Below are positions 1-64,000 of a stretch of 64,000 bases of DNA, piece after piece. Position 1 is the first letter of the stretch. Each line of letters begins with the position of its first letter. Under the pieces are notes generated by a model. The model searched no databases and was not told the origin of the DNA. It saw only the letters and a list, made by a program, of their open reading frames with translations. The translations under genes and the position numbers were made by a program. Origin of the DNA: Marinimicrobium agarilyticum DSM 16975 (GTDB taxonomy: Bacteria; Pseudomonadota; Gammaproteobacteria; Pseudomonadales; Cellvibrionaceae); the NCBI RefSeq assembly GCF_000423345.1, contig NZ_AUHU01000007.1:124001-188000 (forward strand). The letters run 5' to 3'.

Positions 1-102
1 GTTTTAAAATACACGCGCCACAACCAGACCCGCGCTGCCCAGGTTCTGGGCTTGAACCGCGGCACTCTGCGCAAAAAGCTCAAGCAGTACGACCTGCTCT
101 GA
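1..102 (+). CDS. fis: Fis nucleoid-associated DNA-binding protein, C-terminal part only
   Basis: The window opens inside this gene; 33 codons remain before the TGA at 100-102. The visible residues include [20 protein letters not shown], the helix-turn-helix of Fis and of the NtrC C-terminal domain. The order fis then purH is the Pseudomonas-type arrangement, which favours Fis over a full NtrC-like activator. Fis bends DNA and modulates rRNA promoters, recombination and chromosome compaction. The N-terminus lies outside the window. Confidence 0.85.
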
Positions 103-122
103 CCGAGCAAACCCGAATTACG

Positions 123-148
123 AGGGGGTGGTATCAGCCACCCCCTTT
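123..148 (+). terminator. Rho-independent terminator of fis
   Basis: A perfect 9-bp stem (AGGGGGTGG / CCACCCCCT) with loop TATCAG is followed by a short T run. It lies 20 bp after the fis stop and before purH, so purHD probably has its own promoter. Confidence 0.8.
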
Positions 149-215
149 GCATTTGTACCGCCATCCATTTTTAACCAGACACTTTTGAACAGGCACTGGG
201 GGAAACTCGCCAACC

Positions 216-1796
216 ATGACCAGCGTTAATCATCTCGCACCTGTGAACCGGGCGCTTATCAGCGTCTCCGACAAAACCGGCATTGTGGAATTCGCCAAGG
301 CCCTGAACGAGCGTGGAGTGGAAATCCTGTCCACCGGCGGCACCTTCCGCCTGCTCAAGGACAACGGCATTCCCGCCGTGGAAGTGTCCGACTATACCGG
401 CTTCCCCGAAATGATGGACGGGAGGGTAAAAACCCTGCACCCGAAAGTCCACGGCGGTATTCTCGGGCGTCGGGGGCAGGATGACACCATCATGGGCGAG
501 CACGGTATCAGCGCCATCGACATGGTGGTGGTCAACCTCTACCCCTTCGAGCAAACCGTCGCCAACCCCGACTGCTCCCTGGAAGACGCCGTGGAGAACA
601 TCGATATCGGCGGCCCCACCATGGTCCGCGCTGCGGCCAAGAACCACGCCCACGTCAATATTGTGGTCAATGCGGGCGACTACGCTCGGGTGCTGGCGGA
701 GTTGGACGCTCACGACGGGCACACCACCTACGAAACCCGGTTTGATCTGGCCATCAAGGCTTACGAGCATACCGCCGCCTATGATGGCGCCATCGCCAAT
801 TATTTCGGTAGAAAAGTCGAGGGCGGCAGCGACAATTTCCCCCGCACCTTCAACAGCCAGTTCCTGAAAACCCAGGAAATGCGCTACGGCGAAAATCCCC
901 ATCAAAAGGCCGCATTTTACGTTGAAAAAAAACCGGCCGAGGCCAGCATCGCCACCGCCACTCAGTTACAGGGCAAGGAGCTGTCCTACAATAATGTGGC
1001 GGACACCGACGCGGCGCTGGAGTGCGTCAAGAGTTTTGACGAGCCTGCCTGCGTGATCGTCAAGCATGCCAACCCTTGCGGTGTGGCCACCGCCGGCAAC
1101 CTTAAAGCCGCTTACGACCTTGCCTTTGCCACCGACCCGGAATCTGCCTTCGGCGGTATTATCGCGTTCAACCGCGAGCTGGACGTCGAGACGGCCAAGG
1201 CCATTGTCGAGCGCCAGTTTGTGGAAGTGATCATCGCTCCGAGCGTTTCCGAAGCGGCGATCGAGGTGGTCAGCACCAAGAAAAACCTTCGCCTGCTGGC
1301 CTGTGGCCAATGGGGCAACGAACGCGTCGCCGGACTGGATTACAAGCGTGTCAACGGCGGCCTGCTGGTGCAGGATCGCGACAGTGGCATGGTGAGCGAA
1401 AGCGACCTGAAAGTGGTCACCAAGCGCGCGCCGAGCGAGCAGGAGATTCGCGATCTGCTGTTCGCCTGGAAAGTGGCGAAATTCGTTAAATCCAATGCAA
1501 TTGTCTATGCCAAGAACAACCAGACTGTGGGAGTCGGTGCTGGCCAGATGAGCCGGGTCAACTCCGCCCGTATCGCCGGCATCAAAGCCGAGCATGCGGG
1601 CCTGGAGGTGAAAGGCTCGGTGATGGCTTCGGACGCTTTCTTTCCCTTCCGCGATGGACTCGACAACGCCGGTGCCGCGGGCATTGCTGCCGTGATTCAA
1701 CCCGGCGGCTCCATGCGTGATGAAGAGGTAATCACCGCGGCGGATGAACACAACATCGCCATGGTCTTCACCGGCATGCGCCATTTCCGGCACTAA
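216..1796 (+). CDS. purH: Bifunctional AICAR transformylase / IMP cyclohydrolase
   Basis: Catalyses the last two steps of de novo IMP synthesis: formylation of AICAR by 10-formyl-THF, then ring closure. At 526 aa it has the normal family length. The N-terminal MGS-like cyclohydrolase domain (about residues 10-150) contains [13 protein letters not shown] and the STGGT motif. The C-terminal transformylase domain holds the catalytic Lys283-His284 pair in VKHANPCG and the [10 protein letters not shown] signature. The ATG at 216 is the only start that keeps the conserved N-terminus. purD follows 10 bp downstream, so they are probably one operon. Confidence 0.97.
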
Positions 1797-1806
1797 GGAG
1801 TCCAGA

Positions 1807-3096
1807 ATGAACTTACTGATCATCGGCGGTGGCGGCAGAGAGCACGCCCTCGCCTGGAAAGCGGCCCAAAGCTCTGAAGTGACCACCGTTTTCGTTGCGC
1901 CGGGCAACGCCGGCACCGCACTGGAAAAGAAACTGGAAAACGTTGCCATCGACGTGCTGGACTTTCCCGCCCTGGCGGAGTTTGCCCAGCAAAATGATGT
2001 GGCACTGACCATCGTTGGCCCGGAAGCCCCTCTGGTCGAGGGCGTGGTGGACTATTTTTCCGAACGGAACTTGCCCTGCTTTGGCCCGAGCAAGGGCGCC
2101 GCGCAGTTGGAAGGCTCCAAGTCGTTTACCAAGGACTTTCTCGCGCGCCACAAGATTCCCACGGCGGATTACCAGACCTTCACGGAAGTGGAACCCGCCC
2201 TCGCCTATCTGGACGAGAAAGGCGCCCCCATCGTGATCAAGGCCGACGGCCTGGCCGCCGGCAAGGGCGTGATCGTCGCGCAGACCCTGGAAGAAGCCAA
2301 GACCGCCGTGCGTGACATGCTCTCTGGGAACGCCTTCGGCGATGCGGGCTGTCGCGTCGTCATTGAGGAGTTTCTGACCGGAGAAGAAGCCAGCTTCATT
2401 GTCATGGTCGATGGTAAGAACGTGTTGCCCATGGCCACCAGCCAGGATCACAAACCCGTGGGTGAAGGCGACACCGGCCCCAATACCGGTGGGATGGGTG
2501 CGTACTCCCCTGCACCGGTAGTGACTGATGAAGTCTACCAACGCATTATGGATCAGGTGATCACGCCCACCGTGGAAGGCATGGCGGCCGAGGGCAACCC
2601 CTATACCGGGTTTCTGTATGCGGGCCTTATGATCAGCCCCGAAGGCCAACCCAAGGTCATCGAGTACAACTGCCGCTTTGGCGACCCCGAAACCCAACCG
2701 ATCATGTTGCGTCTGAAGTCCGACCTGGCCGCTCTGTGTCAATCAGCGCTGGTGGGCAAGCTCAACGTCACCACCGCCGAATGGGACGATCGCGCCGCGG
2801 TGGGTGTCGTACTCGCTGCCGGGGGCTATCCCGGCGCCTACCGGAAAGGCGACGAAATCACCGGCTTACCCGCGGAAGAGACCCCGGGTGAACGTGTGTT
2901 CCACGCCGGCACCAACACCCGGGACGGAAAAGTGGTCACCAGCGGCGGTCGTGTACTCTGTGCCACAGCACTCGGCAGCACCGTCGGCGAAGCGCAGAAG
3001 CGGGCTTACGCCCTCGCGGACCGCATTCATTGGAACGGCGTCTTTTACCGCAAGGATATCGGCTACCGGGCGATCGCGCGGGAAGAGCAGCGGTAA
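1807..3096 (+). CDS. purD: Phosphoribosylamine-glycine ligase (GAR synthetase)
   Basis: Joins glycine to 5-phosphoribosylamine using ATP, the second step of purine synthesis. It has 429 aa, normal for PurD. The N-terminus [18 protein letters not shown] is the family signature, and the ATP-grasp region contains [10 protein letters not shown] and the FGDPETQP segment. The reading frame is open from 1744, but the ATG at 1807 with AAGGAG just upstream matches the family start. It is co-oriented with purH and separated by 10 bp. Confidence 0.97.
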
Positions 3097-3159
3097 CACC
3101 AGCACACAAGCCCGGGCCGCCTTGCGCGGGCCGGGCAAACTGGCGCTCGCGGCGCTGAA

Positions 3160-3168
3160 TGCTATAAT
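3160..3168 (+). promoter_or_regulatory. Extended -10 promoter of the beta-barrel / binding-protein / c-di-GMP operon
   Basis: TGCTATAAT at 3160-3168 is a perfect extended -10 (TG-N-TATAAT). It lies 161 bp upstream of the ATG at 3330. No good -35 is visible; the nearest 16-17 bp upstream is TGGCGC. Extended -10 promoters tolerate a weak -35. The resulting transcript would have a leader of about 150 nt. Confidence 0.55.
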
Positions 3169-3329
3169 CCAAGAGGCACGGTCAAAACTCCCATTTACCG
3201 GGACTTATGGCTACGCTCCCTCAAGCCACTATTCAAGGTATTACCCGAACCAAGGTACTACCCGAAAAGCATTATGAAATTCCGCTTTCGCCTGAACATC
3301 ATAACAATGCTGTCACTAAAAGGCTCTCG

Positions 3330-4550
3330 ATGAAACGCTTTCACACTCTTATTTTGGGCTTGACGGTATTGGTGCTACCTATTGGCGCCATCTCCGCAAG
3401 CGCCAACCCCGACTCATCATCCTGGAGTGTCAACGGCTTCGGAACACTCGGCGTGGTCCGTTCCGACGAGGAGCAGGCGGATTTCACATCGGGCCTGCTG
3501 GCGGATGAAGGCGCCGGTTACAGCGACCAATGGAGCGCGAAAGTTGACAGTAAGGTCGGTGTTCAGCTCACATCGAATTTCGCTTCAAAATTCCAGGCAG
3601 TACTTCAAGTTGTCTCGGAGCAAGGCCACGACGGTTCATTTGACCCTCAGGTGGAATGGGCAAACGTCAGTTACAAGGCTACACCAAATCTTACCGTTCG
3701 CCTCGGACGAACCGTGCTGCCCACGTTTATGGCATCCGAGTACCGAAAAGTCGGTTACGCCATGCCCACTGTTCGTCCTGCGGCAGAGGTCTACAATTTG
3801 GTGCCCATTACCAACTCCGATGGCATCGACATCATTTACAAAAAGCGCTTTGGAGAGATTACCAACGCGCTACATTTTCTTTACGGACAGAAAAATACCG
3901 ACCTGCCCGACGGCTTTGATATAAACGCAGACAACGCCTTTACCCTGGCCAACACACTGGAATGGAAAAACACCACGCTTTTCGCAAGCTATTCGCAAGC
4001 CGACCTCACCACAGAGGTACTGAACTCTTTCTTTGAGAGCTTCCGCGCCTTTGGTCCCGAAGGAGAGCGTCTGGCCGATCGCTTTGACCTGAACGAAACT
4101 ACCGTGCACATTGCCAGCGTCGGTGTGCGCTATGACCCGGGCGACTGGTTTGTCACGAGCGAGTGGACCAATAGCCGGTCACGGTCCTTCATCGGCGAGC
4201 ACCAGGGCTGGTACGCGACGGGAGGCGTTCGCATCAAGGCACTGACCCCCTACCTGACGGTGGCCGACCTGCAAGCAAAAGGGGCTTTGTCTCACCCGGG
4301 TTTGCCCATCCCTCAGGCGGAGCCGTTGAACCGGGCGCTCAATCAACTGCTGCAGGGAAACACCAGCGATCAGATGCGCCTGGCCATCGGAGCACGTTGG
4401 GACTTTTCCCCGAGTATGGCCCTGAAGATCCAGTATGATCATATTGACCTGAGGCGCGGCACCCGTGGCGTACTGTCAAACACACAGCCGGGGTTTGAGG
4501 GCAATGAACCCGTCGGGTTGTTCAGCACCACTATCGACTTCGTCTTTTAG
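3330..4550 (+). CDS. Predicted outer-membrane beta-barrel (porin-like) protein
   Basis: A 406-aa protein with a Sec signal peptide (MKRFHTLILGLTVLVLPIG, cleavage near ISASA-NPD). It has many alternating-residue beta segments and a C-terminal phenylalanine (TTIDFVF), which is the outer-membrane insertion signal. The frame is open from 3207, but the ATG at 3330 is the one followed by a signal peptide. I recognise the fold class, not a named family. It is first in a tight operon with a small periplasmic binding protein (11 bp downstream) and a c-di-GMP enzyme. This suggests a channel or anchor for a sensed ligand; the ligand is unknown. Confidence 0.7.
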   Translation: MKRFHTLILGLTVLVLPIGAISASANPDSSSWSVNGFGTLGVVRSDEEQADFTSGLLADEGAGYSDQWSAKVDSKVGVQLTSNFASKFQAVLQVVSEQGHDGSFDPQVEWANVSYKATPNLTVRLGRTVLPTFMASEYRKVGYAMPTVRPAAEVYNLVPITNSDGIDIIYKKRFGEITNALHFLYGQKNTDLPDGFDINADNAFTLANTLEWKNTTLFASYSQADLTTEVLNSFFESFRAFGPEGERLADRFDLNETTVHIASVGVRYDPGDWFVTSEWTNSRSRSFIGEHQGWYATGGVRIKALTPYLTVADLQAKGALSHPGLPIPQAEPLNRALNQLLQGNTSDQMRLAIGARWDFSPSMALKIQYDHIDLRRGTRGVLSNTQPGFEGNEPVGLFSTTIDFVF

Positions 4551-4561
4551 GTTTCCAGATC

Positions 4562-4990
4562 ATGCCACAGACTTTCGTAAAAATAATAATCATCGGGCTT
4601 CTGAGCGGACTGGGAAGTGTGACCTGGGCCGACGTGGTTGTGGTCGTGTCCGAGAAAAGCCCGATTCAGGCACTGACCTCGACTCAACTGACGGATATCT
4701 ACCTGGGCCGCCTGACCCGTTTGCCTGAGGCTGGTTCTGTTGTGCCCGTCGATCAGGTGGAGCAGAGCAATACCCACCACGACTTTTACCAACAGTATTT
4801 GGGGCGTACACCGGCACAAATTCGCGCGCACTGGTCCCGGTTGATTTTCACCGGCCGAGGTCAGCCACCGAAGGCCGTAGAGAGCGACGCGGCTATGGCT
4901 GAAGCGCTGCGCCGCAACCCCAGCGCCATCGGTTACATGGATTCCGAAACGTTGCCCGAGGGTATGCGGGTCATCGATATCGAGTCCTAA
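4562..4990 (+). CDS. Small periplasmic PstS-like substrate-binding protein
   Basis: A 142-aa protein with a signal peptide ending near TWA-DVVVVV. The body resembles the PBP/PstS-like domain: an N-terminal beta strand, then LTSTQLTDIYLGR and a C-terminal SAIGYMDSE segment like the last lobe of phosphate-binding proteins. It is about half the length of true PstS, so it is more likely a sensor partner than a transport protein. It sits between the outer-membrane protein and the GGDEF/EAL protein with almost no spacing (4 bp to the latter). Phosphate as ligand is not shown. Confidence 0.7.
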   Translation: MPQTFVKIIIIGLLSGLGSVTWADVVVVVSEKSPIQALTSTQLTDIYLGRLTRLPEAGSVVPVDQVEQSNTHHDFYQQYLGRTPAQIRAHWSRLIFTGRGQPPKAVESDAAMAEALRRNPSAIGYMDSETLPEGMRVIDIES

Positions 4991-4994
4991 GCAT

Positions 4995-7316
4995 ATGACA
5001 GAGACGGCGTCGAAAACTCCACCAAGAACCCCGAACAAAAAACTTCAAAAGCTCTTGGAGGTGCCGGTGCTGATGGGTGCTCTGGGCCTCATTGGCGTGG
5101 TTCTGATTTGGGCCGCGACGTTTCACCTGGCAGGAGACGTGGTAAGAAATGCTTCCAGAAATGCCGCGTCAGCGGCAACCGACGCGGCGGACACTTATGA
5201 GGCGCAAGTGGTTCGTGCCTTGCGCGAGATTGACCAGACGCTGAAACTGGTACGGTATGATGTTCAGCGCCACCCCCCCAACGTCGCCATCAATGCTCTC
5301 AACGAACGGAACCTGCTGCCCCCCAGCCTACTGTTTTCCGTGGCCGTCCTCAGTCCCCGGGGGGAAATTCTGGCAACCCATGGCCGGTTCGGCCTGGAGC
5401 ATCCCGAGGAGCATGATTTCTTTCAGCGCGCGCGTCGCACTGACCAACTGACCCTCAGTCAACCGGTCGAGACCCCAGAGGGTCCATTTCTTTACTTCGC
5501 AAGGGGCATGACAGAGAACCAGACCTCCGAGGTGATTGTCCTGGCCGTGCACGCCGGCTACTTCGTCAGCGGTTACGACCGTGCCACTCTGGGCGAGCAG
5601 GGAGTGCTTGGAATCACTGGCGAAGACGACCACTTTCGGGTTCGTCGCACGGGTGAAGAGATCAGCGTGGGCGCCCCTTTGGGCATTGTCGCTACAGCGG
5701 TTCCAGAGAATGACGAGCAGTCATTCGCACCGCTGATTGAACACCCCCGGGATCAGATCGAGCGCTATACGGTGGTGCGCGCGCTATTCGATTTCCCTGT
5801 CTCGGTCGTTGTCGGTTTGTCGCGTGCAGAACAGTTAGCGCCAGCTCGAGCGACGGCGCACGAGTACTACTGGCGGGCGGGGCTCGCCAGCGCCCTGCTG
5901 ATTCTGACAATCGGGATTTTGGGCCGTTTGAGCTGGCGGCTGCAGAAGGCACGGCGGCAAACCATGGAAGAGCGCGTGCAGCACGCCCAAAAGGTGGAAT
6001 ACCTGGCTTTTCATGACAGCCTGACGGATTTACCCAACCGTGCCTACTTCAGCCGCATGCTGACACAATCCATGCTTGAGGCCCGACGTTATCACCGAGA
6101 ATTCGCTCTGCTTTTTCTCGATCTGGACCGATTCAAGAACATCAACGACTCTCTGGGACACGACGCCGGGGATGAGCTATTGCAGGAAATTGCACGGCGG
6201 CTGACGCTCTCCATCAGAGAGAGTGATATCGTAGCCCGCCTTGGCGGCGATGAGTTTGTGGTGCTGCTGCCCGAGATCACCAACCCGGAACAGGTGGTTC
6301 CCGTCGCCGAAAAAATATTGGCCGCCTGCGCCAGGCCATTTACCTTGGTCGGGCAGGAGTTTCGGGTCACGGTCAGTATCGGCATCACACTCTTCCCCCA
6401 AGACGGGGACGATGAGCAGACCCTGATGAAAAACGCCGACATGGCCATGTACCATGCCAAGGAAATGGGGAAAAATAATTTCCAGTTTTTCTCTGAATCC
6501 CTCAGTAACGACTCCCTGGAAAGGCTGACATTGGAATCCAGCCTTCGCCACGCCCTGGAGCGGGATGAGTTTCGCCTGTATTACCAACCCAAACGAAACA
6601 TGAAAAGTGGTGAAATTACCGGCGTGGAGGCCCTGCTGCGCTGGAAACACCCGGAGCTGGGCTTGATTCTGCCAATGCAGTTCATCCCAATGGCCGAGGA
6701 AAACGGATTGATTGTCCCGATCGGGCGCTGGGTGTTTCGCACCGCCTGCCAACAGAGTGTCGACTGGCAGGCCCAGGGGATGCCCCCGATCAGCATGGCT
6801 ATCAACTTGTCGGCCCGCCAGTTTATCGACGAACACCTGTTGGATGACATCAAGTTGGCCCTCGAAGAAACCGGCATGAACCCGTCGCTGCTGGAACTCG
6901 AGATTACCGAGAGCATGGTCATGCGCGACGTCGACGCCACACTGGCCATCCTGAATGAACTGAAGGCCATGGGCGTCCGGGTCGCCATTGACGATTTCGG
7001 GACCGGTTATTCTTCCCTATCAACGCTGAAACAGTTTCCGGTGGACACCATCAAGATAGACGCTTCTTTCATCCGGGACCTGACACGTAGCCTGGAGGAT
7101 CGCGGGCTGACCGAGGCCATTATCGCCGTCGGGCGCAACCTCAGCCTGAACGTCATCGCAGAGGGAGTGGAAACCTCCGAGCAGTATGAGTTTCTGCAAG
7201 GGCAGGCGTGTGATGAGTTCCAGGGTTTTTATGGAAACGAAGCTTTACCGGCCGAGGAGTTCAGACACCTGGTTGCTACGGGCTCTTTGAAAGCACCTCG
7301 TGCCGGTGATCACTGA
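4995..7316 (+). CDS. Membrane-bound sensor with GGDEF and EAL domains (c-di-GMP cyclase/phosphodiesterase)
   Basis: A 773-aa protein: transmembrane helix at about 25-47, periplasmic Cache-type sensor region (about 50-290), second helix (about 295-315), GGDEF domain and EAL domain. GGDEF is intact at residues 417-421, and the inhibitory RxxD site (RESD) lies five residues before it. The EAL motif is at 545-547, and EITES, DDFGTGYSS and AEGVET are all present. Both catalytic activities are therefore plausible. Its periplasmic sensor could read the small binding protein encoded 4 bp upstream. The 3' end overlaps the convergent gene by 7 bp. Confidence 0.9.
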   Translation: MTETASKTPPRTPNKKLQKLLEVPVLMGALGLIGVVLIWAATFHLAGDVVRNASRNAASAATDAADTYEAQVVRALREIDQTLKLVRYDVQRHPPNVAINALNERNLLPPSLLFSVAVLSPRGEILATHGRFGLEHPEEHDFFQRARRTDQLTLSQPVETPEGPFLYFARGMTENQTSEVIVLAVHAGYFVSGYDRATLGEQGVLGITGEDDHFRVRRTGEEISVGAPLGIVATAVPENDEQSFAPLIEHPRDQIERYTVVRALFDFPVSVVVGLSRAEQLAPARATAHEYYWRAGLASALLILTIGILGRLSWRLQKARRQTMEERVQHAQKVEYLAFHDSLTDLPNRAYFSRMLTQSMLEARRYHREFALLFLDLDRFKNINDSLGHDAGDELLQEIARRLTLSIRESDIVARLGGDEFVVLLPEITNPEQVVPVAEKILAACARPFTLVGQEFRVTVSIGITLFPQDGDDEQTLMKNADMAMYHAKEMGKNNFQFFSESLSNDSLERLTLESSLRHALERDEFRLYYQPKRNMKSGEITGVEALLRWKHPELGLILPMQFIPMAEENGLIVPIGRWVFRTACQQSVDWQAQGMPPISMAINLSARQFIDEHLLDDIKLALEETGMNPSLLELEITESMVMRDVDATLAILNELKAMGVRVAIDDFGTGYSSLSTLKQFPVDTIKIDASFIRDLTRSLEDRGLTEAIIAVGRNLSLNVIAEGVETSEQYEFLQGQACDEFQGFYGNEALPAEEFRHLVATGSLKAPRAGDH

Positions 7317-8122
7317 ACCACCGTATAGGTCCTGGCAGCCAACAACGGCAACGCCTCATTGGTGCCGAAGATTTCGACCCGGTAGGTCCCCGGTTCCCAA
7401 CCGCTTTTTGGCCTGACCCATGCTTCCTGCCGCTGGCCCGGGCCCGTTGTGACGGGGTGGTAATCGAAATGACTCAGCCCCGAACCACCTTCGTGCACCC
7501 AACGGATGACCACAGAGGCCGCGCTATAGTCCTGCGGGACCGTGTAGTGAAGGTAGACCGTGCGGTCTTCTGATTGAAAACCGTTCTGAATCCGATAGGG
7601 TCCGCCGTCATGGCGCGGAGAATACCGACTGAGCAGAACGTCGCCTGGTGCCAGCTCCCACGCTTTCCTATCCGAACCGGCGGCCCAGCGCGCGTACAGT
7701 GGGCGCAGATGCTCCGGAGGCAGGCCGGAACGATGCAGCCAGTCGGGGGAGATATGGGAATGGGCTTCAAAAAACGCCGCCAGAACCTCAAGCTCAACCT
7801 GGCGCGCCAGCGCAAGCGCTTCTTCCCGCGTGAAACCCACGGCAAGGCCGAGCCTCAGCTCCTCCAGAGTTTCGGCGTTGACCGAGTCGGTCGCGGGCGG
7901 TTGGCTTGCACTTTCATGACGCTCTCGTTCACCCAACGTCGCTCCTGGACGTTTCATTGGGGCCTCCTCTCTGGCCTCGCCTCTGTGCCCTTCCCTGGGC
8001 AGAGAATCAGTCGCTTCCAACTCGGTGCTCCCGGTGACATCAGCGGGCTGCAGCCACCGCGCCCAGGCCAACAGGCTGACCAACGTAAAGACCACGGCCA
8101 CCGCTTTCACCAAGGTGTTCAT
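7310..8122 (-). CDS. Membrane-anchored or exported protein of unknown function
   Basis: A 270-aa protein with one N-terminal hydrophobic segment (about 5-22, VKAVAVVFTLVSLLAWARW). A low-complexity charged linker (about 30-80) and a helical region (85-150) follow. The C-terminal 100 residues are beta-rich with regularly spaced Tyr/Trp and probably form a sandwich domain. I recognise no family. It lies 8 bp downstream of a small lipoprotein gene on the same strand, so the two may act together at the cell envelope. Confidence 0.7.
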   Translation of the reverse strand: MNTLVKAVAVVFTLVSLLAWARWLQPADVTGSTELEATDSLPREGHRGEAREEAPMKRPGATLGERERHESASQPPATDSVNAETLEELRLGLAVGFTREEALALARQVELEVLAAFFEAHSHISPDWLHRSGLPPEHLRPLYARWAAGSDRKAWELAPGDVLLSRYSPRHDGGPYRIQNGFQSEDRTVYLHYTVPQDYSAASVVIRWVHEGGSGLSHFDYHPVTTGPGQRQEAWVRPKSGWEPGTYRVEIFGTNEALPLLAARTYTVVQ

Positions 8123-8130
8123 GGCGCGGC

Positions 8131-8709
8131 CTAGGCGTCGTTCAGGTAATCATCACGCGCCGTAATGCACTCATTCAGTGAGTTGTAACGCGTCACGTAA
8201 CTGGCGGCGTTGCCCTCAATCGGGTTGCAAGCCGTATCGGAATACTGCACAGGCCCCTGGCAGGACGCGTAGATGTAATCACTCGTCTGAGCGGTACACA
8301 ATCGGTAATACTCCGCTTCGGTCGGGTCCTCAATGGTGACACCGCCACCGCCCGAGCTACCCGGCTCACAATCATAGCCCTCTGCGACACTACGGGCATA
8401 ATCGACCTGAGATTCGTAATTGTCGTAGTACTCATCCGCCCCCGAGGTGCTACCCTCCGAACAGAGGCTAAGGGCTGTCTCCAGGTAGCCGTCTGCCGCC
8501 ACGAACTGCACTGACACCTGGGTGCCGCAAGCATTGGCTGCCTCCCGTTCGCTGGCCGTGATGATATCCGGGTAAGAGCCACTGCAAGAACCACCCCCGG
8601 AGCTTTCAAGCTCGCGGGTCTCTTCACCCTCGTCCTCTTCTGCGGCGCATCCGGCCAGTAGCACGGTCACCGTCAAGGCCCATAGTAACGTCTGAATCCA
8701 GATTTTCAT
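8131..8709 (-). CDS. Predicted small lipoprotein, cysteine-rich, unknown function
   Basis: A 192-aa protein with a lipoprotein signal peptide ending in the lipobox LLAGC. An acidic segment (AEEDEGEETRE) and Ser/Gly stretches follow, and about nine cysteines are spread through the mature part, suggesting disulfides. The frame is open to 8733, but the ATG at 8709 (MKIWIQTLL) starts the signal peptide directly. It probably forms an operon with the gene ending at 7310. I recognise no family. Confidence 0.7.
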   Translation of the reverse strand: MKIWIQTLLWALTVTVLLAGCAAEEDEGEETRELESSGGGSCSGSYPDIITASEREAANACGTQVSVQFVAADGYLETALSLCSEGSTSGADEYYDNYESQVDYARSVAEGYDCEPGSSGGGGVTIEDPTEAEYYRLCTAQTSDYIYASCQGPVQYSDTACNPIEGNAASYVTRYNSLNECITARDDYLNDA

Positions 8710-8810
8710 TTGAGGTATTCCGCCCTTTATCAACAGAGTGTTTATGTGATTCTAGGCGCCGTCGATTTTTTTGACATACCCCATATGGGTGATTTTTGAC
8801 GTGGAAATAC

Positions 8811-8854
8811 AAAAAAAGCCGGCCAGCACCCGGAAAGGGGCGCGGACCGGCTTT
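8811..8854 (-). terminator. Terminator of the GH5 cellulase gene
   Basis: Read on the minus strand, AAAGCCGG pairs with CCGGCTTT around a GC-rich, partly paired loop and is followed by seven T. It lies 45 bp after the cellulase stop codon. Confidence 0.8.
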
Positions 8855-8898
8855 GAAAGAGGCTCACCAAAGGAGGCAGCCTCGGCTCGGCAGGGAGA

Positions 8899-10674
8899 TC
8901 AATCCGCCGCTTGGGTCAATACATCGACCAGCTCCGGCTCTATGATGCTGCCGTTATAGCGGTCAAACAGGGCGAAGCCGCCATTGCCGGCATAGCCATT
9001 ATCCCAATAGACCGGCACCATATCGTGGTCCACCGCCGACTGGGTGATGTACTCGTTCCAGTAACGGCGATAGACGTCATGACCTTCGACGTTGTCCCGG
9101 GAAATGACGCCGTACTCACCGAGAATCACACCGATGCCCTGCTCGACAAAGTGCGTCTGCATACGGTCGAACTGGGAATCCACGTAGGATTCGTTGGCCC
9201 AGGTTTCGGTGGCGTTGGGATCGGTGGCAATTGACCCCCACTGAGTGATGTTGCTGCTTTCGTTCAAGGTAAAGTTGTAGGGGTCATAGTAGTGGACCTC
9301 CATCAACAAACGATCCTGAACCGTGTCATCGGGAATTTCGGCAAAATTCACGGTGTGGTCAATGTTGGTGTTGAAGCCCTGAACCACGAGGTAACGATCG
9401 GCGTTGTTGCCTCCAGTCGCTCGCACCGTGTCAACAAAGGTCTGATTAAAGCTGTTCTGTACCGTGTAGTACTCCTCGGTAGGCGTACCATAATCCCCTT
9501 CCACCATGACCTCGTTGGTGCCAGCGAACAACAGGCGGTGATCGTACCCTTCAAAATGTTCGGCGATCTGGGTCCACATGATGGTCAGGCGATTGTTGAC
9601 ATATTCCTGATCGGCGTAAGTGGGCTGCATCCAGCCGTTGTCCCAGTGGATGTTCATGATTACGTACATGTCCGCATCCAGGGCGTAGTTCACGACCTCT
9701 TCCACCCGGTTCAACCAGCTTTGTTCAATCACGAAATTTTCGGCGTCGGAAAACTTGCTCCAGGCAACGGGCAGGCGCAGGGTATCGAAACCGGCGGCTT
9801 TTACCGAGTCGATCAGCTCACGGGTAATCATGGGGTTACCCCAGGCCGTTTCACCGCCGACCGCATCGAGCGAATTGCCAACGTTCCAGCCCACGCCCAT
9901 TTCATCGGTCAACTCCACCGCTGTCAGCCCGCTGGGAACCGAGGCAGCCGAACTGGCACTGCTGGAGACGCTACTGGAAACACTCGAACGGCTACTAACC
10001 GCCGAGCTGACGCTGCTCGACGCGCTGGAGCAGCTTTCTCCACCCTCAATGCCGTAGGGAGCGGGTTGGCTGCTACAGGTACTGGGGGAGACGCAGCTTT
10101 GCTGGCTTTCCCAGCCCCACCCGGATTCAGTCTGCTCGCACAGGAGGTAGGAAGTCCCGTACCAGTTGCAACTATCACCGCCTGTACATTGCGCGGCGGA
10201 GCTGGCTGAGGAGCTCACAGAGCTCTCTACGGAGGAACTGGAGGATTCAGCGGCGCTACTGGATACCGCCACACTGCTGGAGCTCGCCGCGGAGCCTCCG
10301 CAAACAGCGCCACTCACGGTCGGCGTTTCGAGACCGTTGGTGGACTCGACCTGAAACCCGAAGGAGACGGTCTGCCCGGGCTGAACCGTTGCGTTCCAGC
10401 CCATGTCGGAGGCGGTATAAGGGTTGTCACCACTCAGGCTGGCGTTCCAGCTATTGGTAACGGTGCTGTGGTCGTAGGACCAACTGACACTCCAGCCATT
10501 GATGGCACTGGTGCTGGTGTTGGTGATTTCAATAGAGGCAGTGGCACCGCCGCCCCAGTCATTCTGAATCAGATAGTCACAACGGGCGGACTGAGCGCTG
10601 ACCGACTGAGAAGCCAACACACTGGCACTCAGTAAAAGCGCACTGCCGATCTGTTTCAATGCGGAAATCGTCAT
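8899..10674 (-). CDS. Secreted multidomain endoglucanase: CBM2 - CBM10 - GH5
   Basis: A 591-aa exported cellulase. Order: signal peptide 1-27, CBM2 about 31-125 (bounding cysteines 32 and 125, conserved Trp), serine linker 128-161, CBM10 162-200 (six Cys, CNWYGTSYLLC), serine linker 211-246, GH5 catalytic domain about 250-591. Expected catalytic residues are Glu388 (acid/base, in GTNEVM) and Glu520 (nucleophile, in LGEYG). It cleaves beta-1,4-glucan; the two modules bind crystalline cellulose. CBM2/CBM10 with poly-Ser linkers is typical of Cellvibrio and Saccharophagus. It has its own leader and terminator. Confidence 0.93.
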   Translation of the reverse strand: MTISALKQIGSALLLSASVLASQSVSAQSARCDYLIQNDWGGGATASIEITNTSTSAINGWSVSWSYDHSTVTNSWNASLSGDNPYTASDMGWNATVQPGQTVSFGFQVESTNGLETPTVSGAVCGGSAASSSSVAVSSSAAESSSSSVESSVSSSASSAAQCTGGDSCNWYGTSYLLCEQTESGWGWESQQSCVSPSTCSSQPAPYGIEGGESCSSASSSVSSAVSSRSSVSSSVSSSASSAASVPSGLTAVELTDEMGVGWNVGNSLDAVGGETAWGNPMITRELIDSVKAAGFDTLRLPVAWSKFSDAENFVIEQSWLNRVEEVVNYALDADMYVIMNIHWDNGWMQPTYADQEYVNNRLTIMWTQIAEHFEGYDHRLLFAGTNEVMVEGDYGTPTEEYYTVQNSFNQTFVDTVRATGGNNADRYLVVQGFNTNIDHTVNFAEIPDDTVQDRLLMEVHYYDPYNFTLNESSNITQWGSIATDPNATETWANESYVDSQFDRMQTHFVEQGIGVILGEYGVISRDNVEGHDVYRRYWNEYITQSAVDHDMVPVYWDNGYAGNGGFALFDRYNGSIIEPELVDVLTQAAD

Positions 10675-10832
10675 GGGAACGTCTCTCCTGTTATCGTTTT
10701 ATGCAGGAAATAAAGGACCGACTTCGCTGCCGCGAAGCAAATGACGCGCAAAAGTAGCGGACAGCGACTTGTCGATACGACTCAATCGCCCGCAACGTTG
10801 CTTACCGCGCTTTATTCTTAACCACATGCAGG

Positions 10833-10853
10833 CCTCTGGATTATAACCAGAGG
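10833..10853. promoter_or_regulatory. Palindrome containing a TATAAT box upstream of the GH5 cellulase
   Basis: CCTCTGG and CCAGAGG form a perfect 7-bp inverted repeat around ATTATAA. On the minus strand the centre reads TATAAT (10840-10845), a consensus -10 about 160 bp before the cellulase ATG. A -10 inside a palindrome suggests an operator covering the promoter. On the plus strand the hairpin is followed by TTTTT, but no plus-strand gene lies upstream. A second short palindrome, TGTGAGTCACA, is at 10892-10902. Confidence 0.4.
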
Positions 10854-10964
10854 TTTTTCAAATAAAATAACTTTTTCACTTTTGATTGAGATGTGAGTCA
10901 CAGAATGGGGGAGTTGGCGGGGGATCCCACAAAAGAGCGGCAGGCAACGCCCGCCGCTTCGGTC

Positions 10965-11528
10965 TCAAGCGTCCTCTTTCCATTTGATATTGCAACCCAG
11001 ACTCGGTTTTTGTTGATCGGCGGGCGGTTCTTTTCCCTGCGCCACCTGCTCCGCCGCCGCCAACAAGTCGGCGCCGGAAACCGGTATGTCGTTGCCCGGG
11101 CGACTGTCATCCAGTTGTCCGCGATACACCAGACGGCGATTGCGATCAAACAGGAAGAAGTCTGGCGTACAGGCCGCCTCAAAGGAACGGGCCACTTTCT
11201 GGCTCTCATCGTAAAGATACGGAAATGCCAGCTTGTACTCCTTCGCAAATAGCGCCATTTTGTCGGGCGCATCGTCGGGGTACGCTTTCACATCATTGGA
11301 GCTGATGGCAATACAGCGAATGCCCATATCATTGAGCTTGTCATTGAGTGTTTCCAGGAAAGGCGCGATGTGCAGAACAAACGGGCAGTGATTGCAGATG
11401 AACATCACCAACAAGCCTTTGTCACCCATGCGTTGGCTCAACTTCCAGGTCTCACCAGCCGGATCCGGCAAGATGGTATCCGGCAATTCGGTACCGAGAG
11501 GCAACATATTGGATGGAGTTCGGGCCAT
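10965..11528 (-). CDS. Thioredoxin-fold (AhpC/TSA-like redoxin) protein
   Basis: A 187-aa thioredoxin-like protein. It has the redoxin start PLGTELPDTILPDPAG, a CNHCPF redox centre near residue 45 and the cis-Pro region (ACTPDFFLFD). No signal peptide is seen, so it is probably cytoplasmic. It belongs to the stand-alone thioredoxin family with C-x-x-C in place of a peroxidatic TxxC motif; its substrate is unknown. It is on the same strand as the cellulase and mannanase genes but has separate spacing of 98 and 290 bp. Confidence 0.85.
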   Translation of the reverse strand: MARTPSNMLPLGTELPDTILPDPAGETWKLSQRMGDKGLLVMFICNHCPFVLHIAPFLETLNDKLNDMGIRCIAISSNDVKAYPDDAPDKMALFAKEYKLAFPYLYDESQKVARSFEAACTPDFFLFDRNRRLVYRGQLDDSRPGNDIPVSGADLLAAAEQVAQGKEPPADQQKPSLGCNIKWKEDA

Positions 11529-11626
11529 TGAGGCATCCTCCTGATTATGGGGCCCTTACCGGCATTATTGCTCAACACTTCAGCAATAATGCCCGTAAGA
11601 GCCCCGGTGAAACGAAAGTGGTAAAC

Positions 11627-12823
<1,197 letters not shown>

Positions 12824-12986
12824 TCATCCAGTATTGGCGAATATTGCCGTCTTGTGGTCTAGGCCTCCGCGTCGGTGAGCTCTACCCTGGTTATTGCTTT
12901 AGTGCGTACCTGAAGCGATCCGGCTTCCCGCCAGCGCTGCCGACCGGAGAATGCCGAACCGGCCCGTCGATGTAAAGGAGATCGCT

Positions 12987-13004
12987 ATGGCTCAAATAGC
13001 CTGA
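12987..13004 (+). CDS. Possible five-codon leader ORF (MAQIA)
   Basis: AAAGGAG at 12974-12980 is followed, 6 bp later, by ATG GCT CAA ATA GCC TGA. The ribosome-binding site is better than that of most genes here. It may be a leader peptide or the leftover start of a deleted gene. Function is unknown and it could be chance. Confidence 0.2.
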   Translation: MAQIA

Positions 13005-13053
13005 CTTTATTTCACTTTGACTATAACTTTGGTATCATTGACCCACAAAGTTA

Positions 13054-13065
13054 GCAAGCGCTTAC
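13054..13065. promoter_or_regulatory. Candidate LacI-family operator upstream of uxaC
   Basis: GCAAGCGCTTAC contains the 8-bp palindrome AAGCGCTT with a CpG centre, as in LacI/GalR-type operators. It lies 311 bp before the uxaC ATG and 240 bp from the mannanase start, so it could control either. Just upstream TTTGGTATCATTG (13028-13040) resembles half of a hexuronate-regulator (UxuR/ExuR) box. No regulator gene is in the window. Confidence 0.4.
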
Positions 13066-13375
13066 AGCAAAGCGACACCCCTTTCAGGCGCTGTTTATAT
13101 TTGCTCGAACAGGAGGTAAACTGCTGGAGATCCGCATTATAAGCGGCGCCGGGCGATCTGGGTGACCCCGGAATAACCAGTGACGGCCAAAGGACGAGGG
13201 CAACAACCTTTGGGCCGACACACAATAATCAACCTTGGCAGTAAACGAGCAAGACAGCGCGCTGTGGTGCCATTGTGTCACTCGCTGTATGTTCTGCCTA
13301 AACCCCTGCACAACCGACACCAGGGTCCACCCGGCTCCCGGTGACGGCGTTTGTGTGTTGAGAGGAACTGTGAGA

Positions 13376-14791
13376 ATGACTTTTATTAACGACGATTTTT
13401 TGCTCGACACCGAGCAAGCCAAGGCGTTGTACCACGATTACGCCAAAGACATGCCGATCATCGATTATCACTGCCACCTCCCCCCGGACCAGATTGGCGA
13501 GAACAAACAGTTCAAGAATCTGAGCGAAGTCTGGCTTGCGGGCGATCACTACAAGTGGCGTGCCATGCGCTCTAACGGGGTCAGCGAGAAGTACTGCACA
13601 GGCGATGCCAGCGACTGGGAGAAGTTTCAGGCCTGGGCGGAAACCGTGCCTTACACGCTGCGCAACCCGCTGTATCATTGGACCCACCTGGAACTGAAGA
13701 AGCCGTTCGGAATTACCGGCAAGCTGCTCAACGGGGACAATGCCCGGGAAGTGTGGGACCAGTGCAACGAATTGCTCGCGACACCGGAATTCAGCGCCAA
13801 GGGGCTGATTACCCAGGCCAACGTGAAAGTGATCTGCACCACTGATGATCCGACCCACGACCTGCGCCACCACCGGAACATTGCCGCGGACAGCGACTTC
13901 AACACCAACGTGCTGCCCACTTGGCGCCCGGACAAGGCAATGGCCGCCGAGGACACTCAGGCGTACAACACCTACTTGGACCGTCTGGCCGAGGTCAGCG
14001 ACACCGAAATCAGCAGCTATGACGACCTGATGTCCGCCCTCCAGAAGCGGCACGACTTCTTTCACCAACAGGGCTGTCGCCTCTCGGACCACGGGCTGGA
14101 AACCGTCCATGCGGCGGATTACACCGAAGCGGAGATCAAAGCGATTTTTGCCAAAGTGCGCGGCGGCACCGACCTGTCGGAGGAGGAGTTGGAGAAGTTC
14201 TACTCCGCCATGCTGGTGGAATTTGCCCGTCAGGACCACGAGAAAGGCTGGGTGCAGCAGTACCACATTGGGGCGATTCGCAATAACAACCCACGTCTGT
14301 TCCGCTCCCTCGGCCCTGACACCGGTTTTGACTCCATCGGCGACCATAACTATGCCAAACCCCTGGCGAAGTTCCTGGGGCGTCTGGACAACGACGATCG
14401 CCTGGCCAAGACCATCCTGTACAACCTGAACCCGCGCGACAATGAGATGATTGCCACCATGATCGGCAACTTCCAGGACGGCTCGGCACCCGGGAAAATG
14501 CAGTTCGGCAGCGGCTGGTGGTTCATGGATCAGCTCGATGGCATGAAACGCCAGATGGAAGCGTTGAGCCAGCTCGGGTTACTGAGCCGTTTTGTGGGTA
14601 TGCTCACTGACAGCCGTAGCTTCCTGAGTTACTCCCGGCATGAATATTTTCGTCGCCTGCTGTGCCGCACCCTCGGTAACGACATGGTCAATGGGCTGGT
14701 GCCCAACGACCTGCCGATGGTCGGCGGTATGGTTCAGGATATCAGCTTCAATAACGCGCGGGACTACTTCCCGTTTGACGTACCGAAGTAA
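13376..14791 (+). CDS. uxaC: Glucuronate (uronate) isomerase
   Basis: Converts D-glucuronate to fructuronate and D-galacturonate to tagaturonate, the entry step of hexuronate catabolism. It has 471 aa, the usual UxaC length. It has the metal-binding DYHCHLPP motif near the N-terminus, the ICTTDDP motif and the C-terminal [16 protein letters not shown] signature. The frame is open from 13235; the ATG at 13376 matches the family start ([11 protein letters not shown]) and has GAGG upstream. It is followed by a terminator, so it may be monocistronic. Confidence 0.95.
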
Positions 14792-14824
14792 ACGTCGACG
14801 GCTGCGGTTTGGCGAAGCACTTAT

Positions 14825-14854
14825 ACGCCCGGCTCTACGCCGGGCGTTCTGTTT
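14825..14854 (+). terminator. Terminator of uxaC
   Basis: A perfect 9-bp stem ACGCCCGGC / GCCGGGCGT with loop TCTAC, followed by TCTGTTT. It begins 33 bp after the uxaC stop. Confidence 0.8.
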
Positions 14855-14946
14855 CCAAGCGGAGCTCTCATGCGAGGCCTGCCCATCTTGACAGAACGCA
14901 CGCCAAAAGCCGACGCTATTAAAACACTCATCCCCTTGGTAGCGAC

Positions 14947-15906
14947 GTGAACAACAGCGATCTTCTGTCTACTTTTCTGTTTTCCCTGTCGGTGACCACG
15001 CCCATCTTTTTGATGGTGGCACTCGGTTCGGTGCTACGCCGTCTGGGACTGATTGACGAAGCGTTTATCAATACGGCCTCGCGCCTGGTGTTTTCCGTCG
15101 GGCTACCGGTCCTTCTGTTTTTCAGCAACGCCACAGCAGATTTCGGTGCGGCCACCGACGGGCGCATTCTGGTCGCCGTGGTCGCTGGCGCGGTGCTCAT
15201 TTTTACCTTGAGTCTTGCCACCGCCGACTGGTTTGTTCAAGACAAAAGGGATCGGGGGGTGCTCACGCAGGCAGCTTTTCGCGGCAACCTGGTGATCATC
15301 GGTCTGGCTTACTGCGCCAACGCCTACGGGGAGAGCGGCGTGGCCATGGCGGCTTTGCCTCTGGCCGTCACCATCGTGCTCTACAACGTTCTCTCCGTCG
15401 TGGCGCTCAACCGGGATCTGGATAGCGAACGGGGCCTACACGGGGTCTTTGTGGGTATCGTGCGCAATCCACTGATCATCGGTATCGTGGCCGGCCTGGT
15501 TTACGGCGCCCTGGCACCACCAATCGCCGAGCCGATTCGCCGGGCGGGCAATTACCTGGGAGAGATGACTCTGCCCCTGGCATTACTTTGTGTTGGCGGT
15601 TCTCTCGACCTGAAATCACTGGGGCAAATCGGCGGCGGAGCCTTGGCAGCCAACTGCTGGAAGCTGATCATTTCGCCGCTGGTTGCGGTGGCGCTGGCTC
15701 TGTTGCTGGGGCTACAGGGAGAGGCGGTGGCCGTAGTCTTCCTGTTGGCCGCTTCACCGACCGCCACGGCGAGCTTCGTCATGGTGCGGGCCATGGGCGG
15801 TAATGCCGCCTTGGCCGCCACCATGATTGTTCAGACCACCCTGTTCGGACTGATCACGGTCACCCTCGGACTCTGGCTGGTGGAAGCCTTTCTGCCCACT
15901 CTATAG
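14947..15906 (+). CDS. AEC-family membrane transporter (auxin efflux carrier-like)
   Basis: A 319-aa protein with about ten hydrophobic helices and the family N-terminus (TTPIFLMVALGSVLRRLG). Bacterial AEC carriers export or import organic acids such as malate; the substrate here is not evident. Being just after uxaC, a sugar-acid role is possible but unproven. The start is GTG at 14947 with only a weak ribosome-binding site. It converges on phoU with a 16-bp gap and no clear terminator. Confidence 0.85.
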   Translation: MNNSDLLSTFLFSLSVTTPIFLMVALGSVLRRLGLIDEAFINTASRLVFSVGLPVLLFFSNATADFGAATDGRILVAVVAGAVLIFTLSLATADWFVQDKRDRGVLTQAAFRGNLVIIGLAYCANAYGESGVAMAALPLAVTIVLYNVLSVVALNRDLDSERGLHGVFVGIVRNPLIIGIVAGLVYGALAPPIAEPIRRAGNYLGEMTLPLALLCVGGSLDLKSLGQIGGGALAANCWKLIISPLVAVALALLLGLQGEAVAVVFLLAASPTATASFVMVRAMGGNAALAATMIVQTTLFGLITVTLGLWLVEAFLPTL

Positions 15907-15922
15907 GGGAGCGGACGACCGG

Positions 15923-16657
15923 CTAGTCTGCTTTGTCGTCCTGAATCTGCTCCTGGATTTCGTCGTAAGTCTCGTGCCGGACGTCCTCGCCTTTCACCAA
16001 GTACACGACGTATTGCGCCAGGTTGCGTGCGTGGTCCCCAATACGTTCAAGGGCGCGCAAACTCCACATAATGTTCAGCGCGCGAGTGATCGAACGAGGG
16101 TCTTCGATCATGAACGTAATCATCTCGCGCATGGCGGAGTTGTATTCCATGTCGACCGTTCTGTCGGTCTGCACCACCCGCAATGCCAGCTCGATATCAA
16201 GGCGGGCAAAGGCATCCAGGGCATCGCTCAACATACGCGAGACGTGCCCACCAATGTGGCGCACCTCGACATAACCGCGCGGCGCGCTGGAGCCTTCACC
16301 GCTCAGCGCGAGCGCCTGCCGTGCAATTTTGCTGGCTTCATCACCCACACGCTCCAGGTCGGTGATCGCCTTGGTCACGGCAATCACCAAGCGCAAGTCG
16401 CTTGCCGCAGGCTGTCGCCGGGCCAAGATTCGGATACAGTCTTCATCAATGTCCACTTCCATATCGTTGACATCGTCGTCATCCCGGACCACCCGCTCAG
16501 CGGTTTCGGAGTCCGCATCAATCAGCGATTGAATCGCGTCATTGACCTGCCGCTGCGCCAGGCCGCCCATTTCCGAGAGCTTGGTTTTGATCTCATCAAG
16601 CTCCAGGTTGTATTGCTGTGAAATATGGTGCGTGTGGGACTTGATATCCATAACCAT
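15923..16657 (-). CDS. phoU: Phosphate transport regulator PhoU
   Basis: A 244-aa protein with two PhoU repeats of three helices each, carrying the metal-binding acidic motifs (EVDIDEDCIR; ERIGDHARN near the end). PhoU links the Pst transporter to PhoR and keeps the Pho regulon off when phosphate is plentiful. The frame opens with TTG at 16666, but AGGAGG lies ten bases before the ATG at 16657, so that start is preferred. Last gene of pstC-pstA-pstB-phoU, 14 bp after pstB. Confidence 0.95.
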   Translation of the reverse strand: MVMDIKSHTHHISQQYNLELDEIKTKLSEMGGLAQRQVNDAIQSLIDADSETAERVVRDDDDVNDMEVDIDEDCIRILARRQPAASDLRLVIAVTKAITDLERVGDEASKIARQALALSGEGSSAPRGYVEVRHIGGHVSRMLSDALDAFARLDIELALRVVQTDRTVDMEYNSAMREMITFMIEDPRSITRALNIMWSLRALERIGDHARNLAQYVVYLVKGEDVRHETYDEIQEQIQDDKAD

Positions 16658-16671
16658 AATGAACAACCCTC

Positions 16672-17544
16672 CTAGCCGTAACGACCGGTGATGTAATCTT
16701 CAGTTTGCTTGTTGGTCGGGTTGGTGAACAACGAATCGGTATCACCGAACTCAACCAGATCCCCCATATACATGAACGCAGTATAGTCCGAAACCCGGGC
16801 CGCCTGCTGCATATTGTGGGTGACTATCACAATAGTGTAATGATTCTTCAGCTCGTAGATCAGCTCCTCGATTTTGAGCGTCGAGATCGGATCCAGAGCG
16901 GAAGCCGGCTCATCCAGCAGAATGACCTCGGGCTCGATGGCGATGGCGCGCGCGATAACCAGACGCTGCTGCTGACCGCCGGAAAGACCGAAGGCGTTGT
17001 CGTGCAGACGATCTTTCACCTCTTCCCACAAAGCGGCGCCGCGCAAGGATTTCTCAACCACCTCATCCAGAACGCGACGGGATTTCACGCCCTGGAGCCG
17101 CAGACCATAAGCCACATTTTCATAAATGGATTTCGGAAAGGGGTTGGGTTTCTGAAACACCATACCGACCTGTCGACGCAACTCGGCCACATCCACCTTC
17201 TTATCGTAGATGTTGTTGCCGTCCATCAGCAACTTCCCCTCAATGCGACAGCTGTCCACCAGATCGTTCATCCGGTTGAAGCAACGCAACAAGGTGGACT
17301 TGCCACACCCGGACGGGCCGATAAACGCCGTTACTTTCTTTTCCGGAATTTTCAGGTTGATGTTTTTCAGTGCCTGGTCTTTGCCGTAGAAAAGATTCAG
17401 GTTATTGATTTCGAGCTTGATTGACTCGTCTTCCATTGCCATGGGGTTACCCTGTGTCTGCGGTCGGGGCGCGGCGGCCACCGCTGCATCAGCGGAGCTG
17501 GCCGGTGCCGTTTCATGGTTTCGTTTGGTGGTCTCTTCTAGCAT
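16672..17544 (-). CDS. pstB: Phosphate ABC transporter ATP-binding protein PstB
   Basis: ATPase of the high-affinity phosphate importer. It has 290 aa, with Walker [10 protein letters not shown], the Q-loop, signature LSGGQQQRL and Walker [14 protein letters not shown]. An N-terminal extension of about 35 residues, rich in Ala/Thr/Pro, precedes the conserved domain. The ATG at 17544 has GGGAG upstream; an internal ATG near MAMEDESIK would give the usual size. 15 bp after pstA. Confidence 0.96.
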
Positions 17545-17559
17545 GGTTCGCTCCCGCTA

Positions 17560-19224
17560 TCAATCCGAGGCGCTGCGGTACTTTTCCCGCAGACTGTTGC
17601 GAATTTTGATCGCTGCCAGGTTCAATACAATAATCAACATCACCAACGTCAGCGCCGTGGCATAAACCAGCGGGCGGGCGGCTTCCACATTCGGGCTCTG
17701 GAAGCCGACATCGTAAATATGAAAACCAAGGTGCATGATTTTCTGGTCCAGATGCAGGTAGGGGTAGTTGCCGTCAACCGGCAGGCTCGGAGCCAACTTC
17801 ACAACCCCGACCAACATCAGCGGGGCCACTTCCCCCGCCGCGCGGGCAATGGCGAGAATCAGCCCGGTCATCATGCCCGGCGTAGCCAAGGGCACGACTA
17901 CCTTCCAAAGAGTCTCGGACTTGGTCGCGCCCAGCGCAAGGCTACCCTGGCGAATCGTGCTGGGAATTCGAGCCAGCCCCTCTTCGGTCGAGACGATCAC
18001 CACCGGCAGGGTCAGAAGCGCCAAGGTGAGCGATGCCCAAAACAAGCCCGGTGTACCAAAGGTGGGCGCTGGCAGTGACGCCGGGAAGAACAGCTCATCG
18101 ATATTCCCGCCAAGAAAATAGACAAAAAAGCCCAGACCAAACACGCCATACACGATGGAGGGCACACCGGCCAGGTTGTAAACGGAAATGCGTATCAGCT
18201 TCAGGAAAGTGCCCTGATGGGCATACTCACGCAGGTAAATAGCGGCAAGCACACCCAGAGGTGTCACCATGATGGACATGACCAGAACCATGGTCACGGT
18301 ACCGAAAATGGCAGGGAAAATGCCGCCCTCGGTGTTGGCCTCCCGGGGTTCGTCCGTTAGAAACTCCCAGAAGCGCTCCAAGTAGTGACCAAACTTCCCG
18401 AGCAAACCCAACTGATTCGGACGGGTCACGCGAACGATGTTGTCCATTCCAATGGTTCGCTCAACACCATCAACAGTTACCACATCAAGGCTGTCGCGCT
18501 CCAACTGCCTATAGAGGGCATCGCGTTCCTGTTTGATTTCGACATACTGGGCGTTGAGCATCTCCCGTTTCTCGGCGATACGCGCCTGCGCTTCAGCCAA
18601 TTCCTGGCCGGATACGCCTTCGAGCTCCAAGCGTCGCTCGTCGAGTCGCAACCGCTCGAGCTCGTGGTTCACTCCACCAATTTCCACCTCTTCCATGTGG
18701 TTGATCCGATGGTGCAATTCCACACTGCGCTCAACCCGTTGATGCAACTCCTCCCAGAAGCCGGCCTTACCAACACGAGTGACTTGCTCGCCCTGTTCGT
18801 TGAGGGCCACCGGGAAGCCATAGAAATTGCCCCATTCGCGCCGTTCGATCATCATGGCGTTTTCGGGGTAGCTCCACTCGCCCATGCCGACGTCGAGGTA
18901 CCAACTGAAGTCGGCTCCCAGGTCCCGGTTACCCTCTTTGATCAAATAGCGGGTCACCAGTTTGACATCACCGTTCACGGCATAACCGTTCGTACGCGCC
19001 ACTTCTGCGGAAATGACTTCTTTACGGACCAGCTCGCCCAGCACCGCTTCCGACCCACCGGATTCGTTAACGACAGTGGTTTTGAGAATATCCGCTGGCC
19101 AGAAGTGGCCGAAACCGCGCACGGCAATCAGACCCAGAAGGCCCACCACCATAATCATACACAGTGCAACTGCGCCGCCGTTGAGCCAGACCCAGGGGGC
19201 ACCGCTTTTAAACCAGGCTTTCAT
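17560..19224 (-). CDS. pstA: Phosphate ABC transporter permease PstA, long form
   Basis: A 554-aa inner-membrane permease, about twice the E. coli length. One N-terminal helix (about 15-37) is followed by a large periplasmic region. That region includes a coiled coil (about 165-255: repeated Glu/Leu/Arg heptads such as ELERLRLDERRLELEG). Six C-terminal helices carry the permease domain. Long PstA proteins occur in Pseudomonas and marine relatives. The ORF opens with TTG at 19227; the ATG at 19224, eight bases after GGGAG, is preferred. It lies 19 bp downstream of pstC. Confidence 0.93.
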   Translation of the reverse strand: MKAWFKSGAPWVWLNGGAVALCMIMVVGLLGLIAVRGFGHFWPADILKTTVVNESGGSEAVLGELVRKEVISAEVARTNGYAVNGDVKLVTRYLIKEGNRDLGADFSWYLDVGMGEWSYPENAMMIERREWGNFYGFPVALNEQGEQVTRVGKAGFWEELHQRVERSVELHHRINHMEEVEIGGVNHELERLRLDERRLELEGVSGQELAEAQARIAEKREMLNAQYVEIKQERDALYRQLERDSLDVVTVDGVERTIGMDNIVRVTRPNQLGLLGKFGHYLERFWEFLTDEPREANTEGGIFPAIFGTVTMVLVMSIMVTPLGVLAAIYLREYAHQGTFLKLIRISVYNLAGVPSIVYGVFGLGFFVYFLGGNIDELFFPASLPAPTFGTPGLFWASLTLALLTLPVVIVSTEEGLARIPSTIRQGSLALGATKSETLWKVVVPLATPGMMTGLILAIARAAGEVAPLMLVGVVKLAPSLPVDGNYPYLHLDQKIMHLGFHIYDVGFQSPNVEAARPLVYATALTLVMLIIVLNLAAIKIRNSLREKYRSASD

Positions 19225-19243
19225 CAATCAGGCTCCCGAATCG

Positions 19244-21529
19244 TTACAGATTGCTATAGCGTTTGCGTAAACGCTGGCGAATCACTTCTGCGAGGGTGTT
19301 GACCAGGAAGGTCAGCGACAACAGCACCAGCGCCGCCAAAAACAGGACCCGGAAGTGGGTGCTGTCAATGGCCGTTTCCGGCAATTCCACGGCGATATTG
19401 GCCGAGAGCGTACGCATGCCCTCGAAGATATTGAAGTTCAGAACCGGACTGTTACCGGTCGCCATCAACACAATCATGGTTTCCCCGACCGCACGACCGA
19501 AACCCATCATCACGGCAGAAAAAATACCCGGACTGGCCGTTGGTAGCACGACACCCATGACGGTCTGCCAGCGGGTCGCCCCCAATGCCAGGGACCCCTG
19601 AGTCAAGTGGCGCGGCACATTGAAAACGGCATCCTCGGCGATAGAGAAAATGGTGGGAATCACCGCAAAGCCCATCGCCAGTCCCACCACAAGGGCATTG
19701 CGCTGGTCATAGTCGATGTTGTGGTTGGTCAACCACTGTCGCATGCTGCCGTCAAAAAACCATATTTCAATGTAAGGACTGAGCGCCACGCAACCCCACC
19801 CAATCATAATCAGTGGAATGACCAGGATGGCCGCCTCCCATCCCTCGGAGACGCTGTTGCGAATGCTCGACGGCAGCCGACTCCAGAGCAACCCCACCAC
19901 CAACATGGTGACCGGCAACATGATCAGAATGCTGAAGACCGCAGGCAGATGGTTTTCCAGAAAGGGCGCCAACCACAGACCCGCGAGAAAACCGAGAATT
20001 ACCGTGGGCAATGCTTCCATGATTTCAATGGTCGGTTTCACTACACCGCGCAGCTTGGGCGTCATGAAGTAAGCGGTGTACACCGCCCCCATTACGCCCA
20101 AGGGTATGGCGAACAGCATCGCGAAAAAAGCTGCCTTGAGCGTACCGATGGAGAGCGGCACCAGGCTCATTTTCGGTTCAAAGGAATCCGAGGAACCCGA
20201 AGCCTGCCAGACGTACTCCGGTTGCTGGCGTCCTTCGTACCAGACTTTCTGCCACATCGAACTGAACGACACCTCGGGGTGCTTGTTCCACACATCAGCA
20301 ATGTACAACCGCTGCTGGTCATCGAGAGCCAACATTCGACCGTTGATCGGCGAGAGCGCCAATTGCTCAATAGCTCTATCGGCGATGGATTTGATAATCA
20401 GAGTGTCGGAGGATGTGCCGTAAAAAAGACCAACCTGACCCCGGGCGTCGCCGGCGGCAAAGCCTTTGCGGGTGTACTCCGGGGCAATAGCGGTCACCGG
20501 CCCGGACAAGGACTCAAAATCCCTGACCGGTGTCAGGTGAAAGCGGTTGCTATCGTCACGGATCAGGTACCACTGGCTGACGGAGCCGGTTTCCGTTCCC
20601 ACAATCACAGAGAGCGTGCCAACCAGGAACTCCATGGCGGTGACTTGGCCCCGTTCGGTCGGAACGGTTTCCAGCAGATGGGCATTGCTTGGCACTTCGA
20701 CATCGTAGAAATGCAACTGGGCCTTGTCATCCGCAACGATCAAAAAGCGGCCCGAGTCGTCCACCAGAAGGTCCTGAACCTCAGCCCCACCCGGAAGTGG
20801 AGGCAAACTGAAGCGAGTGGCGCTCACAGAGCCGCTGCCACCAAACAGGCTCTGGCTCATGCGGAACCGTCCCATCACCAGGCGTCCGTCTTTCGCAACC
20901 CCCGCCAGCACGACACCCATATCTGTATTCTGCACGCTCAGATCGGTAATCGCCTGACCATTCTCGTCGAGCACTACCGGCTCTTCGCCCAAGGGGTACT
21001 CAAGGTCCGGGGTCACCAGCCGCTGATCGTTGGGGTAACTGAGTTCGTAATTCTCGCGCACCACAGAGGCTTGGCCGTTGGCGAAACCGTAAGCCACCAA
21101 CCTGTCACTGGGCACGCTGTGCCCGACTGCACTGACCACCAGACGGTCTGAGCCAGGCGCTTCAAACGAGGCCAGCACCTGGCCCGAATCTACATTGAAG
21201 AACTGTATTTCACCGGAGTCATTGAACGTCGCCCCCATTTTCTCGTAACGTTCAAGCACAAGATGGCGGGACCGGTCGTCACTTTCGGAAAGACCAAAGG
21301 GATAGTCTGCGGTCACCTCAATACTGCTACCTCGCAGCAGAGGGGCCACTTCGGAGAAAAGGTACAGAAAAATCAGCGCCAATGACGCTACAACCATCAG
21401 TCCTGCGGTACCGACGCCGTAACGGGAGAGACCATCCTTGAATCGCCGAACCTTGCGCAGACGGGCGCGCTGCTCGGCATTGGGCATCAAGCTGGCGCGA
21501 GCCTGATCGTTAGACTGTCGCTCTGACAT
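19244..21529 (-). CDS. pstC: Phosphate ABC transporter permease PstC, long form with propeller-like periplasmic domain
   Basis: A 761-aa permease. A first helix lies at about 38-60 and a periplasmic region at about 65-450. That region has repeated beta segments of the WD/propeller type (FYDVEVPSNAHLL, AAGDARGQVGLFYG). The C-terminal permease domain (about 460-760) has the family signature region (GSLALGATRWQTV). First gene of the pstC-pstA-pstB-phoU operon, with its own Pho-box promoter at 21601-21645. It is larger than enterobacterial PstC (about 320 aa), as is usual in this group. Confidence 0.92.
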   Translation of the reverse strand: MSERQSNDQARASLMPNAEQRARLRKVRRFKDGLSRYGVGTAGLMVVASLALIFLYLFSEVAPLLRGSSIEVTADYPFGLSESDDRSRHLVLERYEKMGATFNDSGEIQFFNVDSGQVLASFEAPGSDRLVVSAVGHSVPSDRLVAYGFANGQASVVRENYELSYPNDQRLVTPDLEYPLGEEPVVLDENGQAITDLSVQNTDMGVVLAGVAKDGRLVMGRFRMSQSLFGGSGSVSATRFSLPPLPGGAEVQDLLVDDSGRFLIVADDKAQLHFYDVEVPSNAHLLETVPTERGQVTAMEFLVGTLSVIVGTETGSVSQWYLIRDDSNRFHLTPVRDFESLSGPVTAIAPEYTRKGFAAGDARGQVGLFYGTSSDTLIIKSIADRAIEQLALSPINGRMLALDDQQRLYIADVWNKHPEVSFSSMWQKVWYEGRQQPEYVWQASGSSDSFEPKMSLVPLSIGTLKAAFFAMLFAIPLGVMGAVYTAYFMTPKLRGVVKPTIEIMEALPTVILGFLAGLWLAPFLENHLPAVFSILIMLPVTMLVVGLLWSRLPSSIRNSVSEGWEAAILVIPLIMIGWGCVALSPYIEIWFFDGSMRQWLTNHNIDYDQRNALVVGLAMGFAVIPTIFSIAEDAVFNVPRHLTQGSLALGATRWQTVMGVVLPTASPGIFSAVMMGFGRAVGETMIVLMATGNSPVLNFNIFEGMRTLSANIAVELPETAIDSTHFRVLFLAALVLLSLTFLVNTLAEVIRQRLRKRYSNL

Positions 21530-21600
21530 AGTGCATCAATCCTGGGCCGGAGAATCTCAATCAGAGCGCTCACAAAGAGGACTCTGACGAAAGCGCGTGC

Positions 21601-21645
21601 ATCCTAACAGCGTAAGATGACACTTTTGTGACAACCATATGACAA
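21601..21645 (-). promoter_or_regulatory. PhoB-dependent promoter of pstC: three Pho half-sites and a -10
   Basis: On the minus strand TTGTCAT, TTGTCAC and GTGTCAT occur at exact 11-bp intervals (plus-strand 21639-21645, 21628-21634, 21617-21623). This matches the Pho box (CTGTCAT repeats with 4-bp spacers). Ten bases after the last repeat is TAGGAT (21601-21606) as -10, the standard PhoB-promoter spacing. The pstC ATG is about 70 bp further. Confidence 0.88.
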
Positions 21646-21674
21646 AGGGGCACCCCACCTGATGGCGGTGCCCC
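21644..21674 (-). terminator. Terminator of pstS, abutting the pstC Pho box
   Basis: A perfect 8-bp stem GGGGCACC / GGTGCCCC, read on the minus strand, is followed by TTTG. The T run at 21644-21646 is also the first base group of the pstC Pho box, so the two signals share bases. Confidence 0.7.
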
Positions 21675-21767
21675 TCTGCCGGCTCTTCCCTGAAAACACG
21701 TCGGTTGGCCGGTATCTCCCTTTCTAATACCTGAACGTCTTAGACGGAGCCGCTCGCGGCCGGTCGT

Positions 21768-22745
21768 TTACAGCTCCAACTCTTTATACACGCGCTCGAC
21801 AACGCTAGCGGGCAGCGGAATATAGCCGTCCCGCACAACCACTTCCTGCCCCTGCTTGGAAAGCACCATTTTCAGGAATTCCGCCTGCATTGGGGCCAGC
21901 GGCCGATTGGGGTGCTTATTGACATAGATATACAGGAAACGAGACAACGGATAGGAACCGTTGGACGCGTTCTCCGCGTTGGGAGCGGCGAAGTCCTGCC
22001 CGTCCTCGCGTGCCAGGGGCACAGCGCGAACACTGGAGGTGTTGTAGCCGATACCAGAGTAGCCGATGGCATTGCGGCTCTCGCTGACACCCTGGACGAC
22101 GGAAGCTGAGCCCGGTTGTTCGTTGATGCCCGGCTTATAATCGCCCCCGCACAGCGCGTGCTCTTTGAAGTATCCATAGGTACCCGATACCGCATTGCGA
22201 CTGTACAGCGCGATATCGCGGTTGGCCCAATCACCTTCCAGGCCGACCTGGCCCCAGCGGGTGATATCTTCCGGGTAGCCACAGCGCCGGGTGACGGAAA
22301 ACATGGCATCAACCTGTGGAAGCGTCAGACCTTTGATCGGGTTGTCTTTGTTGACGTAAACCGCCAGAACGTCGACCGCCACAGGAACCGCCGTGGGTTT
22401 GTAACCTTGAGCCTGCTCGAACGCGCGAATCTCGGAGGATTTCATTTCGCGGCTCATGGGGCCGAAGTTGGCGGTGCCCTGCGTCAAAGCAGGCGGAGCC
22501 GTTGATGAGCCCGCGCCCTGAATCTGGATATTGACGTTGGGGTAGAACTTGGCGAACTCTTCTGCCCAGAGTGTCATCAGGTTGTTCAGGGTATCGGAGC
22601 CGATACTGGTGACGTTGCCGGAAACGCCGGATACCGCCTCGTAGTCGGGTAGATTCGGGTCCACTTCGGTTTGAGCCTGAGTGGCCGCGGCACACACCAT
22701 GGAGCCGGCCAGAGCCAGACCTTTGAAGAATTTGATAGCGTTCAT
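21768..22745 (-). CDS. pstS: Periplasmic phosphate-binding protein PstS
   Basis: A 325-aa substrate-binding protein of the Pst importer. A signal peptide ends near ATQA-QTEVD. It has the [16 protein letters not shown] and [15 protein letters not shown] segments of the PstS family and the GYSGIGY motif. The frame opens upstream to 22931, but the ATG at 22745 begins the signal peptide and has GAGGAG six bases before it. It is transcribed from its own Pho promoter and terminated before pstC. Confidence 0.95.
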
Positions 22746-22807
22746 AGAGCGCTCCTCTGGTTCAGTGAATTGGGTGCCCGGATTTGGGTCATCCCCACCT
22801 GAGGCGC

Positions 22808-22841
22808 ACTCTACCGACCCAATATGACAACTATGTGACAG
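22808..22841 (-). promoter_or_regulatory. PhoB-dependent promoter of pstS
   Basis: On the minus strand CTGTCACATAGTTGTCAT (22824-22841) is a full 18-bp Pho box with a 4-bp spacer. Ten bases downstream is TAGAGT (22808-22813) as -10. The start codon is 62 bp further. Confidence 0.88.
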
Positions 22842-22893
22842 ACCTGCCATAAATCTGTCACCTTTTCGCAATAAATGACCAGCCCCAACATGC

Positions 22894-22919
22894 AAAAGGC
22901 GGCCCATGGGCCGCCTTTT
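22894..22919. terminator. Terminator of the Yip1-family gene
   Basis: A perfect 11-bp stem AAAAGGCGGCC / GGCCGCCTTTT with loop CATG. T runs on both strands make it bidirectional in form. It separates the Yip1 gene from the pstS promoter. Confidence 0.85.
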
Positions 22920-22950
22920 GAAAATCATCACGTTATTCCGGCCCGAGGAC

Positions 22951-23568
22951 CTAACTGATATAGACGGGACCAGCGCCAGAACTCCAGACGATGACGGTGG
23001 AGACCATCACCACCACAGCGAGTACCAGACCGACGGTGATCACCGAACTCGCATAGATGAAGCCCCGCTCTTTGGGGATGTTCATCAGAATGGGGATACC
23101 TTCGTAAATGAGGTATACCGAGTAGCAGGCCGCCAGAATGTACACTGACACCACCAGCCACAACTGGGGATAGACGAGCACCACACCCGCCAGCATCATC
23201 GGAATCGCCGAGTAAACCGCGAGCGCCGTGCCCTCGTAATGGCGGCGATTGGCCTCATCCGCCACCCCAAAACTACGGGACATCCAGTTGATGTATTCGC
23301 CCAACACATACACCGCCACCAATTGCGCGATGTAGGTCGCAATGCACATCAGCAGCGCGCTCTCGCTGGTCAAACGGACCACCCCGCCGTTACCCACACT
23401 CCAGCCCACCTCGGTCACGCCGAAATAGGCCGCGATACAGGGAATTAACGCCAAAAGCGGCACATGTCGGAGGTACACTTTGAGGAAAGATTCGTTATCG
23501 CTGCGGATACGCTGCCACTCGCGATCGGGGTTGGTAAAGATACCCAGGGTGTGTTGCAACATCGCCAT
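22951..23568 (-). CDS. Yip1-family inner-membrane protein
   Basis: A 205-aa protein with five hydrophobic helices and the Yip1 family start ([15 protein letters not shown]), which precedes the first helix by about 25 residues. Function in bacteria is not known. The ATG at 23568 is nine bases after AGGAG. It has its own terminator and no clear partner; the neighbours are pstS and sspB. Confidence 0.8.
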
Positions 23569-23695
23569 ACCACCATACTCCTGTTACTGCTTGTTATTAG
23601 GCTATACGCACAGTATCCAGCAGTCAGACGCGGCCCGCAAAGAAGTATTCGCAATAACCAAAATCTGTTAATCAATTTCAGTTATAAATTGATGG

Positions 23696-24106
23696 CTATT
23701 TTACCACCTTCAGATTGGGCCGTTTCGCCCCTTCTTTCTGCGCTGTTTTCTTTCCGGAATCAGGCTCTGGCTTCGGGGGTTCCGGGTTGGGCTCCGGCTC
23801 AAACACCATGCCCTGGCCGTTTTCTCGGGCATAGATGCCAAGTACCGCCGGGCACGGAATCAGCAAGTCCGTGGGGATACCCCCAAAACGGGCATTGAAG
23901 TTGATTTGCTCCAGCCCGATAAACAGGTCCTTGACGGCCGTGGGATTGATATTGAGGACGATCTGGCCGTCCTTATTGACATGCTGCTGTGGCACCTCAA
24001 CCCCCGGCGCCTGGGCATCCACCAAGATATAGGGGGTACAGCCATTATCGACGATCCACTCATAGAGCGCGCGGATCATATAGGGCCTGCTGGAGGTCAT
24101 TGCCAT
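23696..24106 (-). CDS. sspB: ClpXP protease specificity-enhancing factor SspB
   Basis: Adaptor that delivers ssrA-tagged proteins to ClpXP. It has 136 aa. The N-terminal domain (about 1-108) has the SspB start SSRPYMIRALYEWIVDNG. A Pro/Glu-rich flexible linker follows, and the last eight residues RPNLKVVK form the ClpX-binding tail. It lies 63 bp downstream of sspA, as in E. coli. Confidence 0.95.
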   Translation of the reverse strand: MAMTSSRPYMIRALYEWIVDNGCTPYILVDAQAPGVEVPQQHVNKDGQIVLNINPTAVKDLFIGLEQINFNARFGGIPTDLLIPCPAVLGIYARENGQGMVFEPEPNPEPPKPEPDSGKKTAQKEGAKRPNLKVVK

Positions 24107-24169
24107 AAGATGGTCTCCCCTCGTAACTGCGTGGGATTTCCCCAGGAGTGCAAAGTGTGAGTATGGGGC

Positions 24170-24805
24170 TTAACGGGCCTGCATATCCCGTTCGATTTCA
24201 GTCAGGCTTTTGATAAAGCCCTCACGGGCGAATAGCCGCTTTTGATAGACGAGCAACGGCTCGGCCTGACGGCCTTTCCCCAGCTCAATCTCGAGCATCG
24301 GCAGGCGCCACAATATCGGAGCCAGGCAGCAGTCCACAATCGTGAACTCCTCACTCATGAAAAAGGGCATTTCCGCGAAGATCGGCGAGATTGCCAAAAG
24401 GCTCTCGCGAAGCGCTTTACGGGCCTTGGTCACCGTCTCCTTGCTCTTGCTATAGAGGATGGTGTCCACCAAGGGAGCCCAGTCGCGTTCCAGACGGTAC
24501 ATCCAGAGCCGGCTCTGGGCTCGGGCCACGGGGTACACCGGCAACAACGGCGGATGCGGAAACCGCTCATCCAGGTATTCCATGATGACCTTGGACTCAT
24601 ACAGCGCCAGGTCGCGATCCACCAGCGTGGGCAGATTATTGTAGGGATTCAGCTCCGCCAGTTCCTGGGGTTTGTGTTTGGGGTCGACATCGATCACATC
24701 GGCCGACACCCCTTTTTCCGCAAGCACTATCCTTACCCGATGGCTGTAATGGTCCCGGCCGTCGGAAAAAAGAGTCATGGATGAGCGTTTGGTCACCACA
24801 CCCAT
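24170..24805 (-). CDS. sspA: Stringent starvation protein A (RNA polymerase-associated, GST fold)
   Basis: A 211-aa GST-like protein with a thioredoxin-like N-domain ([18 protein letters not shown]) and an all-helical C-domain. The conserved [23 protein letters not shown] stretch (shown in part) is the SspA signature. It binds RNA polymerase and alters transcription under stress. The ATG at 24805 has GGGGAGG nine bases upstream. It precedes sspB and follows the cytochrome bc1 genes. Confidence 0.95.
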
Positions 24806-24867
24806 TGGTAAATACCTCCCCAGAGATCAAACCGGGGCGCCGGAAGGCGCCCCACGGTTACCCAGTC

Positions 24868-27108
24868 CTAGTGAATTCCTTTCCAGTACTCGCGATTGAG
24901 CAGGTACACGAAAACAAACAGCACAGACAGGAATAGCAGCACGAACACACCGATGCGCTCGCGATCCATCGCCGCGGGCTCACCCAAATACTCCAGGAAG
25001 TTCACCAGGTCGTAGATGGCCTGATCGAACTCCTCTTGAGTCATACTGCCCTCAATTTCTCCAGGCTCCAGACTACCACACTCTTCATCGATCACCGGGT
25101 TTCCAGCGCCATCGCGCACAATATGACCGTGGCTGTCACGCTCAGGGCCGGCGGAACACTCCATCAACCCCTGTAGCTCGACCATCACATGAGGCATGCC
25201 CACATTCTCAAAGACGCGGTTGTTCACGCCAAACGGACGGCTCTCGTCTTTGTAGAAGTTGCGCAGATAGGTATAGAGCCACTCCGGGCTACGCGAGCGA
25301 GCTACCAATGTCAGGTCCGGCGGTTGAACGCCGAACCATTGCTTGCCCTGCTCCTCACTCATGGCGGTGGTCATCAGCTCACCGATCGCCTGCTCGCCGA
25401 AAATCAGCCGCTCCCGGGCAACCTCCTCGGGAATACCCAGATCTTCCGCTACCCGCCCGTAGCGAGAAAACTTGGCCGAGTGGCACCCCATGCAATAGTT
25501 GACGAAATACTTGGCTCCACGCTGCAACGACGCTTTGTTGCTCAAGTCAGGCTCCATCACATCGCAGGGGATAGAGCCACAGGCGCCACCTTCGGCACCC
25601 ACCGCTTTGATTGGAACCACAACCAGGATAGCGAAGAGTGCCAACCCGCCCAGAACCAACCGCAACGGTAGGCCTTTCGCCTGCACACGCTCCGGCACAG
25701 GGCTTTCGCTATCACGTCTGGCCAGCCAGGGCAGCACGGCAAAGACGCCAGCCAAGGCTATACCGAACAACCTGAGGAAAACCGGAATGTCCACGTTTTC
25801 ATCGGTAATTCCAGAGAAAGCCAGTGCCAAGAACAACAGCGCAAAGACCCAGCAAACGGCTATAGCAATGATCGATGCCAAGCCCGAGCGGTCTTCCGGC
25901 GCCCGATTGCTGGTCCAGATCGGCATGGTAATGAAGTAGGCAAAATAAAAGGCAGTGCAGATCTGAGCCAGCAGAGTGCGCCCCGCCGTCGGGGATTGCA
26001 CACCCAAGTATCCCAGTACGACAAACATAGCGGCAAACACCATGAGCATGACGCGGGGAATATGCCCCTTGAACCGCAGGGATTTGGCGTTTGCCCGATC
26101 CAGCCATGGCAGGACAAAGAGGATAGCAATGGCTGCCCCCATCGCTACGAGCCCCAGAAACTTCGCGTTAAGGGGGCCTATCTCAATGGTGATTGCCCGC
26201 AAAATGGCGTAAAACGGTGTGAAATACCACACTGGCGCAATATGCGCGGGCGTCTTCAGGTTATTGGCTTCCTCAAAGTTGGCGTACTCGAGGAAAAACC
26301 CGCCCATTTCGGGCATAAAGAACAGAACGAAACAGAAAGCGAACAAAAAGACCGTTACACCCACCAGATCGTGCACGGTGTAGTAGGGGTGAAACTGTAC
26401 CCCATCTTTGGGAATACCGTTTTCGTCTTTGACTTTCTTGATATCGACGCCGTCGGGGTTGTTGGAGCCCACTTCGTGCAACGCCAAAATGTGTAGAACC
26501 ACCAGTCCCAACAACACGATCGGCAACGCCACCACATGTAAGGCGAAGAAGCGGTTCAGGGTAATGCCTGAAATCAGGTAGTCCCCTCGAATCCAGGTGA
26601 CCAGTTCATCCCCGATACCGGGTATCGCGCCAAACAGCGAGACGATGACCTGAGCCCCCCAATAGGACATTTGCCCCCAGGGCAATACGTAGCCCATGAA
26701 GGCTTCCGCCATCAGCACCACGTAGATGGTCATACCGAAGATCCAAACCAGCTCACGCGGCGCTTTATAGGAGCCATACATCAGGCCACGGAACATATGC
26801 AGGTAGACAACCACAAAGAAGGCGGAAGCCCCCGTGGAATGCAGGTACCGCAGGATCCAACCGTATTCAACATCACGCATGATGTACTCGACCGAGGCGA
26901 AAGCGCCCTCGGCGGTCGGTGTGTAGTTCATGGTAAGCCAGATGCCGGTCAACAGTTGGTTGACCAGCACCAGAAGGGAAAGTACCCCAAAAAAGTACCA
27001 GAAGTTGAAGTTTTTGGGCGCATAGTATTTGCCCATGTGGGTATCCCAGGCCCGCTGTACCGGGAGGCGCTGGTCGACCCACTGCCACAATCCTGTTAAC
27101 CAATTCAT
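24868..27108 (-). CDS. petB: Fused cytochrome b / cytochrome c1 of the bc1 complex
   Basis: One open frame of 746 aa joins both cytochrome subunits of ubiquinol-cytochrome c reductase. Residues 1 to about 400 are cytochrome b: eight helices, paired haem-ligand histidines in LHSTGASAFFVVVYLHMF and FFALHVVALPIVLLGLVVLH, and a Qo motif reading PVWY. About 410-500 has two or three extra hydrophobic helices. About 500-746 is cytochrome c1 with haem motif CMGCH at 539-543, a candidate axial Met in MPHVMVE and a C-terminal anchor helix. In Pseudomonas these are two genes; Bradyrhizobium fbcH is a known fused case cut after translation. It overlaps petA by 4 bp (ATGA). Confidence 0.92.
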   Translation of the reverse strand: MNWLTGLWQWVDQRLPVQRAWDTHMGKYYAPKNFNFWYFFGVLSLLVLVNQLLTGIWLTMNYTPTAEGAFASVEYIMRDVEYGWILRYLHSTGASAFFVVVYLHMFRGLMYGSYKAPRELVWIFGMTIYVVLMAEAFMGYVLPWGQMSYWGAQVIVSLFGAIPGIGDELVTWIRGDYLISGITLNRFFALHVVALPIVLLGLVVLHILALHEVGSNNPDGVDIKKVKDENGIPKDGVQFHPYYTVHDLVGVTVFLFAFCFVLFFMPEMGGFFLEYANFEEANNLKTPAHIAPVWYFTPFYAILRAITIEIGPLNAKFLGLVAMGAAIAILFVLPWLDRANAKSLRFKGHIPRVMLMVFAAMFVVLGYLGVQSPTAGRTLLAQICTAFYFAYFITMPIWTSNRAPEDRSGLASIIAIAVCWVFALLFLALAFSGITDENVDIPVFLRLFGIALAGVFAVLPWLARRDSESPVPERVQAKGLPLRLVLGGLALFAILVVVPIKAVGAEGGACGSIPCDVMEPDLSNKASLQRGAKYFVNYCMGCHSAKFSRYGRVAEDLGIPEEVARERLIFGEQAIGELMTTAMSEEQGKQWFGVQPPDLTLVARSRSPEWLYTYLRNFYKDESRPFGVNNRVFENVGMPHVMVELQGLMECSAGPERDSHGHIVRDGAGNPVIDEECGSLEPGEIEGSMTQEEFDQAIYDLVNFLEYLGEPAAMDRERIGVFVLLFLSVLFVFVYLLNREYWKGIH

Positions 27109-27704
27109 GCGCTTGCCTCCGGATCCTCACCTATAACTATCAGGCTCTCAGTCTCGTAATGATGCGGCGGTACCTGGAGGTTCAGCGGGGCGGGAACACC
27201 CTGATAAACACGACCGGCCATATCGAATTTGGACCCGTGACAAGGGCAGAAGAACCCGCCCTGCCAGTTTTCGCCTCCGAGGTCGGCAATACCAACTTCA
27301 GGGCGAAACAGAGGGGCACAACCCAAATGGGTACAAAGACCCAAAAGCACCAGATATTCGGGCTTGATCGAGCGAGTGGCGTTCTGAGCGTACTCCGGCT
27401 GCTGTGGCGCCTGCGAGGTGGGGTCACGCAAAACGTCGCGCACCAGTTCCAGCCCCTCGAGAGCCTCTTCAGTACGGCGCACGATATAGACCGGTTTCCC
27501 CCGCCACTCGACGGTGATCATTTGCCCGGGCTCCATCTTGCCGATATTGGCCCGAACCGGTGCGCCGGCGGCCTTAGCCTTGGCACTGGGATTCCAGGAC
27601 CCCACGAAAGGAACGGCGGCACCCACGACGCCGACAGCACCCACCACAGAGGTGGCTGCTGTCAACACGCGGCGGCGCGTTTTATTGACAACGTCATCGG
27701 TCAT
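27105..27704 (-). CDS. petA: Rieske iron-sulfur subunit of the cytochrome bc1 complex
   Basis: A 199-aa protein. The N-terminus has a twin-arginine (KTRRRVL) followed by a hydrophobic helix, the uncleaved Tat signal-anchor of Rieske proteins. The [2Fe-2S] ligands are in CTHLGC (Cys124, His126, Cys129) and CPCHGS (Cys153, Cys155, His156). It passes electrons from ubiquinol to cytochrome c1. Its stop overlaps the start of the cytochrome b/c1 gene. Confidence 0.96.
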   Translation of the reverse strand: MTDDVVNKTRRRVLTAATSVVGAVGVVGAAVPFVGSWNPSAKAKAAGAPVRANIGKMEPGQMITVEWRGKPVYIVRRTEEALEGLELVRDVLRDPTSQAPQQPEYAQNATRSIKPEYLVLLGLCTHLGCAPLFRPEVGIADLGGENWQGGFFCPCHGSKFDMAGRVYQGVPAPLNLQVPPHHYETESLIVIGEDPEASA

Positions 27705-27880
27705 GACGATCTTCTCCCCTAACAGCTTCCGACGGCCAGTAAATCACTGAAATTCAACGATTTAGAATGATGTTATTGATACTCAAAAAATGGCCAATCT
27801 TAAAGAAATTGCGCGCCGCTTACAACAATAAGCCACTCCCCGGACTTTGGGGTAGCCTGCCAATCGGGTAAACGGACATA

Positions 27881-27917
27881 AAAAAACGCCCGGGCCAGCA
27901 GACGGCCTGGGCGTTTT
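27881..27917 (-). terminator. Terminator of rplM-rpsI
   Basis: Read on the minus strand, a 14-bp stem AAAACGCCCAGGCC / GGCCCGGGCGTTTT (one wobble) with a 7-base loop ends in TTTTTT. It is 51 bp after rpsI. The petA start is 177 bp further downstream, so petA probably has its own promoter. Confidence 0.85.
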
Positions 27918-27967
27918 CGCTCGGAGGTGCCGCGCCTCTTCCACCGGGTGGAGAGAGGCCACTCCCA

Positions 27968-28360
27968 TTAACGCTTGGAGTATTGCGGACGCTTACGGGC
28001 TTTGCGCAGACCCACTTTCTTACGCTCAACGGCGCGAGAATCGCGAGTCACGTAGCCAGCTTCACGCAGAGAACCACGCAGCGCTTCATCGTACTGCATC
28101 AAGGCGCGAGTCAGGCCGTGACGGATAGCGCCGGCCTGGCCGAAGCTACCGCCACCTTTGACGGTGACCTGCACATCGAAATTTTCGGTCATTTCCACGT
28201 TTTCCAGCGGCTGACGCACGATCATACGAGCCACTTCACGACCAAAATACTGGTCCAGCGGACGGCCGTTGACCGTGATAACGCCGTTACCCTGGGCAAT
28301 GAACACCCGGGCGGTGGAGGTCTTGCGGCGACCGGTACCGTAATATTGAGTAACTGCCAT
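27968..28360 (-). CDS. rpsI: 30S ribosomal protein S9
   Basis: A 130-aa ribosomal protein, the usual length. It starts [20 protein letters not shown] and ends in the basic tail RKRPQYSKR, which reaches the P-site tRNA. It lies 14 bp after rplM, as in nearly all Proteobacteria. Confidence 0.98.
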
Positions 28361-28374
28361 AATCAGCTTCCCGG

Positions 28375-28803
28375 TTAGATAGTCAGTTCTTGAGGCTGCT
28401 GCGCGGTATGAGGATGCTCATTACCCGCGTAGACCTTGAGTTTTTTGAACATGGCGCGACCCAGCGGCCCGCGGGGCAGCATGCCCTTGACGGCGGTCTG
28501 GATGGTGCGCTCGGGGGCCTTGTCGATCAACTTTTCGAAGCTGATGGACTTGATGCCGCCGATATAACCGGTGTGATGATAGTAGATCTTGTCTCTGGCC
28601 TTCTTACCGGTCACACGTACTTTCTCGGCGTTGATCACGACAATATAGTCGCCCGTGTCCACATGGGGGGTGTACTCGGGCTTGTGCTTGCCGCGCAGAC
28701 GACTGGCAATCTCTGCGGCCATACGGCCCAGAGTTTTGCCCTCTGCGTCAACGACGAACCAGTCGCGAGAGACGGTTTCAGGTTTAGCACTGTAAGTCTT
28801 CAT
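28375..28803 (-). CDS. rplM: 50S ribosomal protein L13
   Basis: A 142-aa protein with the family start [20 protein letters not shown] and the MLPRGPLGR and [13 protein letters not shown] motifs. The frame is open to 28836, but the ATG at 28803 with AGGAAA upstream is the family start. First gene of rplM-rpsI, behind a strong promoter. Confidence 0.98.
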
Positions 28804-28847
28804 GTTATTTCCTGCCTCAGGAGGTGCTTCCCACAAAAAGAGCGCGA

Positions 28848-28876
28848 ATACTATAGAAGTCCCGCCCGGTTTTCAA
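28848..28876 (-). promoter_or_regulatory. Promoter of rplM-rpsI
   Basis: TTGAAA (minus strand, 28871-28876), a 17-bp spacer and TAGTAT (28848-28853). An overlapping TATAGT sits two bases upstream with a 15-bp spacer. It lies 45 bp before the rplM ATG. Confidence 0.65.
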
Positions 28877-28924
28877 GGGGGATCAGGGTGATTTTTCGCC
28901 AGTCGATGTCCCTCGGAGGCCCTG

Positions 28925-30040
28925 TCAGGGCTTATGCGGCTGGGCCAGATAGTCGTGGCTTTGCATCTCCAGCAGGCGACTGACGGTACGCTGGAATTCA
29001 AAGGCCAACCGGCCCTCGCCGTACAGCGCTGTTAACGGCTTGGCCGCGGATATTACCAGCTTGACCCGCCGATCGTAAAACTCGTCCACGAGATTGATAA
29101 AGCGCCGGGCCTGATCTTCGTTGTTCCGACCCAAAGCCGGCACATTGCTCAGCACCACGGCGTGGTACTCCCGCGCCAGCTCAATATAATCATTCTGGGA
29201 ACGTGGGCCGTCGCACAGAGCGGTAAACTCAAACCAGACAACATCCTCCCCCAGGTAGCGGGCATGCAACCGCCGCCCCTCCACCTCCAACGCCTGGTCG
29301 GAGCAGATCTCGCCTTCCGCGGGCACCAGGCTTTTGAAACTGGCCATCAGACTGTCGTCCGCCGCTTCGTCTAACGGGGTATGGTACAGCTCGGCCTGCT
29401 CCAGGGCGCGCAGACGAAAGTCATTGTCGCTGTCGAGCTCGGTAACACGGGTATGGCGTTTGATCTGGTCGATAGCGGGGAGAAACCGGGCGCGTTGAAG
29501 GCCGTCTCTGTAAAGACCATCCGGCTCAATATTGGAAGTCGCCACCAGGGTGACGCCGCGCCGGAACAGCGCCTGCATCAGGGTTCCCAGCAGCATGGCA
29601 TCGGTAATGTCGGAGACAAAGAATTCGTCAAAACACAGTACCCTGGCCTCCCCGGCAATCCGGTCGGCCACCTGTTCGAGGGGGTTCTTCTGGCCATCCA
29701 GTTGCCGCAGTTCAGCGTGGACCCGGCGCATGAACCGATGAAAGTGCGCCCGCAACTTGCGCTCGAACGGCAGACTTTCGTAGAAATTGTCCATCAGATA
29801 GGTCTTGCCGCGGCCCACACCACCCCAGATGTACAACCCGGTCACCGGGGTTTTCGGCGTCTTGCGCAGGCGACGCCACCACTCGGCCAACGCATTCGTG
29901 CCGTCGGGTTCGACCAGCAATCGCTCGTACACATCCTGGAGCTCAGCCACCACTCGCGCCTGGGCCGGGTCCCGGACAAAGTCGGGGCGCTGCAGATCGC
30001 GCTGGTAACGCGCTTGGGGGCCGGCAGAGGTATCCAACAT
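28925..30040 (-). CDS. zapE: Cell-division ATPase ZapE (AFG1-like)
   Basis: A 371-aa AFG1-family AAA-type ATPase with Walker A GGVGRGKT, the LMDNFYESLPF segment and Walker B VLCFDEFFV. ZapE binds FtsZ and helps constriction under stress. Its ATG overlaps the stop of the upstream hydrolase by one base, so the two are co-translated. It lies close to zapG and degS, as in E. coli. Confidence 0.93.
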   Translation of the reverse strand: MLDTSAGPQARYQRDLQRPDFVRDPAQARVVAELQDVYERLLVEPDGTNALAEWWRRLRKTPKTPVTGLYIWGGVGRGKTYLMDNFYESLPFERKLRAHFHRFMRRVHAELRQLDGQKNPLEQVADRIAGEARVLCFDEFFVSDITDAMLLGTLMQALFRRGVTLVATSNIEPDGLYRDGLQRARFLPAIDQIKRHTRVTELDSDNDFRLRALEQAELYHTPLDEAADDSLMASFKSLVPAEGEICSDQALEVEGRRLHARYLGEDVVWFEFTALCDGPRSQNDYIELAREYHAVVLSNVPALGRNNEDQARRFINLVDEFYDRRVKLVISAAKPLTALYGEGRLAFEFQRTVSRLLEMQSHDYLAQPHKP

Positions 30041-30714
30041 CAGGCTTGCGCCTCCAGCTGCTCGGGGATCACGGCCATCAGGTCGCGCTTGAGTCCGGTC
30101 AGGCGGCCGTGAAAGAAATGCCCCGCATCGTCGTAGCGCAAAAGCCGGCGAGAGGAGGCCAGGTGGTGCTCATACCATCGGAATACGCCTTCGGGCACGA
30201 CCACATCATCGGCGCCGCCTTGAACCACACACACCGGGCACGGGAAATGGCCGTCGCGATCATAGGCGTAGCGCTCCACCGGGGGCGCGACGAGCGTCAG
30301 ATGCTCGACCGCCGCCACGGCTCGATAGACGGCCGCAGCGGCCACTGCCGACCCGAATGAGAAACCGGCAAGCAACTGCCTGGCTTTTGGGCGCTGGGCA
30401 ATCGCCCAGGACTGAACCGCGAGCAGATCGTCCACTTCCCCCACCGCTCGATCAAACTGCCCTTCGCTCTTTCCGACCCCGCGGAAATTGAAACGTACCG
30501 TATCGACGCCGAGCTCGCGATACACCCGCACCAGAGTCGATACCACCTTGTTATCCATGGTCCCGCCATGCTGGGGATGAGGATGGCAGATCAGCGCGAT
30601 TCGACCGGCGCCCGCCAAGACTCCGTCGGGATTGCCGCCCTGGGAACGGGCCTCGAGCACTCCCGCCGGGCCATCGATGGTAATTGCAGTCTCGGTTTGC
30701 GAAAATACAGTCAC
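30040..30714 (-). CDS. Alpha/beta-hydrolase superfamily protein
   Basis: A 224-aa hydrolase with the oxyanion HPHPQHGGTMDN motif, nucleophile elbow GFSFGS, a late Asp (VQGGADDVV) and catalytic His (DDAGHFFHG). It resembles the COG2945 group, whose substrates are unknown. The frame stays open to 31089 but upstream it is low-complexity. The GTG at 30714, five bases after GAGG, is the likely start. It overlaps zapE by one base. Confidence 0.85.
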   Translation of the reverse strand: MTVFSQTETAITIDGPAGVLEARSQGGNPDGVLAGAGRIALICHPHPQHGGTMDNKVVSTLVRVYRELGVDTVRFNFRGVGKSEGQFDRAVGEVDDLLAVQSWAIAQRPKARQLLAGFSFGSAVAAAAVYRAVAAVEHLTLVAPPVERYAYDRDGHFPCPVCVVQGGADDVVVPEGVFRWYEHHLASSRRLLRYDDAGHFFHGRLTGLKRDLMAVIPEQLEAQA

Positions 30715-30940
30715 AGATACCTCAGTTGCCAATACCGGCGGCGCAACGCCGGACAGAAAGTCCCGGTCGAATTTATGCCGCTGGAAAAAAAGCGGAAACC
30801 ATTGGGCGTAACCACGCCCCAAACGGCAAAAGGCCGTATAATAGCGCGAGCGCTCGTTATTTGCAGGCCATCCCTTGATTGATCGAGCAACGGAGCGATT
30901 CATTGAGCCATAGAACGGCATACACCGAGAGGAGAAATTT

Positions 30941-31486
30941 GTGTTTTCATTCGGCACCCTGATCATCACCGCACTCCTTTGCCTTCTGGGCGGCGCCGCC
31001 CTGGGCGCGGTTCTGTTTAAGCTGGTAGGCCCGGGCGGCCAGAATCGCGAGCTGGAAGAGCGGGTGCAGCGCGCCGAGGACGAGCTCAAACGTTATCAAC
31101 AGGACGTCGCCGAGCACTTCGCCCGGACCTCCGACCTGGTCAACAACCTGACCCAGAGTTACCGCGATGTGTACGAACATCTGGCCAACAGCGCGCTCAA
31201 GCTGACGACCCCCGCATTGAGCCGCCAGATCCTTGAGTCCGCCAACACCCAGTTGCTCGGCAGCGAAAAGACCTACTTGAGCGAAGAGCACATCGAGGCG
31301 CCCCGCGACTGGGCCCCCAAAAACGGAACCGGCCAGCTCAGTGAGGAATATGGTCTGCACGAGGAGACCGATTACGAATCACCCTACCACCACTTCGGGA
31401 CCACGAGGCCCTATGCGGCGGACGAGCAGTCGGACAACGATCCGGAAGCTCCGGAGTCCGAAGCCTCAGCTCAGCGGAACCGCTAA
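30941..31486 (+). CDS. zapG: ZapG / YhcB-family division and envelope protein (DUF1043)
   Basis: A 181-aa inner-membrane protein. One N-terminal helix (about 5-27) precedes a coiled coil (about 35-60) and the family segment HFARTSDLVNNLTQSYRDVY (about 65-85). A disordered acidic tail follows. YhcB/ZapG links cell division and envelope synthesis. The start is GTG at 30941 with GAGAGGAG upstream. It is followed by degS, as in E. coli (yhcB-degQ-degS). Confidence 0.9.
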   Translation: MFSFGTLIITALLCLLGGAALGAVLFKLVGPGGQNRELEERVQRAEDELKRYQQDVAEHFARTSDLVNNLTQSYRDVYEHLANSALKLTTPALSRQILESANTQLLGSEKTYLSEEHIEAPRDWAPKNGTGQLSEEYGLHEETDYESPYHHFGTTRPYAADEQSDNDPEAPESEASAQRNR

Positions 31487-31557
31487 CCGGCCCCCAAGGC
31501 GCCCCTGTCTACGTGACGGGGCTCATCCAATAACAGAAACCGCCGCGGAGATTCATA

Positions 31558-32691
31558 ATGAGCGCAAGACGCCTGATCCAGTCACTGGGCTGGCCGGTCG
31601 CCACCGGGCTATTGATTGCACTCATTGCGCTGATGGCGTTCCCCGAGCTGCGCCCCCCCGGCAACACGTCAAGCTCGCAGACGCCAGCATCCCGACAGGC
31701 ACAGGTCAGCTCCTATGCCGATGCGGTCGATCGGGCCGCCCCCGCCGTAGTGAGCATCTACACCCAGAAGATGCGGGAACAACAGCGCCATCCACTGGCG
31801 GATCACCCCTATTTCCGCCGGTTCTTTCGCAACTCCGACCGCCCACAGCAGGAACGCATGCAATCCGCTCTTGGCTCGGGGGTTATCGTCGATGAAAGCG
31901 GCTACCTGTTGACTAACGAACATGTGATTGAAAACGCAGAAGAGATTCTGGTGGTGCTCTACGACGGCCGGGAAACCCGGGCTGAACTGGTGGGTACCGA
32001 CCCGGAAAGCGACCTGGCCGTTTTGAAAATCGAGCTGGACAACCTGACCGCCATCACGGTTCCAGAGCCGACCCAGGCCAGAATTGGCGATGTGGTGCTG
32101 GCCATCGGCAACCCCTTCGGGATGGGGCAGACCGTCACCCAGGGCATCCTGAGTGCCACCGGGCGCTACAACCTCAACCTGAGCGAGTACGAGAACTTCC
32201 TTCAGACCGACGCGGCGGTAAACGTGGGCAATTCCGGCGGCGCCCTGATTGATGCCAGCGGTCAGTTACTGGGCATCAATACCGCCATCCTGGGCGAGGG
32301 CAATACCAATGTCGGGATCAGTTTCGCCATTCCGGCCGACTCGGCCATGGACGCGTTGCGCCAGATTATCGAGCACGGGCGGGTTGTGAGAGGCTGGCTC
32401 GGGCTCGCCGTGCGGCCACTGACCGGCGGCGTTCAGAGTTCCGCCAGCGACGAGAGCAGGGGGGTTCTGGTCACAGAAGTAATGCCCAACAGCCCGGCGG
32501 AGCGTGCCGGACTTCGGCCCGGAGACATCCTGACACATATTGACGACGTACACGTGGGCGATGGTCGCCGGGGAATGGACAAGATCGCGGCGACTGCCCC
32601 CGGCAGCAAAGTCACACTGAGTATTCGCCGCAACGGCGAATCCATGGAACTGAGCACCGTCATCGCCGAGCGCCCCGTACCAACCAGCTAA
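31558..32691 (+). CDS. degS: DegS/AlgW-type periplasmic serine protease
   Basis: A 377-aa S1C protease with one N-terminal membrane anchor (about 13-31) and a trypsin-like domain. His is in LTNEHVI, Asp in DPESDLAVLKI and Ser in VGNSGGAL. A single PDZ domain lies at about 275-370. One PDZ plus an anchor is the DegS/AlgW layout, which cuts the anti-sigma factor RseA/MucA when unfolded outer-membrane proteins appear. It is likely cotranscribed with zapG (71 bp apart) and ends at a strong terminator. Confidence 0.93.
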   Translation: MSARRLIQSLGWPVATGLLIALIALMAFPELRPPGNTSSSQTPASRQAQVSSYADAVDRAAPAVVSIYTQKMREQQRHPLADHPYFRRFFRNSDRPQQERMQSALGSGVIVDESGYLLTNEHVIENAEEILVVLYDGRETRAELVGTDPESDLAVLKIELDNLTAITVPEPTQARIGDVVLAIGNPFGMGQTVTQGILSATGRYNLNLSEYENFLQTDAAVNVGNSGGALIDASGQLLGINTAILGEGNTNVGISFAIPADSAMDALRQIIEHGRVVRGWLGLAVRPLTGGVQSSASDESRGVLVTEVMPNSPAERAGLRPGDILTHIDDVHVGDGRRGMDKIAATAPGSKVTLSIRRNGESMELSTVIAERPVPTS

Positions 32692-32720
32692 GGCCTGCCG
32701 CCTGCACTAAAACGACGCCA

Positions 32721-32760
32721 CACACAAAAAAGCCCACACAGACGCGGGCTTTTTTGTGTG
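32721..32760. terminator. Bidirectional terminator between degS and hisD
   Basis: A perfect 15-bp stem CACACAAAAAAGCCC / GGGCTTTTTTGTGTG with T runs on both strands, placed between convergent degS and hisD. Confidence 0.9.
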
Positions 32761-32799
32761 ATGGCAGGTGAGTTTTATCCGGACCGGCGCAGCGTGCCA

Positions 32800-34113
32800 T
32801 CAATCCCGGTAACGGTACTCAGCAGAGCGGGCGTGAGCCTCCAGCGCTTCTCCTCGCGCCAACACCGACGCCGTTCGCGCCAACTTCGACGCCCCCTCGG
32901 GTGAGCAATAAATAATGGAACTGCGTTTCTGGAAATCGTAGACCCCCAGCGGCGAGGAGAACCGGGCCGTGCCGGAGGTGGGCAACACGTGATTGGGGCC
33001 GGCACAGTAGTCCCCCAAGGCTTCCGGCGTGTGGCGTCCCATAAAAATGGCACCCGCGTGCTCAACCTGAGACAGGAGAGCATCGGGATCCTCCACAGAC
33101 AACTCCAGGTGCTCTGGCGCCACTCGATTGCTGACTGCCAGCGCCTGATCCATGCTCGCCACCTTGATCAGGGCGCCGCGATTGGCCAACGAGGTTCGGG
33201 CGATGCGCTCACGCTCAAGCGTGGGCAACAGGCGCTCCATGGCCGCTTCGACTCTATCCAGAAAATCCCCATCCGGGCTGACCAAAATCGACTGGGCCTG
33301 CTCATCGTGTTCGGCCTGACTGAACAGGTCCATGGCAATCCAGTCCGGGTCGGTTTTACCGTCGCAGATCACCAGAATTTCGGAGGGACCGGCGATCATG
33401 TCGATATCCACCAGACCGAACACGGCGCGCTTGGCGGTGGCAACGTAAATATTCCCCGGTCCGACAATTTTGTCGACCTTGGGCAGGGTCTCGGTGCCAT
33501 AGGCCAGTGCAGCAATCGCCTGGGCCCCACCGATGGTGACGACCTTATCCACACCCGCGACAGCGGCGGCGGCGAGCACCATCGGGCTCAACTCACCGCC
33601 CGGTGCCGGCACCACCATGACCAACTCGGCCACCCCGGCCACTTTGGCAGGGATTGCATTCATCAGTACCGAGGAGGGGTAAGAAGCCTTGCCCCCGGGG
33701 ACGTACAGCCCCACTCTCGCCATGGCGGTGACTTTCTGACCCAAGCGGGTTCCATCCTCTTCGGTAAAGTCCCAGGAGGGCTGGCGCTGATACTCGTGGT
33801 ACGTCCGAATCCGTTCGGCCGCCACCTGCAGGGCCTGCTGTTGCTCAGCCGGCAGACTCTCCAGCGCCGAGGTCAACTGCTCCTCTGGCACCATAAAATC
33901 CGCCAGGGTCTGGCCATCACGTCGATCAAGCTTATTGGTGTACTCCACCACGGCGGCGTCACCCCGGTGTTTTACCGCCTCCAGAATGTCATTCACCACT
34001 CGGGCCACGTCGGAATCGGACACACTGTCCCAGGCGAGAAGATCGTCCAGGTGCGCATTGAAGTCGGCACTGCTGGCGTCCAGACGGGCGATTAAAGGCG
34101 TTTTTTCAGACAT
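32800..34113 (-). CDS. hisD: Histidinol dehydrogenase
   Basis: Oxidises histidinol to histidine in two NAD steps. It has 437 aa, the usual length. Family features are [15 protein letters not shown], the GPSEILV segment and the C-terminal [20 protein letters not shown] region, with zinc-binding Gln/His/Asp residues. It lies 73 bp downstream of hisG. The murA-hisG-hisD order is Pseudomonas-like; hisC is not next in this window. Confidence 0.97.
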
Positions 34114-34186
34114 GACTCATCTCTTACTGTCGTAGGGCGGCGGCTCAACGGTTCACTGCATACAATACAGAGCGAGCGGACTCGCG

Positions 34187-34840
34187 TCAGGCGTTCTCGG
34201 GCTCGCGCCGGGCATCGACGGCGGCACCGACCGCATCGATCACGGACTGGATCAGCACGTGCTTCATCTTCATGGACGCCTTGTTCACAATCAACCGGGA
34301 GCTGATATCGGCAATATGTTCCCGCGGCTCCAGGCCGTTAGCCCGCAAGGTGTTGCCGGTGTCCACGATATCCACGATTTCGTCGGCCAGATTCATGATC
34401 GGTGCCAGTTCCATGGCGCCGTACAATTTGATGATGTCAGTCTGACGACCGCAGGTGGCGTAATACTGCTTGGCGACATTGACGTATTTGGTCGCGACCT
34501 TCAAACGCCCCTGGCGCGGCGGCGCCCCCTTGATGGCGGCGGTCATCAGCCGACAACGGGCAATGTTGAGATCAAGCGGCTCATACAGGCCATCGACACC
34601 GTTTTCCATCAGCGTATCCTTGCCGGAAATGCCCATATCGGCCGCACCAAACTGCACGTAGGTGGGCACGTCCACCCCACGCAACACCAGCAGGCGGACT
34701 TCCGCCCGGTTGGTTTCAAACACCAGCTTGCGGCTCTTATCGATATCCTCGGCCGGCTCAATACCCGCCGCCGCCAACAGGGGCAGCGTTTCTTTCAGGA
34801 TCCGGCCCTTGGTCAGGGCAATGGTCAATGTCTGGCTCAT
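34187..34840 (-). CDS. hisG: ATP phosphoribosyltransferase, short form
   Basis: Joins ATP and PRPP, the first step of histidine synthesis. It has 217 aa, the HisG-S form that lacks the C-terminal feedback domain and needs HisZ. It has the [15 protein letters not shown] start and the [18 protein letters not shown]-binding loop. hisZ is not in the window. The gene is 31 bp downstream of murA. Confidence 0.96.
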
Positions 34841-34871
34841 GGCTTTCGTCTAACTCAGTTGGGCGTCTGAC

Positions 34872-36140
<1,269 letters not shown>

Positions 36141-36176
36141 TCACTTGTGAGTCATCGGTCTGAGGGAGACGCGGAC

Positions 36177-36416
36177 TTATTGCTGTTGCTGCCACTCTTC
36201 CGGCGTAAGGGTTTTCATGTGCACCGCGTGGATGGTGCCCTGAGCAATACTGTCGGACAGGGCCGAGTACACCAGTTGCTGCTTTTTCACCGGGCTCATG
36301 CCGCGGAAGGTCGGACTGACCACCAAAAGGTTGATATGACTGCCATCAATGCCCACCTCCACTTCGCTTTCGGGAACCTGAGCTTCAACCAATGCTTTGA
36401 TCTGTTCGGGTTGCAT
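36177..36416 (-). CDS. ibaG: BolA-family acid-stress protein IbaG
   Basis: A 79-aa BolA/YrbA protein with the invariant His in a VHMKTLTPEEW tail and the SHINLLVVSPTF strand. BolA-type proteins bind monothiol glutaredoxin with a shared [2Fe-2S] cluster; a grxD gene is at 50772. IbaG is the usual upstream neighbour of murA. Confidence 0.93.
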   Translation of the reverse strand: MQPEQIKALVEAQVPESEVEVGIDGSHINLLVVSPTFRGMSPVKKQQLVYSALSDSIAQGTIHAVHMKTLTPEEWQQQQ

Positions 36417-36521
36417 AGACTATCCAAGATTGTAAAAACCAGAGCGGAATCTTACCTTAATGAGGCTACAACCGCATCCCAAAAACCCTCGCACCGGTCA
36501 AATACCAGTGCCGCCAAACAA

Positions 36522-36551
36522 CAATGCCGCCACCTTGCGGCGACGGCATTG
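36522..36551 (-). terminator. Probable terminator after mlaC
   Basis: CAATGCCG and CGGCATTG pair around a 14-base partly folded loop. On the minus strand TTGTTTGG follows. It begins 21 bp after the mlaC stop and before ibaG. Confidence 0.5.
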
Positions 36552-36572
36552 CAGGCCTGACATCGGCTCAGG

Positions 36573-37214
36573 TCACATTTCGTCGAGCCAATTGTCGATC
36601 ACCTTATCGATGTCGCCATCGTGTTTCTTCACAGCCTGGCCGAACTGACTGCGGAACGAACGGCCGAGATTCACCCCATCAAGCACGAGGTTGATCAACT
36701 TCCATTCACCCTGACGGTTCTGAGCCATGGTGTAGGACAGGCGATAGGTCGAACCCTCATGGGTCACTTTCTGATCGACGCTCACGCGGCGCTTGTCCGA
36801 CAGGTCCCCTTTGGGCGACTCGATCTCGATATCACTGTCGATGTAGTTGGCAATGCCCTTGGCATAGGTGGCCACCAGGCCCCTCTTGAACACCCCGACG
36901 AAGCGCTCGACCTGCTCTTCCGAAGCCTCTTTGCGGTGTTCGCCCATCACGGCTTTGGCGATGAATTCAAAGTCCACCACCGGCTCCAGAGTCTCCTGAA
37001 TAGCCTTGTAATAGGCTTTCGTATCGTTTTCACCCCCATTGTATTCCTTGACGGTATCGAACATGACGCCAGTCACTTCTTCCACCACAGCATGTGGCGT
37101 CTCCTTTTTTGCATCCACGGCGGAGGCCGCCGCGACACCCGCTGACAGCAGGCTGAGCCACGCCAGCATTCCGACGGTGCTCACCGCCGTTTTCCAATTG
37201 CGTAAAGTTGCCAT
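36573..37214 (-). CDS. mlaC: Periplasmic phospholipid-binding protein MlaC (Ttg2D)
   Basis: A 213-aa protein with a signal peptide (about 1-30, ending VAAASA) and an MlaC domain. Family segments include EPVVDFEFIAKAVMGEHRKEA (shown in part), VSVDQKVTHEGSTYRLSY and LVLDGVNLGRSFRSQF. MlaC carries phospholipids between the outer-membrane MlaA complex and the inner-membrane MlaFEDB transporter. Normally mlaF, mlaE and mlaD lie just upstream and mlaB just downstream. None of these is present here: the next gene upstream is the divergent yrbG. Confidence 0.93.
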   Translation of the reverse strand: MATLRNWKTAVSTVGMLAWLSLLSAGVAAASAVDAKKETPHAVVEEVTGVMFDTVKEYNGGENDTKAYYKAIQETLEPVVDFEFIAKAVMGEHRKEASEEQVERFVGVFKRGLVATYAKGIANYIDSDIEIESPKGDLSDKRRVSVDQKVTHEGSTYRLSYTMAQNRQGEWKLINLVLDGVNLGRSFRSQFGQAVKKHDGDIDKVIDNWLDEM

Positions 37215-37426
37215 ACAGGGTTCCTTAAAGCCTCAATACCAAACCAATCGCTGCATCCCGTCGCCACCGAGCTTTGGCTCTGCCACTGACAATGCAACAG
37301 CTACACTATAACATTAGGGTGTACTCGGGACCTACTGTTCGAGCCTGCCCGAGCGTAAAAGAATGTTAGAGCGGACCGCCCCCGGGCACCGCACAACCCT
37401 TGACAACCGAGCTGCGAGCGAAGTCC

Positions 37427-38413
37427 ATGACGCAACTTTGGCTGCCTTGCCTGAGCATCTTGATCGGCTTTATCGGCCTAGTCTGGAGCGCCGATCGCTT
37501 TGTTGGCGGCAGCGCCGCCCTCGCCCACCGACTCGGCGTCCCCAAACTGTTGGTGGGTCTCACCATTGTCGCCTTTGGCACCTCGGCACCGGAAATCGTC
37601 GTCTCCATCAGTGCCTCTGCTCGAAATGCGGGAGAGCTGGCGGTGGGCAACGCCCTCGGCTCCAATCTCGCCAACATGGGCCTTGTACTGGCCGTAACGG
37701 CTCTGGTCGCGCCGCTCCCGATCCGTAGACAGCTGTTAACCCGAGAAGTGCCGACGCTGTTGATCGTTACCGCCTTGGCCGGAATCGCACTACGGGACGG
37801 ACATCTGGCTTTGTGGGAAGGCCTCGTTTTGATTCTACTGCTCCCGGCGGTGCTGACATTGATGGTCAAGACCAACCGGGAAACATCCATCGCGCTCGCC
37901 GAAGACGTGCCCCACTACGACTTGAAACAGGCTCTATTCTGGTTTCTGTTGGGGCTGGCGGTGCTGGTAGGCAGCTCAGAAGTGCTGGTCTGGGGCGCCA
38001 GCGAACTGGCGTTGGCACTGGGCGTCCCGTCATTGGTGGTGGGGCTGACCGTCATTGCCATTGGCACCAGCCTGCCGGAGCTGGCCGCCTCCGTGGCCAG
38101 CGCCCTCAAGGGCCATCTGGAATTGGCACTGGGCAACATTGTCGGCTCCAACCTGTTCAACCTGCTGGCCGTCATGGCCATTCCCGCCCTGATTCAGCAG
38201 CCGCGCATGGACCCGGCGGTATTCGCGCGCGACTACCTCGCCATGGCGGCAATCACACTCTTGCTCGCCGTAGCAATTGGCACGGACTACCGGCTGCGCC
38301 ACCGGACAGCGGCGGGCAGCGCCCCCACGGCAGGCCAACTGGGGCGCCTTATCGGCCTTCTTCTGTTGGCGAGTTACGGCGGTTATTACGCCTGGCTGTT
38401 CGCCTCACTTTGA
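37427..38413 (+). CDS. yrbG: Calcium/sodium antiporter of the CaCA family (YrbG)
   Basis: A 328-aa membrane protein with ten hydrophobic helices in two inverted halves. Each half carries the ion-binding alpha repeat: VAFGTSAPEIVVS and GNALGSNLANMG in the first, AIGTSLPELAASV and GNIVGSNLFN in the second. The ORF is open from a TTG at 37400, but the ATG at 37427 fits the family start. Its place at the head of the kds-lpt-rpoN block is as in E. coli. Confidence 0.92.
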   Translation: MTQLWLPCLSILIGFIGLVWSADRFVGGSAALAHRLGVPKLLVGLTIVAFGTSAPEIVVSISASARNAGELAVGNALGSNLANMGLVLAVTALVAPLPIRRQLLTREVPTLLIVTALAGIALRDGHLALWEGLVLILLLPAVLTLMVKTNRETSIALAEDVPHYDLKQALFWFLLGLAVLVGSSEVLVWGASELALALGVPSLVVGLTVIAIGTSLPELAASVASALKGHLELALGNIVGSNLFNLLAVMAIPALIQQPRMDPAVFARDYLAMAAITLLLAVAIGTDYRLRHRTAAGSAPTAGQLGRLIGLLLLASYGGYYAWLFASL

Positions 38414-38505
38414 CGCCAGTACCGAGATCGGAACAGAGCATTCGTCACAGCGCTGCCCGAACCGTATAATGACCCGCTTTAGATTCCTGAGCGAGCCCAC
38501 TGCGC

Positions 38506-39477
38506 ATGAGCGACTTCGACTTCATCCACTCTGGACGCCGCACCATCGACATCGAGCAGCAGGCCGTTGCCGCGCTGCGCGAGCGAATTGATGAGCGCTT
38601 TACCCGGGCCTGCGAAGTGCTCCTGGGCGTGCCGGGACGGGTCATCGTCACCGGCATGGGCAAGTCCGGTCATATCGGCAAAAAAATCGCGGCCACCCTC
38701 GCGAGCACCGGCACTCCGGCGTTTTTTGTCCACCCCGGCGAAGCCAGCCACGGCGATCTGGGCATGATTACCCGGGACGATGCCGTCATTGCCATCTCCT
38801 ACTCCGGCAATTCCGATGAAATCATCACACTGTTGCCGCTGCTCAAGCGCCTGGGCATTCCGATCATCAGCATGACCGGCCGCGCCCAGTCACCACTGGC
38901 CCAGGAGGCTGAGGTCAATCTGGACATCAGCGTCGTCACCGAAGCCTGCCCTCTGGCCCTGGCCCCCACCGCCAGCACCACCGCGACGCTGGTGATCGGC
39001 GACGCCCTGGCCATCGCACTGCTGGAAGCGCGTGGCTTTACCGCAGAAGACTTTGCCTTTTCCCACCCCGGCGGCACCCTGGGCCGCAAGCTGCTGCTTC
39101 GGGCGGAAGACATCATGCACAGAGGCGAGGCCATACCCCGTGTCCCAGAGGACTTCAGCCTTTCCGCGGCGTTACTGGAAATGACTAAAAAAGGCTTCGG
39201 CATGACCACCATCGTGGACGAGGCGGGGCATCTGCTCGGGGTCTACACCGATGGCGACCTGCGTCGCAGCATTGACCGGGGCACCGACCTGACCGGGGCC
39301 CGAATCGGGAACCTGATGAACCGCACGCCGAAAACCATTGAGCCCCATACTCTCGCCGCCGAGGCGCTCAAGATCATGGAAGATAAAAAGATCACCGCAC
39401 TGATTGTGCTCGACGAACAAAAACGCCCAAGCGGAGTCGTACATATGCACGACATACTGCGAGCGGGCATCATTTAA
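38506..39477 (+). CDS. kdsD: D-arabinose 5-phosphate isomerase
   Basis: Makes arabinose 5-phosphate from ribulose 5-phosphate, the first step to KDO of LPS. It has 323 aa: an SIS sugar-isomerase domain (about 35-190, VTGMGKSGHIGKKIAATLAS) followed by two CBS domains (about 200-320). It is 92 bp after yrbG and 19 bp before kdsC. Confidence 0.97.
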   Translation: MSDFDFIHSGRRTIDIEQQAVAALRERIDERFTRACEVLLGVPGRVIVTGMGKSGHIGKKIAATLASTGTPAFFVHPGEASHGDLGMITRDDAVIAISYSGNSDEIITLLPLLKRLGIPIISMTGRAQSPLAQEAEVNLDISVVTEACPLALAPTASTTATLVIGDALAIALLEARGFTAEDFAFSHPGGTLGRKLLLRAEDIMHRGEAIPRVPEDFSLSAALLEMTKKGFGMTTIVDEAGHLLGVYTDGDLRRSIDRGTDLTGARIGNLMNRTPKTIEPHTLAAEALKIMEDKKITALIVLDEQKRPSGVVHMHDILRAGII

Positions 39478-39496
39478 TTCGAGGTTCTCTCTCCCC

Positions 39497-40072
39497 ATGA
39501 CCGATTCCCGCTTCGAGCCGCGCGCTCGCCGGATTCAATGGCTGTTCCTGGACGTCGATGGCGTTCTGACCGACGGACGGCTCTACTTCAGTGAGCGCGG
39601 CGACGAGCTGAAAGCGTTCAGCACTCTGGACGGCCTGGGCATCAAACTGCTCCGACGCAGCGGCGTCAAAGTGGGCATCCTGAGCGGTCGCAACACCCAG
39701 TTGGTGGCTCGCCGGGCCGAGAGTCTGGGTCTGGACCTTGTCATTCAGGGACGGGAAGACAAATGGGAAGCGCTGAGTGAGTGGCGCCAACAATGCCCGA
39801 TACCGCTGGAGGCGATTGCCTTTATGGGGGACGACTGGCCCGATCTGACCATCATGACCCGCGTCGGCCTGGCCCTGACCGTCGCCAACGCCCATTCCGC
39901 CGTGGTGGAACGCTCGCACTGGCAGAGTTCGTTCCGTGGCGGAGAGGGTGCGGTACGTGAGGCCTGCGACCAACTGCTGCGTGCGCGTGGCGACTACGAG
40001 CGCCTGCTGAGCGACTACATCGCCCCGGCTGGCCGGGACACAACGGGTACCAGCGACGCACCGGAGGCCTGA
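39497..40072 (+). CDS. kdsC: KDO-8-phosphate phosphatase
   Basis: A 191-aa HAD-family phosphatase with nucleophile motif DVDGVLTDG and the GDDWPDL metal motif, giving free KDO. The frame is open upstream into kdsD, but the ATG at 39497 gives the family N-terminus. One base separates it from lptC. Confidence 0.96.
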   Translation: MTDSRFEPRARRIQWLFLDVDGVLTDGRLYFSERGDELKAFSTLDGLGIKLLRRSGVKVGILSGRNTQLVARRAESLGLDLVIQGREDKWEALSEWRQQCPIPLEAIAFMGDDWPDLTIMTRVGLALTVANAHSAVVERSHWQSSFRGGEGAVREACDQLLRARGDYERLLSDYIAPAGRDTTGTSDAPEA

Positions 40073-40073
40073 T

Positions 40074-40658
40074 ATGTGGAAACACCCCCTGACCTGGGTC
40101 GGCCTGTTCCTGCTGATCGGCGTAGTCGCCGTTTGGGACTATTCGCCCGAGGACCTACTGCGACAACCTCAACCGGAGCAAGAGCGCTTTCCGCAGGCGT
40201 ACATGCTCCAATCGCAGACCCGACGCTACAATACCGAGGGCGAACTTCACTACCGTATGACGAGCGCCCGAGCCGACTATTTTCAGTACTTGCCCGAGCG
40301 CAGCAGCCCGCGGGACTACTCCCTGATTCAGTCCCCCGACGTCACTGTTTTTGGGGAAGGCGAACAACCCTGGCGGCTCACCGCCCGCCTCGGGCACAGT
40401 AACGCCGCTGCCGATCGCCTCCGCTTTACCGGCGATGTTCGGGTCTGGCAGGCGCACGCCGGGGGGCGGACGGAAATTACCACGCCCGAGCTGCTGGTGG
40501 AGCCAAACCGCCAATACGCGGAAACGAGCAAAGCTGTTAAGATGCGCTCCCCGCAGGGCCAGCACGAAGCGATCGGAATGCGCGCGGACCTGAGTAAAAA
40601 CCACATTGAACTGCTATCGGAGGTGCGGGGCACCTATGAACCAACTACGGCGAATTAA
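40074..40658 (+). CDS. lptC: LPS export protein LptC
   Basis: A 194-aa bitopic inner-membrane protein: one N-terminal helix (about 7-22) and a periplasmic beta-jellyroll that receives LPS from LptBFG and hands it to LptA. The body contains YNTEGELHYRMTSARADYF and the repeated strands of the LptC family. It overlaps lptA by 23 bp. Confidence 0.93.
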   Translation: MWKHPLTWVGLFLLIGVVAVWDYSPEDLLRQPQPEQERFPQAYMLQSQTRRYNTEGELHYRMTSARADYFQYLPERSSPRDYSLIQSPDVTVFGEGEQPWRLTARLGHSNAAADRLRFTGDVRVWQAHAGGRTEITTPELLVEPNRQYAETSKAVKMRSPQGQHEAIGMRADLSKNHIELLSEVRGTYEPTTAN

Positions 40659-41184
40659 GCGTCCGCGCACGCCCGCCCGAGTAGCGCTAATGGCGCTATT
40701 GGGGGCACTGGTGGCGCCCATGGCCCTCGCCCTGCCCGAGGACCGGGAACAGCCCATTTACATCGAATCCGACCGCCTCGAGCGTAACGGACTCAACGGC
40801 GTCACCACCTATGAGGGGGACGTGCAGTTGCGCCAGGGAAGCCTGAATATCAGGGCCGACCGACTGACGGTGCACACTGGCGCCGACAACCAGGTCCAAC
40901 GGGTGATCGCCGAAGGCTCGCCCGCGCGCTTTGAACAAAAACCCAACGCCGAAGACCCGCCCATCGCCGCCCAGGCGCTGACCATCCGCTACGATGTGGA
41001 CCAGGAACAACTGGAACTCCTGCGCGACGCCTGGATGGAACAGGGCGAAGCCACCATGAGCGGCAACCGCATCGACTACGACATGGCGTCCGAAGTGCTC
41101 AAAGCCGAAGGCGACGCCGACAGCGAACGGCCGCGTATCGAAATGGTACTGCCACCTCAAAGCGACCGCTCATCACAGGATTGA
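40636..41184 (+). CDS. lptA: LPS transport periplasmic protein LptA
   Basis: A 182-aa periplasmic protein of the LPS bridge. A signal peptide ends near [11 protein letters not shown] and the OstA/LptA beta-jellyroll follows ([19 protein letters not shown]). The ATG at 40636, ten bases after GAGGTG, is preferred to one at 40606. It starts inside lptC, indicating translational coupling. lptB follows 4 bp downstream. Confidence 0.94.
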
Positions 41185-41188
41185 TTTC

Positions 41189-41914
41189 ATGCCCAGCTTG
41201 CACGCGCTGAACCTGGCCAAGAGTTACAAGACCCGAAAAGTGGTTATCGATGTGTCCCTGTCCGTGTCCACGGGCCAGATTGTGGGCCTGCTGGGCCCCA
41301 ACGGGGCGGGCAAGACCACCTGTTTCTACATGATTGCCGGCCTGGTGGGCGCCGACAATGGCCGGGTCTGTATCGACGACCGGGACATCACCCACCTGCC
41401 GATCCACGGCCGGGCCCGAGCCGGAATCGGCTACCTCCCCCAGGAGGCCTCGGTATTCCGCAAGCTCACCGTGGCAGACAACATCATGGCCATTCTGGAG
41501 ACTCGCAAAGAGCTCAATCGCAAGCAGCGCCTGGCCAAACTGGATGCGCTGCTGCGCGAATTCCACATCACCCACATCAAAGACAGCCTCGGCATGTCAC
41601 TCTCCGGGGGTGAGCGCCGACGGGTGGAAATCGCCCGAGCGCTCGCGACCGAGCCTGAATTCATCCTTCTGGATGAGCCTTTCGCCGGCGTGGACCCCAT
41701 CTCGGTCACCGACATCAAGCAGATTGTCCGCCACCTCAGAGACCGCGGAATCGGCGTATTGATCACCGACCACAACGTCCGGGAAACGCTCGATATCTGC
41801 GAGAACGCCTACATCGTCTCGGAAGGCCATATTATCGCCGAGGGAGATGCGCAGACGGTACTCGCCAACGAGCGGGTGCGCGAAGTCTACCTGGGCGAGC
41901 ACTTCCGCTTGTAG
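41189..41914 (+). CDS. lptB: LPS export ABC transporter ATPase LptB
   Basis: A 241-aa ATPase with Walker [10 protein letters not shown], signature [15 protein letters not shown] and Walker [14 protein letters not shown]. It powers LPS extraction from the inner membrane with LptFG, which are not in the window. Order lptC-lptA-lptB-rpoN is conserved in gammaproteobacteria. Confidence 0.97.
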
Positions 41915-42104
41915 CATGTCACACTTGAAGCGACGTGCGCCGCTAACCAGAGCCCCAGAGGACTTGACAAAACCGATAAACGGCGCCTTAGGCACAAACA
42001 TTGCTTTAAAAAGTGGTTGAGGTTATTGCCACTGAGCCTCAGGCTGACTAAACTCTGAAGTATTCGACACATTCGGTTTCGACCAGGGTCCAAGCAGCAC
42101 ACCC

Positions 42105-43610
42105 ATGAAACAATCCCTACAGCTCAAGCTCGGCCAACAGCTGACCATGACGCCTCAGCTGCAGCAGGCTATCCGCCTTTTGCAGCTCTCGACCCTGGAC
42201 CTGCAGCAGGAAATCCAGGAGGCCCTCGATTCCAACCCCATGCTGGAGGTTGAAGAGAGCCAGGACACCCCCGAGGAGAAGAGCAACGACGACCGGGAGT
42301 CCGAAGCCCGCAACGGCACGGACACTACCGACACCCGCACCGCAAGCTCCGACGATAGTCCTCAGACGGACAGCGACTGGAACGATGAGATTCCCAACGA
42401 CCTGCCGGTCGACACCAGTTGGGATGACGTCTACCAATTGGCGCCGGCCGCCACCTCCTCCACCCCCTTCGAAGGCGATGAAAACAGCGACTACGACAGC
42501 CGGCGCGGGACAACGGATTCACTCTACGACCACCTGATGTGGCAGCTCAACCTGACCCCCATGTCCGACCGGGACCGCATCATCGCCATGACTCTGATCG
42601 ACGCGGTGGAGCCCAGTGGCATGCTCTCCACCAGCCTTGAAGAGATTTTCGAGGGATTGAAAGACGACTGGGAAGAACTCGAGTTCGACGAACTGGAAGC
42701 CGTTCAACACCGGCTGCAACAGTTCGACCCGGTGGGCGTCGCCAGCCAGAACCTGTCCGAGTGCCTGCTGGTCCAACTGCAGCAGTTCCCCAAAGACACC
42801 CCCTACCTGGAGGCGGCCAAAACCATCGTTCGCCAATATCTGCCCCAGTTGGGCAGCCGGGACTACCGCCAGTTGATGCGCCGCACCCGCCTGAAAGAGC
42901 CCGAGCTACGCGACGCCATCACCCTGATCCAGAGCCTCACCCCCCGTCCGGGCGACCAGATCGCCAGCGGCGATGTCGAGTACGTTGTCCCCGACGTTTT
43001 CGTAGAAAAACGCGAGGGCCGCTGGATGGTGGAGCTCAACCCGGACATTGCGCCACGCCTACGGATCAATTCCGACTACGCCTCCATGGTCAAGCGCGCC
43101 GATTCAAGCACGGACAACACCTTTCTGAAAGACAACCTTCAGGAGGCGCGCTGGTTCCTCAAGAGCCTGCAAAGCCGCAACGAAACCCTGCTGAAAGTGG
43201 CCAGCTGTATTGTCGAAAAGCAGCGCGGCTTTCTGGACCAGGGCGCCGAAGCCATGCGGCCACTGGTCCTGCACGACATTGCCGAGCTGGTAGATATGCA
43301 CGAGTCCACGATCTCGCGCGTCACCACCCAGAAGTACATGCATACCCCTCAGGGAATCTTTGAGCTCAAGTACTTCTTCTCCAGCCATGTCAGTACGGAA
43401 TCCGGTGGCGAGTGCTCTTCCACCGCAATCCGGGCTATCATAAAGAAGCTGGTGGCGGCCGAGTCGCCCCAGAAGCCGCTCAGTGACAGCAAAATCACCG
43501 CGCTGTTGGCGGATCAGGGCATCAAGGTCGCCCGGCGCACCATCGCCAAATACCGTGAATCGCTGGGTATTCCCCCATCGAACGAACGCAAAACCCTGGG
43601 CCCGGCGTAA
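42105..43610 (+). CDS. rpoN: RNA polymerase sigma-54 factor
   Basis: A 501-aa sigma-54. The Gln/Leu-rich activator-contact region I ([20 protein letters not shown], about 12-31) is followed by an acidic region II, the core-binding domain and the DNA-binding domain ending with the RpoN box ([10 protein letters not shown], near 484-493). It needs NtrC-type activators. It starts 190 bp after lptB, so it may have its own promoter. Confidence 0.98.
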
Positions 43611-43667
43611 GTCCGGGCGGGGCTCGAACATTTGTCACGCGATAGCCACGCCAAAGAGGATGTTGCC

Positions 43668-43958
43668 ATGCAGATCAATATCAGCGGCCACCACCTGGAC
43701 CTGACCGATGCACTCAAAGACTACGTCAACAACAAACTCGAGCGCCTGACCCACCACCACGATAAGATCACAGGCACGGACGTCATCCTGTCCGTGGAAA
43801 AGCTTGAGCAAAAGGCTGAAGCCCGCGTCCACGTCAGCGGCAAAGACCTGTTTGCCGATGCCACCGACCTGGATATGTACGCCGCGATTGACCAGCTGAT
43901 CGACAAGCTGGATCGGCAATTGATCAAACACAAAGAGAAGCTGCGCAGCCACCGATAA
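43668..43958 (+). CDS. hpf: Ribosome hibernation promoting factor, short form
   Basis: A 96-aa HPF/YfiA-type protein with the start MQINISGHHLDLTDALKDYV and the DMYAAIDQLIDKLDRQL helix. It binds the 30S decoding site and helps form 100S dimers in stationary phase. The frame is open from 43632; the ATG at 43668 has AGAGGA seven bases before it. It follows rpoN by 57 bp and precedes ptsN by 3 bp. Confidence 0.95.
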   Translation: MQINISGHHLDLTDALKDYVNNKLERLTHHHDKITGTDVILSVEKLEQKAEARVHVSGKDLFADATDLDMYAAIDQLIDKLDRQLIKHKEKLRSHR

Positions 43959-43961
43959 GCT

Positions 43962-44438
43962 ATGGATATAAAAAGCATTATTACCCCCAGCCGCACGCTG
44001 TGCGGCATCGAAGGGGTCAGCAAAAAACGCGCTCTGGAAATCCTGGCCAATACCATCGCCGAGGACTGTCCCGAGATTGATGCCGACGATCTGTTCCGAC
44101 GGCTCATCGGTCGGGAACGGCTGGGTTCCACCGGCATCGGCCACGGGATCGCCATTCCCCACTGCCGGGTCAGCAACTGTGAAGGCACCATCGGCGCTCT
44201 GATTACGCTGAAGGAGCCCATCGACTTCGATGCGATCGATTCCGAGCCCGTGGACGTACTCTTTGCCATGCTGGTGCCGGAAAACGCGCACGGCGAGCAT
44301 CTGCAGACGTTGGCATCGCTGGCCAGCATGCTCAACGATGCCGATTTCAGAGCGAGGTTGCGCGAGGCCGACAGCAACGAGACTCTGTACCAGGTTGCCG
44401 TGGGCGAGCCAGCCGCCGCGACCGGAAACCCACGTTAA
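43962..44438 (+). CDS. ptsN: Nitrogen PTS enzyme IIA (PtsN)
   Basis: A 158-aa EIIA-Ntr. The phosphorylated His is in GHGIAIPHCRV. It receives phosphate from NPr and regulates potassium, sigma-54-linked and envelope functions without moving sugar. It sits in the conserved rpoN-hpf-ptsN-rapZ-npr order, 3 bp after hpf. Confidence 0.96.
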   Translation: MDIKSIITPSRTLCGIEGVSKKRALEILANTIAEDCPEIDADDLFRRLIGRERLGSTGIGHGIAIPHCRVSNCEGTIGALITLKEPIDFDAIDSEPVDVLFAMLVPENAHGEHLQTLASLASMLNDADFRARLREADSNETLYQVAVGEPAAATGNPR

Positions 44439-44480
44439 CGCCCCACGGGGCTCTCATCGTCTCTCAGGAACGTCAGACTC

Positions 44481-45353
44481 ATGCATTTGATCATCGTCAG
44501 CGGCCTGTCCGGCTCGGGTAAGAGTACGGCGCTGCATGTCCTGGAAGATGTCGGCTACAACTGTATCGACAACCTTCCGGTCAGCCTTCTGCCCGCACTG
44601 GTGGCCCAGATCCAAATCCACCGGGACGCCGATGACCAGAAGTTCGCCATCGGGGTCGATGTGCGCAACGCCTGGCAGGATCTGAACATCTTCCCCGAGA
44701 TGATCGATACGCTGAAAGACGCCCATATCCCGATTCACGTTCTGTTTTTGGACACCGGACTGCCGGTACTGATGCAGCGCTTCAGCGAAACCCGGCGCAA
44801 ACACCCACTGAGCGATCGCGACACCAACCTGCAAGAGGCCATCCGGGAAGAGCAGTCACTGCTCGAGCCGATCCGGGATACCGCCGATCAGGTACTGGAT
44901 ACCAGCCACCTGAACCTGCATGAGCTGCGCGATCTGGTTAAAGACCGGGTGGTCGGTCAGCACGATGCGACCATGGCGATTCAGTTCGAGTCATTCGGCT
45001 TCAAGCACGGTGTGCCGGTCAACGCTGACCTGGTGTTCGACGCCCGCTGCCTGCCCAATCCCCACTGGAAACCCAATTTGCGGGCGCAAACCGGTCAAGA
45101 CACCGAGGTGGTTGCCTTTCTTGAGGGGGAAGAGAAAGTTCAGGCCATGTACCGGGACATCGAGAACTTTTTAAGCCGCTGGCTGCCCCACTATCAGGCC
45201 AACAGCCGCAGCTACATTACCATTGCCATCGGCTGTACCGGCGGGCAGCATCGCTCGGTTTATCTGGCGGAGCGCCTGCAGAGGCATTTTGCCAGCCAAT
45301 ACGAAAACGTTCTGGTGCGCCACCGGGAACTCAACAAAGCCGAACAGCACTGA
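44481..45353 (+). CDS. rapZ: RNase adapter protein RapZ
   Basis: A 290-aa protein with Walker A GLSGSGKST at residues 8-16 and a C-terminal domain ending in CTGGQHRSVYLAERL. In E. coli RapZ binds the GlmZ small RNA and directs RNase E to it, controlling glucosamine-6-phosphate synthase. No glmY/glmZ is seen here. It is 5 bp upstream of npr. Confidence 0.96.
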   Translation: MHLIIVSGLSGSGKSTALHVLEDVGYNCIDNLPVSLLPALVAQIQIHRDADDQKFAIGVDVRNAWQDLNIFPEMIDTLKDAHIPIHVLFLDTGLPVLMQRFSETRRKHPLSDRDTNLQEAIREEQSLLEPIRDTADQVLDTSHLNLHELRDLVKDRVVGQHDATMAIQFESFGFKHGVPVNADLVFDARCLPNPHWKPNLRAQTGQDTEVVAFLEGEEKVQAMYRDIENFLSRWLPHYQANSRSYITIAIGCTGGQHRSVYLAERLQRHFASQYENVLVRHRELNKAEQH

Positions 45354-45358
45354 TCCCA

Positions 45359-45634
45359 ATGCCATCAAAAACGATAACATTGATCAACAAAAAAGGCCTG
45401 CATGCTCGCGCCGCCGCCAAGCTCGCCACCATCGCCGGGCAGTACCAGTGTCAGATCCAGGTGCGTTGCCTGGGGGGCGACACCTGGGTCGACGGCAAGA
45501 GCGTCATGTCTCTGATGTTACTGGCGGCCGCCTGTGGCACTGAGCTCGAGCTGTGCGCCGAGGGCGAGGACGCCCCCGACGCCCTGGTCGCCATCGGCGA
45601 CTTGATCAACGACCGGTTTGAGGAGGGCGAATAG
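45359..45634 (+). CDS. npr: Nitrogen PTS phosphocarrier NPr (HPr-like)
   Basis: A 91-aa HPr-family protein with phosphorylated His15 in KKGLHARAAAKLA and the GKSVMSLMLLAA helix. It passes phosphate from PtsP to PtsN. In Pseudomonas the gene is called ptsO. Last member of the rpoN block. Confidence 0.95.
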   Translation: MPSKTITLINKKGLHARAAAKLATIAGQYQCQIQVRCLGGDTWVDGKSVMSLMLLAAACGTELELCAEGEDAPDALVAIGDLINDRFEEGE

Positions 45635-45669
45635 CGCCCTTTCCTCGCACCTCTTTAAGGACTCAAGAA

Positions 45670-47022
45670 ATGACACCGACGCCCCTATTGCTTCGTCTGC
45701 TTTTTACCCTGGCGATTGCCACCCTTCTGAGCGCTTGTGGCAGTGACGGTGAAAGCATCGGACGCCTGGACATGCGCACCCCGGACTCTGGGCTGAGACC
45801 CGCCCGCCCCGGGGCCACCTACGCCCCGGCACTGGGCGCCTGTGCCCGCCTTTTTGTCCGGGGAGGAGACAACAGCTTCACCCCCTGTACTCTGGAACAA
45901 CTCCCGCTACTGGGCCAATCCCAGAGCGAGATCACGGTCGAGGCGATCATGAGCCGGACCCTGGTCAGTCACGACTGGATGGCCATGCGGTTTGAGCAAG
46001 CGTTGACTGCTCTGCCCCAAGACCTGCGAACCCTGTTCGGCGGCGTAACGGCCGTGGTGATCGGCGCGGATGTCAGACCGTCCTATTATTGGCTCGCCAC
46101 CGGCGCCATTTACCTCGACCCGGCCAACCTTTGGCTGACCATTGAGGAGCGGGACACCATTTCCCGGGAGCCGGACTATCGCAGCGGGTTCGCGGCCGAA
46201 CTTCAGTTCGACACCCTGGGACGCTACGTCCGCAATGGCGATTACGCCTGGTCCAGCGCCCCGCTGAGTGGGCCGGGCGAGGATCGTCCTCTGGACGCCA
46301 TTCTCACCCCCATGGCCGCCCTTCTGTTTCATGAGTTGGCCCATGCCAACGACTATATTCCCCCGAGTGAGCACGCCACACTGGACCCCGAATGGCGCGT
46401 CGCCGAAGCCGCGACACAGTTACAATCAGAGAGCGTTTCAGCCACGGTGGCCAGCACTTTTCCGCTCAGCTCCACACTCATGATGGACCTGGCCGAAGTC
46501 ATGTTTCAGGGGCGTGAAGCGACACAGAGTGAGCGCTCCCTGACGGCCCAAGAAGTGGGATTGGAATTCGCCACGGACTTCGCCACCGACAGTTACGCCT
46601 ACGTCAATGGTGGCGATCGGCAGTTGTTTTTTGAAGATACCGCCATGATGTTTGAAGAAGCCATGATGCAGCATCATTTCAACGTGATGCGCGACATGGC
46701 CTTTACCGACCGCCCGGAAGGAGAGAACATCTACTGCAACGACTACGTGGTTCGCTGGGGCACCCGCGGCCGGGTCGGCGACGAACAGATCCAGCCTCGA
46801 TTGGCCCTGGCCCTGTCGCTGCTTCTCGACGAGACCGATGTCTCCCCCTATATCGAGCAGCTTGAACCGGCCGAACCTTTGACCAACAACATCGGCTGGT
46901 GTGCCAACCTCCAACCGCAGGCCATCGGTATTCACGGCGCGGCCGGCACCCGGTGGCAAGAACCGCTCCCCAATCAGCTGCGCAACCGGCACGCGCCCGG
47001 TCACCCGCACCACAATCACTAG
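45670..47022 (+). CDS. Predicted lipoprotein with zinc-metalloprotease-like HELAH motif
   Basis: A 450-aa protein with a lipoprotein signal peptide ending in lipobox LLSAC. It holds an HExxH motif (His221-Glu222-Leu-Ala-His225, in LLFHELAHANDYI). An acidic helix (TAMMFEEAMMQHHF, near residues 324-337) might supply a third zinc ligand. I recognise no named family; it may be a cell-surface peptidase. It lies between npr and darP, a position occupied by other genes in Pseudomonas. Confidence 0.75.
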   Translation: MTPTPLLLRLLFTLAIATLLSACGSDGESIGRLDMRTPDSGLRPARPGATYAPALGACARLFVRGGDNSFTPCTLEQLPLLGQSQSEITVEAIMSRTLVSHDWMAMRFEQALTALPQDLRTLFGGVTAVVIGADVRPSYYWLATGAIYLDPANLWLTIEERDTISREPDYRSGFAAELQFDTLGRYVRNGDYAWSSAPLSGPGEDRPLDAILTPMAALLFHELAHANDYIPPSEHATLDPEWRVAEAATQLQSESVSATVASTFPLSSTLMMDLAEVMFQGREATQSERSLTAQEVGLEFATDFATDSYAYVNGGDRQLFFEDTAMMFEEAMMQHHFNVMRDMAFTDRPEGENIYCNDYVVRWGTRGRVGDEQIQPRLALALSLLLDETDVSPYIEQLEPAEPLTNNIGWCANLQPQAIGIHGAAGTRWQEPLPNQLRNRHAPGHPHHNH

Positions 47023-47046
47023 CGCACGGCGTTTTGATGGATTTTT

Positions 47047-47565
47047 ATGAAGACTGACAACGATTACGACTTTGACGATTCCGAGAAAAGCAAAACCCAG
47101 GTCAAAAAAGAAATGCATGCACTGCAGACCCTGGGCAAACAACTCTCGGAGCTCAATGATGACCAACTGGGCCGCATGCCGCTCGAGCCCAAGTTGCACA
47201 ATGCCCTACTGGAGTACCGCCGGCTGAGACACAACGAAGCCCGTCGCCGGCAGTTGCAGTTTATCGGGCGGCTGATGCGCGAGGCCGACCAGGAAGGGAT
47301 TCAGAAAGTCATGGATCAGTTCAACCAGCAGAGTCGGGCCAACGTCCAACTGCACCACTCGGCCGAGCAGTGGCGCGACCGGTTGCTGGCGGAGCCCGAC
47401 GCGGTTCAGGCGTTCATTGAAGAGCATACGGTCTCGGACATCCAGCACTTCCGCCAACTGCTGCGCCAGGCCCAGAAAGAAGCCACTCAGAACAAGCCCC
47501 CGGCCGCATCACGAAAACTGTTCAAGGAAATTCGCGATACCCTGGCGAAGGACATTTTCGGCTGA
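47047..47565 (+). CDS. darP: Ribosome-associated protein DarP (YjgA, DUF615)
   Basis: A 172-aa charged helical protein with the DUF615 signature (KSKTQVKKEMHALQTLGKQL and READQEGIQKVMDQFNQ). DarP associates with 50S assembly intermediates and supports late peptidyl-transferase-centre maturation. It starts 24 bp after the upstream lipoprotein gene and converges on an SDR gene. Confidence 0.93.
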   Translation: MKTDNDYDFDDSEKSKTQVKKEMHALQTLGKQLSELNDDQLGRMPLEPKLHNALLEYRRLRHNEARRRQLQFIGRLMREADQEGIQKVMDQFNQQSRANVQLHHSAEQWRDRLLAEPDAVQAFIEEHTVSDIQHFRQLLRQAQKEATQNKPPAASRKLFKEIRDTLAKDIFG

Positions 47566-47577
47566 CGCGCAACCACC

Positions 47578-48288
47578 CTACCAGGGCAAGTCGCTCCCAT
47601 CCCAATGAACAAACCGCCCGGTGTCCTCCGGGCGCAGCGCGTCGATCACACTCCAGAGACGTTCGGCGGTCAACGCCGGGGTAAAGAGCTTGTCCTCGGG
47701 CAGTGATCGAGTGAAAGGCTTGGACAGCGGGGTATCGGTGGTTCCCGGATGCATGGCCACCAGACAGAGCTTGCGATGAGAGCGGGCAAGCTCCACCGCC
47801 GCGGTTTTGACGAGCATGTTCAGCGCCGCCTTGGAGGCTCGATAACCGTACCATCCACCCAGGCGGTTATCACTGATGCCGGCGATTTTGGCGCTCAGCA
47901 CAATGGCTTTGGCGGGTTCTGATCGGGGCATGACCGGAATCAGGTACTTGAGAATCAGCGCCGGCACGATGCTGTTGATGGCGAAATAATGGGTCAGTTG
48001 CTCGCTGTTCAACTCCGCCAGTTTTTTCTCCGGCATACTTCCCTCGCGATGAAGCACCCCCACGGCACAGAACAAGAGGGTCAGAGGCTCTTCTCGGTTT
48101 TGGAGTTTCTCAGCCAGCGACTGCAGCGCTGATTCGCTGTAATCGCACTGGACATGCTCTACGCCCTCGGGCACTTCCATCGTTTCGTGACGGCTGACCG
48201 CCAGCACTTGGTAGTGCCTGTTCAAGTGGGCAATAATGGCTTGAGCAATGGCGCTGTTCGCGCCGAGAACGACGGCCAGGGGTTTCAT
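47578..48288 (-). CDS. Short-chain dehydrogenase/reductase (SDR), C-factor-like
   Basis: A 236-aa Rossmann protein. The cofactor loop reads GANSAIAQA, so it lacks the usual last glycines of GxxxGxG. Catalytic YxxxK is present (YRASK) and a Ser lies upstream (VLSAKIAG). It resembles the CsgA/C-factor-like SDR group, whose substrates are unknown. It lies 56 bp downstream of the HAD phosphatase gene on the same strand. Confidence 0.85.
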   Translation of the reverse strand: MKPLAVVLGANSAIAQAIIAHLNRHYQVLAVSRHETMEVPEGVEHVQCDYSESALQSLAEKLQNREEPLTLLFCAVGVLHREGSMPEKKLAELNSEQLTHYFAINSIVPALILKYLIPVMPRSEPAKAIVLSAKIAGISDNRLGGWYGYRASKAALNMLVKTAAVELARSHRKLCLVAMHPGTTDTPLSKPFTRSLPEDKLFTPALTAERLWSVIDALRPEDTGRFVHWDGSDLPW

Positions 48289-48344
48289 GGGGGCTCCTCA
48301 TTCGAGTCGGTTGTTAACCGATACGACGGGAAGCCTTTTTGGGA

Positions 48345-48989
48345 TCAGGCCCGGGGCACGCGGAACTCGGACCAGTCGTGAAATACGCTCGCAACGCCAA
48401 AGGCTTCCAACTGTTCGGGGGTGGCGTGAGGGCGATAGGCCCAGACGGTGGCACCGGCTCGGGTCGCGGCGGTCAGTCCCGGCACGCTGTCTTCCACGAC
48501 GAGGCAACGGGTGATATCCACGCCAATGCTTTCGGCCGCGCGGCGGTAGATGGCCGGATCGGGTTTGGCGACGGCGAGTTTTTCGGAGTCGAATCGGCGT
48601 GCTTCGGGGAAGTATTGGTCGAGGCCGGTGACGCCGAGTTTGAGCTGCAATTCGAAGGTGCGGGAGTTGGTGACGAGGGCGTAGGGGTGGGTTAGTTCGG
48701 CCAGCACGGCTTCGATACCGGGCATGGTTTTAAGTTCGGTTCTCATGAGTTGTTCGGAGAACTGGCGGTTGTCGTCTTTGAATTTGTCGAGGTCGGGGAT
48801 GGGTGTTCCGAGCCGTTGTTCGACCATTTTGATGCAGTCGGGGAAGCTGTGACCGGTGAAGGTTGTGGCGACTTGTTGTTCGGTGTAGTCCATGCCAAGA
48901 TTTTGGATGGAGCGGTGGAGGGCGCGGGTGGCAAGTATTTCGGAGTCGACCAGCACTCCATCACAGTCAAACAATACAGCTTCAAACAA
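48345..48989 (-). CDS. HAD-family phosphatase (beta-phosphoglucomutase/YniC-like)
   Basis: A 214-aa HAD subfamily IA protein with nucleophile motif FDCDGVLVDSE, the TNS motif (LVTNSRT), a Lys (AVAKPDP) and VVEDSVPGL as metal motif. It probably acts on small sugar or glycolate phosphates. The frame is open to 49151, but that part runs through repeat element 1. The likely start is TTG at 48989, eight bases after GAGG. Repeat element 1 lies 63 bp upstream, in the same transcription sense. Confidence 0.85.
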   Translation of the reverse strand: MFEAVLFDCDGVLVDSEILATRALHRSIQNLGMDYTEQQVATTFTGHSFPDCIKMVEQRLGTPIPDLDKFKDDNRQFSEQLMRTELKTMPGIEAVLAELTHPYALVTNSRTFELQLKLGVTGLDQYFPEARRFDSEKLAVAKPDPAIYRRAAESIGVDITRCLVVEDSVPGLTAATRAGATVWAYRPHATPEQLEAFGVASVFHDWSEFRVPRA

Positions 48990-49052
48990 AATGGTTTCCT
49001 CAGATTCGCTTTTGGTAAAAGTACTAATTAGTCCTACACAGCTGGCAAGTCC

Positions 49053-49164
49053 GGCCCGATTTGAGGTGAACGCTTCCGGGACACGCTGCAAGTACATCCC
49101 TGTACGCTCGCAACCGCGAATCCCACGCTCTACGGTCCCGGAAGCGTTCACCTCAAATCGGGCC
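49053..49164 (-). repeat. Structured repeat, copy 1 (30-bp arms, 52-nt core)
   Basis: Arms 49053-49082 and 49135-49164 are a perfect 30-bp inverted repeat. On the minus strand the core has GCG-TGGGATT-CGC and then GTAC-AGGGAT-GTAC. The second reads GUACAGGGAUGU, which matches the CsrA consensus RUACARGGAUGU at all 12 positions. It lies in the leader of the HAD gene, in sense orientation. An open frame crosses it but is not a gene. Confidence 0.9.
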
Positions 49165-49204
49165 TCCGTAGTCTGTAGCTGGCCTTAGGCACCAGGATCG
49201 CCGA

Positions 49205-49305
49205 GGTGTGGGGTGTAGGGTTCCCAGACCGTGGAGCGCGGGATTCGCGATTCGAGCCCCCAGGGATGGGTTCACGGCGTGTCTGGGAACCCTACACCCC
49301 ACACC
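49205..49305 (+). repeat. Structured repeat, copy 2 (25-bp arms, 51-nt core)
   Basis: Arms 49205-49229 and 49281-49305 are a perfect 25-bp inverted repeat. The core (plus strand) has CGCG-GGATT-CGCG and CCC-AGGGAT-GGG hairpins. It is 40 bp from copy 1 and points the other way. It lies 41 bp beyond the corA stop, antisense to corA. Confidence 0.9.
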
Positions 49306-49346
49306 GTACCTCCGCACTCTGCTACGCGTTCAGCCATTATGGCGAT

Positions 49347-50300
49347 TTACAACCAATCCTTGTGTTTGAAATACCAGTACGGCGCTATGCCGGACAGGAC
49401 CATGATGAGCAGGGCCCAGACGTAGCCGAACTGCCAGTCGAGTTCGGGCATGATGTCGAAGTTCATCCCGTAGATGCTGGCGACCACCGTCGGGGGCAGG
49501 AAGACCACGGCGGCGATGGAGAAGGTTTTGATGATCTGGCTCTGTTCAATGTTGATGAAGCCCTGGGTGGAGTCCATCAGGAAGTTGATTTTGTCGAACA
49601 GGAAGGCGGTGTGGGACATCAGGGTGTCCACGTCGCGTTTGATTTCCCGGGCGGTTTCCTGCAGCTCGAAGTGCTCGCGCAGGTGGCGTTGCAGGAAGGA
49701 GATGGACCGTTGGGTGTCCATCAGGCAGAGGCGGATTTTGCCGTTGCTGTCTTCCAGTTTCGCGAGTTTGTCGATGGCGTCTTCGAGTTCGGCGTCGTCA
49801 TCTTCGAGCACGAGGTGGCTGACGTCTTCGAGTTTGCGGTGGATGTCTTCGAGCACGTCGGCGAGGTTTTCGACTTTCTGCTCGAACATGGTGATCATCA
49901 GGTCCTGGGGCGAGGTGGCCTGGACCTGGCCGCGGCGGGCGCGCATGCGCAGCAGGCGGAAGTCGGCCAGGTCACCGTCGCGCAGGGTGATCAGGCGTTT
50001 TTCCTGCAGGATGAAGGCGACGGTGACGGTGCTGTGACGCCCCTCTCCCGGAGAGAGGAACAGGGAGTGGACGTGGAGGCCGGCGGCGTCCTGGAAGTAG
50101 CGGGCGGAAAATTCGATTTCTTCCACGTCGTCAGACTCGGGAAGCTCGGCCCGCAGGAAGGTATTGAGCAGTTCGCGTTCTTCTTCGGTCGGTTCGTGGG
50201 CGTCGATCCAGACCGCGTCGTTCAGCGCGGTTTTGAGGCTGCTGTCATCTACCGGTTGGTCGCGCAGGGTGGCGCCCCGGATATTGAACATTCTCAACAT
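49347..50300 (-). CDS. corA: Magnesium/cobalt transporter CorA
   Basis: A 317-aa CorA-type channel. A long soluble N-domain with coiled helices is followed by two C-terminal helices; the first ends in the signature YGMN (VASIYGMNFD). Pentameric, inner membrane, passive Mg2+ uptake. The C-terminus has the basic tail WYFKHKDWL. Single gene, followed by repeat copy 2. Confidence 0.95.
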   Translation of the reverse strand: MLRMFNIRGATLRDQPVDDSSLKTALNDAVWIDAHEPTEEERELLNTFLRAELPESDDVEEIEFSARYFQDAAGLHVHSLFLSPGEGRHSTVTVAFILQEKRLITLRDGDLADFRLLRMRARRGQVQATSPQDLMITMFEQKVENLADVLEDIHRKLEDVSHLVLEDDDAELEDAIDKLAKLEDSNGKIRLCLMDTQRSISFLQRHLREHFELQETAREIKRDVDTLMSHTAFLFDKINFLMDSTQGFINIEQSQIIKTFSIAAVVFLPPTVVASIYGMNFDIMPELDWQFGYVWALLIMVLSGIAPYWYFKHKDWL

Positions 50301-50353
50301 GGATCGTTCTCCTCACGATTACAGTATTGGTTTTCCCACCATAGCACAGAGGT

Positions 50354-50380
50354 TTGACACCTGAGTGGCGGCATTATACA
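50354..50380 (+). promoter_or_regulatory. Promoter of the small coiled-coil membrane protein gene
   Basis: A consensus TTGACA (50354-50359), a 15-bp spacer and TATACA (50375-50380), 61 bp before the ATG at 50442. The spacer is shorter than ideal. Confidence 0.5.
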
Positions 50381-50441
50381 ACAGGCGCTTATCGGATGAA
50401 TCTGATAAGGTATTGTTTTGACCGTTTAAAAGACTGCACCC

Positions 50442-50768
50442 ATGAATTTTGATGACGTCTCTGCCAATATCCAATCCAAGATGCAACGCCTGGAGCAGCA
50501 GCTGGCAAACCTGCGGGCCGCGCGCCAGCGCGTGGAAGGTGATGATGCCGCGGTCGCGGTCATTGACCGGGATATCGGGGTGCTGATGGAGACGCGGGCG
50601 AAGCTGCTTCGCTCGCAGGATCTGGTGCAGCAGGTGCACACCATCGGACAGCAGACTCAGCAACAGCATCGGCGCGATCGCTTCTACCAGAAGCTGAGTC
50701 TGGCCCTGATCGCCTTCAGTGGCGTGGCACTGTTGGCGTTGTTGGGCGTCTACCTGTTTGTGATGTAG
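50442..50768 (+). CDS. Small membrane protein with coiled coil, unknown function
   Basis: A 108-aa protein: an N-terminal coiled coil (about 5-60, heptads such as MQRLEQQLANLRAARQRVE) and one C-terminal helix (about 85-107, LALIAFSGVALLALLGVYLF). This is a tail-anchored layout. I recognise no family. It converges on grxD with a 3-bp gap. Confidence 0.7.
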   Translation: MNFDDVSANIQSKMQRLEQQLANLRAARQRVEGDDAAVAVIDRDIGVLMETRAKLLRSQDLVQQVHTIGQQTQQQHRRDRFYQKLSLALIAFSGVALLALLGVYLFVM

Positions 50769-50771
50769 GGC

Positions 50772-51095
50772 TTACTCTTTGGGAGCCGCTTCTTCCAACA
50801 GTGGCTTAAGCTCACCTTTCTCGTACATTTCCATAACGATATCGCAGCCGCCGACCAGTTCGCCCTTGACCCACAGTTGAGGGAAGGTCGGCCAGTTGCC
50901 GTATTGGGGCAGGCCGGAGCGGATTTCCGGGTTGGCCAGTACGTCGACGTAGGCAAACCGCTGACCACAGGCCATGACTGCTTGCGAGGTGCGCTGGGAA
51001 AAGCCGCATTGGGGCGCGTTCGGGGAACCCTTCATGAACAGAATGACGGGGTTCTCTTCAATTTGCTGTTTGATGGTTGCCTGTACTTCGTCCAT
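50772..51095 (-). CDS. grxD: Monothiol glutaredoxin Grx4 (CGFS type)
   Basis: A CGFS glutaredoxin that carries [2Fe-2S] clusters, often with BolA-type partners such as IbaG (36177). The active site is in APQCGFSQRT, with GSH-binding WPTFPQLWV and GGCDIV. An ATG at 51116 would add seven residues; the ATG at 51095 fits the family start and has GAGG twelve bases upstream. Either start is possible. Confidence 0.93.
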   Translation of the reverse strand: MDEVQATIKQQIEENPVILFMKGSPNAPQCGFSQRTSQAVMACGQRFAYVDVLANPEIRSGLPQYGNWPTFPQLWVKGELVGGCDIVMEMYEKGELKPLLEEAAPKE

Positions 51096-51252
51096 AGGGC
51101 TGACTGACCTCTTCATTTCATTGGGACGTGAATGTCATCGCGAGATAAACCAGAAATCCGCGCTGCGGGAAAGACCCAGCAGGCGAGTCAAGTATTACTA
51201 TTCTAACGCAGGGCGTTTCGGGAAACCAGCCGGCGTTGGCTTCAAGACTGGC

Positions 51253-53640
51253 TCAGCCCTGAGCCAGTCGCTTTTTCGTTAGCCGGGTCGGCGGGTGGCT
51301 GAGTGGGTCTTCCGGCCATGGATGTTTGGGGTAACGCCCGCGCATCTCCTTACGGACCCCCTGATAAGCGCCCTGCCAGAAAGAGGCAAGATCGGTGGTG
51401 ATGGCCAGGGGGCTACCGTTGGGCGAGGCCAGGTGCAAACGCAGTGGCACCCGACCCTCAGCCAAAGTGAATCGCTCACAGCCGAAAAACTCCTGCAGCT
51501 TGCCACTGACTTCCGCCATGCCCTGCTCCGGATACTCGACCGGCACTTCCCGGTCGCTGGGCAAAGTGACTTTTCGAGGCAGCAACCGATCCAGCGCCAG
51601 GACATTGTCAAACCCCAGATAGAACTGCAGCCCGTCAAGCCAAGGTAGCGCATCGGGGCGCACGCGCTCCGACAGGTAGGGCCCCAACCACTCTTCCAGG
51701 CGGGCCGTCAGGGCTCCCTCGCCGAGCTCGGGCAGCTCGAGCAGAGCGGCATCCCGGGCCAGCCGCGCCCGCCGCAACAGCTGAGTCGCGGCCTCCGGCC
51801 AGGGGTAAACGCCCTCGCCTTTTGCCTGAATATCCGATATCAGGGCGGCAACCAGGGCGTCACCCGACACGGGGGCCCGATCCTCCGCCGTGATCGAACC
51901 GCCCATTCGCCACAGGGTTCGCCACTGCCAGCCCCGGCCGGACAGGGTCAACTCGGAAGAGGCCTGACTCAAGGCCCGTTGCTGCTCCGGCCCGAGCGAC
52001 AGACTCCAGCCCAGGCCCGCGTGTCCCTTGCCCCGGGCGATGACTTCGGGAAACACCGCCCACTCACTGTCCAGCGTGCCTTCGGGGGCGACACTGATAC
52101 CGCTGTTGAGCCGGTAGCGCCCCGAGGACTGCCGATGGCCAATCCGATCGCGGAAGACGTGGGCCAGCACATCCCTTGCCAGCGGCGGGCCCTTCTGCGT
52201 CGACACATCGAGCGCTTTGCTCCACCGGCTTGCCTGCTTTTGCCAAAGACGGTTTCGGGCCAGTTCCCGGTCGGCCCCGCGCTGCCAGTCGTCCAGCTCC
52301 AAGGCGTCAAAATGCAGAGCCAGGGCCAGTAACAGCGCCTCTTCCGGCAAGTGTTCGCATGCGGCTGCCGCTTGTAGCAAGGCGGCAATACGTGGATGGG
52401 TCCCCAAAGCCACCACCTGACGGCCTCGTTCGGTAATCCCCCCCGTCTCATCCAGATGACCCCAGGCTCGAAGCTGCTCCCGCGCGGCGGCCAGTGCCAT
52501 GGGATTGGGCGGCTCCAGCCAGGGCAGGTCTTCAGAGGGCGAACCCCAGTGGGCCAGACGCAACGCCAAGGGCACCAGGTCGGTCGAGCGAATCTCCGGC
52601 TGATCTGCTGGCGCTAAGACTTCGCTCTGCGCCCACAACCGAAGACAGTCCCCCGCCTGAACCCGACCGGCCCGGCCGCGCCGCTGTTCGGCACTGGCAG
52701 CGCTGATACGCCGGGTCTGCAACCGACTGACCCCCGTGCCCTGTTCGTACACCGAACGGCGCGCCAGCCCGGAATCAATCACCAACGTGACATCGCCAAT
52801 GGTGAGGGAGGTTTCGGCAATATTGGTTGCCAGAATCACACGGGGCCCGCTTGCCGGCTCCAGCGCCCTTGCCTGCTCCGCGTCCGATACCCGACTGTGC
52901 AACCGGACGACCTGAGAGTTCTCCCTCGCCAACCGCTGCCCGCAGGCCTCAATCGCCCGCCAACCGGGCAGAAACACCAACACCGTGCGGCTTCGCCAGT
53001 CCGACACCGAACCGAGCGCATTCGCGACCTGCAATTCCAACGGTTCGGGCCGTTGCCGTGCATCCAGCTTCGGCGCCCGATAGTCAACCGAAACGGGAAA
53101 ACACCGTCCGGGCGCAAACAGACGCTGCTCAACCTGGGTTTGCAACGCCGGATCAGGCGTTGCGGACATCAACACCAACACCAAATCCTCCCGAAGAACC
53201 GCCGCCTCCTGCAGCAGCGCCCAGGCGGTATCCTGATCCAGCGCCCGCTCGTGCACCTCATCCAGCATCACGGTAGCGACCCCTTCCAACTCAGGATCGG
53301 AAAGAAGGCGCTGCAGGAAAACCCCCGGCGTCATCACCACCAACTGCGTCTGCCCGGAGACCTTTCGGTCAAACGGCACCTGATACCCGACCGTCTGCCC
53401 AACACCCTCACCCAGCAACTCCGCGAGCCGCCGGGCCACCCCGCGCGCTGCCAAAATACGCGGCTGAACCACCCACACCTGCCGCCCCTCGGGCGCCGCC
53501 TCCAACGCCCAGAGCGGCGCCAAAGTCGACTTCCCGGCGCCGGGCTCGGCTTCGAGCAAAAGGGGCTCCGGACCCAGAGACTTTAGGAAGTCGGGCCGGT
53601 AGTCACTGAGAGGAAGGTTGGGGAGTTCAAGTGCTTTCAA
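51253..53640 (-). CDS. hrpB: ATP-dependent helicase HrpB (DEAH/DExH family)
   Basis: A protein of about 795 aa with Walker A EPGAGKST, the DEVH box (MLDEVHERALDQD), SAT motif (MSATPD) and motif VI QRRGRAGRV. Helicase, HA2/ratchet and HrpB-specific C-terminal domains follow. The RNA or DNA target is unknown. No ATG fits: the frame begins with TTG at 53658, and a TTG at 53640 has AGG eight bases upstream. I chose 53640. Repeat copy 4 lies 50 bp upstream, in sense orientation. Confidence 0.92.
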   Translation of the reverse strand: MKALELPNLPLSDYRPDFLKSLGPEPLLLEAEPGAGKSTLAPLWALEAAPEGRQVWVVQPRILAARGVARRLAELLGEGVGQTVGYQVPFDRKVSGQTQLVVMTPGVFLQRLLSDPELEGVATVMLDEVHERALDQDTAWALLQEAAVLREDLVLVLMSATPDPALQTQVEQRLFAPGRCFPVSVDYRAPKLDARQRPEPLELQVANALGSVSDWRSRTVLVFLPGWRAIEACGQRLARENSQVVRLHSRVSDAEQARALEPASGPRVILATNIAETSLTIGDVTLVIDSGLARRSVYEQGTGVSRLQTRRISAASAEQRRGRAGRVQAGDCLRLWAQSEVLAPADQPEIRSTDLVPLALRLAHWGSPSEDLPWLEPPNPMALAAAREQLRAWGHLDETGGITERGRQVVALGTHPRIAALLQAAAACEHLPEEALLLALALHFDALELDDWQRGADRELARNRLWQKQASRWSKALDVSTQKGPPLARDVLAHVFRDRIGHRQSSGRYRLNSGISVAPEGTLDSEWAVFPEVIARGKGHAGLGWSLSLGPEQQRALSQASSELTLSGRGWQWRTLWRMGGSITAEDRAPVSGDALVAALISDIQAKGEGVYPWPEAATQLLRRARLARDAALLELPELGEGALTARLEEWLGPYLSERVRPDALPWLDGLQFYLGFDNVLALDRLLPRKVTLPSDREVPVEYPEQGMAEVSGKLQEFFGCERFTLAEGRVPLRLHLASPNGSPLAITTDLASFWQGAYQGVRKEMRGRYPKHPWPEDPLSHPPTRLTKKRLAQG

Positions 53641-53690
53641 TGAATAGGCCTGTAACAAAATTGGTTGAGGAACTTCGTAGAAGGTACGGT

Positions 53691-53793
53691 CGGGCCGTCA
53701 GGTATACCATTTCGGAAACGCATAAATCCATCCCTGAAGCTCCATCGTTTCTCCCTGAAACGACGGTTCCGAAATGGTATACCTGACGCCCCG
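53691..53793 (-). repeat. Structured repeat, copy 4 (21-bp perfect arms, 49-nt core)
   Basis: Arms 53697-53717 and 53767-53787 are a perfect 21-bp inverted repeat, extending to 53691 and 53793 with one mismatch. On the minus strand the core has TCGTTTC-AGGGA-GAAACGA (7 bp) and then TTC-AGGGAT-GGA. The core's second half, GAGCTTCAGGGATGGATTTA, is clearly related to copies 1-3. It lies 50 bp before hrpB. Confidence 0.88.
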
Positions 53794-53875
53794 CCCTCTG
53801 TGCCCCCACTTTAGCTTTACTCTCTTTTCAGATTTGTATTTTTGAACAAATGTACACGGAATCACGTGTGTTGAT

Positions 53876-53910
53876 GGTGGGTGGCGCGCTTCGCGCTTAC
53901 CGCACCCTAC
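53876..53910 (+). repeat. REP-like half element with GCGCG-CTT-CGCGC hairpin
   Basis: Shares GGTGGCGC-CTTCGC-CTTACC with the full inverted element at 59704-59788 and ends in ACCCTAC. It folds as GCGCG/CGCGC. It lies between structured repeats 4 and 3. No partner arm is found nearby. Confidence 0.6.
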
Positions 53911-53940
53911 GAATCCATAGAACCTCGAAGATGGCACTGA

Positions 53941-54051
53941 GGGCTTGGGCGGGGTAAACCCTTGCAGGACCGTGGAGCGGGGGACCCGCGATTCGAGCCT
54001 ACAGGGATGTATTTACGGCGTGTCCTGCAAGGATTTACCCCGCTCAAGCCC
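53941..54051 (+). repeat. Structured repeat, copy 3 (30-bp arms, 51-nt core)
   Basis: Arms 53941-53970 and 54022-54051 pair at 28 of 30 positions; one difference is a G-T wobble, the other C-A. The core (plus strand) has GCGGG-GGA-CCCGC and TAC-AGGGAT-GTA; CUACAGGGAUGU matches the CsrA consensus at 11 of 12. It lies 15 bp beyond the TonB-receptor stop, antisense to that gene. Confidence 0.9.
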
Positions 54052-54066
54052 GGACTACCCCGAACG

Positions 54067-56124
54067 CTACCATTGATAATCCACATTCAGACCAACACTC
54101 ACCTGACGTCCGGGCGCGGGCTCAAAAGAACGACCATTGCCCTGATTCACAATCACCGCCCCCACATACGGCTCATCCGTCACATTCTCCAGTTTCGCCC
54201 AGCCAGCAACCAACCAATCCCCAAACACACGTTCAGAGTCCACACTAAAATCCCAAGTGACCGCCGACGGCGCCCAGGTCTCATTATCATCCGCCGTCGC
54301 CACCTCACTGCGATAGCGACCCACCAACGTCAACCCCAAACGAGAATCCAACAAAGGCTCCCAACGAAGCTGACCATACACATTCGAATCCGCAATCCCA
54401 GGCAACTGATTGCCCGACCACTCGCCGGCCGAATAGGTCGCATCCAGATAACTCGCACTGTAACGGGCCCACCAACCCGGCGCCAGCGACAGCGAACCGA
54501 ACGCCTCCAGGCCCCAACGCTCAGTGGCCGCCGCGTTGCGATACGTCGTCCGCCCCCCTTCGGACTGATCCACCACCAACTCATCCGAACTCTCAATCTG
54601 AAACACCGTCAGCTCCATCAGCGGCGAACCGGGCGGCCCAAAGCGAACCCCGATGTCCCGTTGATCACTCTCCGCCGGCGACAGCTGGGTATTCAACCCG
54701 GTCCCCTCATTGCGATAGGCCATCTCCGTCAGCGTCGCCGTTTCGTAACCGCGCCCCACACTGGCAAACAACTGCCACCGGTCCATCAGGTCATAAGTGA
54801 CGCCCAGGGCGGTCGACACAAAATCGTCCTCCCGGCCACCACTGTCGTCAGGGTTGGCGGGTTGTCCGTTTTGAGTCGGCACGATGAAATGATCATCCAC
54901 CGCAAACGTCAGGTCGCTGTATCGGGCACCGCCGGTCACCGACCAACGAACGCCCGGCTGCCAGGTGAAAATGGTGAACAGGTCCCGACTGTCCACCTCG
55001 CCCAACTCGTTCCGACGCAAGTCGCCGGTGACCCCGTTATCGTTCACATAACCGCGGCGACGGTCTTCCATCTGCTCCAGGCTCAGCCCCACTGAGGCTT
55101 CCAACGGGGCACCTGCCAGGGTCAGGTCCCGCGTATAGCTGGCCCGCAGGCCAGCGAAATCGCGGGTCAGATCAATCACCGCACCGGAACTGGTGATGTC
55201 CTCACCGCCGAAAGGCAGCCACTGATTCACTTCCCGCTGACCCCGCCAAAGGGCCGCTTCCCAGCGGTTCTCGGTTTGCGTCTGGCGCAGCGTCATGGAG
55301 GCCTGACGATGCCGGATTTTTTTGCGGGAATCATAGGTAAAGGCACGTTCATTGCCCGCTTGCGGGTCTTCCCGCCAGCGCTCGGGGCTCAAGCCCAGAG
55401 GATCTTGCAATAGCGGGTCGTCGCTGATATCCACCCGGACAATGGCCTCAATGCCACTATCAGCGAGGTGGTAAAGCCGGGCCCCGGCATTGCGCCGTTC
55501 CGCCTCAGCGTGAGGGCGTTCGCCATCGCTCTCAAACCGGGAGGCCTGAATCCGCGCGCCCCAATCCCCCTCGCGCCACTCGCCCGCCAGGGCCTGGCGA
55601 CGCCGGTCGCCCTCGCCAGCGAGGAGCTTGGCACTCAAACGGTTGTCCTCGGGGGCCGCCGTCTCAAACAGAATTACCCCTCCGGAGCCGTTGCCGTATA
55701 GCGAGGCCAAAGGGCCGCGCAGCACGCGCACGCGGGTGACCTCATCCACCGGCACGCTGGAGAGCTGGCCCTGCCCGTCGGGCGTGGCCAGCGGTACCCC
55801 ATCCAATTGCAGATCAATGCCGCGCACGCCAAAAGCGGAGCGCGCCCCGAATCCACGAAGGGTGACCCGGGTGTCCTGAGCATAGTTGGAACGGCTGTCG
55901 GCCTGCACCCCGGGCAAGCCCTGGAGGAGCTCTCCGCTGTCAATGCGCAGTCCCGGCTGCTGTTCGCGCATGCTCAACTCGGTCCCGCCCGGCATGGGTT
56001 CGGGTTGCTCATCGCGCTCGCCAGTGACCACCAAGGTCTCCAGGCCGTCACCCCAGGCCGGAGCGTTCAATGTCGCCGCAACAATGAACAGAACAGGGAT
56101 CGGAAACCATCGCATAACCGTCAT
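54067..56124 (-). CDS. TonB-dependent outer-membrane receptor
   Basis: A 685-aa receptor: signal peptide (about 1-25, ending PAWG), a TonB-box-like strand (ETLVVTGER), plug domain (about 35-150, LLQGLPGVQADSR, VRVLRGPLASLYGNGSGGVI) and a 22-strand barrel. The C-terminal residue is Trp (VGLNVDYQW), consistent with barrel insertion. The motifs are those of siderophore/ferric-type or vitamin receptors; the ligand is not evident and no riboswitch is seen upstream. The ATG at 56124 has AAGGTGG upstream. Confidence 0.9.
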   Translation of the reverse strand: MTVMRWFPIPVLFIVAATLNAPAWGDGLETLVVTGERDEQPEPMPGGTELSMREQQPGLRIDSGELLQGLPGVQADSRSNYAQDTRVTLRGFGARSAFGVRGIDLQLDGVPLATPDGQGQLSSVPVDEVTRVRVLRGPLASLYGNGSGGVILFETAAPEDNRLSAKLLAGEGDRRRQALAGEWREGDWGARIQASRFESDGERPHAEAERRNAGARLYHLADSGIEAIVRVDISDDPLLQDPLGLSPERWREDPQAGNERAFTYDSRKKIRHRQASMTLRQTQTENRWEAALWRGQREVNQWLPFGGEDITSSGAVIDLTRDFAGLRASYTRDLTLAGAPLEASVGLSLEQMEDRRRGYVNDNGVTGDLRRNELGEVDSRDLFTIFTWQPGVRWSVTGGARYSDLTFAVDDHFIVPTQNGQPANPDDSGGREDDFVSTALGVTYDLMDRWQLFASVGRGYETATLTEMAYRNEGTGLNTQLSPAESDQRDIGVRFGPPGSPLMELTVFQIESSDELVVDQSEGGRTTYRNAAATERWGLEAFGSLSLAPGWWARYSASYLDATYSAGEWSGNQLPGIADSNVYGQLRWEPLLDSRLGLTLVGRYRSEVATADDNETWAPSAVTWDFSVDSERVFGDWLVAGWAKLENVTDEPYVGAVIVNQGNGRSFEPAPGRQVSVGLNVDYQW

Positions 56125-56261
56125 TCAATACCACCTTTTGGATCGGGAAATCGTTTTCCGCTGCCGCCGAGGCAAGGGCCGCTCATGATACCCACTCTGG
56201 CGTGCCTGTGCAGGGAGCCGCATCCCTCACAGTACGGCCCGTAAACGCAAATGGATGCCAT

Positions 56262-56290
56262 TTGCCAAGCCTGAAAAATGGCTATAGTAT
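56262..56290 (+). promoter_or_regulatory. Probable argD promoter
   Basis: TTGCCA (56262-56267), a 17-bp spacer and TAGTAT (56285-56290), with an overlapping TATAGT. It lies about 165 bp before the argD ATG, giving a long leader. Confidence 0.5.
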
Positions 56291-56368
56291 TGCTCTTTTG
56301 CCATTTCATGGGCTCGTTTCCCCCCGCCTGTAGCGGGCTTGAATGGCTCCGGTATTCCTGATTGATCC

Positions 56369-56422
56369 CCGCCTCAACGCATTGGCAGCCTGTTATCACA
56401 ACGGGCGTTTGGCGGTTTTTTT
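56369..56422 (+). terminator. Terminator-like hairpin in the argD leader (possible attenuator)
   Basis: CCGCCTCAACGC (56369-56380) pairs with GCGTTTGGCGG (56405-56415) with a small bulge and is followed by seven T (56416-56422). The inner sequence can form a competing hairpin, CCTGTT/AACGGG. The argD ATG is 31 bp further. Confidence 0.5.
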
Positions 56423-56453
56423 GATGGTGCTGAAGAACCACAGTGGAGTGTAA

Positions 56454-57617
56454 ATGGACACATTGATGAACACATACGGTACCCGCACGCTGACCCTGGT
56501 CCGGGGCGAGGGCAGCCGTGTGTGGGACGATCAGGGCAACAGTTATATCGATGCCATCAGTGGCATCGCGGTTTGCGGGCTGGGACACTCTCACCCGGCG
56601 GTTACCCGCGCTCTGGCCGAACAGGCCGGCACGCTGCTGCACGTTTCCAACCTCTACAACATTCCCCAGCAACGCCGATTGGCGGATTTGCTGTGCGAAC
56701 AGGCCGGAATGGAGCGGGTGTTTTTCTCCAACTCGGGGGCGGAAGCCAACGAGGCCGCCATCAAGATGGCGCGGAAATACGGCGCGGCCAAGGGCTTGGA
56801 CAAACCCACCATTATCGTGATGGAAAACAGCTTCCACGGCCGCACCATGGCCACCCTGAGCGCGACCGGCAACAAAAAGGCTCAAGAAGGCTTCGCCCCA
56901 TTGGTGGAAGGGTTTGTCCGGGTGCCTTACAACGACCCGGAGGCCGTGCGCGCCGCCGCCGCAGAACACAAGAATATTGTCGCCGTTCTGGTCGAACCGA
57001 TTCAGGGTGAAGGCGGCGTGCGGGTGCCCTCTCCGGGCTACCTGAATCAGTTGCGGGAAATCTGCGACCAGAATGACTGGCTGCTGATGCTCGATGAAAT
57101 TCAGACCGGCAACGGCCGCACCGGCCGCTACTTCGCCTTTCAACACAACGGTATTCAGCCCGATGTGCTCACCACGGCCAAGGGGCTGGGTAACGGCGTA
57201 CCGATCGGCGCCTGCCTGGCCCGCGGCGATGCCGGAGACATTTTCCAGCCGGGCAATCACGGCTCAACGTTTGGCGGCAACCCGCTCGCCTGCAGCGCCG
57301 GTATCGCCGTGGTGGAAACGCTGCTGAATGAAGGCTGGATCGCGCGTGCGGCACAGCTGGGAGACTGGCTGTTGCGCGAGTTCCAGACCCGGCTGAGTGG
57401 GGACGACAAAGTCGTGGACATTCGTGGCAAGGGGCTGATGATCGGCATTGAGCTGGACCGCCCCTGCGCGAAGCTGGTCGCTCAGGCGCGCGAGCGCGAG
57501 TTGCTGATCAACGTCACGGCGGGCAACACCATACGGCTGCTACCGCCGTTTATCTTGAGCGATGCGGAAGCCGAACAACTGGTGACCGGCGTGGCGGAAT
57601 TGATTCGCGCCCTTTAA
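56454..57617 (+). CDS. argD: Acetylornithine/succinyldiaminopimelate aminotransferase
   Basis: PLP-dependent class III aminotransferase in arginine (and lysine) synthesis. It has 387 aa. The PLP lysine is in TTAKGLGNGVPIG, with LDEIQTGNGRTGRYFAF and NSGAEANEAAIKMAR. GGAG lies five bases before the ATG. First gene of argD-argF-ABC ATPase, with argF 48 bp downstream. Confidence 0.96.
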   Translation: MDTLMNTYGTRTLTLVRGEGSRVWDDQGNSYIDAISGIAVCGLGHSHPAVTRALAEQAGTLLHVSNLYNIPQQRRLADLLCEQAGMERVFFSNSGAEANEAAIKMARKYGAAKGLDKPTIIVMENSFHGRTMATLSATGNKKAQEGFAPLVEGFVRVPYNDPEAVRAAAAEHKNIVAVLVEPIQGEGGVRVPSPGYLNQLREICDQNDWLLMLDEIQTGNGRTGRYFAFQHNGIQPDVLTTAKGLGNGVPIGACLARGDAGDIFQPGNHGSTFGGNPLACSAGIAVVETLLNEGWIARAAQLGDWLLREFQTRLSGDDKVVDIRGKGLMIGIELDRPCAKLVAQARERELLINVTAGNTIRLLPPFILSDAEAEQLVTGVAELIRAL

Positions 57618-57665
57618 TTCATCGGCCGTGTGCGCGGCCCACTGTTGACACAACGAGTTGCCATT

Positions 57666-58580
57666 ATGGCCAAACCAAGACATTTTCTGACACTGATGGA
57701 CCTGGACCCCACGGAACTGAACGCCGTGCTCAATCGTGCCATCGAGCTAAAAGCCATCCAGGCCAAGGGCGAGTCTGAAGAGCTGTTCAAAAACAAAGTG
57801 CTGGGGATGATTTTCGAAAAATCCTCTACCCGCACGCGCGTCTCGTTTGAGGCGGGCATGGCGCAGATGGGCGGCCACGCCCTGTTCCTCTCGCCGCGCG
57901 ACACCCAATTGGGCCGGGGCGAACCGATTGAGGATTCCGCCCGGGTACTTTCGCGCATGGTCGACATTGTCATGATCCGCACCTTTGAACACGAGAACGT
58001 TGAACGCTTTGCGGAATATTCCAAAGTGCCGGTGATCAACGCGCTGACCGATGACTTTCACCCTTGCCAATTGCTGGCCGACATGCAGACCTTTCTTGAG
58101 CATCGCGGCCCGATCGCCGGGCGCACCGTCGCCTGGGTGGGCGATGGCAACAACATGTGCCAGTCCTACATCAATGCTGCCCAACAGTGGGACTTTGAGC
58201 TGCGCATTGCCTGCCCCGAAGGTTTTGAACCCCGCCAAGACCTGCTGGAAGCAGCCAGCGACCGCGTGACCTTGTTCCGTACACCCGAAGAGGCGGTCAA
58301 AGACAGCGACCTGGTGGTGACCGACACCTGGGCCTCCATGGGTCAGGAAGACGAAAAGAAAGCGCGTGAGCGGGCCTTTGACGGCTACCAGGTCAACGCC
58401 GAACTGATGAGCCACGCCCACAACGACGCGCTGGTCATGCACTGCCTCCCTGCCTACCGCGGCAAGGAAATCAGTGCAGAGCTGCTGGACGGCCCCGATT
58501 CGGTCGTCTGGGAAGAGGCGGAGAACCGCCTGCACGCGCAAAAAGCGCTGGTCGAGTTTTTGTTAAACCATTCACGGTAG
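57666..58580 (+). CDS. argF: Ornithine carbamoyltransferase (anabolic)
   Basis: Makes citrulline from ornithine and carbamoyl phosphate. It has 304 aa. Carbamoyl-phosphate site [15 protein letters not shown] and ornithine loop HCLPAYRG are all intact. The ORF is open from 57630, but the ATG at 57666 gives the family start [10 protein letters not shown]. 3 bp before the next gene. Confidence 0.97.
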
Positions 58581-58583
58581 CCT

Positions 58584-59690
58584 ATGACCGCACTGCTGGA
58601 CGTCAATGAAATTCGCTGCGGCTACGACGGCGAAGCCGTTGTCGACCGACTGTCCTTTGCGCTGACCGAAGGCGACATCTGTTGCCTGCTCGGCCCCAGC
58701 GGATGCGGGAAGACCACCGTGCTGCGCGCCATCGCCGGGTTCCTGCAGCCCGATGGGGGCGACATTCACCTCGACGGGCAACTGCTCGCATCCGGCACCC
58801 GCTCACTACCGCCGGAAAAACGGCGCGTGGGCATGGTCTTTCAGGACTATGCGCTTTTTCCCCACCTGAACGTGCGCGACAATCTGACCTTCGGCCTGAA
58901 GGGACACAGCGCCCGAGAAAAGTCCCGGATCTGCGATGAGTTGTTGCAGCTGGTCAAACTGGAAGACCTGGGCCACCGTTTTCCCCACGAACTGTCCGGC
59001 GGCCAACAGCAGCGCATTGCCCTGGCCCGCGCGCTCGCGCCCGAGCCCAAACTGTTGTTGATGGACGAGCCTTTCTCCAGCCTGGATGTGGAGTTGCGCC
59101 GGGCGCTGGCACTGGAGGTGCGCGCCATCCTGAAGGAGCGCGGCATTACGGCGATCATGGTCACCCACGATCAGTCCGAGGCGTTTGCCATGGCCGACAA
59201 AATCGGTGTACTGAATGCGGGCGAGCTGCAGCAGTGGGATACACCGTTCAACCTTTACCACGAACCGGCGACCCGTTTTGTGGCTAATTTTATCGGTCAG
59301 GGTGTGTTCCTGGCAGGCTCTCTGCTGAACCGGAACACGGTGCGCACTGAGCTGGGGGATATTGAAGGCAATCGCTGTTATGAGTGGCTGGAAAATACGC
59401 CGGTGGATATTCTGTTACGCCCGGATGATGTGATTCACGATGATAGCAGTGATAAGAAGGCGGAGGTGATTGCCAAGGTGTTTGCCGGTACGGCGACGCT
59501 TTATACGCTTCAGCTGCCGACCGGCAGTCGTATTCAGTCGGCCTTCCCGAGTCACCACGATTACGCCATTGGCGAGCATGTCGGTATTCGCCTGGAGGCC
59601 GATCATCTGATTGTGTTTCGGCGCGAGGAACAGGCGGTTGGGGGCAGTCATTATGGATTGGAAGCGACGTCGGTGGAGTCTCAGCAGTAA
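58584..59690 (+). CDS. ABC transporter ATP-binding protein (FbpC/PotA-like)
   Basis: A 368-aa importer ATPase: Walker A GPSGCGKTT, signature LSGGQQQRI, Walker B LLLMDEPFSSLD, then a C-terminal TOBE-type region (about 240-350). It resembles ferric-iron FbpC or spermidine PotA. No permease or binding protein is in the window. It starts 3 bp after argF, so it is cotranscribed with arginine genes. It ends at a REP-like hairpin. Confidence 0.88.
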   Translation: MTALLDVNEIRCGYDGEAVVDRLSFALTEGDICCLLGPSGCGKTTVLRAIAGFLQPDGGDIHLDGQLLASGTRSLPPEKRRVGMVFQDYALFPHLNVRDNLTFGLKGHSAREKSRICDELLQLVKLEDLGHRFPHELSGGQQQRIALARALAPEPKLLLMDEPFSSLDVELRRALALEVRAILKERGITAIMVTHDQSEAFAMADKIGVLNAGELQQWDTPFNLYHEPATRFVANFIGQGVFLAGSLLNRNTVRTELGDIEGNRCYEWLENTPVDILLRPDDVIHDDSSDKKAEVIAKVFAGTATLYTLQLPTGSRIQSAFPSHHDYAIGEHVGIRLEADHLIVFRREEQAVGGSHYGLEATSVESQQ

Positions 59691-59703
59691 AAGGTACAGT
59701 GGT

Positions 59704-59788
59704 GGTAGGTGGCGCTTCGCTTACCTACCCTACTCAACATCCGCCTCACTGCGTATCTGTAGGGTTGGTAAGCGAAGCGCCACCTACC
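59704..59788. repeat. REP-like inverted repeat between convergent genes
   Basis: Arms 59704-59733 and 59759-59788 pair at 29 of 30 positions, with a 25-nt loop. The arm contains GGTGGCGCTTCGCTTACC and ends in CCTAC. It lies 13 bp after the ABC ATPase stop and 9 bp before the end of the convergent PhzF gene. It can act as a bidirectional transcript end. Confidence 0.85.
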
Positions 59789-59797
59789 GTTTAAAAC

Positions 59798-60577
59798 TTA
59801 TAGGGACCACTCCGCTGTCATCACCGTCACCGCCTGCCCCAAAAGCGTCACGCGATCTCCGCTTACTTCACAGTCAACATCCCCACCGCGTTTTGAAATC
59901 TGGCGGGCGCTGAGTGTGTTTTTGTTCAACCGCCTTTGCCAATAAGGCGCCAGCTGGCAATGGGCCGAGCCGGTGACCGGATCTTCGGGGATGCCGTATT
60001 TGGGGGCGAAAAACCGGCTGACAAAATCTTTATGATCACCGGGTGCAGTAACCATGACACCGCGTCGATCCAACTTGCTGAGCTCGGTCATATTCGGGCC
60101 GAGCGCCCGCACCTGCGCTTCGGTTTCTACGACGACCAGATAATCCACGTTGGCTTCGACGGCTTGAGGCACCAGCCCCAGTCCGTTTATCAGCACCTCT
60201 GGGGCGTCGACCGGTTGGGTGGGTTGGGCGGGAAAGTCCATCGCCAACCGATCGCCCCGCCGTTCGACGAACAGGTCACCACTGCGAGTGCTGAACCGAA
60301 TGACGGGTTTAGCGTAGCCCATGTGTTCAAACAGCGCATGGGCGGTGGCGAGCGTAGCGTGCCCGCAGAGGTCGACTTCCTTGGTGGGTGTCAGCCAGCG
60401 CAGTTGGAAGCCGTTCCCGTCCGGCACAAAAAACGCCGTTTCGGAAAGGTTGTTTTCCATCGCGATGGCCTGAAGCAACCCCTCATCCAGCCATCGCTCG
60501 AGCGGAACGACAGCGGCGGAGTTGCCCTCAAAAGGACGAGTGGCGAAAGCGTCAATTTGGTATTGGAGTAAGGCCAT
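59798..60577 (-). CDS. PhzF-family isomerase (YddE-like)
   Basis: A 259-aa PhzF protein: two similar halves with the FATRPFEGNSAAVVPL start, the catalytic Glu in NNLSETAFF and the GHATLATAHA and GSAHCQLAPYW motifs. Substrate unknown; related to PhzF and diaminopimelate epimerase folds. It starts 3 bp after the fumarase stop, so it is translated from the fumarase transcript. Confidence 0.9.
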   Translation of the reverse strand: MALLQYQIDAFATRPFEGNSAAVVPLERWLDEGLLQAIAMENNLSETAFFVPDGNGFQLRWLTPTKEVDLCGHATLATAHALFEHMGYAKPVIRFSTRSGDLFVERRGDRLAMDFPAQPTQPVDAPEVLINGLGLVPQAVEANVDYLVVVETEAQVRALGPNMTELSKLDRRGVMVTAPGDHKDFVSRFFAPKYGIPEDPVTGSAHCQLAPYWQRRLNKNTLSARQISKRGGDVDCEVSGDRVTLLGQAVTVMTAEWSL

Positions 60578-60580
60578 CGG

Positions 60581-62101
60581 CTACACCACTTTGATCGCTT
60601 CTTCCTCGATCTTGGCTTTCCAGATTTTCGGGCCGCTCTGGTGAACGGACTCGCCTTTGCTGTCGACCGCGACGGTGACCGGCATATCCTTCACTTCAAA
60701 CTCGTAGATCGCTTCCATCCCGAGCTCCGGGAAACCCAGCACCTTGGACGACTTGATTGCCTGAGAGACCAGATAGGCGGCACCGCCGACAGCCATCAGG
60801 TAGACGGATTCGTTATCGCGAATCGCTTCAATGGCCAGCGGACCTCGCTCGGCTTTACCGATCATACCCAGCAGACCAGTCTCTTCCAGCATGGTGCGGG
60901 TAAACTTGTCCATCCGTGTCGCCGTGGTGGGACCGGCGGGCCCGACCACTTCATCGCGCACCGGGTCCACCGGGCCCACGTAATAGATAAATCGACCGGT
61001 AAGATCCACCGGCAACTCTTCACCCTTGGCGATCAGGTCCACCATTTTCTTGTGGGCGGCATCGCGGCCAGTGAGCATTTTGCCGGAAAGCAACAGCGTG
61101 TCCCCCGGCTGCCAGGACTTCACATCTTCCGGAGTGACGGTGTCCAGATTTACGCGGCGCACGCTGTCGCTGACTTCCCAGGCGATTTCCGGCCAGTCAT
61201 CCAGGTTCGGCGGGGTCTGTAGTGCGGGTCCCTCGCCGGTCAGCGTGAAGTGGGCGTGACGGGTCGCGGCGCAGTTGGGGATGATGGCCACGGCTTTGTT
61301 GGCAGCGTGGGTCGGGAAGTCTTTGACTTTCACATCCAGAACGGTGGTCAGACCACCCAAGCCCTGGGCGCCAATGCCCAGTTGATTGACTTTTTCGTAC
61401 AACTCCAGGCGCAGTTCCTCGGAACGGGTGTCGGCGCCCTTCTCCTGTAAATCCTGGATATCCACCGGATCCAGAAGGGCCTCCTTGGCCAGAAGCATCG
61501 CCTTCTCGGCCGTGCCCCCGATGCCAATCCCCAGCATGCCCGGAGGGCACCAGCCAGCGCCCATTTTGGGAACCATATCCAGCACCCAATCGACCACAGA
61601 GTCGGACGGGTTCAACATGGCGAACTTGGTTTTCGCTTCACTGCCGCCGCCCTTGGCTGCCACGTGGACATCAACGGTGTTGCCCGGAACAATGTTGTAG
61701 TGAATCACCGCAGGTGTATTGTCCCCGGTGTTTTTGCGGGCCCCATCGGGGTCATCCAGAATGGAGGCCCGAAGGACGTTGTCCGGATGATTGTAGGCGC
61801 GGCGCACGCCCTCGTTGACCATGTCGGTCAGGCTCATCTGCGTATCCCATTGAACATCCATACCAACCGTCACAAAAACAGTGACGATGCCGGTGTCCTG
61901 GCAGATGGGGCGATGACCCGTGGCGCACATGCGCGAGTTGATCAGAATCTGGGCCATGGCGTCCTTGGCCGCAGGGTTGGCTTCCCGTTCGTAGGCACGG
62001 TGCACGGCCTGAATGAAATCAACGGGGTGGTAGTAGGAGATGAACTGAAGCGCGTCAGCCACGCTGTCGATGAGGTCGTTCTGGCGAATCACGGTGGTCA
62101 T
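60581..62101 (-). CDS. fumA: Fumarate hydratase class I (iron-sulfur, oxygen-sensitive type)
   Basis: A 506-aa class I fumarase with N-terminal FeS domain (cysteines in CATGHRPICQDTG and the GIGIGGTAEKAM region) and C-terminal beta domain (VGPAGPTTATRMD). Interconverts fumarate and malate in the TCA cycle. The gene name fumA is by family; the numbering of paralogues is unknown here. Upstream is a coiled-coil protein; downstream PhzF at 3 bp. Confidence 0.93.
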   Translation of the reverse strand: MTTVIRQNDLIDSVADALQFISYYHPVDFIQAVHRAYEREANPAAKDAMAQILINSRMCATGHRPICQDTGIVTVFVTVGMDVQWDTQMSLTDMVNEGVRRAYNHPDNVLRASILDDPDGARKNTGDNTPAVIHYNIVPGNTVDVHVAAKGGGSEAKTKFAMLNPSDSVVDWVLDMVPKMGAGWCPPGMLGIGIGGTAEKAMLLAKEALLDPVDIQDLQEKGADTRSEELRLELYEKVNQLGIGAQGLGGLTTVLDVKVKDFPTHAANKAVAIIPNCAATRHAHFTLTGEGPALQTPPNLDDWPEIAWEVSDSVRRVNLDTVTPEDVKSWQPGDTLLLSGKMLTGRDAAHKKMVDLIAKGEELPVDLTGRFIYYVGPVDPVRDEVVGPAGPTTATRMDKFTRTMLEETGLLGMIGKAERGPLAIEAIRDNESVYLMAVGGAAYLVSQAIKSSKVLGFPELGMEAIYEFEVKDMPVTVAVDSKGESVHQSGPKIWKAKIEEEAIKVV

Positions 62102-62283
62102 GGATCTCTCTCTACAGCTGTAAACGGTACACGAATTTTACCGCAATTGTGAGGGGTTTGCTGCAAAGCGGGGCTTTCCTTTCCCGTCGTGCGCTAGCGT
62201 CGGCGAGTCGGCGGCACACGGGAGCAGCGAGCCAGTCCCTGTGTGCGTTGGGCATCAGGGGCTGGCTGCCGCGAGAGGCAGTT

Positions 62284-63093
62284 TTACGGAGAAGAGGCGC
62301 CGGACAATTGCTCCTTGATAGCCAGAATATCCCGGTTGATGCTGCGGCGATAGGCATCAATGGCCTTGATGGCCTCCTCGTTGGTCTCAACCCGACCCGC
62401 CAAGCCGCTCAACTGGCCCAGGCGGCTCTCGAGCTGATCCACCTCCTCGGCCAGGTTCTGCAGGCGGGTTCCCTGTTCTTTAAGGGAGCCAGCGGCTTGT
62501 CGTAGCTGCTCAATCGTTTCATTAACGCCGCTGAGCTGGCTCTGCGTCTCGTTCAGCGCCGAGCGCAATTGGCCCACAGCCTGCTCAGCATTGGACGCCG
62601 TTTGCTTGACTGACGACAATTCGCTACGCAGGCTTTTTACCGCTTCGGTGTTGGCGCTGATGTTCTTGCGGTTAGTGTCGTAGGAGACGCCCCAGAGTTT
62701 GCGAATTTCCGAGTCCGCCCACTCAAGCTTTTCCTGGATCTGATCCACGTATTCGCTGGACTCACTGGAAGTGATGGCAATCCGCTTCTCCAGTGTCTCC
62801 AGGCGCTGATTGGCCTGGGTCAGGTTTTTTTCCGCTTCCACCCATTTCCAGCCGAGAAATCCGCCACCCGCCACGCCGATCAGTGCTACGACCAGTGCTG
62901 CCATGGCCAGCCCATTGCCGCCGCTGGCCGGCTGAGGCGGTCGACCAGAGGGAGGTGGCGCACCGGGGCCACCGCGGCGAGGGCCTTTGGGACCACTGCC
63001 GCCTGTCGGCGGCTGTTGCGACCGTTGCCGGGCGGTCACTTCGTCTTTCTCCGGCTTGATGCTGCCGGAAATCGTCGGCTCTTTGCGTTCCAT
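62284..63093 (-). CDS. Membrane protein with proline-rich N-terminus and coiled coil, unknown function
   Basis: A 269-aa protein: disordered Pro/Gly/Arg-rich cytoplasmic part (about 1-60, GPRRGGPGAPPPSGRPPQP), one helix (about 62-84, LAMAALVVALIGVAGGGFLGW) and a long coiled coil (about 85-265) predicted outside the membrane. The ORF is open to 63186, but the ATG at 63093 with AGGTG upstream is preferred. The layout resembles division or envelope scaffold proteins; I recognise no family. Confidence 0.75.
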   Translation of the reverse strand: MERKEPTISGSIKPEKDEVTARQRSQQPPTGGSGPKGPRRGGPGAPPPSGRPPQPASGGNGLAMAALVVALIGVAGGGFLGWKWVEAEKNLTQANQRLETLEKRIAITSSESSEYVDQIQEKLEWADSEIRKLWGVSYDTNRKNISANTEAVKSLRSELSSVKQTASNAEQAVGQLRSALNETQSQLSGVNETIEQLRQAAGSLKEQGTRLQNLAEEVDQLESRLGQLSGLAGRVETNEEAIKAIDAYRRSINRDILAIKEQLSGASSP

Positions 63094-63189
63094 AGAAACA
63101 CCTGATTTCACTCGATTTTGAGTGCGTTTATAGCAGGTCTGGCGCCGAAAAAGAAGGGATCGGGTCTTATCCTGGACAATACGCACCCA

Positions 63190-63216
63190 TAAAAAAACCC
63201 CGCACCGGCGCGGGGT
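63190..63216 (-). terminator. Terminator of sodB
   Basis: On the minus strand a 7-bp stem ACCCCGC / GCGGGGT with loop GCCGGT is followed by seven T. It is 17 bp after the sodB stop. Confidence 0.85.
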
Positions 63217-63232
63217 CTCTCGTCAGAAAAAC

Positions 63233-63820
63233 TTACTTGTTGAAGTTTTCGTTGACGAAGTCCCAGTTGACCAGTTTCCAGAACGCTTCCAGATACTTGG
63301 GACGAGCGTTGCGGTAATCGATGTAGTACGCATGCTCCCACACATCCACGGTCAACAGCGTGGTGACGCTGTCATCGGTCAGCGGGGTTTCCGCATTACT
63401 GGTGTTAACGATGGCAACGGAGCCATCGGATTTTTTCACCAGCCAAGTCCAACCCGAACCGAAGTTACCGGCCGCCTGGGCTGAAAAATCTTCTTTGAAC
63501 TTGTCGAAAGAACCAAAAGCGGATTTGATTGCGTCAGCTACCGGACCAGTCGCTTCGCCACCACCATTGGGGCTCAGGCAGTGCCAGTAGAAAGTGTGGT
63601 TCCAGACCTGGGCGGAGTTGTTGAACAAGGGGCCCTTGGGCGCGGTCTTGATGATCTCTTCCAGGCTCTTGTCGGCTTCGGGCTTGCCTTCGACAGCCGC
63701 ATTCAGCTTGTCGACATACGTCTGATGGTGCTTGCCGTAATGGTATTCCAGGGTTTCCTGGGAAATGTGGGGCTCCAGGGCATCTTTTGCATAAGGCAGC
63801 TGGGGTAATTCAAAAGCCAT
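63233..63820 (-). CDS. sodB: Superoxide dismutase [Fe]
   Basis: A 195-aa Fe-type SOD, start MAFELPQLPYAKDALEPHIS. Metal ligands are in HYGKHHQTYV, WNHTFYW, and VDVWEHAYYIDY. Length and residues favour iron over manganese. The frame is open to 63838, but the ATG at 63820 gives the family start. Promoter side lies at the window edge. Confidence 0.97.
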   Translation of the reverse strand: MAFELPQLPYAKDALEPHISQETLEYHYGKHHQTYVDKLNAAVEGKPEADKSLEEIIKTAPKGPLFNNSAQVWNHTFYWHCLSPNGGGEATGPVADAIKSAFGSFDKFKEDFSAQAAGNFGSGWTWLVKKSDGSVAIVNTSNAETPLTDDSVTTLLTVDVWEHAYYIDYRNARPKYLEAFWKLVNWDFVNENFNK

Positions 63821-63978
63821 AGTCGTTCTCCTGAACACGGTTGAAAAAATGAAAGGCGGCAGGGTGATCCCACTGATTTGCCGCTAAACCCTCTCTGTGA
63901 ACATGGCTGTGCTCACAGGTTCAATGGATCGCCAGTGGATCTGGCTGTTGGTATGAAATGCTACGTCTTAAAAATGAC

Positions 63979-63984
63979 AGTATA
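63979..63984 (-). promoter_or_regulatory. -10 element of the sodB promoter
   Basis: TATACT on the minus strand, 159 bp before the sodB ATG. The -35 would lie at or beyond the window edge. No clear Fur box is seen in the visible leader; CTGTGA/TCACAG at about 63894-63918 can form a small hairpin. Confidence 0.45.
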
Positions 63985-64000
63985 ACATTGAAACGCAAAA

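What the first reader, a model, noticed from the sequence alone, without database searches (positions are those of the whole stretch)
53691..54051. Pair 2 repeats the same divergent layout before hrpB
Copy 4 (minus) and copy 3 (plus) again diverge. Copy 4 is in sense 50 bp before hrpB; copy 3 is antisense, 15 bp beyond the TonB-receptor stop. Gene A end - plus copy - minus copy - gene B start is thus the same in both pairs. This suggests pairs move or act as units, like mosaic REP elements (BIMEs).
Basis: partly seen in the sequence, partly recalled or inferred. Interest (0 to 1): 0.6.

Follow-up and report, generated by a model that had tools for sequence, protein, structure and literature searches.

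The report
Paired mobile hairpins with CsrA-site loops
The two hairpins before hrpB are one copy of a mobile paired repeat with about 150 or more hairpins in this genome, and each hairpin ends in two small loops that look like docking sites for the bacterial regulator CsrA, which would tie a seemingly inert repeat to a global control system.

Summary
In detail: window 53696-53788 (-) and 53941-54051 (+) are two ~100-nt hairpins in divergent orientation between a TonB-receptor stop and hrpB, and the corA/HAD pair has the same layout. Among 150 covariance-model hits in the genome (a capped list), 42 of 45 close neighbours are divergent; in Stenotrophomonas maltophilia D457, 27 of 27. Six own-genome pairs are homologous end to end, up to 89%, and four loci carry a whole pair that both congeners lack, so pairs do move as units, though single members also come and go. 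They are not REPs or BIMEs: no GTAG tag, ~110-nt hairpins, no RAYT link found. Stems differ between copies yet stay almost perfectly complementary. The conserved part is the cap: two small hairpins with GGA in the loop, mostly ANGGAN, about 20 nt apart, also in other gammaproteobacteria. This is the published CsrA/RsmA dual-site pattern. The nearest named family is Rfam TwoAYGGAY (RF01731), matched just below its cut-off. Best reading: a MITE/REPIN-like family carrying a dual CsrA-binding RNA module. Mobility as a pair is well supported; CsrA binding is inferred; the mobilising enzyme is unknown.

The parts
53696..53788 (-). Copy 4: hairpin element (perfect 22-bp arms; imperfect extension to 53688-53796), sense to hrpB
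   Evidence: R1 57.8 bits
53941..54051 (+). Copy 3: hairpin element (30-nt arms, 93%), antisense to the TonB-receptor gene
   Evidence: R1 105.8 bits
53789..53940 (.). Spacer between the divergent pair; holds a GTAG-type REP-like palindrome at about 53876-53910
   Evidence: sequence
53977..53989 (+). P2 hairpin of copy 3; GGA at 53982-53984
   Evidence: sequence; family pattern
54000..54011 (+). P3 hairpin of copy 3 (TAC-AGGGAT-GTA); GGA at 54005-54007, 20 nt after the P2 GGA
   Evidence: sequence
53746..53762 (-). P2 hairpin of copy 4 (loop with AGGGA)
   Evidence: sequence
53726..53739 (-). P3 hairpin of copy 4 (loop AGGGAT)
   Evidence: sequence
49053..49164 (-). Pair 1, copy 1: hairpin with perfect 30-bp arms, 52-nt cap
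   Evidence: an element lies at the same place in congener G001
49205..49305 (+). Pair 1, copy 2: hairpin with perfect 25-bp arms, 51-nt cap; absent at this place in G001
51253..53658 (-). hrpB (gene B)
   Evidence: TIGR01970 586.8 bits, cut-off 546.15
54067..56124 (-). TonB-dependent receptor gene (gene A)
   Evidence: PF00593, PF07715

Best explanation
Each pair is one non-autonomous mobile element of roughly 250-500 bp, bounded by two inverted ~110-bp hairpins (outer ends ...GTCCGG / CCGGAC...). It sits between genes, typically about 37 bp after a stop codon, and spreads and is lost mostly as a pair, sometimes one hairpin at a time. Each hairpin has a long stem (P1, up to 30 bp in this genome) whose sequence is free but whose two arms change together, topped by a cap with two small hairpins (P2, P3) that carry GGA in the loop (mostly ANGGAN), the two GGAs about 20 nt apart. 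If transcribed in the sense direction, that cap should be bound by one CsrA/RsmA dimer bridging the two loops, so that the copies act as CsrA decoys or as CsrA sites in 3' or inter-cistronic mRNA. SHOWN here: paired mobility, intergenic placement near gene ends, stem covariation, near-invariant GGA loops and fixed spacing. INFERRED: transcription, CsrA binding, any effect on genes. UNKNOWN: the mobilising enzyme.
For: Pairing 42/45 and 27/27 divergent. Pair-level homology up to 88.9% over 296 bp, stopping at the outer ends of the two hairpins. Four loci with a whole pair absent from both other congeners; two of these (own L212 16967/17132 and L214 9661/9831) are copies of one another at 86.5%. 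0 of 62 own clusters inside genes; 51 of 68 flanking stop codons within 60 bp, against 10 of 52 start codons. 142 aligned copies: all 19 P1 pairs changed on both sides, 99.1% of cells paired, covariation score reached by 0 of 500 shuffles. P3 loop in the same alignment: A 139/141, G 141/141, G 141/141, A 138/138, with two free N positions. In other gammaproteobacteria, selected on P3 only, the P2 GGA lies in a predicted hairpin loop in 70 of 76 and the GGAs are 19-22 nt apart in 71 of the 74 that have both. CsrA facts: SELEX consensus RUACARGGAUGU, ANGGAN hexaloop, bridging 10-63 nt with optimum above 18 (PMC7652899, passages). The same inference was published for TwoAYGGAY (PMC4333381, passages). 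csrA is in all 18 element-bearing genomes of the 38 relatives, own included.
Against: No RNA or binding data. csrA is also in 18 of 20 relatives without elements, so its presence does not discriminate. G-U pairs are rare in P1 (22 of 2,880 cells at positions 1-20), unlike an ordinary RNA helix; a DNA-level process or young age may explain that. Orientation relative to genes shows no 5'-UTR preference: the gene an element faces is antisense for 55 and sense for 46 of 101 elements. P2 loops depart from ANGGAN in many genus copies (e.g. GGGGAC in 22 of 75). Some S. maltophilia copies have lost the P3 GGA to an expansion or insertion. No target-site duplication could be read and no transposase was found. 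Single members are gained or lost alone too. In other species orientation is less strict: my count of neighbours gives 11 divergent, 4 convergent and 2 same-strand of 17.
Confidence: 0.6

Rival explanations
1. A purely DNA-level mobile hairpin: the folded single strand is the substrate of an unknown recombinase or transposase (as attC sites or IS200/IS605 ends are; recalled), and the GGA loops are its recognition marks. No RNA function.
For: P1 is almost purely Watson-Crick (2 G-U in 910 cells at positions 1-10 of the genus set); pairs move as units with fixed outer ends; no orientation preference toward genes.
Against: Non-Watson-Crick cells lean to G-U over A-C in the GGA-sense strand: 10 to 1 (genus) and 12 to 5 (S. 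maltophilia) at positions 1-20, together 22 to 6, two-sided binomial p 0.004; 68 to 9 when each stem is trimmed to its best length. Copies are related, so these are not independent. The loop degeneracy (A fixed, N free, GGA fixed, N free, two of them about 20 nt apart) is the CsrA pattern in detail. No candidate enzyme found.
Confidence: 0.25
2. A REP/REPIN (BIME-like) family mobilised by RAYT tyrosine transposases, or the TIR repeats of TIRYT genes.
For: High copy number, inverted pairs and placement between tandem and convergent genes resemble REPs as described in PMC3733652 (abstract and passages).
Against: No GTAG/CGTC tag and about three times longer or more; 1 weak one-sided R1 hit near 31 Y1_Tnp loci; G002, G007, G009 and G015 have elements but no Y1_Tnp match; the own genome has one weak Y1 match with a stop inside; one S. 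maltophilia D457 Y1 gene and its SJTL3 counterpart are flanked by GGGGTCAGATCC repeats instead (L158, L159).
Confidence: 0.05
3. Ordinary terminator or mRNA-stabilising hairpins kept after gene ends; the cap is incidental.
For: Median 37.5 bp from flanking stop codons and few pairs in divergent intergenic regions (2 of 38 pairs against 41 of 165 intergenic gaps of at least 100 bp).
Against: The cap, not the stem, is the conserved part; pairs are homologous mobile units; where the pair is missing the orthologous gap is 5-101 bp in 9 of 11 comparisons (164 and 366 bp in the other two), leaving little room for a replacement terminator.
Confidence: 0.1

Closest known systems
TwoAYGGAY RNA motif (Rfam RF01731; Weinberg et al. 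2010)
   Same: Long outer stem enclosing two small hairpins with AYGGAY-type loops. 41 own-genome matches at E<=10, all over the full model, 35 of them at E<0.1, best 42.9 bits; 33 of the 41 overlap R1 hits on the same strand and 7 of the other 8 lie beside an R1 hit as its divergent partner. Alignment. Predicted CsrA-binding by Gardner and Eldai (PMC4333381, passages).
   Different: Every match lies under the 43-bit gathering score; P3 is short here (3-4 bp) and much longer in the Rfam consensus; the passages I saw do not describe it as a mobile paired repeat.
REPINs / BIMEs (GTAG REPs with RAYT)
   Same: Inverted intergenic palindrome pairs in high copy, moving as pairs.
   Different: No GTAG tag, no RAYT link found, hairpins ~110 nt with copy-specific stems.
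TIR repeats of TIRYT genes (Di Nocera et al. 2013, PMC3733652, abstract and passages)
   Same: Inverted repeats in S. [quoted passage not shown]
   Different: The Y1 gene I could compare (L158) is flanked by self-complementary GGGGTCAGATCC repeats, not by these elements.
CsrB/CsrC and RsmX/Y/Z CsrA-sequestering sRNAs
   Same: GGA motifs in hairpin loops that bind CsrA dimers.
   Different: Those are a few dedicated genes with many sites (recalled, and PMC4333381 passages); this is two sites per hairpin on about 150 dispersed mobile copies.
MITEs (e.g. ERIC, RUP, NEMIS; named in PMC3733652 passages)
   Same: Short non-coding intergenic elements with inverted ends.
   Different: Ends here are themselves large structured hairpins; no parent transposase or target-site duplication found.

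Membership tests
REP / REPIN | 20-40 nt palindrome tagged GTAG or CGTC | tested here: not met
   93-112 nt hairpins; flanks GGCACTGAGG / CCGGAC
REP / REPIN | inverted pairs at short spacing | tested here: met
   42/45 and 27/27, gaps 57-284 and 93-230 bp
REP / REPIN | flank or coexist with a RAYT (Y1_Tnp) gene | tested here: not met
   (30 of 45 listed Y1 matches plus the own one, about 1.5 kb each side)
TwoAYGGAY (RF01731) | score at or above the curated gathering score | tested here: not met
   best 42.9 bits against 43; 0 gathering hits in the window and in 12 other loci
TwoAYGGAY (RF01731) | two hairpins with AYGGAY-type loops inside an outer stem | tested here: met
CsrA/RsmA-binding RNA | GGA in ANGGAN hairpin loops, two sites 10-63 nt apart | tested here: met
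   definition from PMC7652899. Met by P3 in nearly all copies; subtype-1 P2 loops keep GGA but fit ANGGAN less well
CsrA/RsmA-binding RNA | binds CsrA and depends on the GGAs | not testable with these tools
   needs a binding assay
MITE | inverted ends, no coding capacity, empty sites in relatives | tested here: met
MITE | target-site duplication and parent transposase | tested here: inconclusive
   intergenic flanks too diverged to read a duplication; the two genes I looked at between more distant facing elements are not transposases

The most novel reading that the evidence does not exclude
A large family of selfish, paired mobile hairpins has built the dual CsrA-binding module into its body. 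Hundreds of dispersed copies form a distributed CsrA sponge and rewire 3' regions of mRNAs to CsrA with every new insertion, and CsrA may in turn control the element's own mobility. The TwoAYGGAY RNA of unknown function would be the visible edge of this family.
Probability: 0.3. Interest if true: 0.88.

Novelty: new variant of a known kind. Interest (0 to 1): 0.7.

Why it matters
If true, a global post-transcriptional regulator has a mobile, high-copy set of binding sites in Xanthomonas, Stenotrophomonas, Marinobacter, Microbulbifer, Haliea and relatives, easy to overlook because stem sequences differ between copies. It would give a function to an orphan Rfam family, offer a bacterial case of mobile elements spreading regulatory RNA sites, and make copy-number effects on the Csr system testable. 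The coupled change of both stem arms is also a natural system for studying hairpin-arm correction or whole-element conversion.

Tried and rejected
Rfam gathering scans of the window and of 12 other loci gave nothing; a permissive scan of 48900-54300 gave only a miRNA family on a hairpin, and long hairpins also draw miRNA families, so sub-threshold Rfam scores need caution. The RAYT/TIRYT hypothesis was tested and dropped. A 5'-UTR role was dropped: no preference for gene starts. Autonomous relatives: two genes lying between more distant facing elements are ordinary (GH43 enzyme, enoyl-CoA reductase). Plasmid and phage collections gave no match to one 101-base copy. Spacers mostly share only short pieces, many of them REP-like; arms within a pair are no more alike than random copies (11.3 against 11.2 of 19), and 11 of 41 pairs mix subtypes 1 and 2. 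I first read the near-absence of G-U as proof of a DNA-level process; the G-U over A-C excess made me weaken that.

Mended on rechecking: one search counted some A-C cells twice through a naming clash in my script; one search recounts positions 1-20 as G-U 22, A-C 6, other 18 of 2,880.

Rows dropped before counts: 11 of 66 rows, 2 of 20 and 1 of 75 were opposite-strand shadows of stronger hits; one such shadow (L046) was also left out of my count. One search scored only 150 of 1,328 first-look candidates, so 150 is set by a cap; its last row is weak (E 0.0066). The 76 'other gammaproteobacteria' elements come from 83 hairpin records in 60 of the 119 loci, filtered for arms of at least 14 and the P3 motif; they include Stenotrophomonas and Xanthomonas.

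Papers: PMC3733652 outline, abstract and passages; PMC4333381, PMC2864571, PMC4066749, PMC7652899, PMC7694677, PMC11661157, PMC9788540 passages only; others seen as listings.

Full report
WHAT IS THERE. The finding's two copies are hairpin elements of about 100 nt: 53696-53788 (minus) and 53941-54051 (plus). A second pair lies at 49053-49164 (minus) and 49205-49305 (plus). All four fold far better than shuffles (z -6.8 to -9.0). Reading along the minus strand, both loci run: gene end, plus copy, minus copy, next gene start. The genes are a TonB-dependent receptor then hrpB, and corA then a HAD hydrolase.

ANATOMY OF ONE ELEMENT. A long stem (P1) of 20-30 bp, never more than 30 in the own-genome scan where both arms belong to one element, encloses a cap of usually 51-53 nt; some other species reach longer arms (up to 37). 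The stem sequence differs in almost every copy, while the two arms stay complementary. On 30 copies, 99.5% of P1 cells pair. On 142 copies from the own genome, two congeners and two S. maltophilia strains, 99.1% pair, all 19 pairs have changes on both sides, and no shuffle of 500 reaches the observed covariation score (this alignment is fitted to the model, and 57 of the 96 sources I held for it were given). The cap holds two small hairpins. P3 reads CANGGANG with closing pairs that themselves covary. In the 142-row alignment its loop is A 139/141, N, G 141/141, G 141/141, A 138/138, N. P2 differs in stem sequence, and in places in length, between subtypes but nearly always carries GGA in its loop.

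NUMBER AND PAIRING. A covariance model built from 30 own-genome copies gives 150 matches in the own genome, a number set by a scoring cap. Of 45 neighbouring matches under 1 kb apart, 42 are minus-then-plus, 2 plus-then-minus and 1 same-strand; gaps in the divergent pairs are 57-284 bp. By chance about 5 such neighbours would be expected, and a quarter of them divergent. Copies that look single are partly a cap effect: 4 of 12 in rescanned stretches, and 7 more by an RF01731 match, have a partner, each in divergent orientation. In S. maltophilia D457, 27 of 27 neighbours are divergent, 93-230 bp apart, with 36 of 90 elements unpaired at that score. In 29 loci of other gammaproteobacteria my count is 11 divergent, 4 convergent and 2 same-strand of 17, so the rule is weaker there, Xanthomonas and Microbulbifer among the exceptions.

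PAIRS MOVE AS UNITS. Six own-genome pairs with the same composition (a subtype-2 hairpin on one side, a subtype-1 on the other) align end to end. The best is 88.9% over 296 bp, another 86.5% over 297 bp in inverted orientation. Homology runs from the outer GTCCGG of one hairpin to the outer CCGGAC of the other and stops there. Own contig C6 is collinear (inverted, about 76% identity) with a stretch of G001. Looking from each divergent pair to each other genome where anchors were found (23 one-way comparisons, so a shared locus can count twice), 11 show no element at the orthologous place, 5 one, 6 two and 1 three; other comparisons had no anchors. Four loci carry a pair that both other congeners lack: own C6 36967/37132, 69661/69831 and 82297/82466, and G001 191821/192098, the last sitting where the own genome has 5 bp between genes. 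At hrpB itself the own genome has the pair, G001 has 36 bp instead, and G002 has a single element upstream of hrpB, antisense to it. At the corA/HAD locus G001 has one element where the own genome has two. Own 36014 is single where both congeners have a pair, and G002 has two single elements with nothing in either relative. So pairs are the main unit, but single members come or go too. Further counter-evidence: arms within a pair are no more alike than random copies, and 11 of 41 pairs mix subtypes 1 and 2, so pairs are old or mosaic associations rather than fresh duplications of one hairpin.

EVOLUTION IN PLACE. Between D457 and SJTL3 (mean identity 90.3% over the blastn pieces), 12 of 13 D457 loci have an element at the same place in SJTL3 (the thirteenth is broken by an IS110-family insertion), but often a different one: other stem, other cap (20 element pairs compared). 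In one case both stem arms change together while the 52-nt cap is unchanged. Whole-element conversion between copies and arm correction are both possible; I cannot separate them.

WHERE THEY SIT. A simple gene caller of mine (it recovers the six genes named) places 0 of 62 own clusters inside genes. Divergent pairs lie between tandem genes 27 times, convergent 9 and divergent 2; intergenic gaps of at least 100 bp in the scanned stretches are 105, 19 and 41. 51 of 68 flanking stop codons are within 60 bp (median 37.5), against 10 of 52 start codons. Relative to the gene an element faces, 46 of 101 are sense and 55 antisense, so a 5'-UTR role is not indicated.

WHAT THE CAP LOOKS LIKE. The CsrA literature (PMC7652899, passages) gives the SELEX consensus RUACARGGAUGU, the ANGGAN hexaloop in bound structures, and bridging of two sites 10-63 nt apart with an optimum above 18. 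P3 of window copy 3 is CTACAGGGATGTA. In 76 distinct elements from other gammaproteobacteria, found by a pattern that covers P3 only, the P2 GGA lies in a predicted hairpin loop in 70, outside one in 4, and is absent in 2; the spacing between the GGAs is 19-22 nt in 71 of 74 and 33-36 in 3. In the window's genus it is 18-21 nt in 74 of 75 (9 of 84 copies lack the canonical P3 and were not scored). In S. maltophilia it is 19-20 nt in 43 of 43 (2 of 45 not scored). The nearly fixed spacing despite changing P2 stems is the strongest sign of a two-site ligand. csrA is found in 36 of 38 genomes, including all 18 with elements and 18 of 20 without, so this does not discriminate.

NEAREST NAMED FAMILY. 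Rfam RF01731 (TwoAYGGAY) gives 41 matches in the own genome and 12 in D457 at E<=10, the best at 42.9 bits against a cut-off of 43. Of the 41, 33 overlap R1 hits and 7 more sit beside one as divergent partner. Of 14 control genomes one has a match, under the cut-off. By the curated cut-off these are not members; by architecture they are close. Long hairpins also draw sub-threshold miRNA families, so part of the score is generic. Gardner and Eldai (PMC4333381, passages) proposed that TwoAYGGAY RNAs bind CsrA. Weinberg et al. 2010 (PMC2864571, passages) list it as probably an RNA, in human gut samples, gammaproteobacteria and Clostridiales. Two searches for the family's name and accession (passages read in three of the papers) and searches joining CsrA or RsmA with repeat terms (listings only) showed me no description of it as a paired mobile repeat; most subscription papers are outside that library.

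NOT REPs. The tag is absent, the size is wrong, and 31 Y1_Tnp loci (30 of 45 listed matches in 20 genomes, plus the own one) show one weak one-sided hit. Four genomes with 27 to at least 112 elements have no Y1_Tnp match. One D457 Y1 gene is flanked by GGGGTCAGATCC repeats (L158), agreeing with the GGGGWSAS TIR motif of Di Nocera et al. (PMC3733652, abstract and passages).

SPREAD. Of 150 genomes drawn across the phylum, own included, 10 match, all in the window's class (only 30 genomes are listed and strict filters were used).

RNA OR DNA. Non-Watson-Crick cells at P1 positions 1-20 are G-U 10, A-C 1, other 7 of 1,820 (genus) and G-U 12, A-C 5, other 11 of 1,060 (S. maltophilia) (which mends a double count). 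Excess of G-U over A-C in the GGA-sense strand fits selection on RNA; the rarity of both fits recent copying, conversion or a DNA-hairpin constraint. I hold RNA function as more likely but not proven.

VERDICT. A mobile, paired hairpin family carrying a probable dual CsrA-binding module; new variant of a known kind (MITE/REPIN-like in movement, TwoAYGGAY-like in structure).

Noticed in passing
   Followed up: partly
L286 3520-5061 (SJTL3): A second, apparently broken IS110-family transposase (PF01548 on a 135-aa ORF) lies between a minus and a plus element about 1.4 kb apart.
   Followed up: partly
window 59704-59788: A different palindrome of the GTAG REP type (GTAGGTGGCGCTTCGCTTACC...), 30-bp arms with one mismatch, between an ABC-transporter gene and a phzF-like gene.
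   Followed up: no
window about 53876-53910; L224 13924-14008; L230 1256-1345 and 13452-13532: REP-type palindromes lie in the spacers of several divergent pairs, as if spacers were safe landing places for a second repeat family.
   Followed up: no
G000:C14:74023-74162, C4:406386-406525, C1:243372-243511 and others: A long subtype (about 140 nt for the modelled part) in which the P2 region is expanded.
   Followed up: no
L156 (genome of Marinobacterium ramblicola) and L158 (S. maltophilia D457): Y1 transposase genes flanked by repeated GGGTCAGA-type inverted repeats.
   Followed up: no
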